Shown in pieces: positions 1-64,000 of a stretch of DNA of 64,000 nucleotides. Numbering within the stretch: the stretch's first letter is position 1; each line of letters starts with the position of its first letter. This DNA is from Candidatus Zixiibacteriota bacterium. Lineage in GTDB: Bacteria; Zixibacteria; MSB-5A5; GN15; FEB-12. Where the stretch lies: positions 107,979-171,978 of the forward strand of contig JACZXB010000002.1 in the NCBI GenBank assembly GCA_022571845.1. The letters are read 5' to 3'. Under the pieces are notes generated by a model that did no database searches, was not told the origin of the DNA, and saw nothing but the letters and a program-made list of their open reading frames with translations. Both the position numbers and the translations under genes were made by a program.

Positions 1-554
1 AAGAAGCTAAACGTTGCGGCGGCTTCTATGTAACCGAACGCTGGCTTGGCGGTATGCTGACCAACTTTGACACCATCAAGCAGTCGATAAAAAAGCTCAA
101 AAATATCGAGAAGATGAAAGAAACCGGCGAGATTGAACAGTTCACCAAGAAAGAGCGAATCAAGTTTGACAAACAGGCTGAGCGCCTTGAAAAAGTGCTG
201 GGCGGTATAAAAGATATGAATGTAAAGCCCGGACTGGTAATAGTTGTCGATGCCAGGCGCGAGCAAATTGCAGTATCAGAAGCCTCGAAACTTGGAATCC
301 CTATTATCGGAATTCTCGATACCAATGCTGATCCTGATTTGATTGATTTCCCCATTGCGGCTAACGATGACGCTATTAAATCAATCAAGATTTTAATCAG
401 AGAGCTGGTTGATGCCGCACTGGAAACCAGAACCGGCCTTACACAGGGCATGATTGAATCCGCTGTCGATGAAGAAAGAGAAACTCCTCAGACCGTTTAC
501 ATTTCTTCGGAAGAAGAGGCATCTGCCGATACCAAGAACGAAAAAAATAATTGA
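1..554 (+). CDS. rpsB: 30S ribosomal protein S2 (uS2), 5'-truncated by window edge
   Basis: The open frame runs in from the window edge and reads through the hallmark RWLGGMLTNF of uS2, so the ATG at 54 used by the ORF track is internal. uS2 sits on the back of the small subunit and binds S1 in many bacteria. Later landmarks include VVDARREQIAVSEASKLGIP and the DTNADPDLIDFPIAANDDA segment. The tail after the fold is acidic (SSEEEASADTKNEKNN). The rpsB-tsf-pyrH-frr order is the classical one. The N-terminal third is missing only because of the window boundary. Confidence 0.97.
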   Translation, partial: EAKRCGGFYVTERWLGGMLTNFDTIKQSIKKLKNIEKMKETGEIEQFTKKERIKFDKQAERLEKVLGGIKDMNVKPGLVIVVDARREQIAVSEASKLGIPIIGILDTNADPDLIDFPIAANDDAIKSIKILIRELVDAALETRTGLTQGMIESAVDEERETPQTVYISSEEEASADTKNEKNN

Positions 555-597
555 AATAACACGAATAACTAAACGAGTAGTATACAGGAATCAGATA

Positions 598-1194
598 ATG
601 GATATAACTGCAAGCATGGTCAAAGAGTTACGCACTAAAACCGGAGCTGGCATGATGGACTGTAAAAAAGCGCTGTCTGAAGCAAACGGCGATGTGGAAA
701 AAGCCATAACAGTCTTGCGTGAGAAAGGAATTGCCAAAGCTGCCTCAAAAGAAGGGCGTCAGACTGCCGAAGGTGTCGTGGCCTCATACATTCATGCCGG
801 TGACAAACTTGGGGTTATGGTCGAAATCAACTGCGAAACAGACTTTGTAGCGCGCACTGATCAGTTCAAAGGATTTGCCCGGGACGTTGCCATGCATATT
901 GCTGCGACCAATCCGAGCTGTGTCTCGCGTGAAGAAATTGACCCGACTTTGCTGGAAAAAGAGCGCGAAATTTTTAAAAAGCAAGCGCTCAAAGAAGGTA
1001 AGCCTGAAAAAATTATTGAAAAGATAGTAAACGGCAAAATTGAAAAATATTACGCCGAAACAGTTCTTTTAGAGCAGGCTTTTGTGAAAGATAACGACAA
1101 AACAATAGAAGAACTTGTCAAAGAAACGATTGCTGCATTGGGGGAGAATATGAAAATCTGTAGATTTTCCCGCTTCCGCCTGGGTGAAGAATAA
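598..1194 (+). CDS. tsf: Elongation factor Ts
   Basis: EF-Ts is the nucleotide exchange factor that reloads EF-Tu with GTP. I place the start at ATG 598, giving 198 residues that begin MDITASMVKELRTKTGAGMM, the standard EF-Ts N-terminus (UBA-like domain). The ORF-track start at 454 lies inside rpsB and is not credible. The TDFVAR motif of the core domain is present near residue 80. At 198 residues it is a short-type EF-Ts compared with about 280 in E. coli. Its stop codon overlaps the pyrH start (TAATG), which suggests translational coupling. Confidence 0.96.
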   Translation: MDITASMVKELRTKTGAGMMDCKKALSEANGDVEKAITVLREKGIAKAASKEGRQTAEGVVASYIHAGDKLGVMVEINCETDFVARTDQFKGFARDVAMHIAATNPSCVSREEIDPTLLEKEREIFKKQALKEGKPEKIIEKIVNGKIEKYYAETVLLEQAFVKDNDKTIEELVKETIAALGENMKICRFSRFRLGEE

Positions 1195-1916
1195 TGTCTG
1201 AAGAGGATAGTCCTAAGTACAAAAGAATTCTTCTCAAACTTTCCGGCGAAGCTCTGATGGGCAGCGAATCGTTTGGGCTTGACCCTTTAGCTATTCAGCG
1301 CATCTGCGAACAAGTCCTTGAAATCAAAAACCTAAATCTGGAAATCGGCCTGGTTGTTGGCGGCGGAAATATCTGTCGCGGCCAGGAAATGGTCAAACGC
1401 GGCATGGACCGCGTCACCGCTGACAATATGGGCATGATGGCCACAGTCATCAATAGCCTGGCTCTGATGGACTGCTTAGAAAGCCTGGGTGTCTATACCA
1501 GAGTGATGTCGGCTGTAAAAATGGAAGCTTTCGCAGAACCATATATCAGAAGACGGGCTATCCGCCATATGGAAAAAGGACGTCTGGTAATTCTAGCTGC
1601 CGGTACGGGTAATCCTTATTTCAGCACCGATACTGCGGCCTCGCTGCGGGCGATGGAAATCGGCGCCGAAGTATTTATAAAAGCGACCAACGTAGACGGC
1701 GTCTATTCAGCCGACCCCAAGGAAGATAAAGAAGCAGAATTTTACCGCCAGCTGAATTATATGGATGTACTGGTCAAAGAGCTGAAAGTTATCGACTCAA
1801 CCGCTATTTCGCTTTTAAAAGAAAACCAAATTCCTATCCGTGTTATAGATCTAAACGTGTCCGGCAATCTCAAGCGGGTTGTCATGGGAGAAGAAGTAGG
1901 GACGCTGATTTCATAG
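1194..1916 (+). CDS. pyrH: UMP kinase
   Basis: This 240-residue protein matches the hexameric bacterial UMP kinase of the amino-acid kinase fold, which makes UDP from UMP and ATP. Visible family signatures are the N-terminal YKRILLKLSGEALMG, the GGGNICRG loop, and the C-terminal KATNVDGVYSADPK and IDSTAISLLKENQIPIRV segments. Length is normal. It overlaps the tsf stop by one base and precedes frr by 28 bases, so all four genes form one operon. Confidence 0.97.
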   Translation: MSEEDSPKYKRILLKLSGEALMGSESFGLDPLAIQRICEQVLEIKNLNLEIGLVVGGGNICRGQEMVKRGMDRVTADNMGMMATVINSLALMDCLESLGVYTRVMSAVKMEAFAEPYIRRRAIRHMEKGRLVILAAGTGNPYFSTDTAASLRAMEIGAEVFIKATNVDGVYSADPKEDKEAEFYRQLNYMDVLVKELKVIDSTAISLLKENQIPIRVIDLNVSGNLKRVVMGEEVGTLIS

Positions 1917-1944
1917 AGAATCGGAGTAGATTCAGGAGGCAATA

Positions 1945-2502
1945 ATGCAGGAAGCCTATAGAAAAGAGATTGACCAAAAAATGGACAAGACCGTGGAGGT
2001 CGTGGCCAGCGAATTCCGGGCAGTCCGCACCGGCAAAGCCAGTTCGCATTTGCTGGATACTGTTAAAGTCGAGGCTTACGGAACTTCTATGCCCTTAAAT
2101 CAAGTAGCCACAGTCAACGCCCCGGAGCCGCGCTTGCTGGTTGTGCAGGCCTTCGACAAGGGAACGGTCGGTGACATTATCAAAGCAATCCAGTCGGCAG
2201 ATCTGGGACTAAATCCGATAGCCGATGGCGCCACTATCCGCGTTCCCATACCGGCCTTAAATGAAGAACGCCGCAAAGAAATGGCCAGGCAATGCAAGCA
2301 TCTGGCCGAAGAAGGCCGGGTGGCTATCCGAAATATCCGCCGCGAGGCCAACGAACACATCAAAAAACTGCAGAAAGATAAAGAAGTTTCCGAAGACCAA
2401 GAACATGATTTGCATGACGAGATTCAGAAACTTACCGACAACCACACCAAAAAGATCGACTCACTCCTTGCCGAAAAAGAAAAAGAGGTAATGGAGGTTT
2501 AG
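1945..2502 (+). CDS. frr: Ribosome recycling factor
   Basis: RRF splits post-termination ribosomes together with EF-G. The 185-residue ORF has the expected length and the family's conserved FRAVRTGKASSHLLD near the N-terminus, the AIQSADLGLNPIADG hinge region, and the RRKEMARQCKHLAEEGRVAIRNIRR long helix. A good Shine-Dalgarno (CAGGAGG) lies just upstream of the ATG. It is the last gene of the rpsB-tsf-pyrH-frr operon before the repeat-filled interval; uppS and cdsA, which often follow directly, resume 3 kb later. Confidence 0.97.
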   Translation: MQEAYRKEIDQKMDKTVEVVASEFRAVRTGKASSHLLDTVKVEAYGTSMPLNQVATVNAPEPRLLVVQAFDKGTVGDIIKAIQSADLGLNPIADGATIRVPIPALNEERRKEMARQCKHLAEEGRVAIRNIRREANEHIKKLQKDKEVSEDQEHDLHDEIQKLTDNHTKKIDSLLAEKEKEVMEV

Positions 2503-2639
2503 CCTAAGTTGTCGGATTGGCAATTCTCGTTATCTTTGTCTTTCCAGCCCGCCTCGGCGGGGAATCTATCTTTATTCAGGTGTCACCCTTCGACTCCCTC
2601 GAGTACGTGGGACCATGTCCGCTCAGGATCACGTTTTAT

Positions 2640-2668
2640 GGCAGAACCGCTAAAGGGTTCTGCCCTAC
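2640..2668 (-). repeat. REP-like GTAG palindrome, copy 1
   Basis: An imperfect palindrome (arms GGCAGAACC and GGTTCTGCC) with CTAC at its right foot, which is GTAG on the minus strand. A tetranucleotide next to a hairpin is the arrangement recognised by RAYT transposases in enterobacterial REPs. Confidence 0.8.
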
Positions 2669-2741
2669 TTTTCTGGAATCCATCTTTTCTTTGCATGTAA
2701 CCATGGTTCAGCGCATTACGGCAAATCCACCACGGCCACAA

Positions 2742-2776
2742 TTGGGTTCGTTTTGTTATATTTAACATCTTTTTTT
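2742..2776 (-). repeat. Dispersed TTAAATATGACAAAACG repeat, copy 1
   Basis: On the minus strand this reads A-tract, GATGTTAAATATAACAAAAC, then GAACCCAA. It is followed on the plus strand by GAGCTGCCTCC, a context shared with the copy at 43649. Function unknown. Confidence 0.7.
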
Positions 2777-2862
2777 AGAGCTGCCTCCTGTTTAGTGGAT
2801 CGACCGCACGCTTTCCGCCGAGGCGGACTCAGGACCATGACATAATCGGTGGGCGACCTTGG

Positions 2863-2953
2863 CTGTCATTGCGAGGAGCGAAGTGACGCGGCAATCTCAG
2901 TAATTTAAAGCGAGATTGCCACACCCTGATTTCATCAGGGCTCGCAATGACAG
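2863..2953. repeat. Long inverted-repeat element (TGTCATTGCGAGG family), copy 1
   Basis: The element starts CTGTCATTGCGAGGAGCGAA and ends with CTCGCAATGACAG, with inner arms GCAATCTC and GAGATTGC, so the whole 91 bases can fold on itself. A second, differently oriented member lies at 63071-63161. It has no coding capacity and resembles MITE-like palindromes seen in many environmental bacteria. Confidence 0.75.
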
Positions 2954-2965
2954 TACCTGAACACA

Positions 2966-3003
2966 AAATGGGTTCGTTTTGTCATATTTAACATCTTTTT
3001 TTT
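2966..3003 (-). repeat. Dispersed TTAAATATGACAAAACG repeat, copy 2
   Basis: Same element as at 2742, with GTCATATTTAACATC followed by a T-tract on the plus strand. The minus strand contains an ATG in the context TTAAATATGACAAAACG. Confidence 0.7.
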
Positions 3004-3110
3004 CAAATTCGGTGGCTGAAACAGCGGTATCCGGCTGAGGGGCAGGGCATTACGGCAAATACACGCCAACGGTACAAATGCCCCGCTAGACTAAAGCCTC
3101 GCGGGATTAA

Positions 3111-3140
3111 AAGGTTCGTTTTGTCATATTTTACTTTTCG
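3111..3140 (-). repeat. Dispersed TTAAATATGACAAAACG repeat, copy 3 (diverged)
   Basis: Shares GGTTCGTTTTGTCATATTTT with the other copies but diverges afterwards (ACTTTTCGG in place of AACATC and the T-tract). Confidence 0.55.
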
Positions 3141-3470
3141 GTTATTAGGATTTGTAGTGATTTTGTAATCAGCAGACACAGAAAAAGATGAGACAAGAAC
3201 TTGTATGCGATGTTCGGGATTGAATTGTTTTTTAGTCATGGTATTCAAGGGCTGATGTTTTATATAGTGGTGGGGCGGAGTATTTTGCTGAGATTTGCAA
3301 GTTAATTTGCGGAGGATGTTACAAAGTCACCCTGAGCGGACATGGTCCCACGTACTCGAGGGAGTCGAAGGGTCATTACAAAACACGGGAACCCACCTAA
3401 AAGGTGGGCCACCCCGGCCAATGCTGGGGCAGATGAGGACACGCCTTTGGCGGCCGCCCACAGAAAGAAT

Positions 3471-3499
3471 GGCAGAACCGCTAAAGGGTTCTGCCCTAC
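3471..3499 (-). repeat. REP-like GTAG palindrome, copy 2
   Basis: Same sequence as copy 1 (GGCAGAACCGCTAAAGGG, then TTCTGCCCTAC). It is followed by GATATCTGGA, which also follows the half copy about 60 bases further on, so this part of the mosaic is locally duplicated. Confidence 0.8.
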
Positions 3500-3535
3500 G
3501 ATATCTGGAACCTACCTAAAAGGTGGGCCACCCCG

Positions 3536-3558
3536 GCCGCTAAAGGGTTCTGCCCTAC
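3536..3558 (-). repeat. REP-like GTAG palindrome, truncated copy 3
   Basis: Only CCGCTAAAGGGTTCTGCC plus CTAC remains; the left arm is replaced by the GGGCCACCCCGG module. It ends in the same CTACGATATCTGGA as copy 2. Confidence 0.65.
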
Positions 3559-3653
3559 GATATCTGGAGAATAGTTGGATTAGGCTCTTGGTATGTGAGG
3601 ATCCCACCCTTCGGCAAGCTCAGGACTAGGCCGCAAGCAGTGGGCGACCAGCC

Positions 3654-4133
3654 CTAATCTTCCCCGTCCAGTTTTGCACTAATGGAGTCAGTATATAGTT
3701 CAATTGAATCTGACACCTTTTTTAATTGTAAATAGAAGAGTAAAGTGCTAATTAAACCAATTCCCAAACACAAGATCGCGAATGCATAGCTTTTTACAAT
3801 TAACAAGTAAATTCCAAGAGCTATTCCCAAAAACATAAACATATTTGCAATCAGACCCTTGAGAAAAAAACCCTTAATCACGCTTCGAATTTCTGGATTG
3901 GATTTTATTATTAAGAATAAATGATCAAGAGATTTAATTTCCCCTCTCATCAACGGAATTGATGCAAGTACTACGACTATTGATGTCAAAAATGCCGGGA
4001 CAACTGCTAATAAACTAAAATATAAGTTCCAGCACATTGCTTTTGTGTAGAATATGAACGCTCCACAAAAGCCGAAGATTATAAGTAGAATTCTCCAAGT
4101 AATTGAAAAGTAGATTGATTTCTTCTGCTTCAT
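3654..4133 (-). CDS. Hypothetical four-helix membrane protein
   Basis: A 159-residue protein I do not recognise. It shows about four hydrophobic segments: residues 9-29, 39-60, roughly 90-112 and 115-137. The tail is charged (KKVSDSIELYTDSISAKLDGED). A GGAG Shine-Dalgarno precedes the ATG (GGAGAACATATG on the minus strand). The gene is markedly more AT-rich than its neighbours and sits against the repeat mosaic, which suggests recent acquisition. No function can be assigned. Confidence 0.7.
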   Translation of the reverse strand: MKQKKSIYFSITWRILLIIFGFCGAFIFYTKAMCWNLYFSLLAVVPAFLTSIVVVLASIPLMRGEIKSLDHLFLIIKSNPEIRSVIKGFFLKGLIANMFMFLGIALGIYLLIVKSYAFAILCLGIGLISTLLFYLQLKKVSDSIELYTDSISAKLDGED

Positions 4134-4206
4134 ATGTTCTCCATTAAGATTTACTCAAAACAGTTGAATCAATACTATAATTACGATTGCAATTTACGAG
4201 GATTCT

Positions 4207-4647
4207 TCATCCCGGATAGTCGCCGCTGATATAATTCATCAGGTAGCGGTTTTCGACTTCGATTGAATCAATATGTGATTTAACAACATCACCCACAGAG
4301 ACTAGGCCGACCAGCTGGTCATTCTCGACGATGGGAATATGCCGGATATGATTTTTGGTCATGACACTGCCGATATAGCCGAGGTCATCGTCAGGAACGC
4401 CAATTATTAAATGAGTAGTCATCAGGTCGCTGACCGAAAGATTTTTGAAAGCGTTATTGTCAACCGATATAGAGCGGAAAATATCGCGGTCGCTGACAAT
4501 TCCTTTGAGTTTACCGTTTTCGTCCAAAACAGGCAGGGAGCTGATGCGGTTGGTGACGAGCAGCTGCATTGCCTCAAGTATGGACATCGACGGTGTGCCG
4601 GTGATAACCTCCCGGTTTCTGTTTTTGAGGAAATCCTTTACTAACAT
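4207..4647 (-). CDS. CBS-domain-pair protein
   Basis: This 146-residue protein consists of two tandem CBS motifs (about residues 8-62 and 72-130). The first contains ISSLPVLDENGKLKGIVSDRD and the second RHIPIVENDQLVGLVSVGDV. CBS pairs bind adenine nucleotides and act as sensors or inhibitory modules; stand-alone pairs like this have no fixed target. Translation starts behind a near-perfect Shine-Dalgarno (AGGAGGG, 7 bases from ATG). It is read in the same direction as the membrane gene at 3654, about 70 bases apart, and may be co-transcribed with it. Confidence 0.9.
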   Translation of the reverse strand: MLVKDFLKNRNREVITGTPSMSILEAMQLLVTNRISSLPVLDENGKLKGIVSDRDIFRSISVDNNAFKNLSVSDLMTTHLIIGVPDDDLGYIGSVMTKNHIRHIPIVENDQLVGLVSVGDVVKSHIDSIEVENRYLMNYISGDYPG

Positions 4648-4771
4648 AGCCAGCCCTCCTATGGTTGGCAGGCAGGGTTTATTGGAAAGAGAGAGGTATC
4701 ACAAAAGACGCTGTCAGTTTAGACTGTAAAATAAACCCCTATTGTGAATATGAATTATCTGTTTTAGTATG

Positions 4772-4777
4772 TATAAT
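4772..4777 (+). promoter_or_regulatory. Putative -10 element, near-leaderless start
   Basis: A consensus TATAAT lies only 9 bases before the ATG at 4787. A transcript starting at the usual distance would have almost no 5' leader, and no Shine-Dalgarno is visible. No convincing -35 is seen. Confidence 0.4.
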
Positions 4778-4786
4778 TATTGAATA

Positions 4787-5449
4787 ATGACCAAACGATT
4801 TCTTCAGATACCGGCTGCCCTGATACTGGCTGCGATTCTTTTTATTTCAGTCCCAGCGCAGGAGCCAACTGACCCGGTACTCGGTTTCTATGTCACCCAG
4901 GCCAATAAAGCGTTGGAAAAGTCAGAGTTGCGCTCAGAAGAGATGCGCTATACTTTTTTAGCTTCCAGCCACTACAAACAGATAGGCAGAGGTGGTATTG
5001 TCGAAAGGCTGGATACGGCGATTACCAGATACTTCATGAGCGGCAGCCGGATTGACTCGACTCAGGTGGTGGTCGAGCCGACCTCAGAAATGCCCGCTCC
5101 AACTTTTGCGTTCCCGAACATCTTTGCAGAATCCTATATTTATAATTTTTTCCCCAACGATATTGGTGAGGAAGACATTGCCATTGGTTTTGACACCCCC
5201 GGCAGCGAAGACGGCTTGCCGGCAGGTCTGGCTGTGATAGACAGGGCAGAGTATAAGCTGAAACGGCTGCATCTTTATTATCAAAACCCTGACGGTTTCA
5301 AACGCTTAACACGCTCATACCTGTTAAAAGAGCAAAACGGCTTTATCTTTGCTGATTCGATCTGGGAGCTTAATGCTAAACACGGGGTTTTCTCGACCGA
5401 ATACTACCGGCTGGATACAGATATCAGGCAGCTGCAGCTAATTAGATAA
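4787..5449 (+). CDS. Exported protein of unknown function
   Basis: A 220-residue protein beginning with a typical signal peptide (MTKRFLQIPAALILAAILF, cleavage probably after PAQ near residue 24). The mature part has no family motif I recognise. Its content, with a long central YKLKRLHLYYQNPDGFKRL stretch and a C-terminal beta-rich STEYYRLDTDIRQLQL, resembles periplasmic proteins of the LolA/outer-membrane-lipoprotein-sorting type, but this is a weak impression. It precedes uppS by 76 bases on the same strand, so it may belong to the envelope cluster that follows. Confidence 0.75.
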   Translation: MTKRFLQIPAALILAAILFISVPAQEPTDPVLGFYVTQANKALEKSELRSEEMRYTFLASSHYKQIGRGGIVERLDTAITRYFMSGSRIDSTQVVVEPTSEMPAPTFAFPNIFAESYIYNFFPNDIGEEDIAIGFDTPGSEDGLPAGLAVIDRAEYKLKRLHLYYQNPDGFKRLTRSYLLKEQNGFIFADSIWELNAKHGVFSTEYYRLDTDIRQLQLIR

Positions 5450-5525
5450 AAAAGGGATTAGCAGGTTGTAGCGGCCTTTTCTGGTTGACTAAGAGAGGAA
5501 ATTGCATTCTAATTGCAGTTAAATT

Positions 5526-6290
5526 ATGAAGAAAATTGAAGAAAATCTTAAAGCCCGGATTTTAGAAACCCCTGAGCGGATGCCTGTCCATGTAGCCATC
5601 ATAATGGACGGCAACGGCCGCTGGGCAGCCCAGCGCAATCGCCCCAGAACTTTCGGGCATAAAGCCGGAGTTGAGGCTGTTAAGAAAGTTGTCAGGTCGG
5701 CAGGTGAGATTGGCGTCAAGTATTTGACGCTTTACACATTTTCAAGCGAAAACTGGAGCCGGCCGGCTACCGAGGTCGCCGCGCTAATGCAGCTGCTGAC
5801 GCGGACTACTAAGAATGCTATAAATGAATTAATCGAAAATGATGTCAAGCTTATCACAATCGGCCGTATCAATGGTCTGCCGCAAAAGAAGCGGGAAGTT
5901 ATTCTGGAAGCGATAGAACGCACCCGCGACAACAAAGGCATGGTTCTAATTCTGGCTCTTAACTACGGCGGACGGTCCGAGATTCTCGATGCTGTCAAAG
6001 CGATAGCCAATTCGTCGCGGGCGGGGATGCTTAACACCAAAGATATTACCGAAGAGCTTTTCTCCAGATTTCTTTATACGGTAGACCTGCCCGACCCTGA
6101 TATGCTGATCAGAACCTCGGGCGTAAAAAGAATTTCAAACTTTCTGTTGTGGCAAACAAGCTACACCGAGCTGTTTATTACCGACGAACTCTGGCCCGAT
6201 TTCGGCCGCAAAGAATTGTTCGAAGCCATACTCGACTACCAAAAACGCGAACGTCGATTCGGAAAACTAACTGCCCGCAATAGCGCATGA
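5526..6290 (+). CDS. uppS: Isoprenyl (undecaprenyl) diphosphate synthase
   Basis: This cis-prenyltransferase elongates farnesyl diphosphate to the C55 carrier lipid for peptidoglycan and polysaccharides. It shows HVAIIMDGNGRWA with the catalytic Asp (about residue 30), FGHKAG, LTLYTFSSENWSRP, and the C-terminal RTSG-x2-RISNFLLWQ block with YTELFIT and LWPDF. At 254 residues it is normal length. The usual Glu in RTSGE is Val here (RTSGVKRISNF). The stop overlaps the cdsA start by 4 bases. Confidence 0.96.
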   Translation: MKKIEENLKARILETPERMPVHVAIIMDGNGRWAAQRNRPRTFGHKAGVEAVKKVVRSAGEIGVKYLTLYTFSSENWSRPATEVAALMQLLTRTTKNAINELIENDVKLITIGRINGLPQKKREVILEAIERTRDNKGMVLILALNYGGRSEILDAVKAIANSSRAGMLNTKDITEELFSRFLYTVDLPDPDMLIRTSGVKRISNFLLWQTSYTELFITDELWPDFGRKELFEAILDYQKRERRFGKLTARNSA

Positions 6291-7126
6291 GCAAAAATAT
6301 GCTGACCAGAATACTGGTGGCGGCTGTGGCTATACCGGCAATCTTATGGATTGTTTACCAGGGCGGAAAGTGGTTTTTGGGCATGATATTTATTTTTGCT
6401 TCTGTAGCTTTCGGCGAATTTCTATGCCAGGAAAAAATTAAACCGAGTAACGTTATCTATTGGCTGGCGCTCATAACTTTTGCCTTCATTTTCCTTACGC
6501 TTACTGGAAACATAACCGGTGATGACTTAACAAAGAACGCTTCATGGGTAATAGTCGAAATAATCGGCTTCTTTTTAGTATCGGGCATGCTGCTCAGCAT
6601 GGGCAAAGAGTCACCGTCCGAATTGTTCGCCCGGCACAGCCGGCTGGTCTGGGGGCTGCTTTATATCAGTCTGCTTTATCCGACTGTCTATCTGGTTGGT
6701 AAGGGAGTAGGGCAGTTTCATGGCGGTGACAGCTTGTTGTTTTTATTCGGAATTCTATGGGTAGGGGATACTGCCGCGATGCAAGCGGGGAGAATTTTTG
6801 GCAAGACAAAACTGGCGCCGTCAGTCTCACCGAACAAGACTGTCGAAGGATTCTTCGGTGGTTTGGTCGGCGCCGCTGTTATTGCGGCAATATTGTATTA
6901 TTGGAAATTTTCGTTCATGAACGTCTCTGATATGTTTGTTATCGCTATTGGCTGCTCGATTTTCGGGCAGCTGGGGGATTTGGTGGAATCAATGTGGAAA
7001 CGTTCTTTGGGAATCAAAGATTCATCGGGGATTATTCCCGGTCACGGGGGAGTGCTGGACCGTTTTGATTCGCTTTTGTTTGCGGCGCCGTTTATGTACG
7101 CTTATCTGACTTTAATTTCGAGATGA
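6287..7126 (+). CDS. cdsA: Phosphatidate cytidylyltransferase
   Basis: CdsA makes CDP-diacylglycerol, the branch point for phospholipids. The protein is 279 residues with multiple membrane helices. The C-terminal signature SMWKRSLGIKDSSGIIPGHGGVLDRFDSLLFAAP is complete in sense and order, with KLAPSVSPNKTVEGFFGG upstream of it. The uppS-cdsA pair is conserved across bacteria; dxr and rseP, which often follow, are replaced here by a UbiA-type gene that overlaps by 4 bases. Confidence 0.96.
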   Translation: MSKNMLTRILVAAVAIPAILWIVYQGGKWFLGMIFIFASVAFGEFLCQEKIKPSNVIYWLALITFAFIFLTLTGNITGDDLTKNASWVIVEIIGFFLVSGMLLSMGKESPSELFARHSRLVWGLLYISLLYPTVYLVGKGVGQFHGGDSLLFLFGILWVGDTAAMQAGRIFGKTKLAPSVSPNKTVEGFFGGLVGAAVIAAILYYWKFSFMNVSDMFVIAIGCSIFGQLGDLVESMWKRSLGIKDSSGIIPGHGGVLDRFDSLLFAAPFMYAYLTLISR

Positions 7127-8034
7127 AACTGTTAGATTATATATTCGCTGCCCGGCCGATGCTGCTTTTGCCGGTCTGGTCAATTTTCTTAGTGGCACTG
7201 CACTACCATCATAAGCTGGCGGAAAAAACGTTTAGCTGGCCTGATCTTTTAATTTTATCATGTCTGACTATTTTAACTGCCGGCGCCTATTACATAAACC
7301 AGGTTTTTGATTTTGAATCAGATAAGTTAAACAGCAAGCTCGGCTTTCTTCAGAAAGGGCTGGTCAGCGCTGGAATGCTGATGGCAATGTATATGATTTT
7401 TTCGGTACTGGCTATATCAGCTGCTGTTTTTATTTCAACGGCTTTGTTCATTATCTTTTTGCAACTGCTCCTGCTTTCATTTGTATATTCAGCGCCCCCA
7501 TTTAGACTGAAGGACAGACCAATCTCCGGACTTTTTGCTAACGCCTATTCGTTTGGCTTTTTGATACCAGTCTCGGTCATGCCTTTTATCACTTTGCACA
7601 ATGCCGGACTGTTAGGCTGGGATAATCCGCTTTACTTTTTCCTGTCTGTAATGGGAGTGCATATCCTGACAACTATTCCTGACATAAAAGGTGACAAAGC
7701 AGCAGGCAAAAAAACAATTGGTCTGATTCTTCCGCTGAGGGCAGCTCTGCTGGCTGCTTTAATTTCATTCGGAGGGGCGGCCTTGGTGGCACATTATTCC
7801 AATTTCCCGCCGCTTATGATAATTGCCATAATTTCAGCAACCCTGGCTTTGACAGCGCTCTTAACCTCGAATCTTCAGATAATACTGGCAGCGGCAAAAA
7901 TCCCTATTCTGCTGCTGACACTACTGGCCGGATATTTCTACCCGATTTACTTTTTGTTTGTTGTTGCCTTGCTCTTTTTAACCCGGGCATATTATAAAAG
8001 AAGATTTAATATAGTATATCCCGGGTTGACCTGA
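7123..8034 (+). CDS. UbiA-family prenyltransferase
   Basis: A 303-residue polytopic membrane protein with the two aspartate-rich motifs of the UbiA superfamily: NQVFDFESDKLNSK (about residue 66) and DIKGDKAAGKKTIG (about residue 187). These bind the Mg-diphosphate of an isoprenyl donor. The acceptor (quinone ring, heme, glycerol phosphate or sugar) cannot be told from sequence alone. It overlaps cdsA by 4 bases and the next gene by one base, so it is co-translated with lipid genes. Confidence 0.88.
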   Translation: MKLLDYIFAARPMLLLPVWSIFLVALHYHHKLAEKTFSWPDLLILSCLTILTAGAYYINQVFDFESDKLNSKLGFLQKGLVSAGMLMAMYMIFSVLAISAAVFISTALFIIFLQLLLLSFVYSAPPFRLKDRPISGLFANAYSFGFLIPVSVMPFITLHNAGLLGWDNPLYFFLSVMGVHILTTIPDIKGDKAAGKKTIGLILPLRAALLAALISFGGAALVAHYSNFPPLMIIAIISATLALTALLTSNLQIILAAAKIPILLLTLLAGYFYPIYFLFVVALLFLTRAYYKRRFNIVYPGLT

Positions 8035-8534
8035 TGCGACTAAGTAAAGCAATTCTAATATTTATGATTCTTGTGGTTGGCTGTTCGCCTTATCCTCGTT
8101 ATCGGACAGACGGCGCCACCCAGCCGCACCGGCCGGCGGTGAAATCCAGCACGCAATCGATAAATCCAAAAATAAAATTCGGGCAAATCCTGCAGTCATA
8201 TCTCGGCCGTCCGTATCGCGGCCGCTCCAAGACAGACCCCGGGCTGGACTGCTCGCTTTTCACCAGTGAAGTTTACAAGAAATATAACCAGACCCGGCTG
8301 CCCCGTACTGTTGCCGACCAGTTCAAAACCGGCCAGCCGGTAGGTAGAAACAAACTCAGATTCGGCGACTTGGTGTTTTTCAAAACCGACCGCAAAAATG
8401 TGTCCCATGTCGGTATCTATATGGACTACGATGAATTTATGCACGCTTCGTCTTCAAACGGCATCATAATCACCAGCATGAAGAATAAATACTGGTTAAA
8501 AAGGTATATTGGCGCCCGTAGAGTTGTTGAATAG
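8034..8534 (+). CDS. NlpC/P60 family lipoprotein endopeptidase
   Basis: A 166-residue lipoprotein with a lipobox (ILVVGC, Cys about residue 17) and an NlpC/P60 domain. The catalytic Cys is in GLDCSLFTSEVYKK and the His in HVGIYMDYDEFMHAS; RFGDLVFFKT lies between them. Such enzymes cut peptide bonds in peptidoglycan stems, often D-Glu-mDAP. The length is typical of Spr/MepS-like members. The start overlaps the stop of the UbiA gene (TGATGCG). Confidence 0.92.
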   Translation: MRLSKAILIFMILVVGCSPYPRYRTDGATQPHRPAVKSSTQSINPKIKFGQILQSYLGRPYRGRSKTDPGLDCSLFTSEVYKKYNQTRLPRTVADQFKTGQPVGRNKLRFGDLVFFKTDRKNVSHVGIYMDYDEFMHASSSNGIIITSMKNKYWLKRYIGARRVVE

Positions 8535-8563
8535 TTAAGCTTTTTTTTGTTACTTTAGGTCTG

Positions 8564-10396
8564 ATGCCAAAAACTGAATCGCCGCTTCAAAAGAAACTGC
8601 AAACTCTGCCCAATGCCACGGGAGTCTATATGTTCAAAGACTCATCGGGTAAATATATTTATATCGGTAAAGCCAAAGTTCTAAAAAACAGAGTGCGCAG
8701 TTATTTTGGTGCAAACAAACTGGCTGACCCAAAATCTGCCCGGATAGTCGCCAAAACCACAGATATTGAATTGTTAGTAACTGACAGCGAAGTTGAGGCA
8801 TTAATTCTTGAAGCCAACTTAGTCCGTCAGCACAAACCGCGTTACAATGTAGATCTCAAAGATGACAAGCACTTTCCCTATATCAAAGTCACCACTTACG
8901 AGCCGTTCCCGCGCATCTTAGTAGTGCGCAAAATCGAAAAAGACAATGCCCGTTATTTTGGGCCGTTTACATCGGCCAAGGGGATGCACAAAACTATCGA
9001 GTTCTTAAGACGTCTTTTCAAAATCCGAACCTGTAATCTCGTTATCCCTCCTCCCAAAGGACGCCAGTATAAAGTCTGCCTCGACTATCATATCAAACGT
9101 TGTAAAGGTCCCTGTGAAGCTTTTCAAACAGTCGAAGATTACAAAGAAAACATACATGCCGTGCTGATGATTCTTTCGGGCAAGTCCAAAAAAGTAATTG
9201 AAAATCTTCAGAGTAAAATGGAAGAAGCCTCAGAACAGCTGGAATACGAAGAAGCCGCACTCATCCGTGACCAGATTGAAGCAATTGAGTCGGTTATGGT
9301 TAAGCAGAAAGTCGATGTCGGCAGCGGTGTTGACCGTGATATCATAGCACTGGCGCGCGAAGGTCGCTTAGCCGTAGCAGCAGTACTGCAGCTGCGCGAA
9401 GGCATCTTAATTGGCAGGCAGGATTTTCAGTTGACTGCTGAAGCCGATGAGACAGACGAAGCGATAGTCGATACGTTTTTGACACAGTATTACAGCCACC
9501 AGCCGAATCTGCCCAAAGAAATTTATCTGCCAATCAAAGTCGAAAACCTCAAACTGATTAACGCCTGGCTCAACCAGCAGAAGGGGAGCAAAATCAATAT
9601 CGTCATTCCGCAAAAAGGGGAGAAAGTCCGGCTGGTAGAACTTGCCGCACAAAACGCCCGTCTTTTGCTCGATGATTTACTTATTCAAAAACGTCAGCAG
9701 TCCGAGCGCACCAGCAAAATGGTGACCAGCTTAAAGAAAGAACTAAGTCTGTCTGAGTCTCCGCGGCGCATTGCCTGTTTTGATATTTCCAACACCGGCG
9801 AGACCGATGCCGTCGGTTCCTGCGTTTATTTTGAAAACGGCAGGCCGAAAAAGAAAGAGTACCGGCATTTCAAAATTAAAGGCGTCAAAGGGCAGGATGA
9901 TTACAGAATGATGCGCGAAGTTGTCGGCCGCTATTTTTTTCGCATTAAGAAAGAAGCTGCGCTTCCGCCTGATTTGTTAGTTATCGATGGCGGTAAAGGC
10001 CAGCTGTCATCTGTCATCAAAGAACTACGTTATCTCGGCTTCGATAAGCAGCCGGTTGTATCATTGGCCAAGCGCTTGGAGGAAGTCTTTGTGCCGGGCG
10101 CTTCGGATTCGATTACAATCAGCCGAACATCGCCCGCTTTGATGCTCCTAAAACAACTTCGTGATGAAGCCCACCGCTTTGCTGTTTCTTACAACCGCAA
10201 AGTTCGCAGCAAACGTACGATTAAATCCGAACTGGACAAAATCCCAGGTGTCGGCCCGTCAAAAAAACATGCGCTGTTAAAACAATTCGGCTCGGTCAAA
10301 AGAATCAAAGCCGCCACGCCGGAACAGATAGCCGAGCTAAACGGCATAAACATAAAACTGGCTAATGCGATATTGAGCAGTTTGAATGGAGTGTAA
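8564..10396 (+). CDS. uvrC: Excinuclease ABC subunit C
   Basis: UvrC makes both incisions in nucleotide excision repair. Domains in order: GIY-YIG nuclease (GVYMFKDSSGKYIYIGKAK, residues about 18-36), a Cys-containing linker (IRTCNLV, VCLDYHIKRCKGPC), the UVR UvrB-binding motif (about residues 205-240), the RNase H-like endonuclease with CFDISNTGETDAVGSCVYF and LLVIDGGKGQL, and two C-terminal helix-hairpin-helix motifs (IPGVGPSKKHALL). At 610 residues it is full length. Confidence 0.97.
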   Translation: MPKTESPLQKKLQTLPNATGVYMFKDSSGKYIYIGKAKVLKNRVRSYFGANKLADPKSARIVAKTTDIELLVTDSEVEALILEANLVRQHKPRYNVDLKDDKHFPYIKVTTYEPFPRILVVRKIEKDNARYFGPFTSAKGMHKTIEFLRRLFKIRTCNLVIPPPKGRQYKVCLDYHIKRCKGPCEAFQTVEDYKENIHAVLMILSGKSKKVIENLQSKMEEASEQLEYEEAALIRDQIEAIESVMVKQKVDVGSGVDRDIIALAREGRLAVAAVLQLREGILIGRQDFQLTAEADETDEAIVDTFLTQYYSHQPNLPKEIYLPIKVENLKLINAWLNQQKGSKINIVIPQKGEKVRLVELAAQNARLLLDDLLIQKRQQSERTSKMVTSLKKELSLSESPRRIACFDISNTGETDAVGSCVYFENGRPKKKEYRHFKIKGVKGQDDYRMMREVVGRYFFRIKKEAALPPDLLVIDGGKGQLSSVIKELRYLGFDKQPVVSLAKRLEEVFVPGASDSITISRTSPALMLLKQLRDEAHRFAVSYNRKVRSKRTIKSELDKIPGVGPSKKHALLKQFGSVKRIKAATPEQIAELNGINIKLANAILSSLNGV

Positions 10397-10575
10397 TGGT
10401 GCCCAAATTTGCCTAAATGAAGAGCAAGAGAAGTTTAAAATATGACAAAATTCAAGCAAGATAAATCCCTTAAATAAAAATGAACGAAAAATCGCTTTAC
10501 TTACTTTTATTGAAAGGGAATATCTATAGTGATAAAAACTATATTATCATAGCATGTGATATTTAGTATAAACCC

Positions 10576-10584
10576 AGAGAGGAG
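10576..10584 (+). promoter_or_regulatory. Strong Shine-Dalgarno without a canonical start
   Basis: GAGAGGAG-type sequence in frame-compatible position upstream of the membrane ORF at 10662. The frame is open from here and encodes a hydrophobic segment (NIVFFLVILF), but there is no ATG, GTG or TTG at the expected 5-10 base distance. Confidence 0.35.
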
Positions 10585-10661
10585 TTTTTATCGAGGACCT
10601 ATTAATATATTGTAATATCGTCTTTTTCTTAGTAATCTTATTTTCGAAAACGAAATCACAA

Positions 10662-11486
10662 TTGACAGTTAAAACGATAGTCTTTCTTTGGGCCGTAATA
10701 AATGTACTGGCTTTCTACTACTCCTTTGCCATGCTAGGTGGAACAGATCCATTCATAAAAATTTACGGTTATAAGGTGCCGTTTTATTGGACAATTGTTT
10801 TTTCTTTTATCGTAATGATCCTGCTCGAGTCAAAGGGTCCTTTACTGCCACTTCGATACTTAATCGCATTTGCAGTAGTTGCAGGAATGGCTCTGCTTGT
10901 CCACGTTCCCGCAATTCCTGCGCTCGCTTATAAGTCTGAAACAGAAATTACAAGAATGGTATACGTAAGTCTTTTTGTTGTGCCATTTCAAGTAGGCGTT
11001 TTGGCACCGTTAACGGCATTTACAGGTGAACAAAAGAGCGCGTTCAACAGATTATTCCAATTGTCAAACGAGCAATTTAAGAAGGAAAAAAAGTCTATCA
11101 TAATTGGTGTCGTGTTGTGGGCACTAATTCTTTTAGTAGGGAATATTCCAATTCATGGTAAGATCATTGAACTCAGTGTCATCATACCTATTGAAGCATT
11201 TGCAAAATGGTTTGCTATACATAGTTTTTTCTTTGTGCTTATTGACCACTTCATATTCATTGGGTTTGCTAAATTTATTCTCGACAATCTATTCAAAGAA
11301 GAAGAGACAAGTATGCTTGAAATTATTCTCTATGCTGGTCTCTTAGCGGGCTTTCACTACAATTATCAAGTTGGAGAGATTATTCGGACGTTCCTTTTTG
11401 GTTTAACTTTTGCTTACTTGTATATTAGAACGAGGACATTGATCTACGGAATTGCTTTGGCCACCTTCATGTTTGTATTTATGTAA
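10662..11486 (+). CDS. Polytopic membrane protein, possibly degenerate CPBP-like
   Basis: A 274-residue integral membrane protein with about eight hydrophobic segments. The called start is TTG, but the open frame continues upstream to a stop at 10569 and encodes another likely helix, so the true N-terminus may lie nearer the Shine-Dalgarno at 10576. The C-terminus (FLFGLTFAYLYIRTRTLIYG) resembles the third CPBP/Abi motif but lacks its His, and no EExxxR is seen. The gene is AT-rich compared with uvrC and xseA on each side, suggesting acquisition. Function unknown. Confidence 0.6.
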   Translation: MTVKTIVFLWAVINVLAFYYSFAMLGGTDPFIKIYGYKVPFYWTIVFSFIVMILLESKGPLLPLRYLIAFAVVAGMALLVHVPAIPALAYKSETEITRMVYVSLFVVPFQVGVLAPLTAFTGEQKSAFNRLFQLSNEQFKKEKKSIIIGVVLWALILLVGNIPIHGKIIELSVIIPIEAFAKWFAIHSFFFVLIDHFIFIGFAKFILDNLFKEEETSMLEIILYAGLLAGFHYNYQVGEIIRTFLFGLTFAYLYIRTRTLIYGIALATFMFVFM

Positions 11487-11715
11487 GTATTTCGGAGGTG
11501 AACGCCTAAGGCGGGTCCTCATCTGCCCCATCTTGAAACCAAGTGCTCGTATCACCGGCTGGATTCCAAGTCAAGCTTGGAATGACGAAGAAAGATGGAT
11601 TCCCGCCTATCCCTCGAGTACTCGGGACTAAAGCGCGGGAATGACAAAAGGGGGGAACGACGAATGTGAAAATCTATTAGTTGCGCAGGCCCCGCAATTA
11701 CATTTATTGCCATTT
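11487..11715. repeat. Repeat modules upstream of xseA
   Basis: Contains CGCCTAAGGCGGGTCCTCAT with CTGCCCCA (reverse of a module near 3425 and 63251) and a GGATTCCAAGTCAAGCTTGG palindrome followed by CCCTCGAGTACTCGGGAC. The first 25 codons of the ORF-track version of xseA are read through this material. Confidence 0.65.
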
Positions 11716-12927
11716 ATGCAAGAACAGACGCAAACGCTCACTGTCTCAGCCCTTACTAAGATGATCAAGACGACTCTTGAGGGTTCTTTCTCCGGTCTCT
11801 GTATCGAAGGTGAAATCTCAAACTTTCATCATCATCATTCTTCGGGACATAGATATTTTAGCCTCAAAGATGACAAAGCAGTATTGCGCGTGGCCATGTG
11901 GCGGCCCTTCGGGCAGCAGTTGCAGTTTGAACCCGAAGACGGACAGCAGGTATTAGCATTCGGCGATATTTCTTTGTATGAGAAACGGGGAGAGTACCAG
12001 CTAATCTGTCGCAAACTGGTGCCGGTAGGAGTCGGGCCGCTGGAACTGGCTTACCGTCAGCTGTTTGAAAAACTATCGGCTGAAGGACTTTTCGATGAAG
12101 AGCACAAACAGCCAATTCCGGAATATGCCAGTCGTATCGGAATTGTAACTTCACCAACCGGTGCGGCAATCCGCGACATAATTCAAATCGCACAGCGCAG
12201 AAATCGGGCCGTAGAGTTAGTTATATATCCGACAGCTGTGCAGGGAGACGGGGCCGAGGACAGTATTGCAGAGGGTATAGAATATTTCAATGAACAGAAC
12301 AATGTTGATTTGATAATCACCGGTCGCGGCGGCGGTTCGCTTGAAGACCTCTGGTGTTTCAATACTGAAAAAGTTGTCAGGGCGATATTTGATTCAGAGA
12401 TTCCGGTAATTTCAGCAGTCGGCCATGAAATAGATATCACTCTGTCAGATTTGGCGGCAGACCTGCGGGCGCCTACTCCCTCTGCCGCGGCAGAATTGGC
12501 GGTCTGGTCCAGAGAAGAATATATCTCGAAGATTCAGGGACTAATAGCGCAGCTGACTACGTATCTGGAAAGACAGGCCGGCTCGGCCAGAGATTTTCTG
12601 TCAGCGCTGTTCAGCCGTCCGGTTTTGTCCCGGCCGCTTGAACTTGTTTATGAACGACAGCAGAATATCGACAATCTCTTGCGTCTCTTAAACAGCTCCG
12701 GAAAAAACCTTTTTGAAATGTACAAAAACCGTCTATCTTTGGGGCTGTCAAGGCTGGAGGCTTTGTCACCGGTGAAAGTTCTGGCCAGGGGGTATTCGGT
12801 AAGTTCGTTATTGCCCTCAAACGAAGTGATTAAATCAATCAAAGATGTCAAAACCGGAGACAGCATGCAGACCAGACTGAAAGACGGACAGATAATTTCA
12901 AATATCGAAAAAATTAGCAGGAATTAG
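11716..12927 (+). CDS. xseA: Exodeoxyribonuclease VII large subunit
   Basis: ExoVII degrades single-stranded DNA; XseA carries the catalysis. I start it at ATG 11716 (MQEQTQTLTVSALTKMIK), giving 403 residues, because the upstream part of the ORF (from 11641) is repeat-derived. The N-terminal OB fold (CIEGEISNFHHHHSSGHRYFSLKD) is followed by the catalytic domain with IGIVTSPTGAAIRDI, IITGRGGGSLEDLWCFN and VISAVGHEIDITLSDLAADLRAPTPSAAAE. A coiled-coil region follows and then the ARGYS C-terminal motif. xseB follows 4 bases later. Confidence 0.95.
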   Translation: MQEQTQTLTVSALTKMIKTTLEGSFSGLCIEGEISNFHHHHSSGHRYFSLKDDKAVLRVAMWRPFGQQLQFEPEDGQQVLAFGDISLYEKRGEYQLICRKLVPVGVGPLELAYRQLFEKLSAEGLFDEEHKQPIPEYASRIGIVTSPTGAAIRDIIQIAQRRNRAVELVIYPTAVQGDGAEDSIAEGIEYFNEQNNVDLIITGRGGGSLEDLWCFNTEKVVRAIFDSEIPVISAVGHEIDITLSDLAADLRAPTPSAAAELAVWSREEYISKIQGLIAQLTTYLERQAGSARDFLSALFSRPVLSRPLELVYERQQNIDNLLRLLNSSGKNLFEMYKNRLSLGLSRLEALSPVKVLARGYSVSSLLPSNEVIKSIKDVKTGDSMQTRLKDGQIISNIEKISRN

Positions 12928-12931
12928 CAAC

Positions 12932-13186
12932 ATGCCGCCCAAAAAAAAGTATAAAGACTTTGAGACTGCTTTGGAAAGACTCGAAGAAATCACCGAGTCA
13001 ATGGAATCTGGCGACAGTACTCTCGAAGAGTCAATAGACCTCTATACGGAGGGACTGGAGATTGCCAAATATTGTAACAGCAAACTGGCCGAAGCAGAGA
13101 AGAAGATAAAGATAATTAAGGAAAAAGGCGGCGCGCTGGTTGAACTCAGTTTTGAATCTTCCGGGGATGACAGTGAAATCGACTGA
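12932..13186 (+). CDS. xseB: Exodeoxyribonuclease VII small subunit
   Basis: An 84-residue helical protein with the XseB pattern DFETALERLEEITESMESGD followed by LEESIDLYTEGLEIAKYC. Several copies decorate one XseA in the holoenzyme. It is directly behind xseA, and its last 20 bases overlap the proposed start of ispA. Confidence 0.94.
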   Translation: MPPKKKYKDFETALERLEEITESMESGDSTLEESIDLYTEGLEIAKYCNSKLAEAEKKIKIIKEKGGALVELSFESSGDDSEID

Positions 13187-14060
13187 ACTTCTGAATATTA
13201 AAGATTATTTAGGCGAAAAGCGTAAGTTAGTCGACGAATTGCTCAGCCGGTATATTCCCTCTGCGTCTGAAGAACCCAGGACGCTGCACGCCGCTATGCG
13301 CTATTCGGTCATGGCGGGGGGCAAGAGAATCAGGCCGATACTGGCCCTGGCAACATATGAACAGTTCCGGCCCGACAGTTCTGAGACAGACAGCTCTATT
13401 GGCTACATTATGGCCGGACTTGAAATGATTCACACTTATTCACTTATCCACGATGACCTGCCCTGCATGGATGATGATGACCTTCGCCGCGGCCAGCCCA
13501 CTTGCCACAAAAAATTTGGAATTGCCACTGCCGTATTGGCCGGAGATGCCCTGCACGATATAGCTTTTGACCTGATGGCCCGCTCAGGCCACACAGAAAT
13601 TGTCAGAGAATTAGCGCAGGCTATCGGCACCATGGGTATGATAGGCGGGCAGATAGCCGATGTTGAGGCCGAAGGCCGTGAAGTCAGCAAAGCTGAAATA
13701 ATCAAAATTCACAGCTGCAAGACCGGCAGCCTGATTCGCTGTTCAGTGCGGGTGGGCGCGATTCTGGCTGGCGCTGAGAGGTCGACTTTTGAATCATTAT
13801 CTCAATATGGCGAGAAAATCGGCCTTGCTTTTCAAATCATAGATGACATTCTTGACGTCGAAGGCAGCCAGGAACTGCTGGGGAAAAAAGTGGGGGCTGA
13901 TAATATCAAAGGAAAAGCCACTTATCCGGGCGTTGTCGGCCTGGAGCAGGCCAAAAAAGATGCTGACCTTTTAATTGACGAAGCGATTGAATTGTTAGAT
14001 GATTATGATGACAACATGCTTAAACATATCGCACTGTTTATAGGCCAAAGGGAAAGCTGA
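13167..14060 (+). CDS. ispA: Farnesyl/geranylgeranyl diphosphate synthase
   Basis: A trans-prenyltransferase that condenses IPP with allylic diphosphates. It has GGKRIRPILALATYE, the first aspartate-rich motif in LIHDDLPCMDDDDLRRG, and the second in QIIDDILDVEG. Starting at ATG 13167 (preceded by GGGG) gives 297 residues, normal for IspA; the ORF track's TTG at 13140 lies deeper inside xseB. It feeds UppS upstream and, by position, works with dxs six bases downstream. Confidence 0.95.
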   Translation: MTVKSTELLNIKDYLGEKRKLVDELLSRYIPSASEEPRTLHAAMRYSVMAGGKRIRPILALATYEQFRPDSSETDSSIGYIMAGLEMIHTYSLIHDDLPCMDDDDLRRGQPTCHKKFGIATAVLAGDALHDIAFDLMARSGHTEIVRELAQAIGTMGMIGGQIADVEAEGREVSKAEIIKIHSCKTGSLIRCSVRVGAILAGAERSTFESLSQYGEKIGLAFQIIDDILDVEGSQELLGKKVGADNIKGKATYPGVVGLEQAKKDADLLIDEAIELLDDYDDNMLKHIALFIGQRES

Positions 14061-14065
14061 AACTT

Positions 14066-16072
14066 ATGGAAGAGACCCAGATGAAATATTTGTCCAAAAT
14101 CGACTCTCCGGTTGATCTGAAAAAGCTGTCAGTTGAAGAATTAGGGGAACTGGCTACAGAAATCAGACAGGAGTTGCTATCGGCTTTGTGTGAAACCGGC
14201 GGCCACTTGGCTTCGAATCTTGGGGCGGTCGAGCTTACCTTAGCTCTGCATTATGTCTTTGATGCTCCGACAGATAAAATAATCTGGGACGTCAGCCATC
14301 AGACTTATACCCATAAAATGATTACCGGCAGACGCGACAGGATAAGAACACTGCGCCAGTATCACGGTCTGGCCGGATATGCCCGGCAAGTAGAATCTGA
14401 GTACGACCCCTACGGCGCGGCGCATGCTTCGACCTCGATTTCAGCATCGCTTGGCTTTGCAGTCGCCAGAGACCTGGCCGGCCAGAATCATAATGTTATC
14501 GCTGTAATAGGCGATGGGGCCATGACAGGCGGTCTGGCATTTGAGGGACTCAATAATGCCGGCAGCTTGAAGAAAAATCTGCTGGTGATTCTAAATGACA
14601 ATACCTGGTCGATTTCCAAAAACGTTGGCGCTATTTCGAAATATCTGACGAATATCACGTCGGACGAAAGATTTAACAAACTCCGCGATGAAATTTGGGA
14701 GTTGACCGGCAGGTTCAAGCGCCGCGACAAAATCCGTAAAGCTATTTCAAATATTGAAGATTCAATCAAGGGCTTTTTAGTGCCCGGAATGTTATTCCAG
14801 AAACTCGGCTTTAATTATTTTGGTCCGATAGACGGTCACTGTCTGCCGACTTTGATAAAAACTCTGGAGCAGCTTAAAAACCTGCGGGGTCCGGTGATGC
14901 TGCATATTGCTACTGTCAAAGGCAAAGGTTTTGCTCCCGCCGAGGGGGATGCTCACTCGTACCACGGGATTGGCAAGTTTGATAAAGTTACCGGTAAAGC
15001 AGCCTCAAAATCAGGTCTGCCGGCCTACACCAAAGTTTTCGGCAGTACTATGATAGAGCTGGGGCACAAGGATGAAAAAGTTGTGGCAATCACCGCCGCT
15101 ATGCCAGCGGGAACAGGCCTGGTAGGTTTTGCCAAAGAGTTTCCGGAGCGGTTTTTCGATGTCGGCATCGCCGAATGCCATGCCGGTTGCTTCGCGGCCG
15201 GACTGGCCAGCGACGGCCAAAAACCATACCTTACAATATATTCGACATTTCTGCAAAGAGCCTACGATCCGCTTATTCATGATATCACTCTTCAAAGCCA
15301 GAAAGTTGTCATTTGCATGGATAGAGCCGGACTTGTCGGAAATGATGGCCCCACCCACCATGGCGTTTTTGATATCGCCTATCTTTCGGTAATACCAAAT
15401 ATAACTTTCGCCGTTCCAAAAGACGGCAACGAGCTCAGGTCAATGCTCCATTGGACTGTTGATAACAAGCTCGAAACGTCTGTTGCCATAAGATATCCCA
15501 GAGACAGTGTCCCTACTGAAATGACCACAGAGATTAAGCAAATCGAATGGGGAACCTGGGAAACGCTTACGCCGGCGAGTGATATTACTATTTTGGCATG
15601 CGGACCAATGGTAACCGAAGCTTTAAGAGCTATCGATATTCTGGCGGAACACGGCTATAATGTGGCGGTAGTCAATGCTCGTTTTATCAAGCCATTAGAT
15701 TACAAGACTCTCGATAGAGTTCGTGATAATTCCCGGACTATTTTTACGATCGAAGAAGCTCAGCTTCGGGGAGGATTCGGGGAAGCAGTCGGAAGTTACC
15801 TGCTGCGCTCAGGCTGGAAGGGCACTTTCAAAAACATTGGTCTTTCTGACCGCTATGTTACTCACGGAAGTCGCGCAGAATTACTTGATGAAGTTGGTCT
15901 TGATGCCAAGGGATTAGCTCAGACCCTAGGTGTTGCGATTGAAGCCAGTGAATCCGGCAAAAAAACTCCGGGCCTGTTCCAAAAACTCCGTTTTCGCAGG
16001 TCACCGGAGCTAAAGCAAAAAGTCGTCGGGGCAGAGACATCCCGGAGCATTTATACTTCCAAAGAGGGATAG
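14066..16072 (+). CDS. dxs: 1-deoxy-D-xylulose-5-phosphate synthase
   Basis: DXS makes DXP from pyruvate and glyceraldehyde 3-phosphate, the first step of the MEP isoprenoid pathway, using thiamine diphosphate. The thiamine site reads GDGAMTGGLAFEGLNNAG and DNTWSISKNVG; the C-terminal transketolase part has AECHAGCFAAGLA and DRAGLVGNDGPTHHG. The usual GHSSTS loop is AHASTS here. At 668 residues it is about 40 longer than usual, through a basic C-terminal tail (after about residue 625). Confidence 0.95.
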   Translation: MEETQMKYLSKIDSPVDLKKLSVEELGELATEIRQELLSALCETGGHLASNLGAVELTLALHYVFDAPTDKIIWDVSHQTYTHKMITGRRDRIRTLRQYHGLAGYARQVESEYDPYGAAHASTSISASLGFAVARDLAGQNHNVIAVIGDGAMTGGLAFEGLNNAGSLKKNLLVILNDNTWSISKNVGAISKYLTNITSDERFNKLRDEIWELTGRFKRRDKIRKAISNIEDSIKGFLVPGMLFQKLGFNYFGPIDGHCLPTLIKTLEQLKNLRGPVMLHIATVKGKGFAPAEGDAHSYHGIGKFDKVTGKAASKSGLPAYTKVFGSTMIELGHKDEKVVAITAAMPAGTGLVGFAKEFPERFFDVGIAECHAGCFAAGLASDGQKPYLTIYSTFLQRAYDPLIHDITLQSQKVVICMDRAGLVGNDGPTHHGVFDIAYLSVIPNITFAVPKDGNELRSMLHWTVDNKLETSVAIRYPRDSVPTEMTTEIKQIEWGTWETLTPASDITILACGPMVTEALRAIDILAEHGYNVAVVNARFIKPLDYKTLDRVRDNSRTIFTIEEAQLRGGFGEAVGSYLLRSGWKGTFKNIGLSDRYVTHGSRAELLDEVGLDAKGLAQTLGVAIEASESGKKTPGLFQKLRFRRSPELKQKVVGAETSRSIYTSKEG

Positions 16073-16081
16073 CGAATTGTT

Positions 16082-16942
16082 ATGCGCTTCGGGCTGGTAG
16101 CCAATTTACAGCGGGAAGGCACTAAGCAAGCTGTCAGTGATTTTCTTGACTGGTCTAAGCAGTCGGGAACAGAGATTTTCCTATGGGACGGCCTGAAAGA
16201 AATCGCGCCCGGCCAATCTTATTGTTCGTTTGAAAAACTCTCTGAGAAGTGTGATGTGCTGGTTTCAATGGGCGGCGATGGCACTCTGATTCATTCTGCC
16301 AGGGCGGTGGGAGATAGAAAGACCAAACTGCTGGGTGTTAATGTCGGCTCACTCGGATTTCTGACACTGATTACGCCGCAATCGATGATTCCCTGCTTGG
16401 ACAGAATAGTCAAAGGGGATTACAGCGTGGAAGAGCGCATGGCCTTGACAGTAAATATAGAGCGAACTGGCGAAACTTTTAATGCTCTTAATGAAGCGGT
16501 CGTAGATAACGGGCCTATCGGCCGTATGATTGATATCCGGCTGCAGGTCAATGGAGAAGATATCGTTAACTACCGCTGTGACGGCCTGATTATCGCCACT
16601 CCCACTGGTTCGACAGCTTACTCGCTGGCTTCCGGCGGCCCGATTCTGCATCCGACAATGGAGGCAATAATCGCTTCGCCTATTTCTGCATTTTCTCTGA
16701 CGACGCGGCCGATGATTTTCAGGGCCGACGATGCTCTGGTGCTGAAAGTAAGGTCGCAGCACAAAGTTGCCTCTTTGACAGTGGACGGGCAGGTGATGAG
16801 AGAACTTTTAGACGGTGATGTTGTTTCAATCAGGCGGGCAGATTTTGCCTACCAGTTTATTTCCTTTGAGGAAAATTCCTTTTATCGTGTCTGCCGGTCG
16901 AAACTGCACTGGGGGGTGTTACCTTCGGGAGACTCGGATTAA
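16082..16942 (+). CDS. nadK: NAD kinase
   Basis: NadK phosphorylates NAD to NADP. The 286-residue protein has the GGDGTLIHSAR motif (about residue 64), NVGSLGFLT, NEAVVDNG, and the long DGLIIATPTGSTAYSLASGG motif. It closes the xseA-xseB-ispA-dxs-nadK string, separated from dxs by 9 bases. NADPH is used by later MEP-pathway enzymes, though this linkage is common bacterial gene order rather than proof of joint control. Confidence 0.96.
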   Translation: MRFGLVANLQREGTKQAVSDFLDWSKQSGTEIFLWDGLKEIAPGQSYCSFEKLSEKCDVLVSMGGDGTLIHSARAVGDRKTKLLGVNVGSLGFLTLITPQSMIPCLDRIVKGDYSVEERMALTVNIERTGETFNALNEAVVDNGPIGRMIDIRLQVNGEDIVNYRCDGLIIATPTGSTAYSLASGGPILHPTMEAIIASPISAFSLTTRPMIFRADDALVLKVRSQHKVASLTVDGQVMRELLDGDVVSIRRADFAYQFISFEENSFYRVCRSKLHWGVLPSGDSD

Positions 16943-16988
16943 ATTCAAATTGCAGTTTTGTTCAGGATGCTCTAAATTATGTTAAAGA

Positions 16989-17017
16989 GTAGGGCAGAAC
17001 CCTTTAGCGGTTCTGCC
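16989..17017 (+). repeat. REP-like GTAG palindrome, copy 4
   Basis: GTAGGGCAGAACCCTTTAGC followed by GGTTCTGCC, 8 bases before tRNA-Gly. The tag is on the plus strand, opposite in orientation to the copy at 17997 on the far side of the RAYT gene. Confidence 0.8.
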
Positions 17018-17025
17018 AGATATAT

Positions 17026-17098
17026 GCGGGAGTAACTCAGTTGGTAGAGTCACAGCCTTCCAAGCTGTTGGTCGCGAGTTCGAGCCTCGTCTCCCGCT
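17026..17098 (+). tRNA. tRNA-Gly (anticodon TCC)
   Basis: A 73-base cloverleaf: acceptor GCGGGAG paired with CTCCCGC, D arm ACTCAGTTGGTAGAGT, anticodon stem ACAGC/GCTGT around loop CTTCCAA, T arm GCGAGTTCGAGCCTCGT. CCA is not encoded. The 3' part, from the anticodon stem onward, is repeated exactly at 18031-18067. Confidence 0.95.
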
Positions 17099-17101
17099 TT
17101 T
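17065..17101 (+). repeat. Left copy of 37-bp tRNA-Gly direct repeat (att-like)
   Basis: This stretch of tRNA-Gly (from CTGTTGGTCGCGAG to the T-run after CCCGC) recurs without a mismatch at 18031. Exact duplication of a tRNA 3' end is the usual footprint of site-specific integration, with the intact tRNA kept on one side. Confidence 0.8.
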
Positions 17102-17132
17102 TTAATTTTCTTGGTTCTCAAGGAGTTGGTTA

Positions 17133-17396
17133 ATGACCATTTTCTATAAAGCTTTATTCTTTGTTTCCCCCTTATGGCTTATTTCATTTTTATTCTTTCT
17201 AGAAACAGTTGATATCGGTATCTTAGTATTTCTTGCATTACCAGGAATTTTTGTGAGCATGATTATTAGTGGAAACGTACACTATCACAGCATGCCTCTC
17301 GTTTTAATAGCCAATATTCTTATTGATTACTTATTGGTTCTATCCGTGCTCTATTTTCGACGAGAGAGAGCTAAAAGAAAAACAATTCTTCTTTGA
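17133..17396 (+). CDS. Small hypothetical membrane protein
   Basis: An 87-residue protein with three hydrophobic segments (about residues 5-23, 28-45 and 54-73) and a basic tail (RRERAKRKTILL). A GGAG Shine-Dalgarno (AAGGAGTTGG) precedes the ATG. It is AT-rich and lies inside the interval bounded by the 37-bp tRNA-Gly direct repeats, upstream of the RAYT gene, so it may be cargo of that interval. No family recognised. Confidence 0.6.
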   Translation: MTIFYKALFFVSPLWLISFLFFLETVDIGILVFLALPGIFVSMIISGNVHYHSMPLVLIANILIDYLLVLSVLYFRRERAKRKTILL

Positions 17397-17421
17397 AAAA
17401 GTGAATAGTGAATAGTAAACC

Positions 17422-17453
17422 GTAGGGCACCATGGCCCTTTAGCGGTTCTGCC
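17422..17453 (+). repeat. REP-like GTAG palindrome, copy 5 (diverged)
   Basis: GTAGGGCACCATGGCCCTTT then AGCGGTTCTGCC; the left arm has changed to GGGCACCATGGCCC. It lies 21 bases before the RAYT start codon, in inverted orientation to the copy behind the gene. Confidence 0.7.
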
Positions 17454-17474
17454 ATCATTTGAGATAAGTAAATC

Positions 17475-17933
17475 ATGTCGAAACTAATTAGACATTATTC
17501 GCCGGGGCAAATCTATTTTATAACCTCTGTAACTCATAATAGAGAAAGAATCCTCGTAGAAAATAGTGATATGTTTTGGGCAGGTATAGAAAAAGTAAAA
17601 AAAGACACTTCATTTGAATTGAGTGCCTGGGTGATAATGCCGGACCACTTTCACTTTGTGCTGGATCCGCTGGAGTCAGACTTATCCTCAGTTATGAAGC
17701 GCATTAAGCTGGCATTCGCTTATCGATTCAGAAAATCCAAAGGTCTTTATCGTGGTAAAGTCTGGCAAAGCCGCTTTTGGGATCACATTATTCGTGACGA
17801 TAATGACCTCAGCAGACATTTGGATTATATACACTATAATCCCGTCAAGCATGGCTTAGTGAGTAGCCCATTTGATTGGGAGCTGTCTTCAATTCATGGA
17901 TTTCTGAAGAGGGGACAGTATGAGTCCGATTAG
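17475..17933 (+). CDS. REP-associated tyrosine transposase (RAYT, Y1/IS200-like)
   Basis: A 152-residue single-strand DNA transposase of the Y1 HUH family. Landmarks are the opening YSPGQIYFITSVTHNRER, the HUH metal motif in MPDHFHFVLDP (about residues 56-66), and a C-terminal YIHYNPVKHGLV containing the likely catalytic Tyr (about residue 129), all in RAYT order and length. RAYTs cut at a tetranucleotide beside REP hairpins. Here the gene stands between inverted GTAG palindromes at 17422 and 17997 and within the tRNA-Gly direct repeats. The frame is intact, so it could be active. Confidence 0.93.
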   Translation: MSKLIRHYSPGQIYFITSVTHNRERILVENSDMFWAGIEKVKKDTSFELSAWVIMPDHFHFVLDPLESDLSSVMKRIKLAFAYRFRKSKGLYRGKVWQSRFWDHIIRDDNDLSRHLDYIHYNPVKHGLVSSPFDWELSSIHGFLKRGQYESD

Positions 17934-17996
17934 GGGACTCGTAAAGCTCCAATTTTTGAAGGAAATTTTGGTGAGTAGGTTTTGGTCGTTATTTAT

Positions 17997-18025
17997 GGCA
18001 GAACCACTAAAGGGTTCTGCCCTAC
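17997..18025 (-). repeat. REP-like GTAG palindrome, copy 6
   Basis: GGCAGAACCACTAAAGGG then TTCTGCCCTAC, 63 bases after the RAYT stop and 5 bases before the right tRNA-Gly repeat. With copy 5 it forms an inverted pair around the transposase gene. Confidence 0.85.
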
Positions 18026-18030
18026 GTATT

Positions 18031-18067
18031 CTGTTGGTCGCGAGTTCGAGCCTCGTCTCCCGCTTTT
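18031..18067 (+). repeat. Right copy of 37-bp tRNA-Gly direct repeat (tRNA fragment)
   Basis: Exact copy of 17065-17101: anticodon-stem 3' half, T arm and acceptor 3' strand of tRNA-Gly with its T-run. It lacks the 5' half and cannot make a tRNA. It marks the right end of a 966-bp duplication interval. Confidence 0.85.
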
Positions 18068-18096
18068 ATTTAATGCGCAGAATCGTTGGGTTTACT

Positions 18097-18147
18097 ACCT
18101 TTCGACTCCCTTGAGTACAGGGGACCTTGTTCGCTCAGGGTGACGTG
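18097..18147. repeat. CGACTCCCTTGAGTAC repeat module
   Basis: Resembles the modules near 2588 and 3326 (CTTCGACTCCCTCGAGTACG...). It ends CGCTCAGGGTGACG, 11 bases before the stop codon of the convergent SBBP gene. Confidence 0.6.
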
Positions 18148-18157
18148 GCCATGCTGG

Positions 18158-20539
18158 TCAGCACGGTCCCGGGGGGTCGCCGCCGCGGAATATAAAGTCG
18201 ACCAGGTAAGTCAAATCCAGGATATTGGCTGAGTCACCATCTCCATTAACATCACTCTCTTCGGGACAAGCACCCGGGTCTCCGCTGCCGCGGAATATAA
18301 AGTCGACCATGAAAGTCAAATCAAGAATACTGGCGTCATCACCATCGCCATTTAAATCGCCACGATTGCCGTCACAGCAGGGAGGCGTGAATTTGGTCAC
18401 AAAGGCATCCCAACCAACCTGATCGGTTTGGTATTCTCCCTCGGTAGGGAAATCGATGGAAGTAGTATAGCCGTTAATATAAATATTGCCGAAATTGCCA
18501 ACCGAAATGCTTCTGCCAATGTCGTCACCACTTCCCCCCAGATAAGTGCTGTATACCAGGGCATTGCCTGAAGAATTGAGTTTGGTCACGAAGGCGTCTC
18601 TACCATCTTGATCGGTTTGGAATTCTCCCTCGGTTGGGAAATCGGTGGAAAGAGTCCAGCCCGTAACATAAGCATTGTCGGAAGCGTCCAATGCAATGCC
18701 AAGGGCCTCGTCATTACTACTTCCTCCTAAGTAAGTGCTGTAAACCAAAGCATTGCCGGAAGAATTTAGTTTGGTCACAAAGGCATCGGTCCCACTTTGA
18801 TCGGTTTGGTATTCTCCTTCAGTTGGAAAGTCCGTGGAGAAAGTAAAGCCGGCAATATAGGCATTGCCGTAATCGTCCACCGCGATGCCCCAGCCTATAT
18901 CACTGCTGTCTCCCCCCAAATAAGTGTTGTAAACTAAAGCGTTGCCGGAAGAATTTAGTTTGGTCACAAAGACATCTCCTTCTCCCTGATAGCTTGCCTG
19001 ATATGCACCCACGGTTGGAAAATCGGTGGAAAAAGTATAGCCGGTAATATAGGCATTGCCGGAACCATCCACCGCGATGCCAAAGCTTATATCAAGATCA
19101 CTTCCTCCTACGTAAGTGCTGTAAACCAAGGCATTGCCGGAAAAGTTTAGTTTGGTCACAAAGACATCAAAGTTACCTTGGTGGGTAGCCTGATATGCAC
19201 CCTCAGTTGGGAAATTGGTGGACTGAGTATACCCGGTAACAAAGGTATTGCCGGAAATATCCACCACGATGCCCCAGCCTACATCACTGCCATCCCCCCC
19301 CAGATAAGTGCTGTAAACCAAAGCATTGCCGGAAGAATTTAGTTTGGTCACAAAGACATCCCAGACACCTTGAAAGGTTTGGTATGCTCCCTCGGTTGGG
19401 AAATTGGTGGAATTAGTATTGCCGGTAATATAAGCATTGCCGGAACCGTCCACAGCGATTCCATTACCAGCATCATAACCATTTCCCCCCAAGTAGGTGC
19501 TGTAGACCAAAGCATTGCCGGAAGAATTTAGTTTGGTCACAAAGACATCCCTGCCACCCTGATCGGTTTGGTATTCTCCCTCGGTTGGAAAGTCGGTGGA
19601 AACAGTTTTACCGGTAATATAAGCATTGCCGGAATCGTCTGTTGCGATCCTTGTGTTTGTCTCATCACCACTTCCCCCCAGGTAAGTGCTGTAAGATAAC
19701 AGAGGGTCGATTACCAGAGGTAGAGCCGGATTGTAGCTGCTAAGTTCAAACCCAAATGAATTATCACCCATCATTTTGTATTCACCTTCAACAACAATAC
19801 GGGAGTTATTTTCTATCTGATATATAACCGGGCGTTGTTCAATTACTTCACCCCATTTAGTTGTAACTATTAGCTCTCCACTTCCATTAATTGAGATTGA
19901 TTCTGCCCCCTCATAATGTATCCTTATTTGGGAATAGTCAGCGCCGGGGGAGACTATAAAATCATACTCCATCTGCCTGCCGTTGCCATAATACTTCAAG
20001 TTTATACCGTCATATATTTCTTCGTACAATACGGCAGAGAAATTAGGAACATCGGTATGCCATTCATTTGGGTCATTGCCGATGAAGTAGTTGCATTTGT
20101 AGTCCATCATATCAACACCAATCATTCGCGGATTTGGATTGGCTCCCACAAATGTCGCTTTGATCATCATAGTTTCGACAGACTTTGGTTCTCTATCAAA
20201 AATATCATCAACAGGCATGCCATATCTCTTATCTACAATAGAGATTGGTTTGTTATCCTCTGATTCAATAGTTCTCGTAAACTGATAATAGGCGCCGTCG
20301 GATGCAAACCACATGGTGGCTCCGTTAGCATTAGCCCTAAAAAGAACTTGATCGTCCCATTGGCCCTGATTTGCAGTAAAAGCCAGCGGCATGGAGGTGA
20401 TATTTCTGGTTATTTGGACGTTGGACAGATTATCTTTTACGATTGATTCTTTTGAGGAAGCTATTTGTGCTGTTAAAGACACCAAAACAGCAAGAAAGAT
20501 AGTAATTAGGTGCCAAAGTTGTGGATTACCTTTAAGCAT
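18158..20539 (-). CDS. Secreted SBBP-repeat protein with C-terminal dockerin-like domain
   Basis: A 793-residue exported protein. I move the start to the ATG at 20539 (AGGAAG Shine-Dalgarno); the ORF-track start is an upstream TTG. After a signal peptide comes an all-beta N-terminal domain (about residues 45-270) with LAFTANQGQWDDQVLFRANA, then seven SBBP repeats of about 63 residues (YSTYLGGSG...GNAYITG...DFPTEG.YQ...D.FVTKLNSSGNALV), probably a propeller. The end has two EF-hand-like dockerin segments (DLNGDGDDASILDLTFMVDF, DVNGDGDSANILDLTYLVDF) and stops in GDPPGPC. Likely cell-surface; ligand unknown. Confidence 0.9.
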   Translation of the reverse strand: MLKGNPQLWHLITIFLAVLVSLTAQIASSKESIVKDNLSNVQITRNITSMPLAFTANQGQWDDQVLFRANANGATMWFASDGAYYQFTRTIESEDNKPISIVDKRYGMPVDDIFDREPKSVETMMIKATFVGANPNPRMIGVDMMDYKCNYFIGNDPNEWHTDVPNFSAVLYEEIYDGINLKYYGNGRQMEYDFIVSPGADYSQIRIHYEGAESISINGSGELIVTTKWGEVIEQRPVIYQIENNSRIVVEGEYKMMGDNSFGFELSSYNPALPLVIDPLLSYSTYLGGSGDETNTRIATDDSGNAYITGKTVSTDFPTEGEYQTDQGGRDVFVTKLNSSGNALVYSTYLGGNGYDAGNGIAVDGSGNAYITGNTNSTNFPTEGAYQTFQGVWDVFVTKLNSSGNALVYSTYLGGDGSDVGWGIVVDISGNTFVTGYTQSTNFPTEGAYQATHQGNFDVFVTKLNFSGNALVYSTYVGGSDLDISFGIAVDGSGNAYITGYTFSTDFPTVGAYQASYQGEGDVFVTKLNSSGNALVYNTYLGGDSSDIGWGIAVDDYGNAYIAGFTFSTDFPTEGEYQTDQSGTDAFVTKLNSSGNALVYSTYLGGSSNDEALGIALDASDNAYVTGWTLSTDFPTEGEFQTDQDGRDAFVTKLNSSGNALVYSTYLGGSGDDIGRSISVGNFGNIYINGYTTSIDFPTEGEYQTDQVGWDAFVTKFTPPCCDGNRGDLNGDGDDASILDLTFMVDFIFRGSGDPGACPEESDVNGDGDSANILDLTYLVDFIFRGGDPPGPC

Positions 20540-20650
20540 AAATCTTCCTTTCAATTAAGAAAGTTTATAGTGTACTTAATGTCTAAAACTATCATATTAA
20601 GATAGATATTACGGCAAATTAAACAAGTATTTTTCTCCTAACTCTATTTG

Positions 20651-20764
20651 AGAGTGGACGGTATGGGTCCGATTGGGGGACTCGTAAAGCTCCAATTATT
20701 GGGGGAGATTTTGGTGAGTAGGTTTTGGTTTTTGGCAGAACCACTAAAGGGCAAAGTGCCCTAC
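20651..20764 (+). pseudogene. Remnant of a second RAYT copy: 3' end plus downstream REP
   Basis: This stretch aligns with 17911-18025 at roughly 85% by eye. It covers the last few codons of the RAYT (GGACGGTATGGGTCCGATT against GGACAGTATGAGTCCGATT), the shared GGGGACTCGTAAAGCTCCAA flank, and the trailing palindrome. The original TAG stop is TGG here. The body of the gene is gone. It shows that the transposase gene moved or was duplicated with its 3' flank. Confidence 0.75.
20734..20764 (-). repeat. REP-like GTAG palindrome, copy 7 (diverged)
   Basis: GGCAGAACCACTAAAGGGC then AAAGTGCCCTAC; the right arm has changed from TTCTGCC to AAGTGCC. It retains the terminal CTAC and is the 3' boundary of the RAYT remnant. 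Confidence 0.7.
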
Positions 20765-20961
20765 GAAATGCTTCCACTAAATGTTCCCATGTCACAATTA
20801 AGTCATTGTGAGGCAGGTGGTTAATATCCATCTTGAATTTTTCTACTGTGCAAAAAAAACACAAATTGTGCTAAATTTGAACAGATTTTTGCCGAAATAA
20901 GAAAATGGCAACGAATACCCGGTTTTTTGATATTAAAATAGTGAATCTATAGAAAATGCGC

Positions 20962-20989
20962 TTGACAAAATCTTGTAAATTGTTATACC
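20962..20989 (+). promoter_or_regulatory. Sigma70-type promoter of tRNA-Thr/tuf operon
   Basis: A perfect -35 TTGACA (20962-20967), 16-base spacer, then TATACC preceded by an extended -10 TG (TGTTATACC). It lies about 50 bases before tRNA-Thr and is the only strong promoter seen ahead of the ribosomal-protein superoperon. Confidence 0.75.
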
Positions 20990-21038
20990 TTGCCATCTTG
21001 CCTGTAAAACGGCATTTTTTTTGGCTGAAGAAATTTCA

Positions 21039-21111
21039 GCCCAGATAGCTCAGTTGGTAGAGCACATCCTTGGTAAGGATGAGGTCACCAGTTCAATCCT
21101 GGTTCTGGGCT
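21039..21111 (+). tRNA. tRNA-Thr (anticodon GGT)
   Basis: Acceptor GCCCAGA pairs with TCTGGGC; anticodon stem CATCC/GGATG surrounds loop TTGGTAA; the T arm is CCAGTTCAATCCTGG. CCA is not encoded. It is 49 bases before tuf and appears to share its promoter, as tRNA-Thr does at tufB loci of other bacteria. Confidence 0.95.
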
Positions 21112-21160
21112 TGTTTAAATTTTGAAGTTAAGTTGGTAAAACGAAAGGAATATAGCTGCT

Positions 21161-22375
21161 ATGGCCAAGGCGAAATTTGAGCGCACGAAACTGCATGTAA
21201 ATGTTGGTACAATCGGTCATGTTGATCACGGAAAGACAACTTTGACTGCGGCGATGACCATGTATTTGTCTCGCAAGAGCGGTAACACAGAGGTCCGTTC
21301 GTTCGACTCTATCGATAACGCTCCTGAAGAACGTGAACGGGGCATAACCATTGCCACCTCTCACGTAGAATATGAGTCAGAGAATCGTCACTATGCCCAC
21401 GTCGACTGTCCCGGTCACGCGGACTATGTCAAGAACATGATAACCGGAGCGGCTCAGATGGATGGAGCGGTTCTGGTGGTGTCGGCTTCCGATGGTCCTA
21501 TGCCCCAGACGCGCGAGCATATTCTTTTAGCTCGTCAGGTTGGTGTTCCTTATATCATAGTTTATATGAACAAGGTCGACCAGGTAGACGACCCGGAGCT
21601 TTTGGATTTAGTCGAGCTTGAGGTCAGAGAGCTTTTAAGCAGCTATGATTTTCCGGGAGATGATATACCTGTTATTCGGGGTTCGGCCTTGCAGGCCATG
21701 ACGGCCGGTTTGGATGAATCCAAGAGTCTGGATGATCCGGCTTTCAAATCGATAGATGAGTTGATATCTGCTTTAGATAATTATATCCCTGAGCCTAAGC
21801 GTGAGATTGACAAGCCATTTTTGATGCCGATTGAGGATGTTTTTTCGATAACTGGTCGCGGCACAGTGGGAACAGGTCGAATTGATCGCGGCATTATCAA
21901 GGTCGGCGAAGAGGTCGAAGTAGTCGGTATCAAAGACACCACCAAGACAGTAGTCACCGGCGTAGAGATGTTTCGTAAGCTTCTTGATGAGGGTCGTGCC
22001 GGTGATAATGTTGGTCTTCTTTTAAGGGGCGTCAATCGCGAAGATATAGAGCGCGGTATGGTATTAGCCGAGCCGGGTTCTATAAAGCCTCACACCAAGT
22101 TTAAGGCGGAAGTATATATATTGACCAAAGAAGAGGGTGGCCGTCACACGCCTTTTTTCACCGGTTATCGTCCCCAGTTTTATTTCAGGACAACCGACGT
22201 GACTGGCATAGCCCAGCTTCCCAGCGGAGTCGAGATGGTCATGCCGGGTGATAATGTAACCATGGATGTCGAGTTGATAATGCCCATAGCTATCGAGAAA
22301 GAGCTTCGTTTTGCCATACGTGAAGGCGGCAAGACCGTCGGCGCCGGCGTTGTCAGTGAAGTGATTGAAGGATAA
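21161..22375 (+). CDS. tuf: Elongation factor Tu
   Basis: EF-Tu carries aminoacyl-tRNA to the ribosome. The GTPase domain shows [13 protein letters not shown] (P-loop), the switch region [22 protein letters not shown], and a divergent NKxD (MNKVDQVDD). Domains 2 and 3 follow with [13 protein letters not shown] and FRTTDVTG. At 404 residues it is slightly longer than E. coli's 394. It heads the S10 cluster directly, with no rpsL, rpsG or fusA before it, and rpsJ follows 12 bases later. Confidence 0.98.
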
Positions 22376-22387
22376 GTAGAAAGAACA

Positions 22388-22696
22388 ATGGAAGCACAAA
22401 AGATAAGAATCAGGCTGAAAGCATACGATCATTACGCTTTAGACCGTTCGACAAAAGAGATAACTGACACGGTGCTGCGTACTGGTGCGCGTATTATCGG
22501 ACCTGTGCCGCTTCCGACCAAGCGCACGGTTTATACTGTGTTGCGCTCTCCGCACGTAGACAAGAAGTCGCGTGAACAATTTGAAACCAGAATACATAAG
22601 AGATTAATTGATATTTACGAATCGACCCCGGCCACAGTTGACGCTTTGATGAAGCTCGATTTGCCGGCTGGTGTGGACGTCGAAATAAAAACCTGA
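22388..22696 (+). CDS. rpsJ: 30S ribosomal protein S10 (uS10)
   Basis: A 102-residue uS10 with [21 protein letters not shown] at the N-terminus and [29 protein letters not shown] in the middle, the loop that enters the head of the small subunit. The protein also serves as NusE in antitermination complexes. It is the first gene of the S10 block. Confidence 0.98.
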
Positions 22697-22707
22697 TAGA
22701 TGATCTG

Positions 22708-23334
22708 ATGAAAGAAATTCTAGGAAAAAAACTTGGAATGACCCGGGTCTTCCGCGATAACGGCGAGGCTGTGCCGGTTACCGTGATAGAAGCGGGGCCA
22801 TGCTATGTCGTTCAGGTCAAAACAAAAGAAAAAGACGGCTACCAAGCTTATCAGGTAGGCTTTGGGTCGCAAAAAGAAAGTCGCTTCAACAAGCCTTCAA
22901 AAAAGAGATTTGAAAACGCCAACGTAAAACCAACCCGCTATCTTCGGGAAATTAAGTTCGACGAAAGTGAACTCGAAGCCGGCGCTGAAATAAAGGCTGA
23001 TATTTTCAAAGAAGGCGAGAGGGTTGATGTAACCGGCATCTCGCGGGGACTCGGTTTTTCAGGTACTATGAAGCGACATCATTTTTCCGGCGGAGATAAG
23101 ACACACGGTCAATCTGACCGCTGGCGGGCGCCCGGTTCTATCGGACAGTCATCAGATCCCTCGAGAGTATTCAAGGGCATGAAGATGTCCGGCAGGATGG
23201 GAAAAGATAAAGTAACCGTTTTGAACTTAGAAGTAGTGCGAGTCGTACCGGATGAAAATCTGATTCTTGTAAAGGGCCCTGTTCCCGGTTTTAATGGTTC
23301 GCTGGTAAAAATTCGAAACTCGAATAGAAGATAA
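22708..23334 (+). CDS. rplC: 50S ribosomal protein L3 (uL3)
   Basis: A 208-residue uL3 that begins LGKKLGMTRVFRDNGEAVPV and carries the tip region FSGTMKRHHFSGGDKTHGQS followed by RAPGSIGQSSDPSRVFKGMKMSGRMG. Its long loop reaches toward the peptidyl transferase centre. Normal length, in canonical position. Confidence 0.98.
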   Translation: MKEILGKKLGMTRVFRDNGEAVPVTVIEAGPCYVVQVKTKEKDGYQAYQVGFGSQKESRFNKPSKKRFENANVKPTRYLREIKFDESELEAGAEIKADIFKEGERVDVTGISRGLGFSGTMKRHHFSGGDKTHGQSDRWRAPGSIGQSSDPSRVFKGMKMSGRMGKDKVTVLNLEVVRVVPDENLILVKGPVPGFNGSLVKIRNSNRR

Positions 23335-23340
23335 AGTCAG

Positions 23341-23964
23341 ATGATAGTTAAGGTTTACAATCAGGATGGCAAAGAGGTCGGCAAGGTAACTCTCAAGCCG
23401 GAAGTTTTTGGCGTTGAGCCAAACCCGTCGCTGGTCCATCAGTATGTGGTCAATTATCTGGCTCGCCAAAGACAGGGTACGGCCAAGACCAAACAGCGCA
23501 GCGAAGTTCGCGGCGGCGGCAGAAAGCCTTATCGCCAGAAAGGCACAGGGCGCGCCCGGGCAGGTACTATCCGTTCACCTCTTTGGAGAGGTGGCGGTAC
23601 TGTTTTCGGCCCTCAGCCAAGGTCATATGGTTCTAAGCTGCCTAAGAAGATGAAGAGAAAAGTATTTCAGTCAATATTTTCCGATAAGGCTCAGAGTAAG
23701 TCAATTAAGGTGCTGGATAAAATTTTATTCGATGAGCCTAAAACCAGGGCTATGGTGAACATGCTGGCCAATTTGGGATTGGAAAATAAGAAGTGTCTGG
23801 TGCTCGATGAAGGCAAAAACGATAACCTGGTCATGTCCTGTCAAAATCTTCAGCGTACCAAGTATACGCGCGCTTCACTGGCCAATGGCTACGATCTGAT
23901 CAATGCAGAGGTTCTGGTAATGACCAAAGCCGGCCTTGACAAGGTTCAGGAGGTGTTCGTATGA
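23341..23964 (+). CDS. rplD: 50S ribosomal protein L4 (uL4)
   Basis: A 207-residue uL4. The extended loop that lines the exit tunnel is visible as KQRSEVRGGGRKPYRQKGTGRARAG, followed by RSPLWRGGGTVFGP. In enterobacteria L4 regulates its own operon; no matching leader structure is evident here because rpsJ is only 12 bases from tuf. The stop overlaps the rplW start (ATGA). Confidence 0.97.
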   Translation: MIVKVYNQDGKEVGKVTLKPEVFGVEPNPSLVHQYVVNYLARQRQGTAKTKQRSEVRGGGRKPYRQKGTGRARAGTIRSPLWRGGGTVFGPQPRSYGSKLPKKMKRKVFQSIFSDKAQSKSIKVLDKILFDEPKTRAMVNMLANLGLENKKCLVLDEGKNDNLVMSCQNLQRTKYTRASLANGYDLINAEVLVMTKAGLDKVQEVFV

Positions 23965-24254
23965 GCCACGATTCACGCCAGCTGATTTATTCTCATATTG
24001 CTACAGAGCGCACGACTGATTTACGCACTAAGAACAATGAATACGTATTCAGGGTTGCTAAAAAGGCAAATAAACACGTAATCAAAAAAGCAGTTGAAAA
24101 CGCCTTCAAGGTCAAAGTTGTAAATGTCCGCACATTGGTGGTCCCCGGGAAAACTCGCAGAGTCGGGCGGCATCCTGAGGGCAAAACTGTAAGCTGGAAA
24201 AAAGCATTTGTCAGGCTTAAAGACGGCGAAGTAATTTCGATATTTGAGACTTAA
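23961..24254 (+). CDS. rplW: 50S ribosomal protein L23 (uL23)
   Basis: A 97-residue uL23 near the tunnel exit, the docking site for trigger factor and SRP. It contains TERTTDLRTKNNEYVFRVAKKANKHVIKKAVE and the VVNVRTLVVPGKTRRVGR segment. It overlaps rplD by 4 bases. Confidence 0.96.
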   Translation: MSHDSRQLIYSHIATERTTDLRTKNNEYVFRVAKKANKHVIKKAVENAFKVKVVNVRTLVVPGKTRRVGRHPEGKTVSWKKAFVRLKDGEVISIFET

Positions 24255-24275
24255 TGATTAGGGCAGATATATAAG

Positions 24276-25109
24276 ATGGCTATAAAAAAGTTTAGACCGG
24301 TTACACCGTCGCTCAGGTTCAGGACTGTTCCTGTATTTGATGACGAAATTACGTCGAGCGTGCCGGAAAAGTCTTTGATGAGGCCGCTGAAGAAATCAGG
24401 TGGCCGCAACAACAAAGGTCGCATTACAGCCTATTGCAGAGGCGGCGGACACAAGCGCCGCTACCGCCTAATCGACTTTAAGAGGAATAAGTTTGATGTC
24501 CCGGCCAGGGTAGCTTCAATAGAATACGATCCGAATCGTTCGGCCCGAATCGCGCTGCTTCATTATCTTGACGGCGAAAAAAGATATATTGTTGCTCCGG
24601 CTAATCTCAAGGTAGATACTATGGTTGTCTCGGGCGAAAATGTTGACAACAAAATTGGCAACGCCACCAGGTTGCAGCATATGCCGCTGGGAACAATCTG
24701 TCACAATATTGAATTGCGTCCGGGCAAAGGCGCTCAGATGGCCCGCTCGGCCGGCTCATTTGTTCAACTGGTGGCTCGTGAAGGAAACAAAACGACACTG
24801 AAAATGCCTTCCGGTGAAGTTCGTATAGTGCCCACTTCCTGCTTTGCAACTTATGGTCAGGTTTCGAATCTGTTTCATAAAAATGTCACCTGGGGCAAAG
24901 CCGGCGCCTCACGCTGGAGAGGCAGAAGGCCGTCAGTCAGAGGTGTGGCCATGAACCCGGTTGACCATCCTATGGGTGGCGGCGAAGGCCGTAGCTCCGG
25001 CGGACGTCATCCTTGCACACCCTGGGGTAAACCGACCAAGGGCTACAAGACCAGAAGTAAAAGAAAATCACTGGCCCATTTAGTGGAAGATCGCAGAGCG
25101 AAAAAATAG
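24276..25109 (+). CDS. rplB: 50S ribosomal protein L2 (uL2)
   Basis: A 277-residue uL2, needed for subunit joining. Landmarks are [43 protein letters not shown], and the C-terminal [23 protein letters not shown] with the catalytic-loop His, ending in the basic [19 protein letters not shown]. Normal length. Confidence 0.98.
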
Positions 25110-25125
25110 GGAGTAGACTGAACTA

Positions 25126-25425
25126 ATGCCACGTTCATTAAAAAAAGGACCGTATGTAGACGAGAAGCTTCAGAAAAAAGTTGAGGCTCTTAACGAATCA
25201 AATGAAAAGAAAGTCATCAAGACCTGGTCGCGACGCTCAACCGTCCTGCCGGAATTTGTGGGGCATACCTTTGCAGTTCACAACGGCAAGAAATTTGTGC
25301 CGATTTTTGTCACAGAAAATATGGTTGGACATAAACTTGGTGAATTTTCTCCCACCAGAACATTTCGCGGCCACGCCGGCAAATTGACCGAACGCGGATC
25401 TGCTATAAAGAGAAGTGCAGGATAA
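25126..25425 (+). CDS. rpsS: 30S ribosomal protein S19 (uS19)
   Basis: A 99-residue uS19 that begins [20 protein letters not shown] and contains [24 protein letters not shown] and [17 protein letters not shown]. It sits at the head of the small subunit near the subunit interface. Standard length and place between rplB and rplV. Confidence 0.98.
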
Positions 25426-25433
25426 GAAAAGCT

Positions 25434-25994
25434 ATGTTAGTGCGCTCAACAGCAAAATTGAAATATGTCAGCATCCCGCCGCGCAAAATGCGCTTGGTTG
25501 GCGACATGGTAAAAGGACTTCCGGTTGAAGAAGCGCTTAACGTGCTTAACTTTACTCCCCGTATCGCGGCCAGGCATATCGCTAAAACTGTCAAGTCCGC
25601 CGCCGCCAATGCTCTGTCGATTCAGGGGACTGACCATCTGAAACCGGAAGACTTAGTGGTGAAAAATGTGATAGTAGATTCGGCCCCTACTGCCAAGAGA
25701 TTGAGATTTCAATCAATGGGACGTATCTACAGAATCAGAAAACGTTTCTGCCACCTGACGATACATCTCGAAGGTGAAGCAGACATAACTACCCAGCCAG
25801 CAGCAAAGTCGGCCAAGGCAGGCAAGTCCGCCGAAGCTGACAAAAAAGCTGCTGCAGTAAAGAAATCGAAAAAAGTCGGTGCTAAGAAAGCGGTCAAGGC
25901 AAGACGTCAAAAATCCAAAGCGCCGGCAGTTAAGGCTAGAACTACCGCAGCCAAAAGAACAACAACAAAGGCTGTCAAAAAAGGTAATAAGTAA
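25434..25994 (+). CDS. rplV: 50S ribosomal protein L22 (uL22) with basic C-terminal extension
   Basis: The first 110 or so residues are ordinary uL22 (PPRKMRLVGDMVKGLPVEEAL, and the tunnel hairpin SMGRIYRIRKRFCHLTIHLE). A tail of about 70 residues rich in Lys, Ala and Ser follows (KSAKAGKSAEADKKAAAVKK and onward), giving 186 residues instead of about 110-120. The tail resembles histone-H1-like or AlgP-like low-complexity sequence and probably sits on the ribosome surface near the tunnel exit. The core is certain; the role of the tail is unknown. Confidence 0.95.
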   Translation: MLVRSTAKLKYVSIPPRKMRLVGDMVKGLPVEEALNVLNFTPRIAARHIAKTVKSAAANALSIQGTDHLKPEDLVVKNVIVDSAPTAKRLRFQSMGRIYRIRKRFCHLTIHLEGEADITTQPAAKSAKAGKSAEADKKAAAVKKSKKVGAKKAVKARRQKSKAPAVKARTTAAKRTTTKAVKKGNK

Positions 25995-26012
25995 GAGGTT
26001 AGGAATTTAGTT

Positions 26013-27125
26013 TTGGGTCAAAAGACACATCCCATTGGGTTCAGACTGGGCATAATTCGCACCTGGAACAGCCGCTGGTTCGCGCCGGGATATAAGGTTG
26101 CAGATTTACTGTACGAAGATATACTGATAAAGAAATATGTAAAACGCCGTCTGGAAAACGCCGGTATCTCAAGCGTTCAGATTGCACGCGTCCCCAAGAG
26201 AGTATCAGTAGATATTCATACTTCGCGCCCCGGAATAGTGATTGGTCGAAAAGGAGCCGAAGTTGATAAGCTTCGCGATGAGCTCAAGCTTTTGACCGGT
26301 AAAGATATTGTATTGAACATTGTAGAAGTAAGAAAGCCGGAGTTGGATGCAGCTTTAGTGGCAGACTCGATTGCCAGGCAGCTTGAAGGCCGAGTTTCGT
26401 TTCGGAGAGCTATGAAGAAGTCTCTGGCTGCTACAATGAAGATGGGAGCAGTTGGCATAAAAATTCAATGCGGCGGTCGGCTGGGAGGTGCTGAGATTGC
26501 ACGCTCAGAAAAATATCACGCCGGCAGAGTTCCTCTCCATACTCTACGTGCTGATATAGATTATTCCATCGCAACCGCTCACACAACTTACGGCTGCATA
26601 GGAGTCAAGGTATGGATTTGCCGGGGCGAAATTATGGGAAAGGGTAACTTTGTCGGCCAGCCTGAACAGCAGCGTGAAACCGAGCGACCAGGCGAGCAGC
26701 AGGCGTCACGGCACCGTCCTGAGCATCGCAGACCCAGGGGAGGTGGCGACGGCAAACGTCCTCGCGGTCGTGTCCGCAAAGCCGGAACAGGCGACCAGGC
26801 TCCCAAAGGCCGTCGTCCAGATGCGCCGTCAAAACCGACCGGGCAGAAAGCAACTATGCCGAAGAGAACAGATGCTAAGCCAGCAGGCGGCCAGGCTCCC
26901 AAAGGGCATCGTCCTGATGCGCCGTCAAGACCGACCGGGCAGAAAACAACTGTGCCGAAGAAAACCGATTCAAAGCCAGCAGCCGGCCAGGGCTCAAAAG
27001 GGCAGCGTCCAGAGGCGCCATCAAAAGCGACCGGGCAGAAGACAGCTATGCCGAAGAAAACTGATTCGAAGCCGGCAGCGGGGAAACCGGCTGCAAAGGC
27101 TAAAGATGACTCTAAAGAGAAATAA
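26013..27125 (+). CDS. rpsC: 30S ribosomal protein S3 (uS3) with repetitive C-terminal extension
   Basis: Starts at TTG 26013 ([20 protein letters not shown] follows the initiator). The KH domain ([19 protein letters not shown]) and the C-terminal S3 domain ([15 protein letters not shown]) are complete by about residue 213. About 155 further residues are rich in Lys, Pro, Gln and Arg and contain nearly three copies of a 32-residue repeat ([12 protein letters not shown]...[13 protein letters not shown]). uS3 lies at the mRNA entry channel, so the tail may project toward incoming mRNA. Normal uS3 is 210-235 residues. Confidence 0.95.
26802..27090 (+). repeat. 96-bp tandem repeat inside rpsC (about 2.8 units)
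   Basis: Direct in-frame repeats encoding AP(K/S)G.RP(D/E)[20 protein letters not shown]. Units are close at the DNA level (GCGCCGTCAAAACCGACCGG against GCGCCGTCAAGACCGACCGG), implying recent expansion. Confidence 0.8.
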
Positions 27126-27158
27126 GGAAATCAATAATATTTCCGGATTGATAAATTT

Positions 27159-27581
27159 ATGTTAATGCCAAAGAAAACAAAGTTCCGTAAAATGCAGCGC
27201 GGCCGCAGAGGCGGCAAAGCTAAAGGCGGATATAATATTGATTTTGGTGAATACGGCCTGAAAGCTCTTGAGCCTTGCTGGATGACAAATCGTCAGATTG
27301 AAGCAGCTCGCGTGGCTATGACGCGCTATATCAAACGTGGCGGTAAAATCTGGATCAGAGTGTTTCCGGATAAACCGGTAACCAAAAAACCTGCAGAGAC
27401 CAGAATGGGTAAAGGTAAAGGCGCCCCTGAATATTGGGTGGCAGTTGTTAAGCCGGGTAGAATTATGTTTGAAGTTGAAGGAGTCTCTGAAGAGCTGGCC
27501 AGAGAAGCTATGCGTCTGGCCTCCCGGAAGCTGCCGATTAAAACGAAGTTTATCCGCAGAGAAGATACGGAAGGCGTCTAG
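27159..27581 (+). CDS. rplP: 50S ribosomal protein L16 (uL16)
   Basis: A 140-residue uL16 that begins [19 protein letters not shown] and contains [39 protein letters not shown] and [28 protein letters not shown], which contact A-site tRNA. Start at ATG 27159 keeps the usual MLMPK form. Normal length. Confidence 0.98.
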
Positions 27582-27583
27582 TA

Positions 27584-27844
27584 GTGAATAAAGTTCCGCA
27601 ATTTAGAGAGTTGACCAGAGCAGAGCTTGAGCAGAAAAGAGCTGAGCTGATGGATGAAAAATTTAATCTGCGTATGCAGAAGTCTCTCAGGGCTCTGGAC
27701 AATCCGCTTCGCTTAAGACAAATCAGAAGAGAAGTGGCACAGGTCATAACCATACTGCGAGAGGACGAGACAAACATAAGAAAACTTGCTGAAACAACTA
27801 CTACGGTCTTAGGTGATGCCAAGACAAAGGATAAGAAGAAATAG
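27584..27844 (+). CDS. rpmC: 50S ribosomal protein L29 (uL29)
   Basis: An 86-residue helical-hairpin protein starting at GTG two bases after rplP. FRELTRAELEQKRAELMDEKFNLRMQKSLRALDNPLRLRQIRREVAQ is typical uL29. The C-terminal 20 residues (ETTTTVLGDAKTKDKKK) extend beyond the common 65-70 residue form. Confidence 0.95.
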   Translation: MNKVPQFRELTRAELEQKRAELMDEKFNLRMQKSLRALDNPLRLRQIRREVAQVITILREDETNIRKLAETTTTVLGDAKTKDKKK

Positions 27845-27862
27845 CAGATAGAGAAGATTAAG

Positions 27863-28132
27863 ATGCCAGAAAATAGCGTACATAGAAATTATAGAAAAGC
27901 CAGAGTTGGCCGGGTTATTTCCGACAAGGCCGACAAGAGCATAGTCGTCAGAGTGGACAGAAGAATGAAACATCCTCTGTATTCGAAAACTGTGGGAACA
28001 TTCTCAAAATATTATGCCCACGACGAAAAAAACGAAGCTAATATTGGCGACGTAGTAAAAATTATGGAAACCAGACCATTGTCGGCCACCAAGCGCTGGC
28101 GCTTGGTCGAAATTGTTGAGAAAGCTAAGTAA
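27863..28132 (+). CDS. rpsQ: 30S ribosomal protein S17 (uS17)
   Basis: An 89-residue OB-fold uS17: [34 protein letters not shown], then [22 protein letters not shown]. Normal length, between rpmC and rplN. Confidence 0.97.
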
Positions 28133-28148
28133 AACTGGAATATTACTA

Positions 28149-28514
28149 ATGATTCAAGAATATACAATGTTGTTAGTCGCGGATAATTCGGGAGCACGGA
28201 AAGCTATGTGTTTCAGAATACTTGGCGGCAGAAAAAAAACTGCCCGAATTGGTGACATTGTGGTAGTGGCCATTAAAGAAGCTATACCCGGCGGCACCGT
28301 AAAAAAGTCAGAAGTTTGCAAAGCAGTGATTGTCAGAACCAAAGCGCCGGTTCGCAGAAAAGACGGTTCTTTGATCAGATTTTCTGACAACGCCGCAGTA
28401 ATTATAAATGACCAGCGGGAACCGCTGGGGACGCGTATTTTTGGGCCGGTAGCCAGAGAACTACGAGAAAAACAATTCATGAAAATCATATCTCTGGCCC
28501 CCGAGGTTATCTAA
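28149..28514 (+). CDS. rplN: 50S ribosomal protein L14 (uL14)
   Basis: The family N-terminus [20 protein letters not shown] places the start at ATG 28149 (121 residues); the ORF-track start at 28113 lies inside rps[25 protein letters not shown] and the C-terminal [22 protein letters not shown] complete the signature. The stop is directly followed by the rplX ATG. Confidence 0.97.
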
Positions 28515-28832
28515 ATGAGAATCAGAAGAGGCGACACCGTTTATATCCGCACTGGTGCTGATAAAGGAAAAACAGGGAAAGTTCTTAATCTTAATTTTAA
28601 GAAGCAGGCCATTATAATTGAAGGCATCAATATGCGTAAAAAACATCAGCGCCCGACCCAGAAAAATCGAAAGGGTGGAATTATCACTATTGAGGGACCA
28701 ATAAATATTAGTAATGTCGGATTATATAATCCCGCCTTAAGCGGACCGACCAAGATTTCTTCAAGAGAAATTACAGAAGGTGGCAAGACCAAAAGAATCA
28801 GGATTTGCAAAAAAACCGGTGAAGAAATATAA
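28515..28832 (+). CDS. rplX: 50S ribosomal protein L24 (uL24)
   Basis: A 105-residue KOW-domain protein ([21 protein letters not shown]) with [28 protein letters not shown]. It helps start 50S assembly. It follows rplN without a gap. Confidence 0.97.
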
Positions 28833-28837
28833 AAGCA

Positions 28838-29377
28838 ATGACTACTATATTTGAAAAATACAAGAAAGAAGTTGTACCGAAACTGATGGAAGAGTTCAAG
28901 TATTCTTCTACTATGGAAGTGCCCAAATTGACTAAAATTACGGTCAATATTGGTGTCGGCGAAGCAACTCAGACCCCCAAATCTCTGGATGCGGCAGTTG
29001 ATGATCTTTCCCGGATAACCGGACGTAAACCGCTGATAAGGCGGGCCAAAAAGAGCATTTCAAATTTTAAGCTCAGGCAGGGCATGCCCATCGGTTGCGC
29101 CGTTACACTTCGCCGTGATACTATGTACGAATTTTTTGATAGGTTGGTAAATGTTGCCATTCCCAGAATTCGTGATTTCAGAGGACTTAAGCCAACGTCC
29201 TTTGACGGCCGGGGAAACTATAATTTCGGATTGACAGAGCAACTAATCTTTCCTGAAATAGATATGGATAAAATTGATAAGGTTAGAGGGATGAATATAA
29301 CATTTACTACCACGGCAAAGACAGACGAAGAAGCCAGAAAGCTTTTGACGGAACTGGGCGTGCCGTTTAGGAAATAA
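28838..29377 (+). CDS. rplE: 50S ribosomal protein L5 (uL5)
   Basis: A 179-residue uL5, binding 5S rRNA and P-site tRNA. It contains [48 protein letters not shown] and [20 protein letters not shown] with the final [16 protein letters not shown]. Normal length. Confidence 0.98.
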
Positions 29378-29382
29378 AAGAT

Positions 29383-29568
29383 ATGGCAAAAACTTGCTTA
29401 ATTGAAAAACAAAAGCGCAAACCGAAATTTGGTGTTCGTGCCTATAGCCGCTGTCGCAGCTGCGGCAGACCCAGAGCCTTTATGCGCCGCTTTGGACTCT
29501 GCCGGATTTGCTTTAGAGAAATGGCGCTGCTCGGAGAAATCCCCGGCGTTACAAAAGCCAGTTGGTAA
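29383..29568 (+). CDS. rpsN: 30S ribosomal protein S14 (uS14), zinc-binding short type
   Basis: A 61-residue type-Z uS14 with four zinc ligands as Cys24-x2-Cys27 and Cys40-x2-Cys43 ([18 protein letters not shown]). The zinc-free paralogue of about 100 residues is used in zinc starvation in some bacteria; it is not in this window. Confidence 0.97.
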
Positions 29569-29590
29569 TGAAAGACGGAGATAGTTTGAT

Positions 29591-29992
29591 ATGACAATGA
29601 CTGACCCGGTAGCGGATTTACTTACCAGAATTAGAAATGGCGCCAAAGCTAATAAAAATGCTGTTGATGTGCCGGCTTCTAATCTCAAAAGAGAGATCGT
29701 AAAAATTCTCATGAATGAGAGATACTTAAAAGACCTGGTAGAGCTCAAAGATAACAAACAGGGCATATTGCGCGTATATCTGCGCTATAGCGCCGGCGAT
29801 GTTCCCATTATCAAAGGCATCCAGCGCGTGTCACGCCCCGGATTGCGCTCTTATTTTGATTCGCAAAAAGTAAAGCAGACGATACATAACTCCCGCGGCA
29901 TGATGGTTATTTCCACTTCACAGGGGTTGATGACAAATTTTGAAGCTGCCAAAAAAGGGATAGGCGGCGAAGTACTCTTAAAGTGCTGGTAG
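29591..29992 (+). CDS. rpsH: 30S ribosomal protein S8 (uS8)
   Basis: A 133-residue uS8 beginning TDPVADLLTRIRNGAKANK, with the C-terminal SRPGLRSYFDS, RGMMVISTSQGLMTNFEAAKKGIGGEVL signature. In E. coli S8 represses the spc operon by binding mRNA near rplE; such a site was not analysed here. Confidence 0.98.
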   Translation: MTMTDPVADLLTRIRNGAKANKNAVDVPASNLKREIVKILMNERYLKDLVELKDNKQGILRVYLRYSAGDVPIIKGIQRVSRPGLRSYFDSQKVKQTIHNSRGMMVISTSQGLMTNFEAAKKGIGGEVLLKCW

Positions 29993-30007
29993 ATTGGAAC
30001 ATTTTGA

Positions 30008-30562
30008 ATGTCAAGAATTGGTAAACAGCCTATCAAACTTTCGGATAAGACAAAAGTCGATTTGAAAGACAAATTGGTTACTGTCACAGGACCTAAAGGA
30101 ACCTTGTCTTACACGACTTTACCCGGTATCTCTGTCGCTGTTGATGGCGATCAGTTGGTGGTGACACGCTCAAGTGATGAGAAAAGTCAGCGGGCTTTGC
30201 ACGGCTTAACCCGGGCTCTAATCAATAATATGGTGGTGGGTGTTAACAGCAGCTTTAAGAAAGAATTGCAAATAATAGGCGTCGGATACCGGGCAGAGTT
30301 AAAAGGCAAAATTCTGGTGCTAAACCTGGGCTATTCGCACCCGATAATTTTTAATCCGCCCGAGGGTGTAGATATAGCAGTTGATGGAAAAGCAAACAAA
30401 ATAACAGTTAGCGGAATTAGCAAAGAAATGGTCGGACAGGCTGCTGCCAAGATTCGCTCATTTAGAAAGCCGGAGCCTTACAAAGGCAAGGGCATCCGCT
30501 ACTCAGATGAATATGTGCGAACCAAAGCCGGTAAGACAGCCGGCAGCGGTGCTGCAGCTTAA
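30008..30562 (+). CDS. rplF: 50S ribosomal protein L6 (uL6)
   Basis: A 184-residue uL6 beginning MSRIGKQPIKLSDKTKVDLK, with TVTGPKGTL, the internal duplication, and the C-terminal RKPEPYKGKGIRYSDEYVRTKAGKTAG. Normal length. Confidence 0.98.
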   Translation: MSRIGKQPIKLSDKTKVDLKDKLVTVTGPKGTLSYTTLPGISVAVDGDQLVVTRSSDEKSQRALHGLTRALINNMVVGVNSSFKKELQIIGVGYRAELKGKILVLNLGYSHPIIFNPPEGVDIAVDGKANKITVSGISKEMVGQAAAKIRSFRKPEPYKGKGIRYSDEYVRTKAGKTAGSGAAA

Positions 30563-30574
30563 TTGAGATAAAAA

Positions 30575-30949
30575 ATGGCAGATAAGAACCTAGTAAAAAA
30601 TAAAAAAGCTGAGAGACGCCGCCGCCGGGTACGCGCCAAAATAAAAGGCAGCGCCGCCATTCCGCGTTTGACTGTATCCAAATCCGCGCAAAACACTTTT
30701 GCCCAGCTTATTGATGACCAGAAATGTGCTACAATCGCCTCGGCTGCTACCAACGCCAGTGCTGTTAAAAGCAAATTGAAAAAGGATCTGTCAAAAGTCG
30801 ATGCAGCTAAAATAGTCGGAGAAGAAATTGCTAAAATTGCCAGGAAAAAAGGCATTGAAAAAATAGTCTTCGACAGAAATAAATATATATATCACGGACG
30901 GATTAAAGCCGTAGCAGAAGGCGCCCGCAGTGGCGGTCTTAAATTTTAG
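30575..30949 (+). CDS. rplR: 50S ribosomal protein L18 (uL18)
   Basis: A 124-residue 5S rRNA-binding protein: RRRRVRAKIKGSAAIPRLTVSKSAQNTFAQLIDD and the C-terminal FDRNKYIYHGRIKAVAEGARSGGLKF. Normal length. Confidence 0.97.
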   Translation: MADKNLVKNKKAERRRRRVRAKIKGSAAIPRLTVSKSAQNTFAQLIDDQKCATIASAATNASAVKSKLKKDLSKVDAAKIVGEEIAKIARKKGIEKIVFDRNKYIYHGRIKAVAEGARSGGLKF

Positions 30950-30982
30950 TTTTTTAGAATGTAGAGTATTAAGAGGTAGAAT

Positions 30983-31462
30983 TTGGCCAGAAGATATGAC
31001 GCAGCAGATAGTGAATTCGTTGAAAAGGTAATTCACATAAATCGAGTTGCAAAAGTAGTCAAAGGCGGACGTCGTTTTAGTTTCGCGGCATTGGTAACGG
31101 TCGGTGACAAAAAAGGCAAAGTCGGGGTCGGACATGGTAAAGCGCCCGAAGTTGCCGAGGCTATCCGTAAAGCTACCGAAGCGGCCAAAAAAGCTATGAA
31201 GGGAGTCAGCCTGGTAGACGGCACTATACCTCATCGCATAAACGGTGCCTTCGGCGCCACCACTATCGTAATGAGACCGGCCTCACCGGGCACAGGTGTT
31301 ATTGCAGGCGGTGCGGTCAGGGCAATTCTGGAATCAGTCGGTATAAGTGATATTCTGGCAAAAGTGCTGGGGAGTCGCAATCCGTTTAACGTAGTCAAGG
31401 CTACTATGGACGGCCTCCTTAGATTGCGCACCCGTGAAGAAGAATTGAAATTTAGAGAATAA
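30983..31462 (+). CDS. rpsE: 30S ribosomal protein S5 (uS5)
   Basis: A 159-residue uS5 starting at TTG behind AAGAGGTAG. The double-stranded RNA-binding domain ([37 protein letters not shown]) and the C-terminal [43 protein letters not shown] are intact. Normal length. Confidence 0.97.
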
Positions 31463-31477
31463 GAATAGAATCAAGCA

Positions 31478-31660
31478 ATGAAAAAGCTAAAAATAACTCA
31501 GGTTCGCAGTACAATAAAGCGGCCTAAAGAACAGAAAAGAACTATAGTCGCCCTTGGTTTGGGTAAGATTCGTAAAACTGTCATACATAACGCCACACCT
31601 CAGATTAGAGGAATGGTGCGGGCAGTAATTCACCTGATTACAGTCGAAGAGGTTAAGTAA
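31478..31660 (+). CDS. rpmD: 50S ribosomal protein L30 (uL30)
   Basis: A 60-residue uL30: [52 protein letters not shown]. Standard bacterial short form between rpsE and rplO. Confidence 0.97.
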
Positions 31661-31664
31661 TATA

Positions 31665-32102
31665 ATGGAATTACACAATTTACGACCGGTCAAAGGCTCC
31701 AGAAAAAACCGCTGCAGGGTCGGACGAGGTACCGGCAGCGGAATTGGCAAGACGTCGGGTAGAGGAGAAAATGGCGCCGGCTCAAGAAGCGGCTGGTCCA
31801 GTCGCCCGGGCCGCGAAGGCGGACAGATGCCTCTTTACCGAAGAATTCCCAAGCGAGGATTTTTTAATATCTTCAGAGTATCCTATCAGGTTGTAAATCT
31901 GTCCGACTTATCCCGATGCGATGCCGGCGAAATAACTAAGGAAAGCTTAAAAGCTGTGGGTCTGATAAGCAAAATCAAGGAGCCCGTCAAGATTCTGGGT
32001 AACGGTGAAATCAAAAAAGCCTTGACCGTAAAAGTACAGGCTTTTTCCAAATCAGCCAAAGAAAAAATTGAAAAGGCCGGCGGTAAGGCCGAGGTAGTTT
32101 AG
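31665..32102 (+). CDS. rplO: 50S ribosomal protein L15 (uL15)
   Basis: A 145-residue uL15: [43 protein letters not shown] and the [11 protein letters not shown] motif, then [20 protein letters not shown] and [12 protein letters not shown]. The stop overlaps the GTG start of secY by one base. Confidence 0.98.
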
Positions 32103-33409
32103 TGTTCGAAAAATTCGCGTCCGTTTTTAAGATTGAAGAGCTACGCCGGAGAATTTTTTATACTCTGATGATTCTGGTTGTTTACCGCATCGGCGGACAT
32201 ATCCCTACTCCCGGAATTGATGGCTCAATTCTTACGGCCGCCCTGTCAGGAAACACTATTTTTGGACTGCTTGACCTTTTTGCTGGCGGAGCCTTTGCCA
32301 AAGCCACTATTTTTGCGCTGGGCATAATGCCATACATCTCAGCTTCGATTATGATGCAGCTCATGGGCGCTGTCGTCCCATATTTGCAAAGACTACAGCG
32401 CGAAGGCGAAGAAGGACGACGCAAAATCACTCAGTACACCCGCTATTTGACAGTGATGATTGCCTCCATGCAGGCTTGGGCAACCGCTATATTTTTGACC
32501 TCAATCAATATCAACGGTGTCTCGGCGGTCTTTATGGATCATATCAGTTTTATCCCCTTAACTGTGCTGACATTTACCTCCGGCTGCATTCTGATAATGT
32601 GGCTCGGCGAGAAAATTACTGAGAATGGAATCGGTAATGGAATTTCCCTTATAATATTCATTGGTATAATCGCAAGATTCCCCGAAGCGATTGTCGAAGA
32701 AATTCAGCTTATGTATTACGGAGTGCGGCCAATCTGGCTGGAGATAGTCATGGTCGTTATGATGGTACTCGTTATTGCCGCGGTAATTCTGGTGACCAGA
32801 GCACAGAGGAAAATCCCGGTTCAATACCCCAAAAAGATTGTAGGCCGAAAAGTTTTCGGCGGCACCTCTACGCACCTGCCTTTATCAGTAAACTCAGCCG
32901 GCGTAATACCGATTATCTTTGCCCAGTCAATAATGTTCCTGCCGGCGACAGTCGCACAGCTCTTTCCTGAAACAGACTGGATACAGAACATGGTTGGTGT
33001 CTGGCTGGCTCCGGGCAGCGGCGTCTATTCTTTAGTCTATGGCTTGATTATTGTATTTTTTGCATTCTTCTATACGGCCATCGTATTTAACCCGATAGAA
33101 ATCGCCGACAACATGCGTCGCAATGGCGGCTATATACCGGGCATAAGACCCGGCAGAAATACTTCCGAATATATCGAAAGAATTTTGACAAGAATCACAC
33201 TTCCTGGAGCCATATTCTTTGCAGCCATAGCTGTTTTGCCCTGGCTGCTTATATCGCGGGCGAACGTAAACTTCTTTTTTGGTGGCACCAGTGTGCTTAT
33301 CGTCGTCGGTGTCGCCCTGGATACCTTGCAGCAGATTGAATCACACCTGATGATGCGCCACTATGAAGGATTTATGAAAAAAGGTAAAATTCGCGGGAGG
33401 TCAATGTAA
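32102..33409 (+). CDS. secY: Protein translocase subunit SecY
   Basis: The 435-residue channel subunit of the Sec translocon with ten predicted membrane helices. Start is GTG overlapping the rplO stop. Signatures are YRIGGHIPTPGID near the N-terminus (plug region after it), FALGIMPYISASIMMQLMGAVVPYL, ENGIGNGISLIIFIGI, and NMRRNGGYIPGIRPGRNTSEYI. It sits in its canonical position between rplO and adk. Confidence 0.98.
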   Translation: MFEKFASVFKIEELRRRIFYTLMILVVYRIGGHIPTPGIDGSILTAALSGNTIFGLLDLFAGGAFAKATIFALGIMPYISASIMMQLMGAVVPYLQRLQREGEEGRRKITQYTRYLTVMIASMQAWATAIFLTSININGVSAVFMDHISFIPLTVLTFTSGCILIMWLGEKITENGIGNGISLIIFIGIIARFPEAIVEEIQLMYYGVRPIWLEIVMVVMMVLVIAAVILVTRAQRKIPVQYPKKIVGRKVFGGTSTHLPLSVNSAGVIPIIFAQSIMFLPATVAQLFPETDWIQNMVGVWLAPGSGVYSLVYGLIIVFFAFFYTAIVFNPIEIADNMRRNGGYIPGIRPGRNTSEYIERILTRITLPGAIFFAAIAVLPWLLISRANVNFFFGGTSVLIVVGVALDTLQQIESHLMMRHYEGFMKKGKIRGRSM

Positions 33410-33411
33410 TC

Positions 33412-34056
33412 GTGAATCTGGTATTTTTAGGTCCTCCGGGATCAGGCAAGGGAACACAGGCCTTAAGAGTGGCCAAAGAATTGAACCTGATTCATATCTC
33501 CACCGGAGATTTGCTTCGTGAGGCTGTCAAAAATCAGACCGAACTCGGCCAGCAGGCTGAAGAGTTCATGAAGAGCGGTAATCTGGTTCCCGATGAATTG
33601 ATTGTAAAATTGATAGAAGAGAAAATATCAAACGGCGATAAAGGCAACGGCATTATTCTTGATGGTTTCCCCAGAACGATTCCGCAAGCTGAAAGCCTCA
33701 AGAAAATGTTTGAGCAAAATCAGGAACATCTTGATAGCGCGGTCCTTTTAGAAGTCAGCGATGACGAAGTTGTTAAGAGACTATTGGGCCGCTGGTATTG
33801 CCCGAAGTGCAATGCCGGCTATAACTATCCCAGTAACAGGCCTCAACAAGAAGGCCTGTGTGATAACGATGGTCAAGAGCTTTTACGACGACCTGACGAT
33901 GAAGAAGCAGTCGTAAAGAACAGATTAGATGTCTACAAGAAACAGACTCAACCGATTGAAGAATTCTATCGTCAAGAGTCTATTCTAAGAGAAATCAAAG
34001 GTGAACAACAGCCGGATACAGTCTTTCAGGACATTCTGGCTGCGGTAAAAGATTGA
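33412..34056 (+). CDS. adk: Adenylate kinase
   Basis: A 214-residue kinase that equilibrates ATP, ADP and AMP. It has FLGPPGSGKGTQA (P-loop), HISTGDLLREAV, and LDGFPRTIPQAE. The LID has a Cys-x2-Cys pair (YCPKCNAGYNYP) with Cys and Asp later (GLCDNDG), the zinc-binding form. Start is GTG, 2 bases after secY. map overlaps its end by 4 bases. Confidence 0.97.
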   Translation: MNLVFLGPPGSGKGTQALRVAKELNLIHISTGDLLREAVKNQTELGQQAEEFMKSGNLVPDELIVKLIEEKISNGDKGNGIILDGFPRTIPQAESLKKMFEQNQEHLDSAVLLEVSDDEVVKRLLGRWYCPKCNAGYNYPSNRPQQEGLCDNDGQELLRRPDDEEAVVKNRLDVYKKQTQPIEEFYRQESILREIKGEQQPDTVFQDILAAVKD

Positions 34057-34799
34057 TAAATTTGAAGACCAAAAAAGAAATAGCAATAATGCGCAAAGCA
34101 GGACGAGTGGTAGCGCGTACTCTTGATATGGTAGGTGACAATATCAAGCCGGGCATTACCACCAAACAACTTGATACTCTGGTGGAAGAATTTATCTTGG
34201 CCTGTGGGGCTGTTCCGGCTTTCAAAGATTACCACGATTTTCCGGCTTCAGCTTGTATCTCTATAGACGAGGAAGTTGTTCACGGCATCCCGGGAGACAG
34301 GGTTCTTAAGGAAGGGGAGATTGTTTCGATTGATATTGGCTCTATTATCGATGGCTTCTATGGCGACGCTGCCCGGACTTATGCAGTCGGAGAAGTTTCA
34401 GAATCAAAAAAGGCTCTGATGGAATACACTAAAAAGTGCCTTAAAGCAGGCATTGACAAAGCCCGTGCCGGCAATAAAGTAGGTGCTATATCTGCGGCGG
34501 TGCAGGACAAGGCCGAATCAAACGGCTACGGTGTTGTTCGTTCATTAGTTGGTCACGGAATCGGACGCAGCATGCATGAAGAGCCGCAAGTCCCGAATTT
34601 CGGATTGCCTGATGAAGGACCGGAGCTTAAGGAAGGCATGGTTCTGGCTATTGAGCCGATGATAAATGCCGGCGGATTTGAAGTAAAAACTATGCCCGAT
34701 GGCTGGACTGTGGTAACTTCCGACGGTCAACCTTCGGCGCATTTTGAGCATACAGTAGCGATAACTTCGGGTAACCCCGAGATTTTAACGCTGAGCTAA
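34053..34799 (+). CDS. map: Methionine aminopeptidase, type I
   Basis: Removes initiator Met from nascent proteins. The 248-residue protein has the five metal ligands in order: Asp in [19 protein letters not shown], His in [18 protein letters not shown], Glu in [10 protein letters not shown], and the C-terminal Glu in [10 protein letters not shown]. The start is TTG overlapping adk, giving [18 protein letters not shown]. Confidence 0.97.
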
Positions 34800-34809
34800 G
34801 AAGGAGTAT

Positions 34810-35028
34810 ATGGCCAAAGAAGAAACTATAACGGTTGAAGGAAAAGTTATAGAAACAATGGCAAATGCTATGTTTAAGGTGGAACTCGACAACGGCCATG
34901 TTGTTTTGGCTCATATATCCGGTAAAATGCGCATGCATTTTATAAAGATACTGCCGGGAGATAAAGTAACCATGGAGCTCTCTCCCTACGACTTATCCCG
35001 CGGCAGGATTACGTACAGGTACAAATAG
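34810..35028 (+). CDS. infA: Translation initiation factor IF-1
   Basis: A 72-residue S1/OB-fold protein: [72 protein letters not shown] read through in order. It blocks the A site during initiation. A perfect GGAG precedes the ATG. Confidence 0.98.
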
Positions 35029-35047
35029 GTTTTGGAGATAGATTATT

Positions 35048-35164
35048 ATGAAAGTTCGTTCAGCGCTAAAGAAACGATGTGACCACTGCAAGATTATAAA
35101 AAGGCACGGAATTTTGAGAGTTATCTGTTCGAAAAATCCAAGCCATAAGCAGCGTCAAGGTTAA
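35048..35164 (+). CDS. rpmJ: 50S ribosomal protein L36 (bL36), zinc-binding
   Basis: A 38-residue gene too short for the ORF track. It reads [20 protein letters not shown] then [18 protein letters not shown]. Zinc ligands are Cys11, Cys14, Cys27 and His33. It lies between infA and rpsM as usual, with GGAG about 12 bases before the ATG. Confidence 0.97.
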
Positions 35165-35191
35165 GGTGAAGCAGTTTTTGGGAGATAAATA

Positions 35192-35575
35192 GTGGCAAGA
35201 ATTTCAGGTGTAGATTTACCGAATGCTAAGCGTGTAATAATTGCGCTTACTTATATATTTGGTATTGGGCCTTTTCGGGCTCAGGAGATTATAAATAAAA
35301 CTAAAATAAGTCCGGACGTCCGGGTGAATAAACTGACCGATGAAGATGTTGCCAAGCTTCGCTCTGTAATCGAAAATGATTACGATGTCGAGGGTGTTCT
35401 TCGCAGTCAGACCACCATGAACATAAAGAGATTGATTGATATAGGCTCGTATCGCGGACTGCGTCACCGCAGAGGCTTGCCGTGCAGAGGGCAGCGTACA
35501 AAAACAAATGCCCGTACCCGCAAGGGACCGAGCCGTCCTATTGGCGGCATGAAAAAGAAACCCCTTAAGGGTTAA
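35192..35575 (+). CDS. rpsM: 30S ribosomal protein S13 (uS13)
   Basis: A 127-residue uS13, start [28 protein letters not shown] at the N-terminus and [30 protein letters not shown] near the C-terminus are diagnostic. It forms an intersubunit bridge in the head of the small subunit. Confidence 0.98.
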
Positions 35576-35600
35576 ACATATATTTTAATGGAGTAGAGTT

Positions 35601-35996
35601 TTGGCAGATCCCAAGAAAAAGAAAAAATCGAAAAAGAAATCACGTGCCAGCGACCCCAATGGAGTTGCTCATGTTAAAGCTACTTTTAATAACACTATTA
35701 TTAGTATAACTAACAATAAAGGTCAGGTCCTGTCTTGGGCCAGCGCCGGTCGTGCCGGATTTAAGGGTTCGAAAAAATCCACTCCTTTTGCAGCCCAGCA
35801 AGCTGCTGCCAGTGCAGCCAAGGAAGCTATGGATATGGGACTGCGCAAAGTTGAAGTATGGGTCAAAGGACCCGGTTCCGGACGTGAGGCAGCCATACGC
35901 TCGCTTTCTGCTGCCGGATTAGAAGTTACCATGATTAGAGATGTGACCCCCATTCCACACAACGGCTGTCGTCCTCCAAAGCGACGTCGGGTGTGA
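35601..35996 (+). CDS. rpsK: 30S ribosomal protein S11 (uS11)
   Basis: A 131-residue uS11, start TTG behind GGAG. After a Lys-rich N-terminus come [70 protein letters not shown]. The next gene is rpoA; rpsD, usually between them, is absent. Confidence 0.98.
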
Positions 35997-36065
35997 TAAA
36001 ATATAATAAACGAGGGTATTAAGATTATTAATGAGACAATATCAGTTTCAGGAGGCTTTGTAAAA

Positions 36066-37058
36066 ATGAAATTAAAGCCGCTGTCAATTCCGAAAGAGGT
36101 TGTCAACGACCAGTCGTCTTCGGGCGAAAATTATTCACGCTTCATTATCGAACCGCTTGAAAGAGGGTTTGGTACTACCCTGGGAAGCAGCCTGCGCAGA
36201 GTTCTTCTCTCATCTATTCAGGGCTCGGCCCCGATAGGAATGAGAATTGCCGGAACCCTGCATGAGTTTTCTGCTTTGGAAGGTGTCTTTGAAGATTCCA
36301 CCCAGATAGTCCTGAACGTAAAAGGCATTATTACCAGGTGCCACTCTGAAGAAGTCAAAACACTGCGACTCAAAAAGAGTAGCAAAGGAAAAATAACTGC
36401 CGGGATGTTTGAAGCAGACGCAAATGTGGAAATTCTTAACCCCGATCATCACGTTTGTGAGCTGACGGAAGATGTTGACTTTGAAATGGAAATAGATGTT
36501 GCCAGCGGCCGCGGTTATGCGGTTGCTGAATCTAATAAATACCCCGATGCCCCCAGCGGTACGGTATTTATTGACGCGCTCTATTCCCCGGTTATCAAAG
36601 TTGCATTTTCTACTCAGGATACGCGTGTCGGACAGAAGACAGATTATGACAAGCTGGTTCTGGAAATTACAACTGATGGTTCTATATCCCCCGAAGATGC
36701 TCTCAGCGGAGCTGCCAAAATTATCAAGAACCACCTGCACCTGTTTATTCAGGTCGATGAAGAAGTTGTAGTAGAGGAAGTGCCTGAAGAAGATGAAGCT
36801 ACCCAGCGTGTGAGAAATCTGCTGAACACACGGGTAGACGAACTTGAGCTGTCTGTAAGATCTTCAAACTGCCTTAGAGCAGCCAATATCCAGACAATTC
36901 AAGAGTTGGTTACGAAATCAGAGTCAGAAATGCTGAAATTCAGAAACTTTGGCAGAAAGTCACTTAATGAGATAAGCTCTATCCTGGAAGAAATGGGACT
37001 CCATTTTGGCATGGATATTGGTCAATATCTTGAATCAGAAAAAAACGGTAACGGATAG
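36066..37058 (+). CDS. rpoA: DNA-directed RNA polymerase subunit alpha
   Basis: The 330-residue alpha subunit. The N-terminal dimerisation domain has [30 protein letters not shown], and the C-terminal domain has [22 protein letters not shown] with [30 protein letters not shown] lies 8 bases before the ATG. Confidence 0.98.
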
Positions 37059-37073
37059 AAATAATAAGCTACT

Positions 37074-37538
37074 ATGGGACATAGGGATAAAACGGCTAAA
37101 TTATGCCGCACAAAACCACACCGCGAGGCAATGCTGTCAAATATGGCCATGTCTCTACTTACGCATCGCATCATTCGCACAACTGATGCCAAAGCAAAGG
37201 CCTTAAAACCGGTTATAGACAGAATTATTTCGACCGCCAAGAAAAATGACCTGTCTGCCATGCGTCAGGTGGCCAAAAGGGTTAAGGACAAGAAAGTTTT
37301 TAAGAAACTTTTTGATGAAATAGTTCCTCAGTTCGAGGGACGCAACAGCGGCTTCTCCCGGATTTTAAAACTGGGCGTGCGACGTGGCGACGGTGCGCCG
37401 ATGTCTATTGTTGAGCTCTTGATTGAAGCTCCCAAAGCTGCCGACAAAAAAGATGAAAAAGGCAAGAAAAGTAAAAAGGCTGCCACTGCTTCAAAAAGCA
37501 AACCCGCTAAAGCTAAGAAGGCAGCCAAAGCCAAATAA
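37074..37538 (+). CDS. rplQ: 50S ribosomal protein L17 (bL17) with basic tail
   Basis: The first 115 residues are normal bL17 (MGHRDKTAKLCRTKPHREAM, LLTHRIIRTTDAKAKALKPVIDR, GFSRILKLGVRRGDGAPMSIVELL). A 35-residue Lys/Ala-rich tail follows (DEKGKKSKKAATASKSKPAK), similar in character to the uL22 tail. It is the last gene of the superoperon; a terminator follows 27 bases later. Confidence 0.97.
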   Translation: MGHRDKTAKLCRTKPHREAMLSNMAMSLLTHRIIRTTDAKAKALKPVIDRIISTAKKNDLSAMRQVAKRVKDKKVFKKLFDEIVPQFEGRNSGFSRILKLGVRRGDGAPMSIVELLIEAPKAADKKDEKGKKSKKAATASKSKPAKAKKAAKAK

Positions 37539-37564
37539 GATAACGACTAAGCCCTGTTAGAATT

Positions 37565-37594
37565 AAAAGCCCGCAGATAAAGCGGGTTTTTTTT
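37565..37594 (+). terminator. Intrinsic terminator of the ribosomal-protein superoperon
   Basis: Stem CCCGC/GCGGG with a 7-base loop followed by eight T residues, directly after rplQ. It is the first clear terminator after the tRNA-Thr promoter at 20962. Confidence 0.85.
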
Positions 37595-37635
37595 GTTACA
37601 CATCGGGGTTTTTCCAAGAACTTTTTAGAAAATCG

Positions 37636-37665
37636 TTGACTGGCCGTCTGATAAGGCTTTATAAT
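37636..37665 (+). promoter_or_regulatory. Sigma70-type promoter upstream of the 37701 gene
   Basis: TTGACT, 18-base spacer, then a consensus TATAAT. Predicted start of transcription is about 30 bases before the ATG at 37701. It directly follows the superoperon terminator. Confidence 0.75.
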
Positions 37666-37700
37666 AAACTATCCCATTAGCTGTTTAACTGATACGAAAT

Positions 37701-38162
37701 ATGACTGAACAAATTCAAGAAAAAGGATTATCAAAAGGCTGCACCATCGCTCTAATAGTCGGTGGTGTTATTTTTGTACTGGTAGTAGCTCTGATAATTC
37801 TGGTGATTGTAAAAAAAGATGAATTTGCGTCATGGGCATATAGCAAAGCTGTGATAAGCGAAAAGAGATTAATTACAGAGGCTGATTTACCGGGTATTGA
37901 TACAGTCGAAGTTAATCGCATAGCAGATGAATTCCTTGCAAAGGTAGATACGGCAAGATATACTCAGGTAGAGCTAATGCCTTTCGTGAAATTTGTGCAG
38001 GATGGCGGAATGGATGAAAAAGTAGATTCGGCCGAAGTTGCTGCTTTTCTGAATGCGATGGTGGAAAGTTTTCCGGATCTTGAGCAATACAAGAATAGCG
38101 ATGGTACGGATGATATGACAGAGCAGACAGACAGCCCAGCTGTCTCAGAGCAGTCATATTAA
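37701..38162 (+). CDS. Hypothetical single-pass membrane protein
   Basis: A 153-residue protein with one strongly hydrophobic helix (TIALIVGGVIFVLVVALIILVI, about residues 15-37) and a soluble acidic C-terminal domain of about 115 residues. The tail is low-complexity (DGTDDMTEQTDSPAVSEQSY). No family recognised. It has its own promoter and is separated from plsY by 51 bases, so the two could be co-transcribed. Confidence 0.75.
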   Translation: MTEQIQEKGLSKGCTIALIVGGVIFVLVVALIILVIVKKDEFASWAYSKAVISEKRLITEADLPGIDTVEVNRIADEFLAKVDTARYTQVELMPFVKFVQDGGMDEKVDSAEVAAFLNAMVESFPDLEQYKNSDGTDDMTEQTDSPAVSEQSY

Positions 38163-38213
38163 AAGACGTTTAGGTTGGTCTTGTCTGAAATGTATTTGAG
38201 TTACAGCGTTTAA

Positions 38214-38864
38214 ATGCTGATTTCGTTGACAATATTAATGGCCTATTTAGTAGGCGCGGTTCCATTCGGTATTATCATAAGCCGGATTTTTGGAATCAAG
38301 GATATAAGAAGTGAAGGTTCAGGAAACATCGGCGCCGCAAATGTCTGGCGGGTTGCCGGATATAAGGCTGCTGTTTGGGTTTTTATTGCGGATATTGGTA
38401 AAGGTGCGGTGGCAATCTTGATGGCAGAAGCTGCTTACAACAATTTAAATTTGTCTTTTTATTCGCTGGATTTGTTTCTGGCAATTTGCGGAGCAGCAGT
38501 TGTGATTGGTCATATCTTTCCGGTCTTTTTGAAATTTAAAGGCGGCAAAGGTGCTAACACTACTTTAGGCGTGGCGGCGGCATTGCTTCCGATTCATTCA
38601 TTGATTTGCGTCGCAGTATTCTTGATAGTTTTGATGGTGACTAAATATGTGTCTCTTGGTTCAATCATAGGCGCTACTGTGCTTTCATTGAGTCTCGCAT
38701 TTGAAAAATTCGTTTTGGGACATGCCGTAAGCAATGTTTATTTAGTTATGACCTCAATTTTAACAATCTTAGTAATTTTTGCACATCGTCAAAATATCTC
38801 AAGAATGATTTCCGGCAACGAAAAAGTGTTCTCGTTCTCGACAAAAACGGGGAATGTCAGGTAG
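38214..38864 (+). CDS. plsY: Acyl-phosphate:glycerol-3-phosphate acyltransferase
   Basis: PlsY transfers an acyl group from acyl phosphate to glycerol 3-phosphate in the first step of phospholipid synthesis. The 216-residue membrane protein shows the three motifs: RSEGSGNIGAANVWR, the phosphate-binding FKGGKGANT, and the later GSIIGATVLSL region. It is next to gpsA, which supplies its glycerol 3-phosphate substrate; that pairing is functionally coherent and common. Confidence 0.95.
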   Translation: MLISLTILMAYLVGAVPFGIIISRIFGIKDIRSEGSGNIGAANVWRVAGYKAAVWVFIADIGKGAVAILMAEAAYNNLNLSFYSLDLFLAICGAAVVIGHIFPVFLKFKGGKGANTTLGVAAALLPIHSLICVAVFLIVLMVTKYVSLGSIIGATVLSLSLAFEKFVLGHAVSNVYLVMTSILTILVIFAHRQNISRMISGNEKVFSFSTKTGNVR

Positions 38865-38865
38865 C

Positions 38866-39873
38866 ATGCAAAAAGGGGTAACCATACTCGGCGCCGGTTC
38901 CTGGGCAATGGCCGTTTCTCAGATTCTTAGTGATAATGATTGCCAGACAACTCTCTGGGAATACAATCCGAAAGAGGCGAGGAAGCTTGAATCCAAAAGA
39001 ATCAGAGAGGACAAACTTGTTTCATTCAAGCTGCCCGAATCAGTAACTGTTACGAGTTCCTTAGAAAAAGCCTTAAGCAATACCGGTCTGGTCATCTTAG
39101 CTATTCCGTCTCAAAATCTTCGAGCTGTACTGAACCAGGCCCAAAGTTATCTTGGAGAGAAGCCCAAATTACTGAATCTGGCAAAAGGTATAGAGAATAA
39201 GACTCTGAAGCGAATGTCCGAAATAGTTGCTGATGTATTAGGTGACTCAAAATTTTCGTTTGCAACTCTGTCGGGACCTTCGCATGCCGAAGAAGTAGCC
39301 CGACGCATGCCAACTACCATCACGGTAGCCGGTCACGATGACCGCCTTAACACAAATCTTCAGGAGCTTTTCAGCAATAGCTATTTCCGGGTTTATAAAT
39401 CCAGCGATCTTATTGGGGTTGAAATGGGCGGAGCCTTAAAAAACATTATCGCCATAGCGGCAGGTATAATCTTCGGACTGGGCATGGGAGATAATACTAC
39501 CGGCGCTTTAGTTACCAGAGGTCTGGCAGAAATATCCCGACTGGGCATCTCAATGGGCGCCAGTGCCGAAACATTTGCGGGACTTTCCGGGGTCGGCGAT
39601 TTGATTACCACCTGTGCCTCCAAGCACAGCCGTAACCGCTACGTTGGAGTAGAGATCGGCAAAGGCAGAAATCTGGCAGATATCTTAGAGGGCATGACCA
39701 TGGTTGCAGAAGGTGTGGAAACAACCAGGGCTGGCTATGAACTTTCGCGGTTAAAATCCGTAGAAATGCCTATAACAAAAGAAGTTTACAAAGTTTTATT
39801 TGAAAATAAACCTCCGGGAGAGGCGATATGGGAATTAATGGGGCGCGAACTAAAATCAGAAATTTGGAGTTGA
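38866..39873 (+). CDS. gpsA: Glycerol-3-phosphate dehydrogenase [NAD(P)+]
   Basis: GpsA reduces dihydroxyacetone phosphate to glycerol 3-phosphate. It has GAGSWAMAVSQILSDN (dinucleotide fold), TLSGPSHAEEVARRMPT, the catalytic-Lys region EMGGALKNIIAIAAGI, and GVGDLITTCASKHSRNRYVG. I prefer ATG 38866 (335 residues, AGG five bases upstream) to the track start at 38854, which overlaps the plsY stop; either is possible. Confidence 0.94.
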   Translation: MQKGVTILGAGSWAMAVSQILSDNDCQTTLWEYNPKEARKLESKRIREDKLVSFKLPESVTVTSSLEKALSNTGLVILAIPSQNLRAVLNQAQSYLGEKPKLLNLAKGIENKTLKRMSEIVADVLGDSKFSFATLSGPSHAEEVARRMPTTITVAGHDDRLNTNLQELFSNSYFRVYKSSDLIGVEMGGALKNIIAIAAGIIFGLGMGDNTTGALVTRGLAEISRLGISMGASAETFAGLSGVGDLITTCASKHSRNRYVGVEIGKGRNLADILEGMTMVAEGVETTRAGYELSRLKSVEMPITKEVYKVLFENKPPGEAIWELMGRELKSEIWS

Positions 39874-39895
39874 TTAAAGCAAGAGGGATAACGTT

Positions 39896-40246
39896 ATGAC
39901 TACCGTCACAAAAAACGAAAAACTTTATTATTCAATCAGCGAAGTATCCGAAATGACCGGCCTGGCTCCCTATGTGCTGAGGTTCTGGGAAAAAGAATTT
40001 CCCATTCTTCAGCCCCGCAAAAACAGAGGAGGCAACAGAACTTACACTATAAAAGATATCGAAGTCGTAAACCGGATAAAGCACCTGCGCACCAAAGAAA
40101 AACTGACTATCCCGGGCGCACGTTCCAAGCTGATGATGAAGCGTCAAGGAGAAGAAAAAACAGGAATGGTCGCGTCTGCCAGAGCAAAAACTCTGATAGG
40201 AAATATCAGAAAAGACGTTCAGGACATTCTTGAACTTTTCTCTTGA
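39896..40246 (+). CDS. MerR-family transcriptional regulator
   Basis: A 116-residue DNA-binding protein with a MerR winged helix-turn-helix: YYSISEVSEMTGLAPYVLRFWEKEFPILQPRKNRGGNRTYTIKDIEVVNRIKHL. The remaining 40 residues are a short helix without the Cys residues of metal-responsive members, so no effector can be proposed. Short MerR proteins of this kind (IHF-adjacent in other bacteria) often stand alone before tRNA genes, as here. Confidence 0.88.
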   Translation: MTTVTKNEKLYYSISEVSEMTGLAPYVLRFWEKEFPILQPRKNRGGNRTYTIKDIEVVNRIKHLRTKEKLTIPGARSKLMMKRQGEEKTGMVASARAKTLIGNIRKDVQDILELFS

Positions 40247-40300
40247 GTTTGCCTCTATTTAGAGTAGATTTTCCTAAAGAAAGAGATTTTCACCATAAGT

Positions 40301-40377
40301 CGGAGCGTGGCGCAGCCAGGTAGCGCACTCGCTTGGGGTGCGAGAGGTCGGCCGTTCAAATCGGCTCGCTCCGACCA
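40301..40377 (+). tRNA. tRNA-Pro (anticodon GGG)
   Basis: Acceptor CGGAGCG/CGCTCCG, anticodon stem CTCGC/GCGAG around TTGGGGT, T arm GGCCGTTCAAATCGGCT. This is the only tRNA in the window with an encoded CCA. Confidence 0.95.
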
Positions 40378-40405
40378 TATTATATAGGGCGGCTCGGCAG
40401 CAATT

Positions 40406-41101
40406 TTGACAGTTTCAAAAGATTCCATATTGAGAACTACTGCGGCTTTAGTAATTATCCCGGCTTACAATGCTGCGCCATATCTAAGAGACCTGATTCC
40501 CAGACTTCGCCAGTACGTCTGCGATGAAAATTTACTATTTGTAAACGACGGTTCAACAGATAACACTCTGGAAATATTAAAGGAACTGGGTGTAACATTT
40601 CTTAGCTTTAAACAAAACGGGGGCAAAGGCGCTGCCCTGATTGCTGGTTTCAACTACGCCAAAGAAAACGGCTATCGCTCGGTGCTTACTATAGATTCCG
40701 ACCTGCAGCATCTGCCCGAAGAGATTCCCGCTTTTTTTGCAGAAGACAACGGCCAAAAACTAATTATGGGCACCCGCAATATCGATTCCAAGGTTATGCC
40801 CTGGGACCGCTGGCTGACCAACAACCTGACATCAATTATAATTTCTATCTTTTCCTGCTGCAGAATTCGAGACAGCCAATCAGGCTTCAGGCTGCTTCCG
40901 GTCAGCCTGCTGAGATCAATCGAGCTTAAGACTATCAACTATGATCTGGAATCCGAAATGCTATTTAAAGCCGGCGCGGCTGGTTATAAAATTGACGAAG
41001 TTTCCATTTCAACTGTTTACGAAGGTTCCCATTCATATATTAATCCGTTGGTCGATTCAGGAAGATTTATAAAACAGATTTGGAAACGTATCTGGTGTTG
41101 A
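40406..41101 (+). CDS. Family 2 glycosyltransferase
   Basis: A 231-residue GT-A glycosyltransferase resembling polyprenyl-phosphate mannosyl/glucosyltransferases: VIIPAYNAAPYL, LFVNDGSTDNTLEIL, TIDSDLQHLPEEI with the metal-binding DSD, then IRDSQSGFRLLP. There is no membrane anchor. The start is uncertain: TTG 40406 is called, TTG 40430 is also possible, and neither has a clear Shine-Dalgarno. Donor and acceptor cannot be told. Confidence 0.87.
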   Translation: MTVSKDSILRTTAALVIIPAYNAAPYLRDLIPRLRQYVCDENLLFVNDGSTDNTLEILKELGVTFLSFKQNGGKGAALIAGFNYAKENGYRSVLTIDSDLQHLPEEIPAFFAEDNGQKLIMGTRNIDSKVMPWDRWLTNNLTSIIISIFSCCRIRDSQSGFRLLPVSLLRSIELKTINYDLESEMLFKAGAAGYKIDEVSISTVYEGSHSYINPLVDSGRFIKQIWKRIWC

Positions 41102-41132
41102 TTCTTTCAGATTACTTGGGTAAGATTGCAGA

Positions 41133-41912
41133 GTGAAAAAGTCACCCGCCCGCAAAAAGAAACTCAACATTTTAGTCACCAATGATGACGGCTATTTTTC
41201 TGACGGCATAAAAGCGTTAGCCAGAGAACTTGGCAAGACCGCCAATGTCTATATAGTAGCTCCCGACCGGGAACAGTCGGCCAGTTCGCATTCTCTTACC
41301 CTAAACAGACCGCTTAGAGCACAAAAAATTTATGACAACTGTTTCGCCATCGACGGCACCCCCACAGACTGTGTCATGCTGGCAATTCATCTTTTCTTTA
41401 AGTCAGTCAGCCTGGATATGATAATATCCGGAATAAATCATGGACCGAATATGGGCGATGACATCACGTATTCCGGAACTGTGGCTGCGGCAATTGAAGG
41501 CTCTGTTCTTCAGATTCCATCAATTGCAATTTCCGTGTCAGACTATGAACCTGACATGCCCATGACAAGAGCTGCCAGGTGGGTAGCCAAACTCATTCAG
41601 GCCTTTCCGGGGTTTGAACTGGAGCCATCAGTATTCTTGAATGTAAATCTGCCGCCGGACAACGGCCGGCCCTACAAAGATTTTCTGTTCACAAAACCAG
41701 GTGTTCGAAAATACAAAGACATTGTGATTCATAAAACAGACCCCAGAGGCAAGTCCTACTACTGGATTGGTGGTAAACCGAAGTGGCAAAAAACTTCGGG
41801 AACAGATTTTGCTGTAGTAAAGAGTGGAAAAATATCAATTTCCCCTATGAAACCTGAGTTTTTGGATTCGGTTTCGTTAGAAAAGCTACGTTCCGGCAAT
41901 ATTAAGATTTAG
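41133..41912 (+). CDS. surE: 5'/3'-nucleotidase SurE
   Basis: SurE is a metal-dependent survival nucleotidase. The 259-residue protein, starting at GTG, has ILVTNDDGYFSDGIKALA with the metal-binding Asp pair, VAPDREQSASSHSLTLNRPL, and SGINHGPNMGDDITYSGTVAAAIEG. Normal length. It is 31 bases behind the glycosyltransferase gene. Confidence 0.95.
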   Translation: MKKSPARKKKLNILVTNDDGYFSDGIKALARELGKTANVYIVAPDREQSASSHSLTLNRPLRAQKIYDNCFAIDGTPTDCVMLAIHLFFKSVSLDMIISGINHGPNMGDDITYSGTVAAAIEGSVLQIPSIAISVSDYEPDMPMTRAARWVAKLIQAFPGFELEPSVFLNVNLPPDNGRPYKDFLFTKPGVRKYKDIVIHKTDPRGKSYYWIGGKPKWQKTSGTDFAVVKSGKISISPMKPEFLDSVSLEKLRSGNIKI

Positions 41913-42022
41913 CAAGAGCAGCATGTGCGTTATGGATGCCCGGCCATGCCATTATAAAAGCTGAAAATAGTTGACTTAATTTCCGATTCTTGTATCATGA
42001 ACTACTTGCATAAACGTTTACT

Positions 42023-42096
42023 CGGGGCGTGGCGCAGATTGGTAGCGCGCTTGGTTCGGGACTAAGAGGTCGCTGGTTCGATTCCAGTCGCCCCGA
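42023..42096 (+). tRNA. tRNA-Pro (anticodon CGG)
   Basis: Acceptor CGGGGCG/CGCCCCG, anticodon arm CTTGG-TTCGGGA-CTAAG (one G-T pair), T arm GCTGGTTCGATTCCAGT. CCA is not encoded. A second proline tRNA (GGG) is 1.7 kb upstream. Confidence 0.93.
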
Positions 42097-42181
42097 TATT
42101 TGTTTCAAAATTTACTACATTGAAGTGGCAGCATCATTTGTGAATTGCAGCCATGAAAAACACATTTCAAGGTAGGACAGC

Positions 42182-42661
42182 ATGAGTGACAGCACTGATA
42201 GAAAACCTGTAATAGCCATAATAGGCGCTGGGAAATGTTCCAAGAAGCTCCGCGACATGGCAGCCGATATCGGCAGGTATGTAGCGGAAAACGGGGGGGT
42301 AGTTCTTTGCGGAGGATTGGGAGGAATTATGGAAGGGGCAGCGAGAGGCGCCAAAGAAGCCGGTGGGACGACAATCGGTATCATTCCCTCAGAAAACAAA
42401 GCTGATGCCAACCAATTTATCGATTATGTTATCCCGACCGGATTCGGCCAGGCCCGCAATGTGCTGGTAGTTCGTGCTGCTGATGCAATAGTTGCCTTAC
42501 CGGGGAAATTCGGTACCTTGTCTGAAATGGCCTTTGCGCTAGTATCAGGCAAACCGATTGTTTCAGTGCAGGCCTGGAAACTTGGCGAGGAAATACAACA
42601 GGTTGAAGACCCTATTGAGGCAGCCAAAATTGCGATGGAGCTTGCCCGAAAACAAAATTGA
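42182..42661 (+). CDS. LOG/TIGR00725-type Rossmann-fold protein
   Basis: A 159-residue protein of the lysine-decarboxylase-like (LOG) superfamily, closest by pattern to TIGR00725 proteins: VIAIIGAGKCSKKLRDMAADIGRYVAENGGVVLCGGLGGIMEGAARGAKEAGG. The usual PGGxGTxxE motif is PGKFGTLSE here. Related proteins act as cytokinin-type nucleoside 5'-monophosphate phosphoribohydrolases or molybdenum-cofactor carriers; this subgroup is uncharacterised. acyP overlaps it by 4 bases. Confidence 0.85.
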   Translation: MSDSTDRKPVIAIIGAGKCSKKLRDMAADIGRYVAENGGVVLCGGLGGIMEGAARGAKEAGGTTIGIIPSENKADANQFIDYVIPTGFGQARNVLVVRAADAIVALPGKFGTLSEMAFALVSGKPIVSVQAWKLGEEIQQVEDPIEAAKIAMELARKQN

Positions 42662-42936
42662 GTTATGTCGCTGCTGAAATTAAACTGACTGGACTCGTAC
42701 AGGGAGTCGGATTTCGGCATTTCTGCTATCGCACAGCCACAGATTTGAACCTGACTGGCTGTGTCAGAAACGAGCCGGACCGCTCTGTTTTGGTCATCGC
42801 CGAGGGTGACAAGAGCCAAATCGAATCGTTAATTAAATCCTTGAATGTTGGACCATCATTCTCTAACGTAAAGAATATTACTGTTCGCTGGACTGAATTT
42901 AGCGGTAAGTATAATTCGTTTGCAATAGAGAGCTGA
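42658..42936 (+). CDS. acyP: Acylphosphatase
   Basis: A 92-residue enzyme that hydrolyses carboxyl phosphates such as acetyl phosphate. It has TGLVQGVGFRHFCYRTA with the catalytic Arg, and GCVRNEPDRSVLVIAEGD with the catalytic Asn. The start is TTG in TTGA overlapping the previous stop, so translation is probably coupled. Confidence 0.93.
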   Translation: MSYVAAEIKLTGLVQGVGFRHFCYRTATDLNLTGCVRNEPDRSVLVIAEGDKSQIESLIKSLNVGPSFSNVKNITVRWTEFSGKYNSFAIES

Positions 42937-42958
42937 TTTCAACAGAATCGAGGGAGCT

Positions 42959-43483
42959 ATGTCAAACTTAGCATCGTATATCCGCGAGGTGCCGGATTTC
43001 CCCAAGCCGGGAGTCCGCTTTTATGACATCACCACACTAATGCAGGATCCCAAGGGTTTTCGGCAGGCGCTTGACGGCATGGAAAAGTATGTCCGCAGCT
43101 GCAACCCTGATGTGCTCGTAGCCATAGAATCTCGGGGCTTTATATTTGGGGCGGCTTTGGCCGACAGGCTCAATATCGGATTAGTGCCGGCCAGAAAAAT
43201 CGGAAAACTGCCCTCAGACAAAATTTCGCAGGAGTACACGCTGGAGTATGGCACCGACCATGTCGAAATGCACTCCGACGCTATCAGCTCCGACCAGAGG
43301 GTCGTCGTAGTCGATGATCTCATAGCTACAGGAGGAACTGTCGCCGCCACCTGCAAACTGATTGAAAGGCTCGGCGGCGAAGTGGTCGGGATTTCGACTG
43401 TTATCGGATTGATTTTTTTGCCCTGGCAAGATTTGCTAAAAGATTACGATGTCAACTTTCTGATTTCATTCGACTCCGAATAG
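42959..43483 (+). CDS. apt: Adenine phosphoribosyltransferase
   Basis: Apt salvages adenine to AMP using PRPP. The 174-residue protein begins SYIREVPDFPKPGVRFYDITTLM and contains ESRGFIFGAALADRL, the flexible-loop segment YTLEYGTDHVEMHSDAI and the PRPP motif VVVVDDLIATGGTVAA. Normal length; AGGGAG precedes the ATG. Confidence 0.96.
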   Translation: MSNLASYIREVPDFPKPGVRFYDITTLMQDPKGFRQALDGMEKYVRSCNPDVLVAIESRGFIFGAALADRLNIGLVPARKIGKLPSDKISQEYTLEYGTDHVEMHSDAISSDQRVVVVDDLIATGGTVAATCKLIERLGGEVVGISTVIGLIFLPWQDLLKDYDVNFLISFDSE

Positions 43484-43648
43484 ATTCTCGTAGGTCAGGA
43501 ACCTCGTGTTCCTGACTCTTGTCACAGACAGCCCTTTACTTTGGGCTGAATATATTCAGCCCCTACATAGGACCCTGCATATCGATTCTCAGCTCACCAT
43601 GACGATTATGTTCTCTAAAGCCTATTGATGGTCCTGATAGTCAGAAGA

Positions 43649-43684
43649 AATGGGTTCGTTTTGTTATATTTAACATCTTTTTTT
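43649..43684 (-). repeat. Dispersed TTAAATATGACAAAACG repeat, copy 4
   Basis: AAATGGGTTCGTTTTGTTAT then ATTTAACATC and a T-tract, followed by GAGTTGCCTCC. It matches copy 1 including this downstream context. Confidence 0.7.
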
Positions 43685-43742
43685 GAGTTGCCTCCAACTG
43701 GGGGGCGTCCACAAATGGGCCACGGCCCCTGGACGCTCTGCG

Positions 43743-43775
43743 CAAATGGGTTCGTTTTGTCATATTTAACTTTTC
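43743..43775 (-). repeat. Dispersed TTAAATATGACAAAACG repeat, copy 5
   Basis: CAAATGGGTTCGTTTTGTCA then TATTTAACTTTTC, about 60 bases after copy 4 in the same orientation. Confidence 0.65.
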
Positions 43776-44047
43776 TTGACTATTGAGTTTGCAGACATTT
43801 TGAAATGGCTGACTCATCATGATTTTAAATGTCTTAATTCCATAGTAATAAGCGGCTAGAAACGTTTCTTGCATTGTTTGTGTAGAGTATCTGTCGAGTC
43901 TGTTGTCTTTCCAGCGCAGGCTGGAATCCATCTTCTATAGTTGTCATCCTGAGTCCGCCCTGGCGGAAAGGGTGACGCACATAACCTCTTATTCGCGCTT
44001 GTCTTTTGCATCAATTCTGATTTCATTTAGACCATCAAAAATAGAAT

Positions 44048-44121
44048 GCCCTCGTAGCTCAGTTGGATAGAGCAGTGGTTTCCTAAACCAAAGGTCGCAG
44101 GTTCAATTCCTGCCGGGGGTA
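44048..44121 (+). tRNA. tRNA-Arg (anticodon CCT)
   Basis: Acceptor GCCCTCG pairs with CGGGGGT allowing two G-T pairs; anticodon loop TTCCTAA with stem TGGT/ACCA; T arm GCAGGTTCAATTCCTGC. CCA is not encoded. Confidence 0.92.
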
Positions 44122-44310
44122 TTGTAACTCTAAGCTGTCCTGAAACTTCCGAAAACGGCCCCCTAACGACTTGACAAAAAGCCCTTTTTAATGCAAATTA
44201 GAGAGTAAATTCTTTTATTACAAATCTATTGGGCTGTGGATTTATCATCAAGAATCGTCTCTTGTAGCCTGATATAAGTTATTAAGTCAGCCTCAGAAAG
44301 AGGAATTACT

Positions 44311-45507
44311 ATGAATTTCTCTAAACTTTATTTTGCACTATCCATTATTATTCTAATCGTGGCTGTTTCACCGGCCCAATCCGCGACAATCCACGTTCCA
44401 GCCGATCAGCCTACTATTCAAGCCGGAATTGATGCAGCAGTAGTGGGTGACACCGTGCTTGTTGCAGATGGCACCTACACCGGTCCCGGCAACAAAAACA
44501 TGAGTTTTGAGGGGAAAAATATTGTACTAAAGTCTGAGAATGGCCCGGAAGTGACAAGAATTGTTTCCCCAAGTCCATTCACTCCCACACGTGGATTTGT
44601 TTTTGAGAGTGGAGAGGATACTACTGCTATTATAGACGGTTTTACCATAGCAGGTTTTAGAGGCCTTACTAGCGGTGGGGCAATCAGTTGCATTTCATCG
44701 TCACCATCTATATTGAATAATATCATTGAAGAAAACTCGACTGTTGGTTCAGGCGGCGGGATCAACTGCACGTTTAATTCAAATCCTCGAATCATTAACA
44801 ATATAATTGCCCATAATTCATCTCCATCCGGCGGAGGGATTACCTGCATAAATAATTCCAATTCAATTATCACAGGAAATACTTTTATAGGAAATTCTGC
44901 AAGATGGGGTGGAGCTATATACTGTAACCGTTCAAGCCCAATGATAAGCAACAACACTATAGTAATGAATTCAGCCCGCCAGGGGGGAGCTTTGTTTTCT
45001 ATTGACTCATCACCAATGCTGGATAATTGCATCATTGCATTTAACTCTGACACCACAGGTGCTGTTTTCTGTCCAAGTGACAGTTTCCCTGTGCTCTCCT
45101 GCACCAATGTCTACGGCAATTCAGGGGGAGATTGGGTCGACTGCATAGCCAGCCAAAACGGACAAAATGGCAACTTCTCCTCCGACCCTCTCTTCTGTGA
45201 TACTTCCACCTTTTACTTCTCGCTCAGGGACAATTCACCCTGCGCTCCGGCTAACAACAGTTGTGGTGTACTGATTGGGGCCTTAGATGTTGGTTGTGGT
45301 CTTATCTGCGCTGATGCGAATGGCGACTCAATGGTAAATGTTGACGATGTAGATTTTCTCATTGACTTCTATTTCTATGGCGGTGCTACACCTTTCCCTT
45401 ACTTTGCAAGCGACCTGAATTGTGACGGCTCAGTTAATATTGCTGACATAACCTATCTGGCAGCCTACATAAACGGCACCGGCGCCGCGCCGTGTTGTGT
45501 GGAGTAA
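44311..45507 (+). CDS. Secreted parallel beta-helix protein with dockerin-like tail
   Basis: A 398-residue exported protein. A signal peptide (residues 1-25, cleavage after QSA) is followed by ATIHVPADQPTIQAGIDAAV, the usual opening of right-handed beta-helix proteins, and about eight imperfect coils (SSPSILNNIIEENS, NSNPRIINNIIAHNS, SSPMISNNTIVMNS). The C-terminus has two dockerin-like EF-hand segments (DANGDSMVNVDDVDFLIDF, DLNCDGSVNIADITYLAAY) and ends in a Cys-Cys (APCCVE). Probably surface-displayed; carbohydrate binding or cleavage is possible but unproven. Confidence 0.88.
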   Translation: MNFSKLYFALSIIILIVAVSPAQSATIHVPADQPTIQAGIDAAVVGDTVLVADGTYTGPGNKNMSFEGKNIVLKSENGPEVTRIVSPSPFTPTRGFVFESGEDTTAIIDGFTIAGFRGLTSGGAISCISSSPSILNNIIEENSTVGSGGGINCTFNSNPRIINNIIAHNSSPSGGGITCINNSNSIITGNTFIGNSARWGGAIYCNRSSPMISNNTIVMNSARQGGALFSIDSSPMLDNCIIAFNSDTTGAVFCPSDSFPVLSCTNVYGNSGGDWVDCIASQNGQNGNFSSDPLFCDTSTFYFSLRDNSPCAPANNSCGVLIGALDVGCGLICADANGDSMVNVDDVDFLIDFYFYGGATPFPYFASDLNCDGSVNIADITYLAAYINGTGAAPCCVE

Positions 45508-45699
45508 TTAGGGCCTTGCCATCAAAGCCCGCCTGCTGGCCAGTAATCCCCCATACCTCAACAGCTTATAATTGCATAATTCCGCCCCCAAATCGTTTGA
45601 CACGGCCAAAAAAGGGGTATATATTCATTGCTTATTTTGAGCAGCTGTTGCGTCTAAGGGCTGTAACAAATTAAGAATCTGGCTATAGGAGTTTTGGGA

Positions 45700-47130
45700 A
45701 TGAAATTATCGATTCAGAGAATCTCATTGGTTTTGGGAGTACTTTTAGTTCCATTTTTCAGCGCAAACGCACAAGAAATAATTCTAAATGAGTTAGTTCG
45801 GTTCGAAGGCTTCAACTTTGGCTTCACCGGCAATGGCGCTCGCGCGCGGGGAATGGGCAACGCCTTTCTGGCTGTTTCAGATGATATCACCGGAATAGGC
45901 TGGAATCCCGCCGGACTTTACAAAATTGAATTACCCGTACTGGGTCTCAGCTTCGGCTCTTTAAGACCACGCGGTTCATCAAGCAGCGACAAACTTGACC
46001 TGTCTGGAGCTTTACCTGTTTTTGAAAGAATTTCAAGGAATCATGCCGGAACTTTTGGGTCGCTAAGTTCGGTAAACTTTGTAGCCCCGATAAGAGTCAA
46101 GGGACATCCGTTTGTTGCCTCTGCATCTTATACCAGAGTCTCCGACGAGTACCAGTTCTCTAACATAGAATTTGACGAGATTGCAATCTTCGCGATATTT
46201 AACGAAGTTGGTGTCCTGATTGATCAGGATACGGTTATAGTATCGATTGGTGCTATAAGTGAGCTTGAAGGTGGTATTAATGCTGTCAATCTTGGTTTTG
46301 GAACAAGACTAAGCGGCAATTTGGCCTTAGGCTTCAGCCTGAATATTTATGGCGGAGCCGTTCAGAGACACACCAACGTTTTAGTCACAGGTGACAATAT
46401 TCCTGTAAATAATTTACAGAACGGTTTTTTTGAAAGAAATATTTTCGTTGCTGACAGCAGCGGTTTCGGTGGATTTAATTTTACCATCGGACTTAAACAT
46501 GATGGTGAAAGATTTGATGCAGGCCTTGTTATAAAAACACCATTTTCACTAAGCCAGAAGAGCCTTAACTTCGCTTCAAATATTATTAAAATCAATGGTG
46601 TCGTAGACTTCACTGATACGACCATCACAATTGACCTGTTAACAAAATATGAAATTCCGATGATTGTAGGTTTCGGAATTGGCTACAACGTTTCTGAAAG
46701 CTGGCTCTTGGCGTTTGACGCCGAATATCGCCATTTCAGTACTCAGCAGATAAAGATTCGCCAGAACATTACGTTGGTTCCAGGCGCTGACAATATCGAG
46801 GAATTCCTGATTCTTTCTGAGGAGCAGTGGCAGTGGAGTAATGTCTTTATTCTGCGGGCCGGTACAGAATATCTTAATGAAACCGGTCTTGGAACAATCC
46901 CTTTTAGAGCAGGTATCGGATACGTGCCGGTGCCCACTCCGGATAGGGACATAAATGGCATCCGTTCCACTGCTGTCAGCTACGAGTTTTCGCTTGGCAC
47001 CGGAATTCACTGGGAGCAAATCAAACTGGACCTGGCCTATAACTATTCAACTTTGAAACTCGACATCGGTTCTGCAACAGAGAACAACAAAAATCATTTT
47101 CTGACTGCCAGCTTTACGGGATATTTTTAA
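45700..47130 (+). CDS. FadL/PorV-like outer-membrane beta-barrel protein
   Basis: A 476-residue outer-membrane protein. The start is ATG 45700 with GGAG eight bases upstream; the track's TTG at 45694 is less likely. After the signal peptide (cleavage near SANA), GNGARARGMGNAFLAVSDDITGIGWNPAGL is the N-terminal plug signature shared by FadL-type and PorV/PorQ-type barrels. Alternating beta-strands follow, ending in ...HFLTASFTGYF with terminal Phe, a barrel-insertion signal. It may transport hydrophobic molecules or serve secretion; substrate unknown. Confidence 0.85.
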   Translation: MKLSIQRISLVLGVLLVPFFSANAQEIILNELVRFEGFNFGFTGNGARARGMGNAFLAVSDDITGIGWNPAGLYKIELPVLGLSFGSLRPRGSSSSDKLDLSGALPVFERISRNHAGTFGSLSSVNFVAPIRVKGHPFVASASYTRVSDEYQFSNIEFDEIAIFAIFNEVGVLIDQDTVIVSIGAISELEGGINAVNLGFGTRLSGNLALGFSLNIYGGAVQRHTNVLVTGDNIPVNNLQNGFFERNIFVADSSGFGGFNFTIGLKHDGERFDAGLVIKTPFSLSQKSLNFASNIIKINGVVDFTDTTITIDLLTKYEIPMIVGFGIGYNVSESWLLAFDAEYRHFSTQQIKIRQNITLVPGADNIEEFLILSEEQWQWSNVFILRAGTEYLNETGLGTIPFRAGIGYVPVPTPDRDINGIRSTAVSYEFSLGTGIHWEQIKLDLAYNYSTLKLDIGSATENNKNHFLTASFTGYF

Positions 47131-47251
47131 ATTTTGGTTTAGTCAAGAATCATTGAGATAAACCAGAGAAAACCGAAAAATCATACCAGGCAGCTCTACT
47201 TCAGGGAATAACTATCCGATATAAAGTAAATAGTTTTTAATTGGAAGAGAT

Positions 47252-47947
47252 ATGTACGGAAAAGTAAAACTAACCAAGCGTCAGATTAAAGAAGATAAGT
47301 TCACTGCCTTTATGCTTAACTCCAAGCAGCAGGTTGAGGAGAACTGGCAGTATCTGGCCATTGCCGTAATCGTTGTTATACTGGGTGTTGTTGGTTCGGT
47401 TTATTATTTCGATTCAGTTGAAGAGGCCTCCCGTCAGGCAGCGGCCAATCTATCGCAGGGAAATCTGGAATTTCGCGGCGGCAACAGTCCGGAAGCAATC
47501 CTGACCTTTATCGGAATAATCAATAATTTTGGCGGCACCAAGTCAGCTGAACAGGCTACTTTTATGCTCGGCAAAGTAAACCTTCAGACCAGAAACTATC
47601 CCGAATCAATAAGATACTTTGAAATGTATTTGCAGAAGTATCAGAAAAATCTGCTTAATCGGGCTTCCTCATATACCGGACTCGGAACGGCCCTGGAGAA
47701 TCAAGGCAATTTTCAGGAAGCTGCCGAAATGTTTGAAAAGGGAACTATGGCAATGCCTGAGAGTCCGCTTCAGCAGAGTCTTCGCATTGGCGCCATGCGC
47801 AACTATCTGAAAGTAGATAACGTAGAAAAAGCGCGTCCGCATTTCGAATATATTTCCGAGAGATTTGAAGGGTCAGAGACCGCCAACAGGGCGGCCAGAC
47901 TATTCTACGAAAAAGCTAGAGCCTCCTATAAAGATACAGACCATTAG
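47252..47947 (+). CDS. Membrane-anchored TPR protein (YfgM-like)
   Basis: A 231-residue protein with a charged cytoplasmic N-terminus (KLTKRQIKEDKFTAFMLNS), one membrane helix (LAIAVIVVILGVVGSVYYF, about residues 35-54) and an extracytoplasmic TPR domain with about four repeats (FMLGKVNLQTRNYPESIRYFEMYLQKY; GTALENQGNFQEAAEMFEKG). The layout matches YfgM-type BamB/SecYEG-associated proteins. It follows the outer-membrane barrel gene by 120 bases. Confidence 0.82.
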   Translation: MYGKVKLTKRQIKEDKFTAFMLNSKQQVEENWQYLAIAVIVVILGVVGSVYYFDSVEEASRQAAANLSQGNLEFRGGNSPEAILTFIGIINNFGGTKSAEQATFMLGKVNLQTRNYPESIRYFEMYLQKYQKNLLNRASSYTGLGTALENQGNFQEAAEMFEKGTMAMPESPLQQSLRIGAMRNYLKVDNVEKARPHFEYISERFEGSETANRAARLFYEKARASYKDTDH

Positions 47948-48141
47948 AGACATAGCAAATTGCCTCACAAATCCTCTACTAAAATCGCCATTCTTCGGCA
48001 TATGTACCAGCAACTGACCTCTTTCCAAAATAGAAAACCGACTAAAAATTTTTGTGGATTAAATGATTTGGTTCTATTGTTTTTAGGTATGAAGTATTAT
48101 TCTGATACGCTTAGTTGAATAAAAAAGCGATAGGTAGCAAA

Positions 48142-48555
48142 ATGACTGAACCATTTTTTAGCGATAAATCAAAACAACAGCACAAGGCCGAGTCAGGCCA
48201 GACAGAATCTGGTTCAGATAAGAATTCTGATAATATCGATTTCTCTGAGGAAATGCCTGCTGAAGACATAAAGATGGCCTCCATTATGGCTTACATTCCA
48301 TTCTTGTGCTTTGTTCCGCTGTTGAATGTAAGCAGCAGCAAAGATGTCCGTTTCCATGCCAGACAGGGAGTAATTCTCTTTATAATAGAGCTGGTAGCTG
48401 CGCTTTTCCTTATTGACCAGGTTTCGGATTTCTTCTTTAAGGTGATTTTGATTTTTGCGGTCGCCCTATCCGTGGCAGGGTTGATATTCGCGGCACAGGG
48501 GAAGAACTATAAGCTGCCTGTCATTGGGGATTTGATAGACAAAACAAAATTGTAG
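48142..48555 (+). CDS. Small membrane protein, DUF4870-like
   Basis: I start this at ATG 48142 (137 residues) rather than the TTG at 48115. A hydrophilic N-terminus (about 45 residues, rich in Ser, Glu, Lys) precedes three hydrophobic segments. DIKMASIMAYIPFLCFVPLL and DVRFHARQGVILFIIELVA, with the HARQG sequence, match the pattern of DUF4870/Tic20-like small membrane proteins. Function unknown. Confidence 0.78.
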   Translation: MTEPFFSDKSKQQHKAESGQTESGSDKNSDNIDFSEEMPAEDIKMASIMAYIPFLCFVPLLNVSSSKDVRFHARQGVILFIIELVAALFLIDQVSDFFFKVILIFAVALSVAGLIFAAQGKNYKLPVIGDLIDKTKL

Positions 48556-48566
48556 CTGAAGAATAG

Positions 48567-49397
48567 ATGCGTTTTTTGTCAAAACATATTCTGCTTATTA
48601 TTGTCGCTTCACTCTATTTCTGTGCCTGCGCCACCACCGGTCCCGGCGGTAAAAAATCGCTGATAATTATTCCTACTTCACAGGAAGTTGCTATCGGCTC
48701 AGGCATGGCCGAAGAGGTGGCCAGAACAGAAAAAACCCTGGCCGACAGCGTCTGGCAAAACTATTTGAACGAAGTCGGCCAAAGAATTGTCTTAGTCTCT
48801 GACCGCAAAGACATTAAATATCACTTTACAGTTATCGAGTCAGATCAGATAAATGCTTTTGCGGCGCCCGGTGGTTATGTCTATTTCTATACCGGACTGC
48901 TCAGGGAAATGAATTCAGAGGCAGAAATGGCGGCAGTTATGGCTCATGAAATCTCCCACGTAGTAGCCAGGCACGGTATCAAGCGGGTGCAGCAGGCCTT
49001 GGGTGTTCAGTTAGCCTATGCTTTGGTCTTCGGAGGTGACGATGCCGGTGCGGCCGTGAACGCCGGAATCGGTCTGGGGATGGGTTTACTTTTTGCAGGC
49101 TATTCCCGCGGGGCCGAAAGGGAAGCCGACCAGTATGGCATTCATTATATGATAAAGGCTGGCTATGACCCGGCCGGAGCAATAGACATGTTTGAAACTC
49201 TGGGCAGACTGGGCGGAGAAAGATCAGGAAATGTTTTTGAGAAACTGGTCAGCTCTCACCCTGAAACACAGGAAAGAATTGCCAACACCAAAAGCCAAAT
49301 CAGTAAACGGCAGCCGCTGCCAAAACATCTAAGTTTGGGTAAAGAGAAATATCAGCTTATGCTGAAGCGTCTGCCGCCGAAACATGACGGCAACTAG
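48567..49397 (+). CDS. M48 family metallopeptidase, exported or lipoprotein
   Basis: A 276-residue zinc protease. The HExxH motif is in MAHEISHVVARHG (about residue 129) and the third ligand in SRGAEREADQYGIHYM. A hydrophobic N-terminus ends in YFCACATTGPGG, which may be a lipobox but fits the rule poorly. The layout (VVSPxxE-type N-terminus, short C-terminus without TPR) resembles LoiP/YcaL-like periplasmic quality-control proteases. Its stop overlaps that of the convergent DUF2156 gene. Confidence 0.9.
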   Translation: MRFLSKHILLIIVASLYFCACATTGPGGKKSLIIIPTSQEVAIGSGMAEEVARTEKTLADSVWQNYLNEVGQRIVLVSDRKDIKYHFTVIESDQINAFAAPGGYVYFYTGLLREMNSEAEMAAVMAHEISHVVARHGIKRVQQALGVQLAYALVFGGDDAGAAVNAGIGLGMGLLFAGYSRGAEREADQYGIHYMIKAGYDPAGAIDMFETLGRLGGERSGNVFEKLVSSHPETQERIANTKSQISKRQPLPKHLSLGKEKYQLMLKRLPPKHDGN

Positions 49398-50458
49398 CTA
49401 ATAGTGTCTTCTCGAACATTTCGTTTAAAGACAGGCGGCAGCCATCTGCCGGTTGTTAACCGGTAAATTTTGAGAAGTTCTGCAAAGGGCAGTTTCTTCT
49501 TGCTGGCAAAGTAAACCGCCTTTTCGATGCCCCGGAATCTACTCTTGTGAAATGACAAGCCCTTATAATTAAACGAGAAATCAGCATACTTGTAAATCAT
49601 CTGGAACAACGTTGCGGTCTCTCGGCAGTTGCAGAAGGTGCTGTGGTCATAATTTTCTTTGACCTTATGAAAAGGCGAGAGGCCCAGGCTGACAACTTTG
49701 ATGCCCTCGGACTCAAACTGCCTGATGGCACCGAGCAGAATGCCCACCCGGGTTCCTTTGGGAGCAGCCGGATTTCGCTTGGGAACAACTTCGCTGTACC
49801 CAAAAACTTTTCCATCGTCGTACATAGGGAAAAACAATGATGTTCCGACAAGTTTGTTATTATCAAATCCTGCAAATATTCTGGAGCCTGTTACTTGCTC
49901 AGTAAGGCTGCTGACAGCCAGAAATTTCAATTCTCCTGAAAATCTGATAGCTCCCTTAGTCAGTCCTGCAAAAGTAGAGCGTAGCCAGTTGTCTGTTAGA
50001 TGAGAGACTTCGAGCTCCCTAATTTTTAGCCCCGCTCTTTCTGAGCAGTTTTGCAGATGCCTGATATCGCAGCGGCCAGCGCCTTTCAGCAGGTACGGCA
50101 GCTCCAGGAGTGTTTCGATACCCAGCGGAGTCAGATAATATCCAAGCGATTTCAAAATCAGGGCAGTCTTCTTTGAACATTGCACAAAACTGCTGAGCGG
50201 ATATTCGGACAGAAAAGCTTTTAGGATTTCTTCAAATCTACCTTCGGCAATAACGGGATCACCAATGACAAATCTGTTTTTTCCAAGTTTTTGATAAGCA
50301 ATATAGCCCGATTCATCTAACCGAAAATGGGTCATATCATTATGCAGGGTTTGTCCCGCACAGGGGAAATTGCCAAAGTTCATAAAATTGACCACAGCCG
50401 ACTCTGAACTCTCAACTACAATCCTCTTAGAAACAATATTTGCAAGTTCGGTAGGCAT
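49394..50458 (-). CDS. DUF2156 (phosphatidylglycerol lysyltransferase-like) protein
   Basis: A 354-residue soluble protein of two GNAT-like halves. YIAYQKLGKNRFVIGDPVIAEGRFEEILKAFL and the C-terminal FSFNYKGLSFHKSRFRG match the catalytic domain of MprF-like aminoacyl-lipid synthases (DUF2156) without the membrane flippase domain. Such stand-alone domains can modify lipids or act on other acceptors. It is divergent from the sugar transferase gene; the 232-base gap holds a sigma54-type site. Confidence 0.82.
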   Translation of the reverse strand: MPTELANIVSKRIVVESSESAVVNFMNFGNFPCAGQTLHNDMTHFRLDESGYIAYQKLGKNRFVIGDPVIAEGRFEEILKAFLSEYPLSSFVQCSKKTALILKSLGYYLTPLGIETLLELPYLLKGAGRCDIRHLQNCSERAGLKIRELEVSHLTDNWLRSTFAGLTKGAIRFSGELKFLAVSSLTEQVTGSRIFAGFDNNKLVGTSLFFPMYDDGKVFGYSEVVPKRNPAAPKGTRVGILLGAIRQFESEGIKVVSLGLSPFHKVKENYDHSTFCNCRETATLFQMIYKYADFSFNYKGLSFHKSRFRGIEKAVYFASKKKLPFAELLKIYRLTTGRWLPPVFKRNVREDTIS

Positions 50459-50592
50459 CCCTTAATTAAACATTGCTGCGGAGATTGTCCAGTTAGATAT
50501 GGTGAATTCAGCTGCCAGAGAAGCAGCCGCAAATATGCAGCTATATCGCAAGAAAATAGCCATTTTATTGACAAATATTTGCAGAATGCATT

Positions 50593-50608
50593 TGGCTCGA
50601 AACTTGCC
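50593..50608 (+). promoter_or_regulatory. Sigma54-type -24/-12 promoter, sugar transferase
   Basis: TGGCTCG-AAAC-TTGC matches the TGGCACG-N4-TTGC consensus with one mismatch and correct spacing of the GG and GC doublets. It points at the sugar transferase gene, whose ATG is about 83 bases downstream. Confidence 0.6.
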
Positions 50609-50690
50609 GTTGTCGCACATAGAGTTACGGGAGCAAAATAGCCGAAAACCGGGCAGTTTTCTTGCTCGATATGATTAAGCATAAATACAT

Positions 50691-51599
50691 ATGAGTATAC
50701 TTATGAATTTAGTTAGAGAAGACAACACCTTACTTGATGAACTGGAAAGAATCAGTTCCAGACAGGCAATCCCTGCCTGCAGGGCATCTGTTACCTTGAC
50801 ATTTAAAAACAGAAAAGATTACTTTGGCCATGGGAATTCTCTTGATATGGTAACAGGTGAAGAGATAACTGACTCAGCCAATCCAGCTGCTTCAGCGGAC
50901 AGTATTACTACTTCTTTGGATAAAGCGGGTTCGAGAATAATAAAAAGACTGTTCGATATTGTTGGCGCTATTTCAGGTATCATAATAACTCTGCCCCTGT
51001 GGCTGATCATCACAGTTTTAATAAAGATAGACTCTCAGGGTCCTGTTTTTTACTGTCAGACCAGAGTAGGCAAAAACCGCAGAAGAGACAGAAGACGGAC
51101 GAGCTCCGAAGACAGCGTGGGTAACAGCCGCAGCAGAGAGCGTCGCCGTGATAATTATTTCGGCCGGACATTTAAATTATTCAAGTTTCGGACTATGATC
51201 CATGATGCCGAAAGAGAGTCAGGTCCGGTCTGGGCAAAACCGAATGACAAAAGAGTCACCAGATTCGGAGCATTGTTAAGAAAAATGCGGCTTGATGAAC
51301 TACCACAACTTCTAAACGTTTTGTCAGGCGAAATGTCTTTGGTCGGTCCCAGACCTGAACGGCCTACATTTGTAACTGATCTGACTGACAGAATCGATGA
51401 CTACTCTCTGAGGCTGATAGTCAAGCCGGGAATTACGGGACTGGCTCAGGTAAAAGGCGGCTACGATTCAACTGAAACAACAGTTACCAGAAAACTCGGT
51501 TATGACCTGAACTACATCAGGACCTGGTCAATTTGGCTGGACATTGTAATACTTTTTAAGACTGTCAAAGTTGTTCTTACCGGAAAAGGTGCGCACTAA
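50691..51599 (+). CDS. Polyprenyl-phosphate sugar-1-phosphate transferase
   Basis: A 302-residue initiating glycosyltransferase of the bacterial sugar transferase family (WbaP/PssY type), which loads the first sugar phosphate on the C55 carrier for exopolysaccharide or O-antigen. A soluble N-terminus of about 80 residues leads to KRLFDIVGAISGIIITLPLW and one membrane hairpin. The catalytic part has FKLFKFRTMIHDAE, KMRLDELPQLLNVLSGEMSLVGPRPE and KPGITGLAQVKG. An Arg/Ser-rich insert (RRRDRRRTSSEDSVGNSRSR) of about 30 residues follows RVGKN. Confidence 0.92.
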   Translation: MSILMNLVREDNTLLDELERISSRQAIPACRASVTLTFKNRKDYFGHGNSLDMVTGEEITDSANPAASADSITTSLDKAGSRIIKRLFDIVGAISGIIITLPLWLIITVLIKIDSQGPVFYCQTRVGKNRRRDRRRTSSEDSVGNSRSRERRRDNYFGRTFKLFKFRTMIHDAERESGPVWAKPNDKRVTRFGALLRKMRLDELPQLLNVLSGEMSLVGPRPERPTFVTDLTDRIDDYSLRLIVKPGITGLAQVKGGYDSTETTVTRKLGYDLNYIRTWSIWLDIVILFKTVKVVLTGKGAH

Positions 51600-51875
51600 T
51601 ATTCAACTTTCTTCATCTTTCAACTAAGATTCTTAGACAAGCAAAATGACAATCATCCGCTATGGGCGGAACTAGATTTGTTCATTCCATTTTGAAACAT
51701 TTGCTGTAGTTCTTCTGTTTCTGTTTCGTTTTTTGTTTTACAACTGCAAAATAATTCAACTTTGTGCAAGCGGGTTTCATAGCTGAAATAATTCATTTAT
51801 TGTGCACTCAGGCTCTTAACAAACCGCCATTTTCACCGACATAATTCAATACATAGATAATTAAAAATTGGTAAT
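51600..51875. other. AT-rich spacer before the NtrC-family gene
   Basis: 276 bases with many T-runs and no ORF, palindrome or tRNA. I see no confident promoter. Confidence 0.4.
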
Positions 51876-53309
51876 ATGAAAAAGATACTATTAGTAGACG
51901 ACGACAAAAGTCTTTCTCGTTCTTTGGCTAATCTGTTCGATTCTCAAGATTTCAATTTTGATTTTCTTGAAGACGGCAGCGAAGTCAAAAAAATCATCGC
52001 AGGCAATTCCAAGTATGACCTGGTTATGCTTGATGTGAATTTGCCAACCATGTCCGGTCTGGAAGTTTTAAAGGAAATTAAGAAAGTAAACAAAAGTATC
52101 CCGGTCATAGTTATCAGCGGTTTCGTTTCTACTGAAAATGCCATACAGGCAATTCGGGAAGGCGCTTTTGAATATCTGACCAAGCCTTTCGAATTAAAGA
52201 AGCTGGTGGCTACGGTCAACAGAGCCTGCGGCTTAACTGCACAGCCGGCCGAAGCTCCGGCAGTTGCCCATACCAATCAGGTTTCTTCCAAGACAATCGG
52301 GGAAATGATTGGTAAAGCTCCTGAGATAGTGGAAATCGCCAAAATGGTCGGGCAGCTTTCCAAGAGCAATGCACCTGTACTAATAGTCGGTGAGCAGGGC
52401 ACAGGCAAAGAACTTGTAGCCAGAGCCATCCATCGCAATTCTCTGCTGAGTTCTAATCAGTTCTTGTCGATTAACTGTGCATCGATGCCGGAATCTCTTT
52501 TGGAATCTGAGCTCTTTGGTCATGAAAAGGGAGCATTTACCGGCGCCTATTATAAGCGAATCGGTAAAATTGAACAGGCCAATCAGGGAACTCTCTTTTT
52601 AGCGGATATAGGCAAGGCCTCGATGCTGACACAGTCAAAACTCTTGCGAGTACTTCAGGAAGGCAAGTTTGAACGCGTCGGCGGAGAAGAAAGCATAGAC
52701 GTCGACACCCGTCTAATTGTTTCTTCATCCGGTTCACTGGTGGAAGCAATGAAAGAAGGTTCGTTTAGAGTAGATCTTTTTTACAAGCTCAAAGTAGCTT
52801 CGATTTATATCCCGCCTCTGCGCGACAGGCGCAACGATATTCCGCTATTAGTAGATCACTTTTTAGAAAAGTTTTCAGGCAAAGAATTAGATAATCCCAA
52901 AAGGATTTCCAAAGAAGCAATGCAGTATCTATCTGGTTATGACTGGCCGGGAAACATTCGCGAACTGGAAAACAATGTTCAGAGTGCAGTCATGATGGGT
53001 CGCAGCAATATACTGACTCTCGAGGATTTCCCTGCTTACACCGAGAGGAATACTACCAACGGCAAGAAAACTCTGGAAATCAAAAGCGATTATACTGATT
53101 CTTTCAAGAATATTATCGAGCCGGTAATGCCAAAATTAATCTTAAATTCGCCGGGACAGATATATCAGTTCCTTGAATCAGCTTTCGAACGTGCTATCAT
53201 ATCGTCATGTCTCAAGCTTTTTAACGGCAATCAGGTAAAGACATCTGAGTCTCTCGGTATTTCCCGCAATACACTCAGAGACAGAATTTCCCGTTACGAT
53301 CTCTACTAA
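51876..53309 (+). CDS. NtrC-family sigma54-dependent response regulator, atypical Walker B
   Basis: A 477-residue regulator. The receiver domain (residues 1-120) has Asp53 in LVMLDVNLP and YLTKPFE. The AAA+ domain (about 150-380) has Walker A GEQGTGKE and an intact GAFTGA sigma54-contact loop, with FRVDLFYKL and DWPGNIRELENNV. Walker B, normally FLDEIG, reads FLADIGKA, and the sensor-I AATN is SSSG, so ATPase activity is doubtful. A Fis-type HTH ends it (SLGISRNTLRDRISRY). It lies downstream of the sugar transferase gene. Confidence 0.93.
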   Translation: MKKILLVDDDKSLSRSLANLFDSQDFNFDFLEDGSEVKKIIAGNSKYDLVMLDVNLPTMSGLEVLKEIKKVNKSIPVIVISGFVSTENAIQAIREGAFEYLTKPFELKKLVATVNRACGLTAQPAEAPAVAHTNQVSSKTIGEMIGKAPEIVEIAKMVGQLSKSNAPVLIVGEQGTGKELVARAIHRNSLLSSNQFLSINCASMPESLLESELFGHEKGAFTGAYYKRIGKIEQANQGTLFLADIGKASMLTQSKLLRVLQEGKFERVGGEESIDVDTRLIVSSSGSLVEAMKEGSFRVDLFYKLKVASIYIPPLRDRRNDIPLLVDHFLEKFSGKELDNPKRISKEAMQYLSGYDWPGNIRELENNVQSAVMMGRSNILTLEDFPAYTERNTTNGKKTLEIKSDYTDSFKNIIEPVMPKLILNSPGQIYQFLESAFERAIISSCLKLFNGNQVKTSESLGISRNTLRDRISRYDLY

Positions 53310-53316
53310 TTTTCTC

Positions 53317-54696
53317 TCATTCGTAGCTGACGAACGGCAACAACTCTAAGCCGTGAAGCAAGACCATCAGCACTGCCAGCGGTGTTACATAACCGAGCAA
53401 AATTCTCAGACCTTTGTAAGCCAGACCCGTCGAACCAAACTCTTCCTGCACATCTTTTTCTTTCATGACCCAGGCCACAAACAGACAGGTTAAGACACCT
53501 CCTATGGGCAGCATGTAATTAGTAGTCAGATAGTCAAAAATGTTCAGAAAACCTTGCTGCTGTCCTCTAAAAGAAACCTGCCATGAAACTACTGCCGAAA
53601 GAATACCTATCAAATAAGTAACTGTTCCCATCGTGATAGTAGCTTTGACTCTTTTCCAGCCTAACCGGTCGACAAAATAAGATACAACGACCTCTAGCAG
53701 ACTTATGGCCGAGGTTAAAGCAGCGAAAGTGAGCAGCACGAAAAATGGTACTGATATCCAGCGCCCGGTTTCTTTAAACAGAACCGGCAGAGTTTTGAAA
53801 ATCAAGCCGACCGACTGCCCCGGCTCCATGCCATAGTGAAAGACCAGCGAAAAGATTGCAATACCGGCCATGAGAGCAATGACAGTATCCAGAATAGAAA
53901 TAGTAATAGCGTCTTTGACGATATTGGCTCCGCGTTCCATATAGCTGCCGTAGGTAATCATGGCGCCCATTCCCAATGACAGCGTAAAGAAGGCATGCCC
54001 TAAAGCTGAGAGAAAACCGGTGGCAGTCAATTTTGAAAAATCAGGGTTGAACAGAAATGAAACCGCTTGCCAGCCGCCGCTGGTTCCAAACAGACCGTAA
54101 AACATCAAGCCTGTCAAAAGGATAAATAAAGAGGGCATCAGAATTTTCGACCAGCGCTCAATTCCATTCTTAATGCCGCCAGCAACAATAGCAATTGTCA
54201 AAGCCATAAACAGGGTGTGCCAGAAAATTGATTGTACCGGATTTGTGACCAACGCTACAAACTGACCCTGTATTTGTTCAGCTGTGCCCGTAAATCCTGC
54301 CAGAGACTTAAAAACATAGGCTATGGCCCAGCCGGCGATGACGCTGTAAAATGAGAGGATTATAAAGCCAGAGGCTACTCCCAGCCAGCCGGCTGTCTGC
54401 CAGAGACTTCCGGGCTTATGCAAGACCTGAAAAGCTCCGACGGGGTTTGTTTGAGCCCTGCGTCCGACCATAAGCTCCGCCACCATTAAAGGCAGCCCCA
54501 GCAGCAAAACGCAGCCAAGATAGACTATTACGAAGGCTCCACCACCGAATTCTCCGGTGATATAAGGAAATTTCCAGATATTACCTAATCCGATGGCGGA
54601 ACCGGCCGCAGCCAGCACAAATCCCACTCTTGATGACCAATGCGCTCTGCCCCTGGGGCTTCCCTGGCTACTGTCAATAATCTCATTACTGCTCAT
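53317..54696 (-). CDS. Sodium-dependent transporter, NSS/SNF family
   Basis: A 459-residue symporter with about 11-12 membrane helices. The N-terminus (WSSRVGFVLAAAGSAIGLGNIWKFPYITGEFGGGAFVIVYL) carries the Na-binding and substrate-binding unwound helix 1 of the LeuT fold. Substrates in the family are amino acids or amines; this one cannot be specified. It is convergent with the NtrC-family gene (8-base gap) and has no operon partner. Confidence 0.93.
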   Translation of the reverse strand: MSSNEIIDSSQGSPRGRAHWSSRVGFVLAAAGSAIGLGNIWKFPYITGEFGGGAFVIVYLGCVLLLGLPLMVAELMVGRRAQTNPVGAFQVLHKPGSLWQTAGWLGVASGFIILSFYSVIAGWAIAYVFKSLAGFTGTAEQIQGQFVALVTNPVQSIFWHTLFMALTIAIVAGGIKNGIERWSKILMPSLFILLTGLMFYGLFGTSGGWQAVSFLFNPDFSKLTATGFLSALGHAFFTLSLGMGAMITYGSYMERGANIVKDAITISILDTVIALMAGIAIFSLVFHYGMEPGQSVGLIFKTLPVLFKETGRWISVPFFVLLTFAALTSAISLLEVVVSYFVDRLGWKRVKATITMGTVTYLIGILSAVVSWQVSFRGQQQGFLNIFDYLTTNYMLPIGGVLTCLFVAWVMKEKDVQEEFGSTGLAYKGLRILLGYVTPLAVLMVLLHGLELLPFVSYE

Positions 54697-54950
54697 AAAT
54701 CGACCTCTCCGTGCATTAAATGCTCAACTATACTTTAAACTCTAAGATACCTGTAGTTCAAGCCGATAATTAGTTAGTATCATAGATGACTATTTTTGCG
54801 ATTAATTATGGCACAACGGGCTAAAACAATTGAAAATTATCACCATAAGTCAAGAAGAAATAGCCAGAATAGGTTTTTAGTTGATTGACGTTTATAAAGA
54901 GAAGTTGTTTGCTTAACTATTAGTAGGAATAAGAAGGAAAGGATTTTGAA

Positions 54951-55667
54951 ATGAAAAAAATTATGTTAACAGTGGCAATGCTGGCCTTAGCTCTTTCAGC
55001 CCAGCCAGTATTGGCCGCTGGGGGTTCTGTCTTTGGCACCCAGAGCACAGCTGTTGCCATAGGCCAGGGAAATGCCAATGGCGCAATTACTCTTGGCCTG
55101 GCAGATATCACTTCGTTTGTCGGCACCTTTGACTATGGAATGTCAAAATTCACGACCGGCCGTCTGAAACTTGGTTTTGCCGATGCCAACAATTCAGACC
55201 TGGCTATTTCACTTGGCGCTGAAATCCGCTGGCAGGTTTGGTCGGTAGCTCGTTCAATGGCCAACAAAAGCAATAAAAGAGGAAAAAGTAATTTGTCCAG
55301 AAAGGCCAACCAGAAACCTTTTGATCTTTCTATTGGAGTCATGACAGAATATCTGTCAGTCGATAAAAAAACCAGCTTACTAACGTCCTCCAGCTTTTCA
55401 GTCTTTCAATTTGGCGGATTCTTGCTGGGTTCTCATTCGTTCGTGACCAATGGCGGCAAAATGATTACTCCCTATGGCCGCTTCAACGTCAGACTTGAAG
55501 ACACCAATTTCGAAAACACCAGCGGAAAGATTTCTAACTCGGATATTGAAATTGGTTTTACTACCGGAGTTTCTTACCAGTTTACCAATACAATGAATAT
55601 TTATGGCGAATTGCAGATGGACGGCAATGACGGGCTGTTTGTTGGAATAGATTTTAAGGTAATGTAA
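54951..55667 (+). CDS. Secreted, probably outer-membrane beta-barrel protein
   Basis: A 238-residue protein with a clear signal peptide (MKKIMLTVAMLALALSAQPV, cleavage after LAA). The mature part is rich in alternating strands (DYGMSKFTTGRLKLGFADAN, DIEIGFTTGVSYQFTNTMNIYGELQMDGN) and ends GIDFKVM, consistent with a small eight-strand barrel. A basic loop (NKSNKRGKSNLSRKANQKP) is unusual. A Shine-Dalgarno AAGGAAAGGA precedes the start. A terminator follows the stop. No family recognised. Confidence 0.75.
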   Translation: MKKIMLTVAMLALALSAQPVLAAGGSVFGTQSTAVAIGQGNANGAITLGLADITSFVGTFDYGMSKFTTGRLKLGFADANNSDLAISLGAEIRWQVWSVARSMANKSNKRGKSNLSRKANQKPFDLSIGVMTEYLSVDKKTSLLTSSSFSVFQFGGFLLGSHSFVTNGGKMITPYGRFNVRLEDTNFENTSGKISNSDIEIGFTTGVSYQFTNTMNIYGELQMDGNDGLFVGIDFKVM

Positions 55668-55690
55668 GTTTGATGATAATTATTTTCCAA

Positions 55691-55718
55691 AGGCCCCGCC
55701 ACTAAGCGGGGCCTTTTT
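55691..55718 (+). terminator. Intrinsic terminator abutting the uppP start codon
   Basis: Stem GGCCCCGC/GCGGGGCC with loop CACTAA, then TTTTT and immediately ATG of uppP. The only purine-rich Shine-Dalgarno-like sequence for uppP (GCGGGG) is the 3' arm of the stem. Confidence 0.85.
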
Positions 55719-56492
55719 ATGTCATATCTTGACGCTTTAATACTGGGGCTGATACAGGGACTGACAGAGTTTCTGCCGATATCTTCGTCCGGACACTTAG
55801 TTCTGGCTCAGGAACTTCTCGGTGTCAATCCTGAAGGAGTAACTTTCGAAATCCTGGTACATCTGGGCTCGCTTCTGGCTATTTTCATATATTTTCGGAG
55901 TAAGCTATGGATACTTACCTTATCACTTTTCAAAAAAGATAAAGCAAGCCACAGAAAAGAGATTCTTTTTCTGTCAATGGCTACTGTTCCAGCTGCCTTG
56001 ATAGGTCTGTCATTTGAGAGTTTTATTGATTCTGTTTTTTCGTCTGCTCTCTTTACTTCGACAATGCTGATTATGACAGGATTTATTCTTCTTTCGACAA
56101 AGCTGGCCAGGACCGGCAATCAAGAGGTCGATGGCAAACGAGCGATATTGATAGGCCTGGCACAGTCGCTGGCCATTTTGCCGGGAATCTCTCGCTCTGG
56201 TTCAACTATTGCAGCCGGAATGCTGCTCAAAATTGAACCATCCAAAGCAGCAGAATTTTCCTTTCTGCTGGCCATACCGGCCATTATCGGAGCGACTATC
56301 TTTAAGTTTGACGATATACTGGCCAGCGACTCCGCTATGATGCTGGCCTATTTGGCAGGCGCTGTTATGGCTTTCGGTTCCTCTCTGATAGCTATTCGTC
56401 TGCTGATGTCAATAATCAGAAAAGGACGATTCGAATTTTTTGCCTATTATTGCTTTGCTGCCGGCACCATGGGCTGGTATCTTTTCTCCTAA
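55719..56492 (+). CDS. uppP: Undecaprenyl-diphosphate phosphatase
   Basis: UppP (BacA) dephosphorylates C55-PP to recycle the carrier lipid and gives bacitracin resistance. The 257-residue membrane protein has LILGLIQGLTEFLPISSSGHLVLAQ, the first catalytic motif, and LPGISRSGSTIAAGM, the second. Normal length. The ATG follows the U-tract of a terminator directly, so expression depends on read-through or an unusual start. The next gene begins one base after the stop. Confidence 0.96.
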   Translation: MSYLDALILGLIQGLTEFLPISSSGHLVLAQELLGVNPEGVTFEILVHLGSLLAIFIYFRSKLWILTLSLFKKDKASHRKEILFLSMATVPAALIGLSFESFIDSVFSSALFTSTMLIMTGFILLSTKLARTGNQEVDGKRAILIGLAQSLAILPGISRSGSTIAAGMLLKIEPSKAAEFSFLLAIPAIIGATIFKFDDILASDSAMMLAYLAGAVMAFGSSLIAIRLLMSIIRKGRFEFFAYYCFAAGTMGWYLFS

Positions 56493-58088
56493 ATGAGTCT
56501 TAACATTCTGGTAATTCGTCTCAGCTCGCTGGGCGACATCATTCTAACCTCCCCGACAGTCCTCAATCTGAAAATCGGATATCCGCAGAGCCGTATCACT
56601 TTTCTGACCAAACCTAAGTACCGGCAAATAGTCGAAATGTTTGGCACCGTAGATGAAATTGCTCTGTTGCCCGAATCAGGAAACTTTACAGGACAACTCT
56701 CGCTGTTGAAAAGTCTTGAACAGCAGAATTTTGATATCATAGTAGACCTGCACAGCAATTTCAGGTCTTCGGTAGCCAGAACAGTTCTGACTGCTGGGCA
56801 AAAAGTAGTTTATCTCCGCAACCGCAGCGCCAGGCAGCGTATCGTCCGGTTCAAAGATTTCGCGACTACGGAAAGCAATACTCATACACATACACATACA
56901 ATAGACAAATATAACGATTGCCTGCTGCAGCTCGGTTTGTCAGCGCCTGCACGCCGGCCGGTCTTTGAAAAATGCAATGGAAGAATCCTAGCGAAGCCTC
57001 CTGCAGTTCTGATTGCTCCCGGCGCCGCTTTTGAAAATAAAAAGTGGCCGGTAGAAAAATTCGCCGAAGTTGCTGTTAAACTCCACGACTTCCATCAGGC
57101 GAAAATCATCTGGGCTGCCACAGCAAAAGATAAAACTCCGGCCAGTCTCAGAGAAAAAATCCCCATAGAAAAACTAAGAGTATTAACTGACCATCCGCTG
57201 GAAAGTCTGGCGTCAATTATTTCACAGGCAACGCTTACTATCGCCAATGATTCAGGCATTGCTCATCTCTCGTCAGCAGTCGGAACGCCGGTGATTTCAA
57301 TCTTTGGACCGACCCATCCGGCGCTGGGGTTTCAGCCAAGGGGGCTGCTTGATATAATAATTCAGGCCGATGTTTCCTGCTGTCCCTGCTCTTTACATGG
57401 CGATAAGAAGTGCTTCCAAAAGGAACAATACTGTTTCACCCGCATAGAACCGCCGGAAGTCGTTGAAAAAGCAGGAGCGTTGATTTCTGTGCGATCAAAG
57501 ATGACCAAAGCTCTATTCGTTGACCGGGACGGTACTGTCATAGTGGATAGGCCGTTTGATTCAGACCCGGCTAACATTGAATTTGAAAACGGCTCAATTG
57601 AAGCCCTCAAAAAAGCTGCAGAACTGGGATTTAAATTAATAATTGTCACCAATCAGTCAGGTGTGGCCAGGGGATACTTTGGAATAGATAAAATGAAACA
57701 GTTCAATTCTGCTTTAGAGCAAAGGCTGGTAGAACATAATATCAAGATTGACGCCATTGAATACTGCCCGCACTATCCCACCGGTTCGGTAGCAGAGTAC
57801 TCGTTTCGCTGTGATTGTAGAAAACCGGCCGGGGGAATGGCAGAAAAGGCCGCTCTGGAGCATAATATTGACCTGCGCAATTCCTACGTTATTGGCGATA
57901 AACTGGACGATCTCAATTTTGGCAGAGTGCTGGGAGCAGGGCATTTTCTGGTTTTGACCGGACAAGGCCAGGAGAATTGCCAAAGGTTAGGCGAAGACAG
58001 CGACGAGTGTCGTAACTTAGTATGCGATAATCTCTTGGCGGCAGTCAAAAAAATAGAAACTCTGGAAAATCAATATGTTAAAAAATGA
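56493..58088 (+). CDS. Heptosyltransferase (GT9) fused to GmhB-type phosphatase
   Basis: A 531-residue two-domain protein. Residues 1-335 are a GT-B heptosyltransferase (ILVIRLSSLGDIILTSPTVLN; LIAPGAAFENKKWPVEKFAEVA; TIANDSGIAHLSSAVGTPVISIFGPTHP). Residues 340-531 are a HAD-IIIA phosphatase with LFVDRDGTVIVDRP, the TNQSG motif, a zinc site CPHYP...CDCRKP, and VIGDKLDDLNF, as in D-glycero-D-manno-heptose-1,7-bisphosphate 7-phosphatase. The chain joins a late precursor step and transfer of the heptose to LPS core. No stop lies between. Confidence 0.93.
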   Translation: MSLNILVIRLSSLGDIILTSPTVLNLKIGYPQSRITFLTKPKYRQIVEMFGTVDEIALLPESGNFTGQLSLLKSLEQQNFDIIVDLHSNFRSSVARTVLTAGQKVVYLRNRSARQRIVRFKDFATTESNTHTHTHTIDKYNDCLLQLGLSAPARRPVFEKCNGRILAKPPAVLIAPGAAFENKKWPVEKFAEVAVKLHDFHQAKIIWAATAKDKTPASLREKIPIEKLRVLTDHPLESLASIISQATLTIANDSGIAHLSSAVGTPVISIFGPTHPALGFQPRGLLDIIIQADVSCCPCSLHGDKKCFQKEQYCFTRIEPPEVVEKAGALISVRSKMTKALFVDRDGTVIVDRPFDSDPANIEFENGSIEALKKAAELGFKLIIVTNQSGVARGYFGIDKMKQFNSALEQRLVEHNIKIDAIEYCPHYPTGSVAEYSFRCDCRKPAGGMAEKAALEHNIDLRNSYVIGDKLDDLNFGRVLGAGHFLVLTGQGQENCQRLGEDSDECRNLVCDNLLAAVKKIETLENQYVKK

Positions 58089-58220
58089 TTTTTATTACCT
58101 TATTAGCTTATAGAATGCGACGGTTTAATCTATTAGAAAAAGGTCGATTATAAAGTAAAAATAGTCCGGCAAGGATTCTGGCGATTGCTTGAGTCGAAAC
58201 CTATAGCTATAACAGAGTGT

Positions 58221-58226
58221 TATAAT
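58221..58226 (+). promoter_or_regulatory. Putative -10 element before the 58259 gene
   Basis: Consensus TATAAT 33 bases before the start codon. No good -35 at the right distance. Confidence 0.35.
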
Positions 58227-58258
58227 ATTATCAATACCGCCGGCGGATAAACAACGAT

Positions 58259-61054
58259 ATGTGCAATTTTAAGTTCAAATTTCTAACTCTGATTCTTGCT
58301 TTGCTCATAGCAGTATTATTTTGTCCTTCTGCTGTTCTGGCTCAATTCTACTTCGGGAAAAACAAGGTCCAGTATACTGATTTTGACTGGCAAATAATGA
58401 CCACCGAGCATTTCAGGATTTACTTTTATACAGATGAACACGAAATCGCCCAGATTGCGGCCCAGATTGCAGAAGACTCCTACCGCGAATTAGCAATTAG
58501 ATTCAATCATGAACTAAAGCATAAGACGCCGTTTATTATTTATTCGTCACCCAACTATTTCTCACAGACGAACATAGTACCGGGCATCCTCCCCGAAGGT
58601 GTGGCCGGATTTACAGAATTTATCAAAGGCAGGGTTGTGCTGCCTTTCCACGGTTCATATCACGATTTTGACCATGTTATCAGACACGAGTTAGTGCATG
58701 TCTTTACACTTGACCTGCTTGATGCCGCCTACAACCGTCAAACATCGAGGCGCGTAGCCAGGCCGCCGCTATGGTTTACCGAAGGCTTAGCCGAGTTCTG
58801 GTCAAAAAAATGGGATACTGAAGCTGACATGATAGTCAAAGATATGGTGATAGGCGGCAAGCTCTATAGTATTCCCCAGTTGTGGCGGGTGCATGGTACT
58901 TTCTTTATGTATAAGCTGGGTGAATCAATCTGCCAGTTTATAGACTCTGCCTACGGCGAAGATAAACTGGCGCGCATCTTTGACAACTGGTATAAAGGCA
59001 AAAATTTTGATCAGGTAGTTCAGATAACACTTGGGGATAATCTGGCAACTCTCTCTAGGAAGTGGGAGTATTCCCTGAAGAAAAAATATTTTCCTCAGAT
59101 AGCCGAGCTGGGGCTGCCCAAGATGGACTCAAGGCGCGTTGTCAAAGATGGCTTCGCAGTCAAAGGAGTGCCCATCCGGCTCACTACCGATGATACGGCA
59201 AGAGATTATCTGGTTTTCAAGGCCAATAAGCTTGGTTATTCGGGGCTCTATTTGCAGCCGCTTGAAGGTCCTAAACGTGATGTCAAAACCCTCATCAAAG
59301 GAGAACGCTCTTCGGATTTTGAATCATTGCATCTGCTTCGCTCGGGAATCGACGCCAATAATTCAGGGTTAATAGTCTTTTCTTCAAAATCCAAAGAAAA
59401 AGATGTTATTTACCTCTACGATATTCATAAGAGTAAAGTCGTTCGCCGCTTCGAATTTGATTCTCTGGCGGCGGCGCGCTCTCCCAGATTCTCTCCCGAT
59501 GGGACAAAGATAGTATTTACCGGAGTAGGCACCGACGGTATCTCGGATATTTATTTGCTCGACTTAGAAACAGGCGCCTACGACAGACTATTAGCCGACA
59601 TATACTATGATATCGACCCGACTTTTTCGTTCGATGGCAGTTCGATTCTATTTTCTTCAGACAGGGCTATCGATGGTCCGGCGGGGGCGCTCAATATTTT
59701 TGAGTACGATCTGGTGACATCAACTATCAGGCAGCTAACATTCGGTCCGTTTCGCGACCAGTCGCCGGAATCGGTCGAGGATGGCCTCTATTTTTCATCG
59801 GATCGCGGCGGTACTTTTAACCTGTTCAAGTTGTCAAACGACGGCGCCCTGACGCAGCAGTCGACCTATGTAACGGGAGCGTTCGACCCGCGCCTTTCGC
59901 CGGATAAAAGCAAACTATTCTACACCGGCTACCAGGATATGTCGTTCCAGATTTACCAGATGGAAATAACGCTTGAGCCAAAAGAAATATCCCAGCCGCT
60001 GGCCTCAAAAGAAAATAACTGGCAGCCCAAAAAAATATCCAGAGCAGTCTCAAATACTTCGATAAAATACGACACCGACTATTCTTTTGATATTGCCCAG
60101 TCCGCTATCGGATTCGACCCGGTCTATGGCTCATTGGGAGGGATGCAGGTGGCAATATCCGATATGCTGGGTAATCATGCTTATCATTTTCTGCTCAGCA
60201 ACACCGCCCGATCCAAAGATCAGCTTCTGCAATCATTTAACGTCGGTGTAACTTATATCAACCGCAAGAACCAGTTAAACTGGGGCGTTGGTTTATTTCA
60301 TCTATACAATGAATATTATAATGACTTTGACCTGTTCTTTTTTGAAAGACAGGTAGGCGCACTTTCTCTGTTCAGCTATCCGATTTCAAAATTTCACCGG
60401 GTCGACTTTACCACCACCGCCAGATATTCCAAGCGCGACTTCCGCTTCGGAATCAAAAGCCGTGAAACATTTCTTCTGACACATTACATCAGCTGGGTCT
60501 ATGATAACTCTCTGTGGGATATCTCAGGGCCGATTGACGGACGCAGATATAATTTTACTCTCGGACTTTCTAATTCGCTTAGCGAAGGCCGGGCTTATAA
60601 TAAACTGGCCATGGCCGATGTCCGTCACTATTACCGGCTGGGCAGGAATTCCGCCCTGGCCAACAGATTGTTCGCTTTTACTTCGTCAGGCCTTGAGCCG
60701 CAGCGGATTTACTTTGGAGGCAGCTGGTCTTTCCGGGGCTATAGCAGGAGAGCCTTCTACACCAGGAACGTCCTGTTTGCTTCAACCGAACTGAGATTCC
60801 CCCTGATAGATAACCTCTTGATAGGTCTGCCCATCGGGAATATGGGTTTCAGGGGTATCAGAGGGGTTTTGTTTTTCGATGTCGCTTCGGCCTGGGAAAA
60901 CGACTTTGACCAGTTTATCGGCTCATTTGGAACCGGCATAAGGTTCGCCCTGGGCTACTTGGTAGTACTACGTTTCGATTTCACCCGTACCACAGATTTC
61001 AGGTCTATTTCGCCAAAAACCGACTTTGACTTTTTCTTCGGATGGAACTTCTAA
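58259..61054 (+). CDS. Peptidase-MA-like / TolB propeller / Omp85-barrel protein
   Basis: A 931-residue exported protein in three parts. After a signal peptide (to about residue 28) is a gluzincin-type domain with HELVH (about residue 143) and the third ligand in WFTEGLAEFWS. Residues about 300-600 are TolB/WD40-like repeats (RSPRFSPDGTKIVFTG, DPTFSFDGSSILFSSD, DPRLSPDKSKLFYTG). The rest is a beta-barrel with GGSWSFRGYSRR, the Omp85 RGY motif, and a terminal Phe (FFFGWNF). Probably sits in the outer membrane with protease and propeller in the periplasm. Confidence 0.85.
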   Translation: MCNFKFKFLTLILALLIAVLFCPSAVLAQFYFGKNKVQYTDFDWQIMTTEHFRIYFYTDEHEIAQIAAQIAEDSYRELAIRFNHELKHKTPFIIYSSPNYFSQTNIVPGILPEGVAGFTEFIKGRVVLPFHGSYHDFDHVIRHELVHVFTLDLLDAAYNRQTSRRVARPPLWFTEGLAEFWSKKWDTEADMIVKDMVIGGKLYSIPQLWRVHGTFFMYKLGESICQFIDSAYGEDKLARIFDNWYKGKNFDQVVQITLGDNLATLSRKWEYSLKKKYFPQIAELGLPKMDSRRVVKDGFAVKGVPIRLTTDDTARDYLVFKANKLGYSGLYLQPLEGPKRDVKTLIKGERSSDFESLHLLRSGIDANNSGLIVFSSKSKEKDVIYLYDIHKSKVVRRFEFDSLAAARSPRFSPDGTKIVFTGVGTDGISDIYLLDLETGAYDRLLADIYYDIDPTFSFDGSSILFSSDRAIDGPAGALNIFEYDLVTSTIRQLTFGPFRDQSPESVEDGLYFSSDRGGTFNLFKLSNDGALTQQSTYVTGAFDPRLSPDKSKLFYTGYQDMSFQIYQMEITLEPKEISQPLASKENNWQPKKISRAVSNTSIKYDTDYSFDIAQSAIGFDPVYGSLGGMQVAISDMLGNHAYHFLLSNTARSKDQLLQSFNVGVTYINRKNQLNWGVGLFHLYNEYYNDFDLFFFERQVGALSLFSYPISKFHRVDFTTTARYSKRDFRFGIKSRETFLLTHYISWVYDNSLWDISGPIDGRRYNFTLGLSNSLSEGRAYNKLAMADVRHYYRLGRNSALANRLFAFTSSGLEPQRIYFGGSWSFRGYSRRAFYTRNVLFASTELRFPLIDNLLIGLPIGNMGFRGIRGVLFFDVASAWENDFDQFIGSFGTGIRFALGYLVVLRFDFTRTTDFRSISPKTDFDFFFGWNF

Positions 61055-62205
61055 TGAAACGAACTGCTCAATACTTTCTTCTTTTCATATTGCTTTTAGT
61101 TTTAGCCGGCTGTTCAAATAAGTTCAAGATGCCTCGTGAATCTATCGGTGAGCCGTCGGAATGGGCCTATTACAAATACAATATCGAAAGCGGCGGCGCC
61201 AGGCCCGGAACTTTTTCTGGGAAGCTTGATGTTGTCTGGGAGAATTCATTTCGAAACAAACCGTCCGGCCCGCTGACAATTTCTAACGGCTATTTGATCT
61301 ATCCCGGCAGCAAACGTAAAATAGAAATCTTTGAAATCGCCACTGGTTCGTCACGAGGCTATGTCCGCTCCAAAAGGCACCCCCAGTCAGGCATGATTTT
61401 TCAGGACAGTCTCGGTTTTTTTGTCGAAGCTCCCCGCTTGAGCCGGATTCGGTGTGTGAACCTTTTAAACAAGAAAAAACTCTGGCAAAGGAAAATCAAA
61501 GATGCCACCGCCGGTTTGATAATCGTTGATTCATTTTTGATTGTCAGCTCCAGCGAGGGCTCAATCTATGCTTTCAATATCAAAACAGGGGAGACCGGCT
61601 GGGTTTATCACTCAGAGACGCGTCTGGCGGCGCCTCCGAGCAGTAACGGGCATTTGATAGTGCAGACTACTGACGGCGGCAAATTACTGGTGCTAAGCGC
61701 CTCTGACGGCGAGGAAGTTTTCGTAATTGAAATCGAGGCGCCGGTCCTGGGTTCTGCTGCAATTGATGACAAAGTCTATCTGGCGGATTACAGCGGCAAT
61801 GTTTATGCGCTGGAGCTGGATAGCGGAGAGGTTGTCTGGAAAAATAAGCTCGAATCCAAATTCTGGGCGGCTCCGGCGCTTTCGGGCGGTCTGCTATATC
61901 TGGGGAGCACCGATGGAAAATTTTATGCCCTGAACTCTGACAACGGCGAGATTGTCTGGGAGTTTTCACCCGGTGATGTTATCCGCTCTTCACCAATCGT
62001 TGTCGGTGACTACGTGCTGTTCGGGACAATGTCGGGAATTTTATACAGCCTGAGAGCCGAAGATGGCTTGATTGCCGCACGTCGCGAGCTGGCCGGGTCA
62101 ATTTTATTTTCTCCTGTTTCCGATGGCCGGCATATCTTTGTGGCCACCGACAAAGGGGAGCTGCTTTGCTTGGGCTCAGCCCCTGAAACTGCCTCTATTA
62201 AATAA
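61054..62205 (+). CDS. PQQ-repeat beta-propeller lipoprotein (BamB-like)
   Basis: A 383-residue lipoprotein starting at ATG 61054, which overlaps the previous stop by one base (TAATG). Lipobox LVLAGC (Cys about residue 19). The mature part has repeated propeller blades: GSIYAFNIKTGETGWVYHSE, GNVYALELDSGEVVWKNKLE, GKFYALNSDNGEIVWEFSPGD. This matches BamB and similar PQQ-like propellers. Direct coupling to an Omp85-barrel gene suggests a joint outer-membrane complex. Confidence 0.9.
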   Translation: MKRTAQYFLLFILLLVLAGCSNKFKMPRESIGEPSEWAYYKYNIESGGARPGTFSGKLDVVWENSFRNKPSGPLTISNGYLIYPGSKRKIEIFEIATGSSRGYVRSKRHPQSGMIFQDSLGFFVEAPRLSRIRCVNLLNKKKLWQRKIKDATAGLIIVDSFLIVSSSEGSIYAFNIKTGETGWVYHSETRLAAPPSSNGHLIVQTTDGGKLLVLSASDGEEVFVIEIEAPVLGSAAIDDKVYLADYSGNVYALELDSGEVVWKNKLESKFWAAPALSGGLLYLGSTDGKFYALNSDNGEIVWEFSPGDVIRSSPIVVGDYVLFGTMSGILYSLRAEDGLIAARRELAGSILFSPVSDGRHIFVATDKGELLCLGSAPETASIK

Positions 62206-62385
62206 TAAAACATCAAGAATTTTTGCCTTTAGCAGCTAAAGCCACCTGCCATTTTGGCCGATAGACCGCCATATGTGTATTTCATGTATGACATAAACGC
62301 AGGTCAGTCTGCCATATTGTCTGTATATTTTGGCGTAAAATATAAGAAAATATTCAAGTTATTGTAATATAATGACTTAGCAACT

Positions 62386-62401
62386 TGGCACGAAATTTGT
62401 T
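62386..62401 (+). promoter_or_regulatory. Sigma54-type -24/-12 promoter, hsp20
   Basis: TTGGCACG-AAAT-TTGT fits TGGCACG-N4-TTGC with GT in place of GC at -12. It is about 64 bases before the hsp20 ATG. Confidence 0.55.
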
Positions 62402-62464
62402 TATAAGTTTGATAGAAATGGAAACTAACAAACAACATAATAGTCCAACATGGAGGATTAAAAG

Positions 62465-62923
62465 ATGAGAAGTTTAATGATTTCACCAAGCCGCAATGTT
62501 TTCCCGTTTGAAAAGATTTTCGATAATTTCTTTTCAAATTCACCGTTTCTAGAAGATGCCGGCAATATCTGCAATGTCGCGAATGCCGAAAGCAGTTTTT
62601 CACCACGGGTGAATATCACCGAAACCGATGACCAGCTTAAGCTGAACTTTGAGATGCCCGGAATCGACAAGTCCAAAATCAAAGTTACCGTAAAAAACGG
62701 CCTGCTTACTGTCAGCGGTGAGCGCAGTGTCGAGCAAAAGACAGAGACCGAAGATTTTGTGAGAAGCGAAATTTTCACCGGACAGTTCTCGCGTTCGTTT
62801 ACGCTGCCCAAGAATGTCCGGACGGACAAAATCAAAGCCGACTACAAAAACGGTATGCTGCTTATATCTCTGCCTAAGACCGAAGAGTCCAAGCCCAAAG
62901 AAATCGATATCAGCATCAACTAA
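62465..62923 (+). CDS. Hsp20/alpha-crystallin small heat-shock protein
   Basis: A 152-residue holdase chaperone. The alpha-crystallin domain (about residues 45-135) has PRVNITETDDQLKLNFEMPGIDKSKIKVTVKNGLLTVSGER and FSRSFTLPKNVRTDKIKADYKNGMLLISLPK; the IxI-type tail is IDISIN. A GGAGG Shine-Dalgarno lies six bases before the ATG. A sigma54-like promoter is upstream and an intrinsic terminator follows, so it is a single-gene unit. Confidence 0.95.
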   Translation: MRSLMISPSRNVFPFEKIFDNFFSNSPFLEDAGNICNVANAESSFSPRVNITETDDQLKLNFEMPGIDKSKIKVTVKNGLLTVSGERSVEQKTETEDFVRSEIFTGQFSRSFTLPKNVRTDKIKADYKNGMLLISLPKTEESKPKEIDISIN

Positions 62924-62972
62924 GCTGTTTCTAATTTGATTCACTTACAGTAGTTGCAGTTAATGAGAGCAA

Positions 62973-63008
62973 GGCCGGTTGTATTAAATGACAACCGGTC
63001 TTTTTTTT
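62973..63008 (+). terminator. Intrinsic terminator after hsp20
   Basis: Stem CCGGTTGT/ACAACCGG followed by eight T residues, about 50 bases after the hsp20 stop. Confidence 0.85.
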
Positions 63009-63070
63009 GCCCGGGGTTTATGAGACGAAAAAATATTGAAGAGGCATATTAGAATTGAGCAGGGTTTATT

Positions 63071-63161
63071 CTGTCATTGTGAGCCCTGATGAAATCGGGG
63101 TGTGGCAATCACAATCGACAAAAGACGAGATTGCTTCGTTGCTTCGCTCCTCGCAATGACT
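63071..63161. repeat. Long inverted-repeat element (TGTCATTG family), copy 2
   Basis: Starts CTGTCATTGTGAGCCCTGAT and ends CGCTCCTCGCAATGAC. It is the reverse orientation of the element at 2863-2953, with the CCCTGATTTCATCAGGG and GGAGCGAAG parts exchanged between ends. Confidence 0.7.
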
Positions 63162-63353
63162 GTAATGACTGTATTGTGCTTACAGCTCTGATTAGTCCAT
63201 CCACGCCTATGCATTCTTCACCCTGAGCTTGTCGAAGGGTGACATATCAAGGGGCAGCTGAGGACACGCCATAGGCGGCCGCCCACGTGATTTTCTTTTG
63301 GTCGCCCACTGCTTGCAGTGGGATCCTCTAATCCAGCAGAAATCTCCAGGCAC

Positions 63354-63382
63354 GTAGGGCAAAACCCTTTAGCGGTTTTGCC
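63354..63382 (+). repeat. REP-like GTAG palindrome, copy 8
   Basis: GTAGGGCAAAACCCTTTAGC then GGTTTTGCC. Both arms changed from GAACC/GGTTC to AAACC/GGTTT, a compensatory change that keeps the hairpin. Confidence 0.8.
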
Positions 63383-63402
63383 TAATAGTAAAAGAAAGAT
63401 TT

Positions 63403-63430
63403 GGCAGAACCACTTCGGGTTCTGCCCTAC
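63403..63430 (-). repeat. REP-like GTAG palindrome, copy 9
   Basis: GGCAGAACCACTTCGGG then TTCTGCCCTAC; the loop differs (ACTTCG). It is 20 bases from copy 8 in inverted orientation, forming a paired unit like a BIME. Confidence 0.8.
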
Positions 63431-63447
63431 GAGAACTAAGAAAGTGA

Positions 63448-63477
63448 TTGTATTATAGACCACCGCGACCTTATAAT
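63448..63477 (+). promoter_or_regulatory. Putative promoter of the DnaJ-CTD gene
   Basis: TTGTAT, 18-base spacer, TATAAT, ending 13 bases before the ATG at 63491. The leader would be only about 7 bases, and no Shine-Dalgarno is visible. Confidence 0.5.
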
Positions 63478-63490
63478 TACAGCATAAATT

Positions 63491-63775
63491 ATGACAGACC
63501 AAAATTTCCAGCGCCAGGGCAACGACATTTACACTTCGGTAACGATTCCGTTCACCGAGGCGATTCTCGGTACTAAAGTGAATATCAAAACACTCAGCAA
63601 GACCGTCTCGCTCTCTGTGCCTGCCGGCACCCAGCCGGGGACGATACTTCGCCTAAACGGCCAGGGCCTGGCAGTCACCGGAACATCGGGCGATCTCTTT
63701 GTCGAAATAAACGTATCCCTGCCCAAAACGCTGACAGACGAGGAGAGGAAGATTATAGAGGAGTGGGAGGAGTAA
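63491..63775 (+). CDS. DnaJ/CbpA C-terminal-domain-only protein
   Basis: A 94-residue protein equal to the last substrate-binding domain of DnaJ/CbpA: NDIYTSVTIPFTEAILGTKVNIKTLSKTVSLSVPAGTQPGTILRLNGQGLA and DLFVEINVSLPKTLTDEERKII. The J domain, Gly/Phe linker and zinc fingers are all missing, and the upstream sequence is repeat DNA, so this is either a stand-alone holdase or a truncated gene. It is close to hsp20. Confidence 0.85.
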   Translation: MTDQNFQRQGNDIYTSVTIPFTEAILGTKVNIKTLSKTVSLSVPAGTQPGTILRLNGQGLAVTGTSGDLFVEINVSLPKTLTDEERKIIEEWEE

Positions 63776-63776
63776 A

Positions 63777-64000
63777 TTGTTTGATTGGATATGGGACAAT
63801 AAACTTTGGGTGGCTTCGAGCATCGTTTTTCCTATTGCAATTTGGCTGGTCAATAAGTGGTCTAGACCACGTCTGCGACTGAAGCTGTCAGATGGGAAAT
63901 ACACAACTATAAAGAACCCTCATACAGGGTTCAAATTTCAATGGGCACGAGCTGATGTCAATACAAGGTCGAGACGAATGATTAAGAACTGCCGTACATA
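63777..64000 (+). CDS. Partial membrane-anchored ORF running off the window
   Basis: An open frame not in the ORF track, starting at TTG one base after the DnaJ-CTD stop (LFDWIWDNKLWVASSIVFPI...) and open to the window end. It has one hydrophobic segment (LWVASSIVFPIAIWLV, about residues 9-24), then a basic soluble part (SRPRLRLKLSDGKYTTIKNP). No family recognised; the C-terminus is missing. Confidence 0.55.
   Translation, partial: MFDWIWDNKLWVASSIVFPIAIWLVNKWSRPRLRLKLSDGKYTTIKNPHTGFKFQWARADVNTRSRRMIKNCRT

Follow-up and report, generated by a model that had tools for sequence, protein, structure and literature searches.

The locus

By the window we mean the whole stretch of 64,000 nucleotides analysed here, which belongs to a 2.75 Mb Zixibacteria MAG. 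It contains, at 50691-51599 on the forward strand, a gene whose product matches the bacterial sugar transferase family PF02397 (Bac_transf domain, 218.5 bits) and TIGR03025 (301 bits, cut-off 295.55), in agreement with the identity originally given to it. Its true start may be the ATG at 50703, since this codon is common to all four congeners while the ATG at 50691 is not (it is GTG in G001). In this genus the first ~80 residues of the protein (50691-50930) look unrelated to those of the rest of the family, whose N-termini carry an extra hydrophobic, probably membrane, segment. On the minus strand a divergent gene at 49394-50458, encoding a phosphatidylglycerol lysyltransferase C-terminal domain (LPG_synthase_C, PF09924), bounds an intergenic region of 232 bp.

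The next gene downstream, at 51876-53309 (+), had been taken for a member of the NtrC family, and this is correct. Its product, our proposed activator, is a response regulator with all the parts of an NtrC-family enhancer-binding protein: a PF00072 receiver, a PF00158 AAA+ sigma54-interaction domain with GAFTGA, and a Fis-type HTH (PF02954). GAFTGA is found in 30/30 orthologues, which also hardly vary in their recognition-helix region, GNQVKTSE-LGISRNTLRDRI, as expected if the DNA site described below is conserved. More specific names had to be abandoned. The suggestion that the regulator is of the PrsR type fails on TIGR02915 (371.1 bits, cut-off 502.6), and it also scores below the cut-offs of the NtrC equivalog (TIGR01818, 426.5 bits against 558.6) and of NtrX (327 bits against 600). 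The genome also has the sigma factor that the original prediction needs: rpoN is present in one intact copy, a 478-aa open frame with the RpoN box ARRTVTKYRE and a DNA-binding domain recognized at E=3.1e-59.

Among relatives the gene order is transferase, PEGA/DUF5683, fn3, a gene of about 280 aa, activator and often a metallophosphoesterase, and the activator orthologues in this cluster are about 55-67% identical across the order. For the three intervening genes Wza, Wzc and a kinase were considered and rejected, as Pfam gives PEGA/DUF5683, fn3 and no match. A cluster of PEGA and fibronectin-III genes is not a typical exopolysaccharide set, and the idea of an exopolysaccharide cluster is not supported. 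All three genes are missing from the window between transferase and activator (51600-51875); a search of the four genomes of the window's genus did not find the PEGA/DUF5683 and 280-aa genes, and fn3 is absent from the locus. Two relatives (L125:4899-8388 and L129:8972-12427) have a further NtrC-type regulator inserted into the cluster beside a ~700-aa protein, which in L125 is a histidine kinase according to Pfam. It is possible that these proteins are partners of the activator.

A perfect consensus match

The original prediction placed a sigma54 promoter at the sequence TGGCTCGAAACTTGC, which we call element 1. It lies at 50593-50607 (+), is a perfect match to TGGCNCG-N4-TTGC, has its doublets (GG at 50594-50595, GC at 50606-50607) the proper 10 nt apart for a -24/-12 promoter, and ends 83 nt before the ATG at 50691, all as described. 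It is the sole exact match in the window, where Markov shuffling gives an expectation of 0.18, so its presence is mildly unusual. In the whole genome the exact pattern has 3 matches, where uniform base composition would give about 5; besides element 1 these are two matches within open reading frames. The motif is real, but this exact consensus has no genome-wide enrichment. With one mismatch allowed there are 153 matches genome-wide against 57 for a reversed control.

Predicted promoters upstream of the transferase in relatives

We searched 80 relatives and found a transferase match in 79. A strict TGGC[AT]-N5-[TC]TTGC site occurs upstream of the transferase orthologue in 56 of 78 distinct sequences spanning family, order and class, a count that takes in element 1 itself in two congeners; among the 22 loci without one are two paralogues and a few that are truncated at a contig end. 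About a dozen further loci differ only at -26, with C, A or G for T. The commonest form, TGGCA-N5-TTTGCT, precedes the first ATG by 50-85 nt in most cases, and across 304 kb of neighbourhoods strict sites hardly occur except at the transferase gene. A matrix was built from 51 distinct sites, none of them from the window's genus. Its invariance at positions of the search pattern is by construction, but columns free of the pattern are also near-invariant (A at -22 in 51/51, T at -16 in 50/51, T at -11 in 50/51). These comparisons point to a sigma54-type promoter conserved upstream of the transferase across relatives, and sigma54 control of the gene is likely.

In the window this matrix does not choose element 1. 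The top score of all 127,954 window positions, 10.7, belongs to GGGCAGTTTTCTTGCT at 50651-50666 (+), 58 bases downstream of element 1. This site, element 2, also has the 10 nt doublet spacing (GG at 50652-50653, GC at 50664-50665), and its start of transcription is predicted at about 50677. In the alignment of the four congeners it falls within the longest run of near-invariant intergenic positions, and its core is essentially invariant, differing solely at -26 (T in G002, giving TGGCA). Conservation upstream of the orthologues is seen for element 2 and its equivalents in the family but not for element 1, and we regard element 2 as most likely the sigma54 promoter. The part of the original prediction that stands is the type of promoter ahead of the transferase; the site itself would move to 50651-50666.

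Three observations count against element 2. The -26 T is replaced by G in 3 of the 4 species of the genus, although GGGCA is found among the variant loci of relatives as well. Its distance to transferase residue 82, 284 nt, is below the 300-400 nt or so of the family, into which the 341 nt of element 1 fits. Moreover, this genus departs from its relatives in three cluster genes, in the gene upstream and in the N-terminus of the transferase, so that its promoter region is not simply orthologous to theirs.

An upstream palindrome

An unbiased count of dyads upstream of the relatives' promoters yielded GCAA-N4-TTGC. It is exact in 31 of 51 non-redundant loci, while none of the other 256 palindromes counted is exact in more than 5, and only a gap of 4 gives this result. 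The exact copies centre at about -199 to -217 from the predicted start, and 44/51 loci have a copy with at most one mismatch at -220 to -195. The spacer letters vary among species while the palindrome itself is kept. A weaker proximal group at -75 to -110 is found in 10/51 loci (the controls have a mean of 0.8, with one control equally high), and no relative among the 51 has a dyad at -60 to -35. As a composite, dyad plus promoter occurs in 47 of 147 genomes, at about 50 places that are mostly before the transferase; the reversed pattern occurs 3 times in all.

The window carries a degenerate copy of this putative enhancer, ACAA-N4-TTGC, at 50571-50582. Its arms are conserved and its spacer variable in the four congeners. 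Relative to the predicted starts, its centre is at about -100 for element 2 but only -42 for element 1. The imperfect dyad, and the lack of a copy at -200 in this genus, count against the explanation that we favour.

A possible mechanism and its alternatives

We consider it quite probable that element 2, and not element 1, is the working sigma54 promoter, served by an NtrC-type activator at the upstream dyad. Sigma54 RNA polymerase would bind element 2 and start near 50677, 26 nt ahead of the conserved ATG at 50703. The phosphorylated product of 51876-53309 would bind the palindrome at 50571-50582 and open the promoter via ATP hydrolysis. Promoter, dyad, gene order and activator are conserved in the sequences compared; we infer from this that the dyad may be the cognate site of the activator and that transferase and activator genes may be co-transcribed. 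Since the activator gene lies after the transferase gene here, and at a distal position of the same-strand cluster in relatives, the circuit may be autoregulatory.

If instead element 1 is the working promoter, alone or in tandem with element 2, its perfect textbook consensus, its doublet spacing and its position relative to residue 82 are accounted for. Its -12 TTGC is kept in the four congeners, and in G001 it reaches a matrix score of 8.1. We nevertheless think this unlikely. In the window its score is -4.2 (rank 136 of 127,954), and at -11 it has C, where 50/51 relatives have T. Five of its 17 columns vary across the four congeners, and its -24 half, which reads TGGCTCG, TGGCACT, TAGCCCC and TGGTCCT in the alignment of the four, decays within the genus: the -25 G becomes A in G003 and the -23 C becomes T in G002. 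Further, its start would be no more than 42 bp from the dyad, a range in which none of the 51 relatives has one. Hence element 1 is most likely a lookalike, either by chance or as a secondary promoter, and the coordinates originally claimed for the promoter are probably those of the lookalike. A third and very improbable scenario is that this genus uses neither site, its promoter having decayed as the neighbouring cluster genes were lost, and that expression of the transferase depends on a housekeeping promoter or on read-through; the missing PEGA/DUF5683 and 280-aa genes, the changed transferase N-terminus and the imperfect dyad would agree with it, but element 2 lies in the most constrained intergenic stretch of the four species and the intergenic DNA ahead of the transferase showed no sigma70-like site.

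Comparison with known systems

Similar arrangements are known. The syp polysaccharide locus of Vibrio fischeri is activated by SypG, an NtrC-family regulator acting on sigma54 promoters via upstream sites (PMC10162802), and resembles the circuit proposed here in joining sigma54 with an NtrC-type regulator. However, the reported SypG site TTCTCANNNTGMDWN differs from GCAA-N4-TTGC, and the Zixibacteria locus usually has a single exact dyad, some 200 bp upstream, in front of a short cluster that lacks the syp gene set. The site of LuxO, another bacterial enhancer-binding protein, is TTGCAWWWTGCAA (PMC10162802); it shares the TTGC and GCAA half-sites, but in the opposite order and with different spacing. 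In the PEP-CTERM system of PrsK/PrsR, an NtrC-like regulator goes with a conserved upstream motif and a -24/-12 sigma54 motif, some 70 nt ahead of the start codon (PMC1569441). There motif 1 ends in TTTACA, about 63 nt from the promoter motif, and the motif is reported only from Proteobacteria (PMC1569441), while the Zixibacteria regulator, as noted, falls short of PrsR. NtrX, also of the NtrC family, recognizes CAAN2-5TTG (PMC9223101). GCAA-N4-TTGC contains CAA-N4-TTG; in Zixibacteria the gap and the outer G/C are fixed.

A search of the literature for work on both Zixibacteria and sigma-54 gave no result. It is tempting to suggest an apparently dedicated sigma54 circuit throughout the class. 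It would rest on one activator subfamily and one type of enhancer, GCAA-N4-TTGC at roughly 200 bp upstream, and in each genome would have essentially a single operon as its target, with genes for the activator as well as for a sugar transferase and for PEGA and fibronectin-III proteins; in the genus of the window it would have been rewired and become shorter. We would put the case for such a circuit on a par with the case against it. The locus offers a testable promoter, enhancer and activator for bacteria known here only from metagenome assemblies. It also illustrates how a perfect match to the textbook consensus can be a lookalike, while a site next to it is better conserved in spite of deviating from the consensus at -26.

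Other candidate targets

The lineage-specific matrix can now be used for scanning Zixibacteria genomes. In the present one the lineage-type pattern TGGCA-N5-YTTGCW has 10 matches and its reversed control has 1. Four of the 10 lie in intergenic DNA at 19-62 nt from the start of a gene downstream, among them sites ahead of an FHA-GAF gene and a polysaccharide-export gene. The expectation that such promoters would be found at envelope genes is therefore borne out in part, by the second of these. The site ahead of the FHA-GAF protein gene, TGGCAGTAGATTTGCT at L077:1501 (G000:C5), is 62 nt before it, and the gene is likely a sigma54 target. The other, TGGCATTCTCCTTGCT at L224:7432 (G000:C7, minus strand), lies 49 nt before the polysaccharide export (SLBB/Poly_export) gene and is a probable second sigma54 promoter, with no GCAA-N4-TTGC upstream of it. 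The four congeners share this site unchanged, and several other genera have variants of it. The polysaccharide-export cluster at this site also holds a second sugar transferase.
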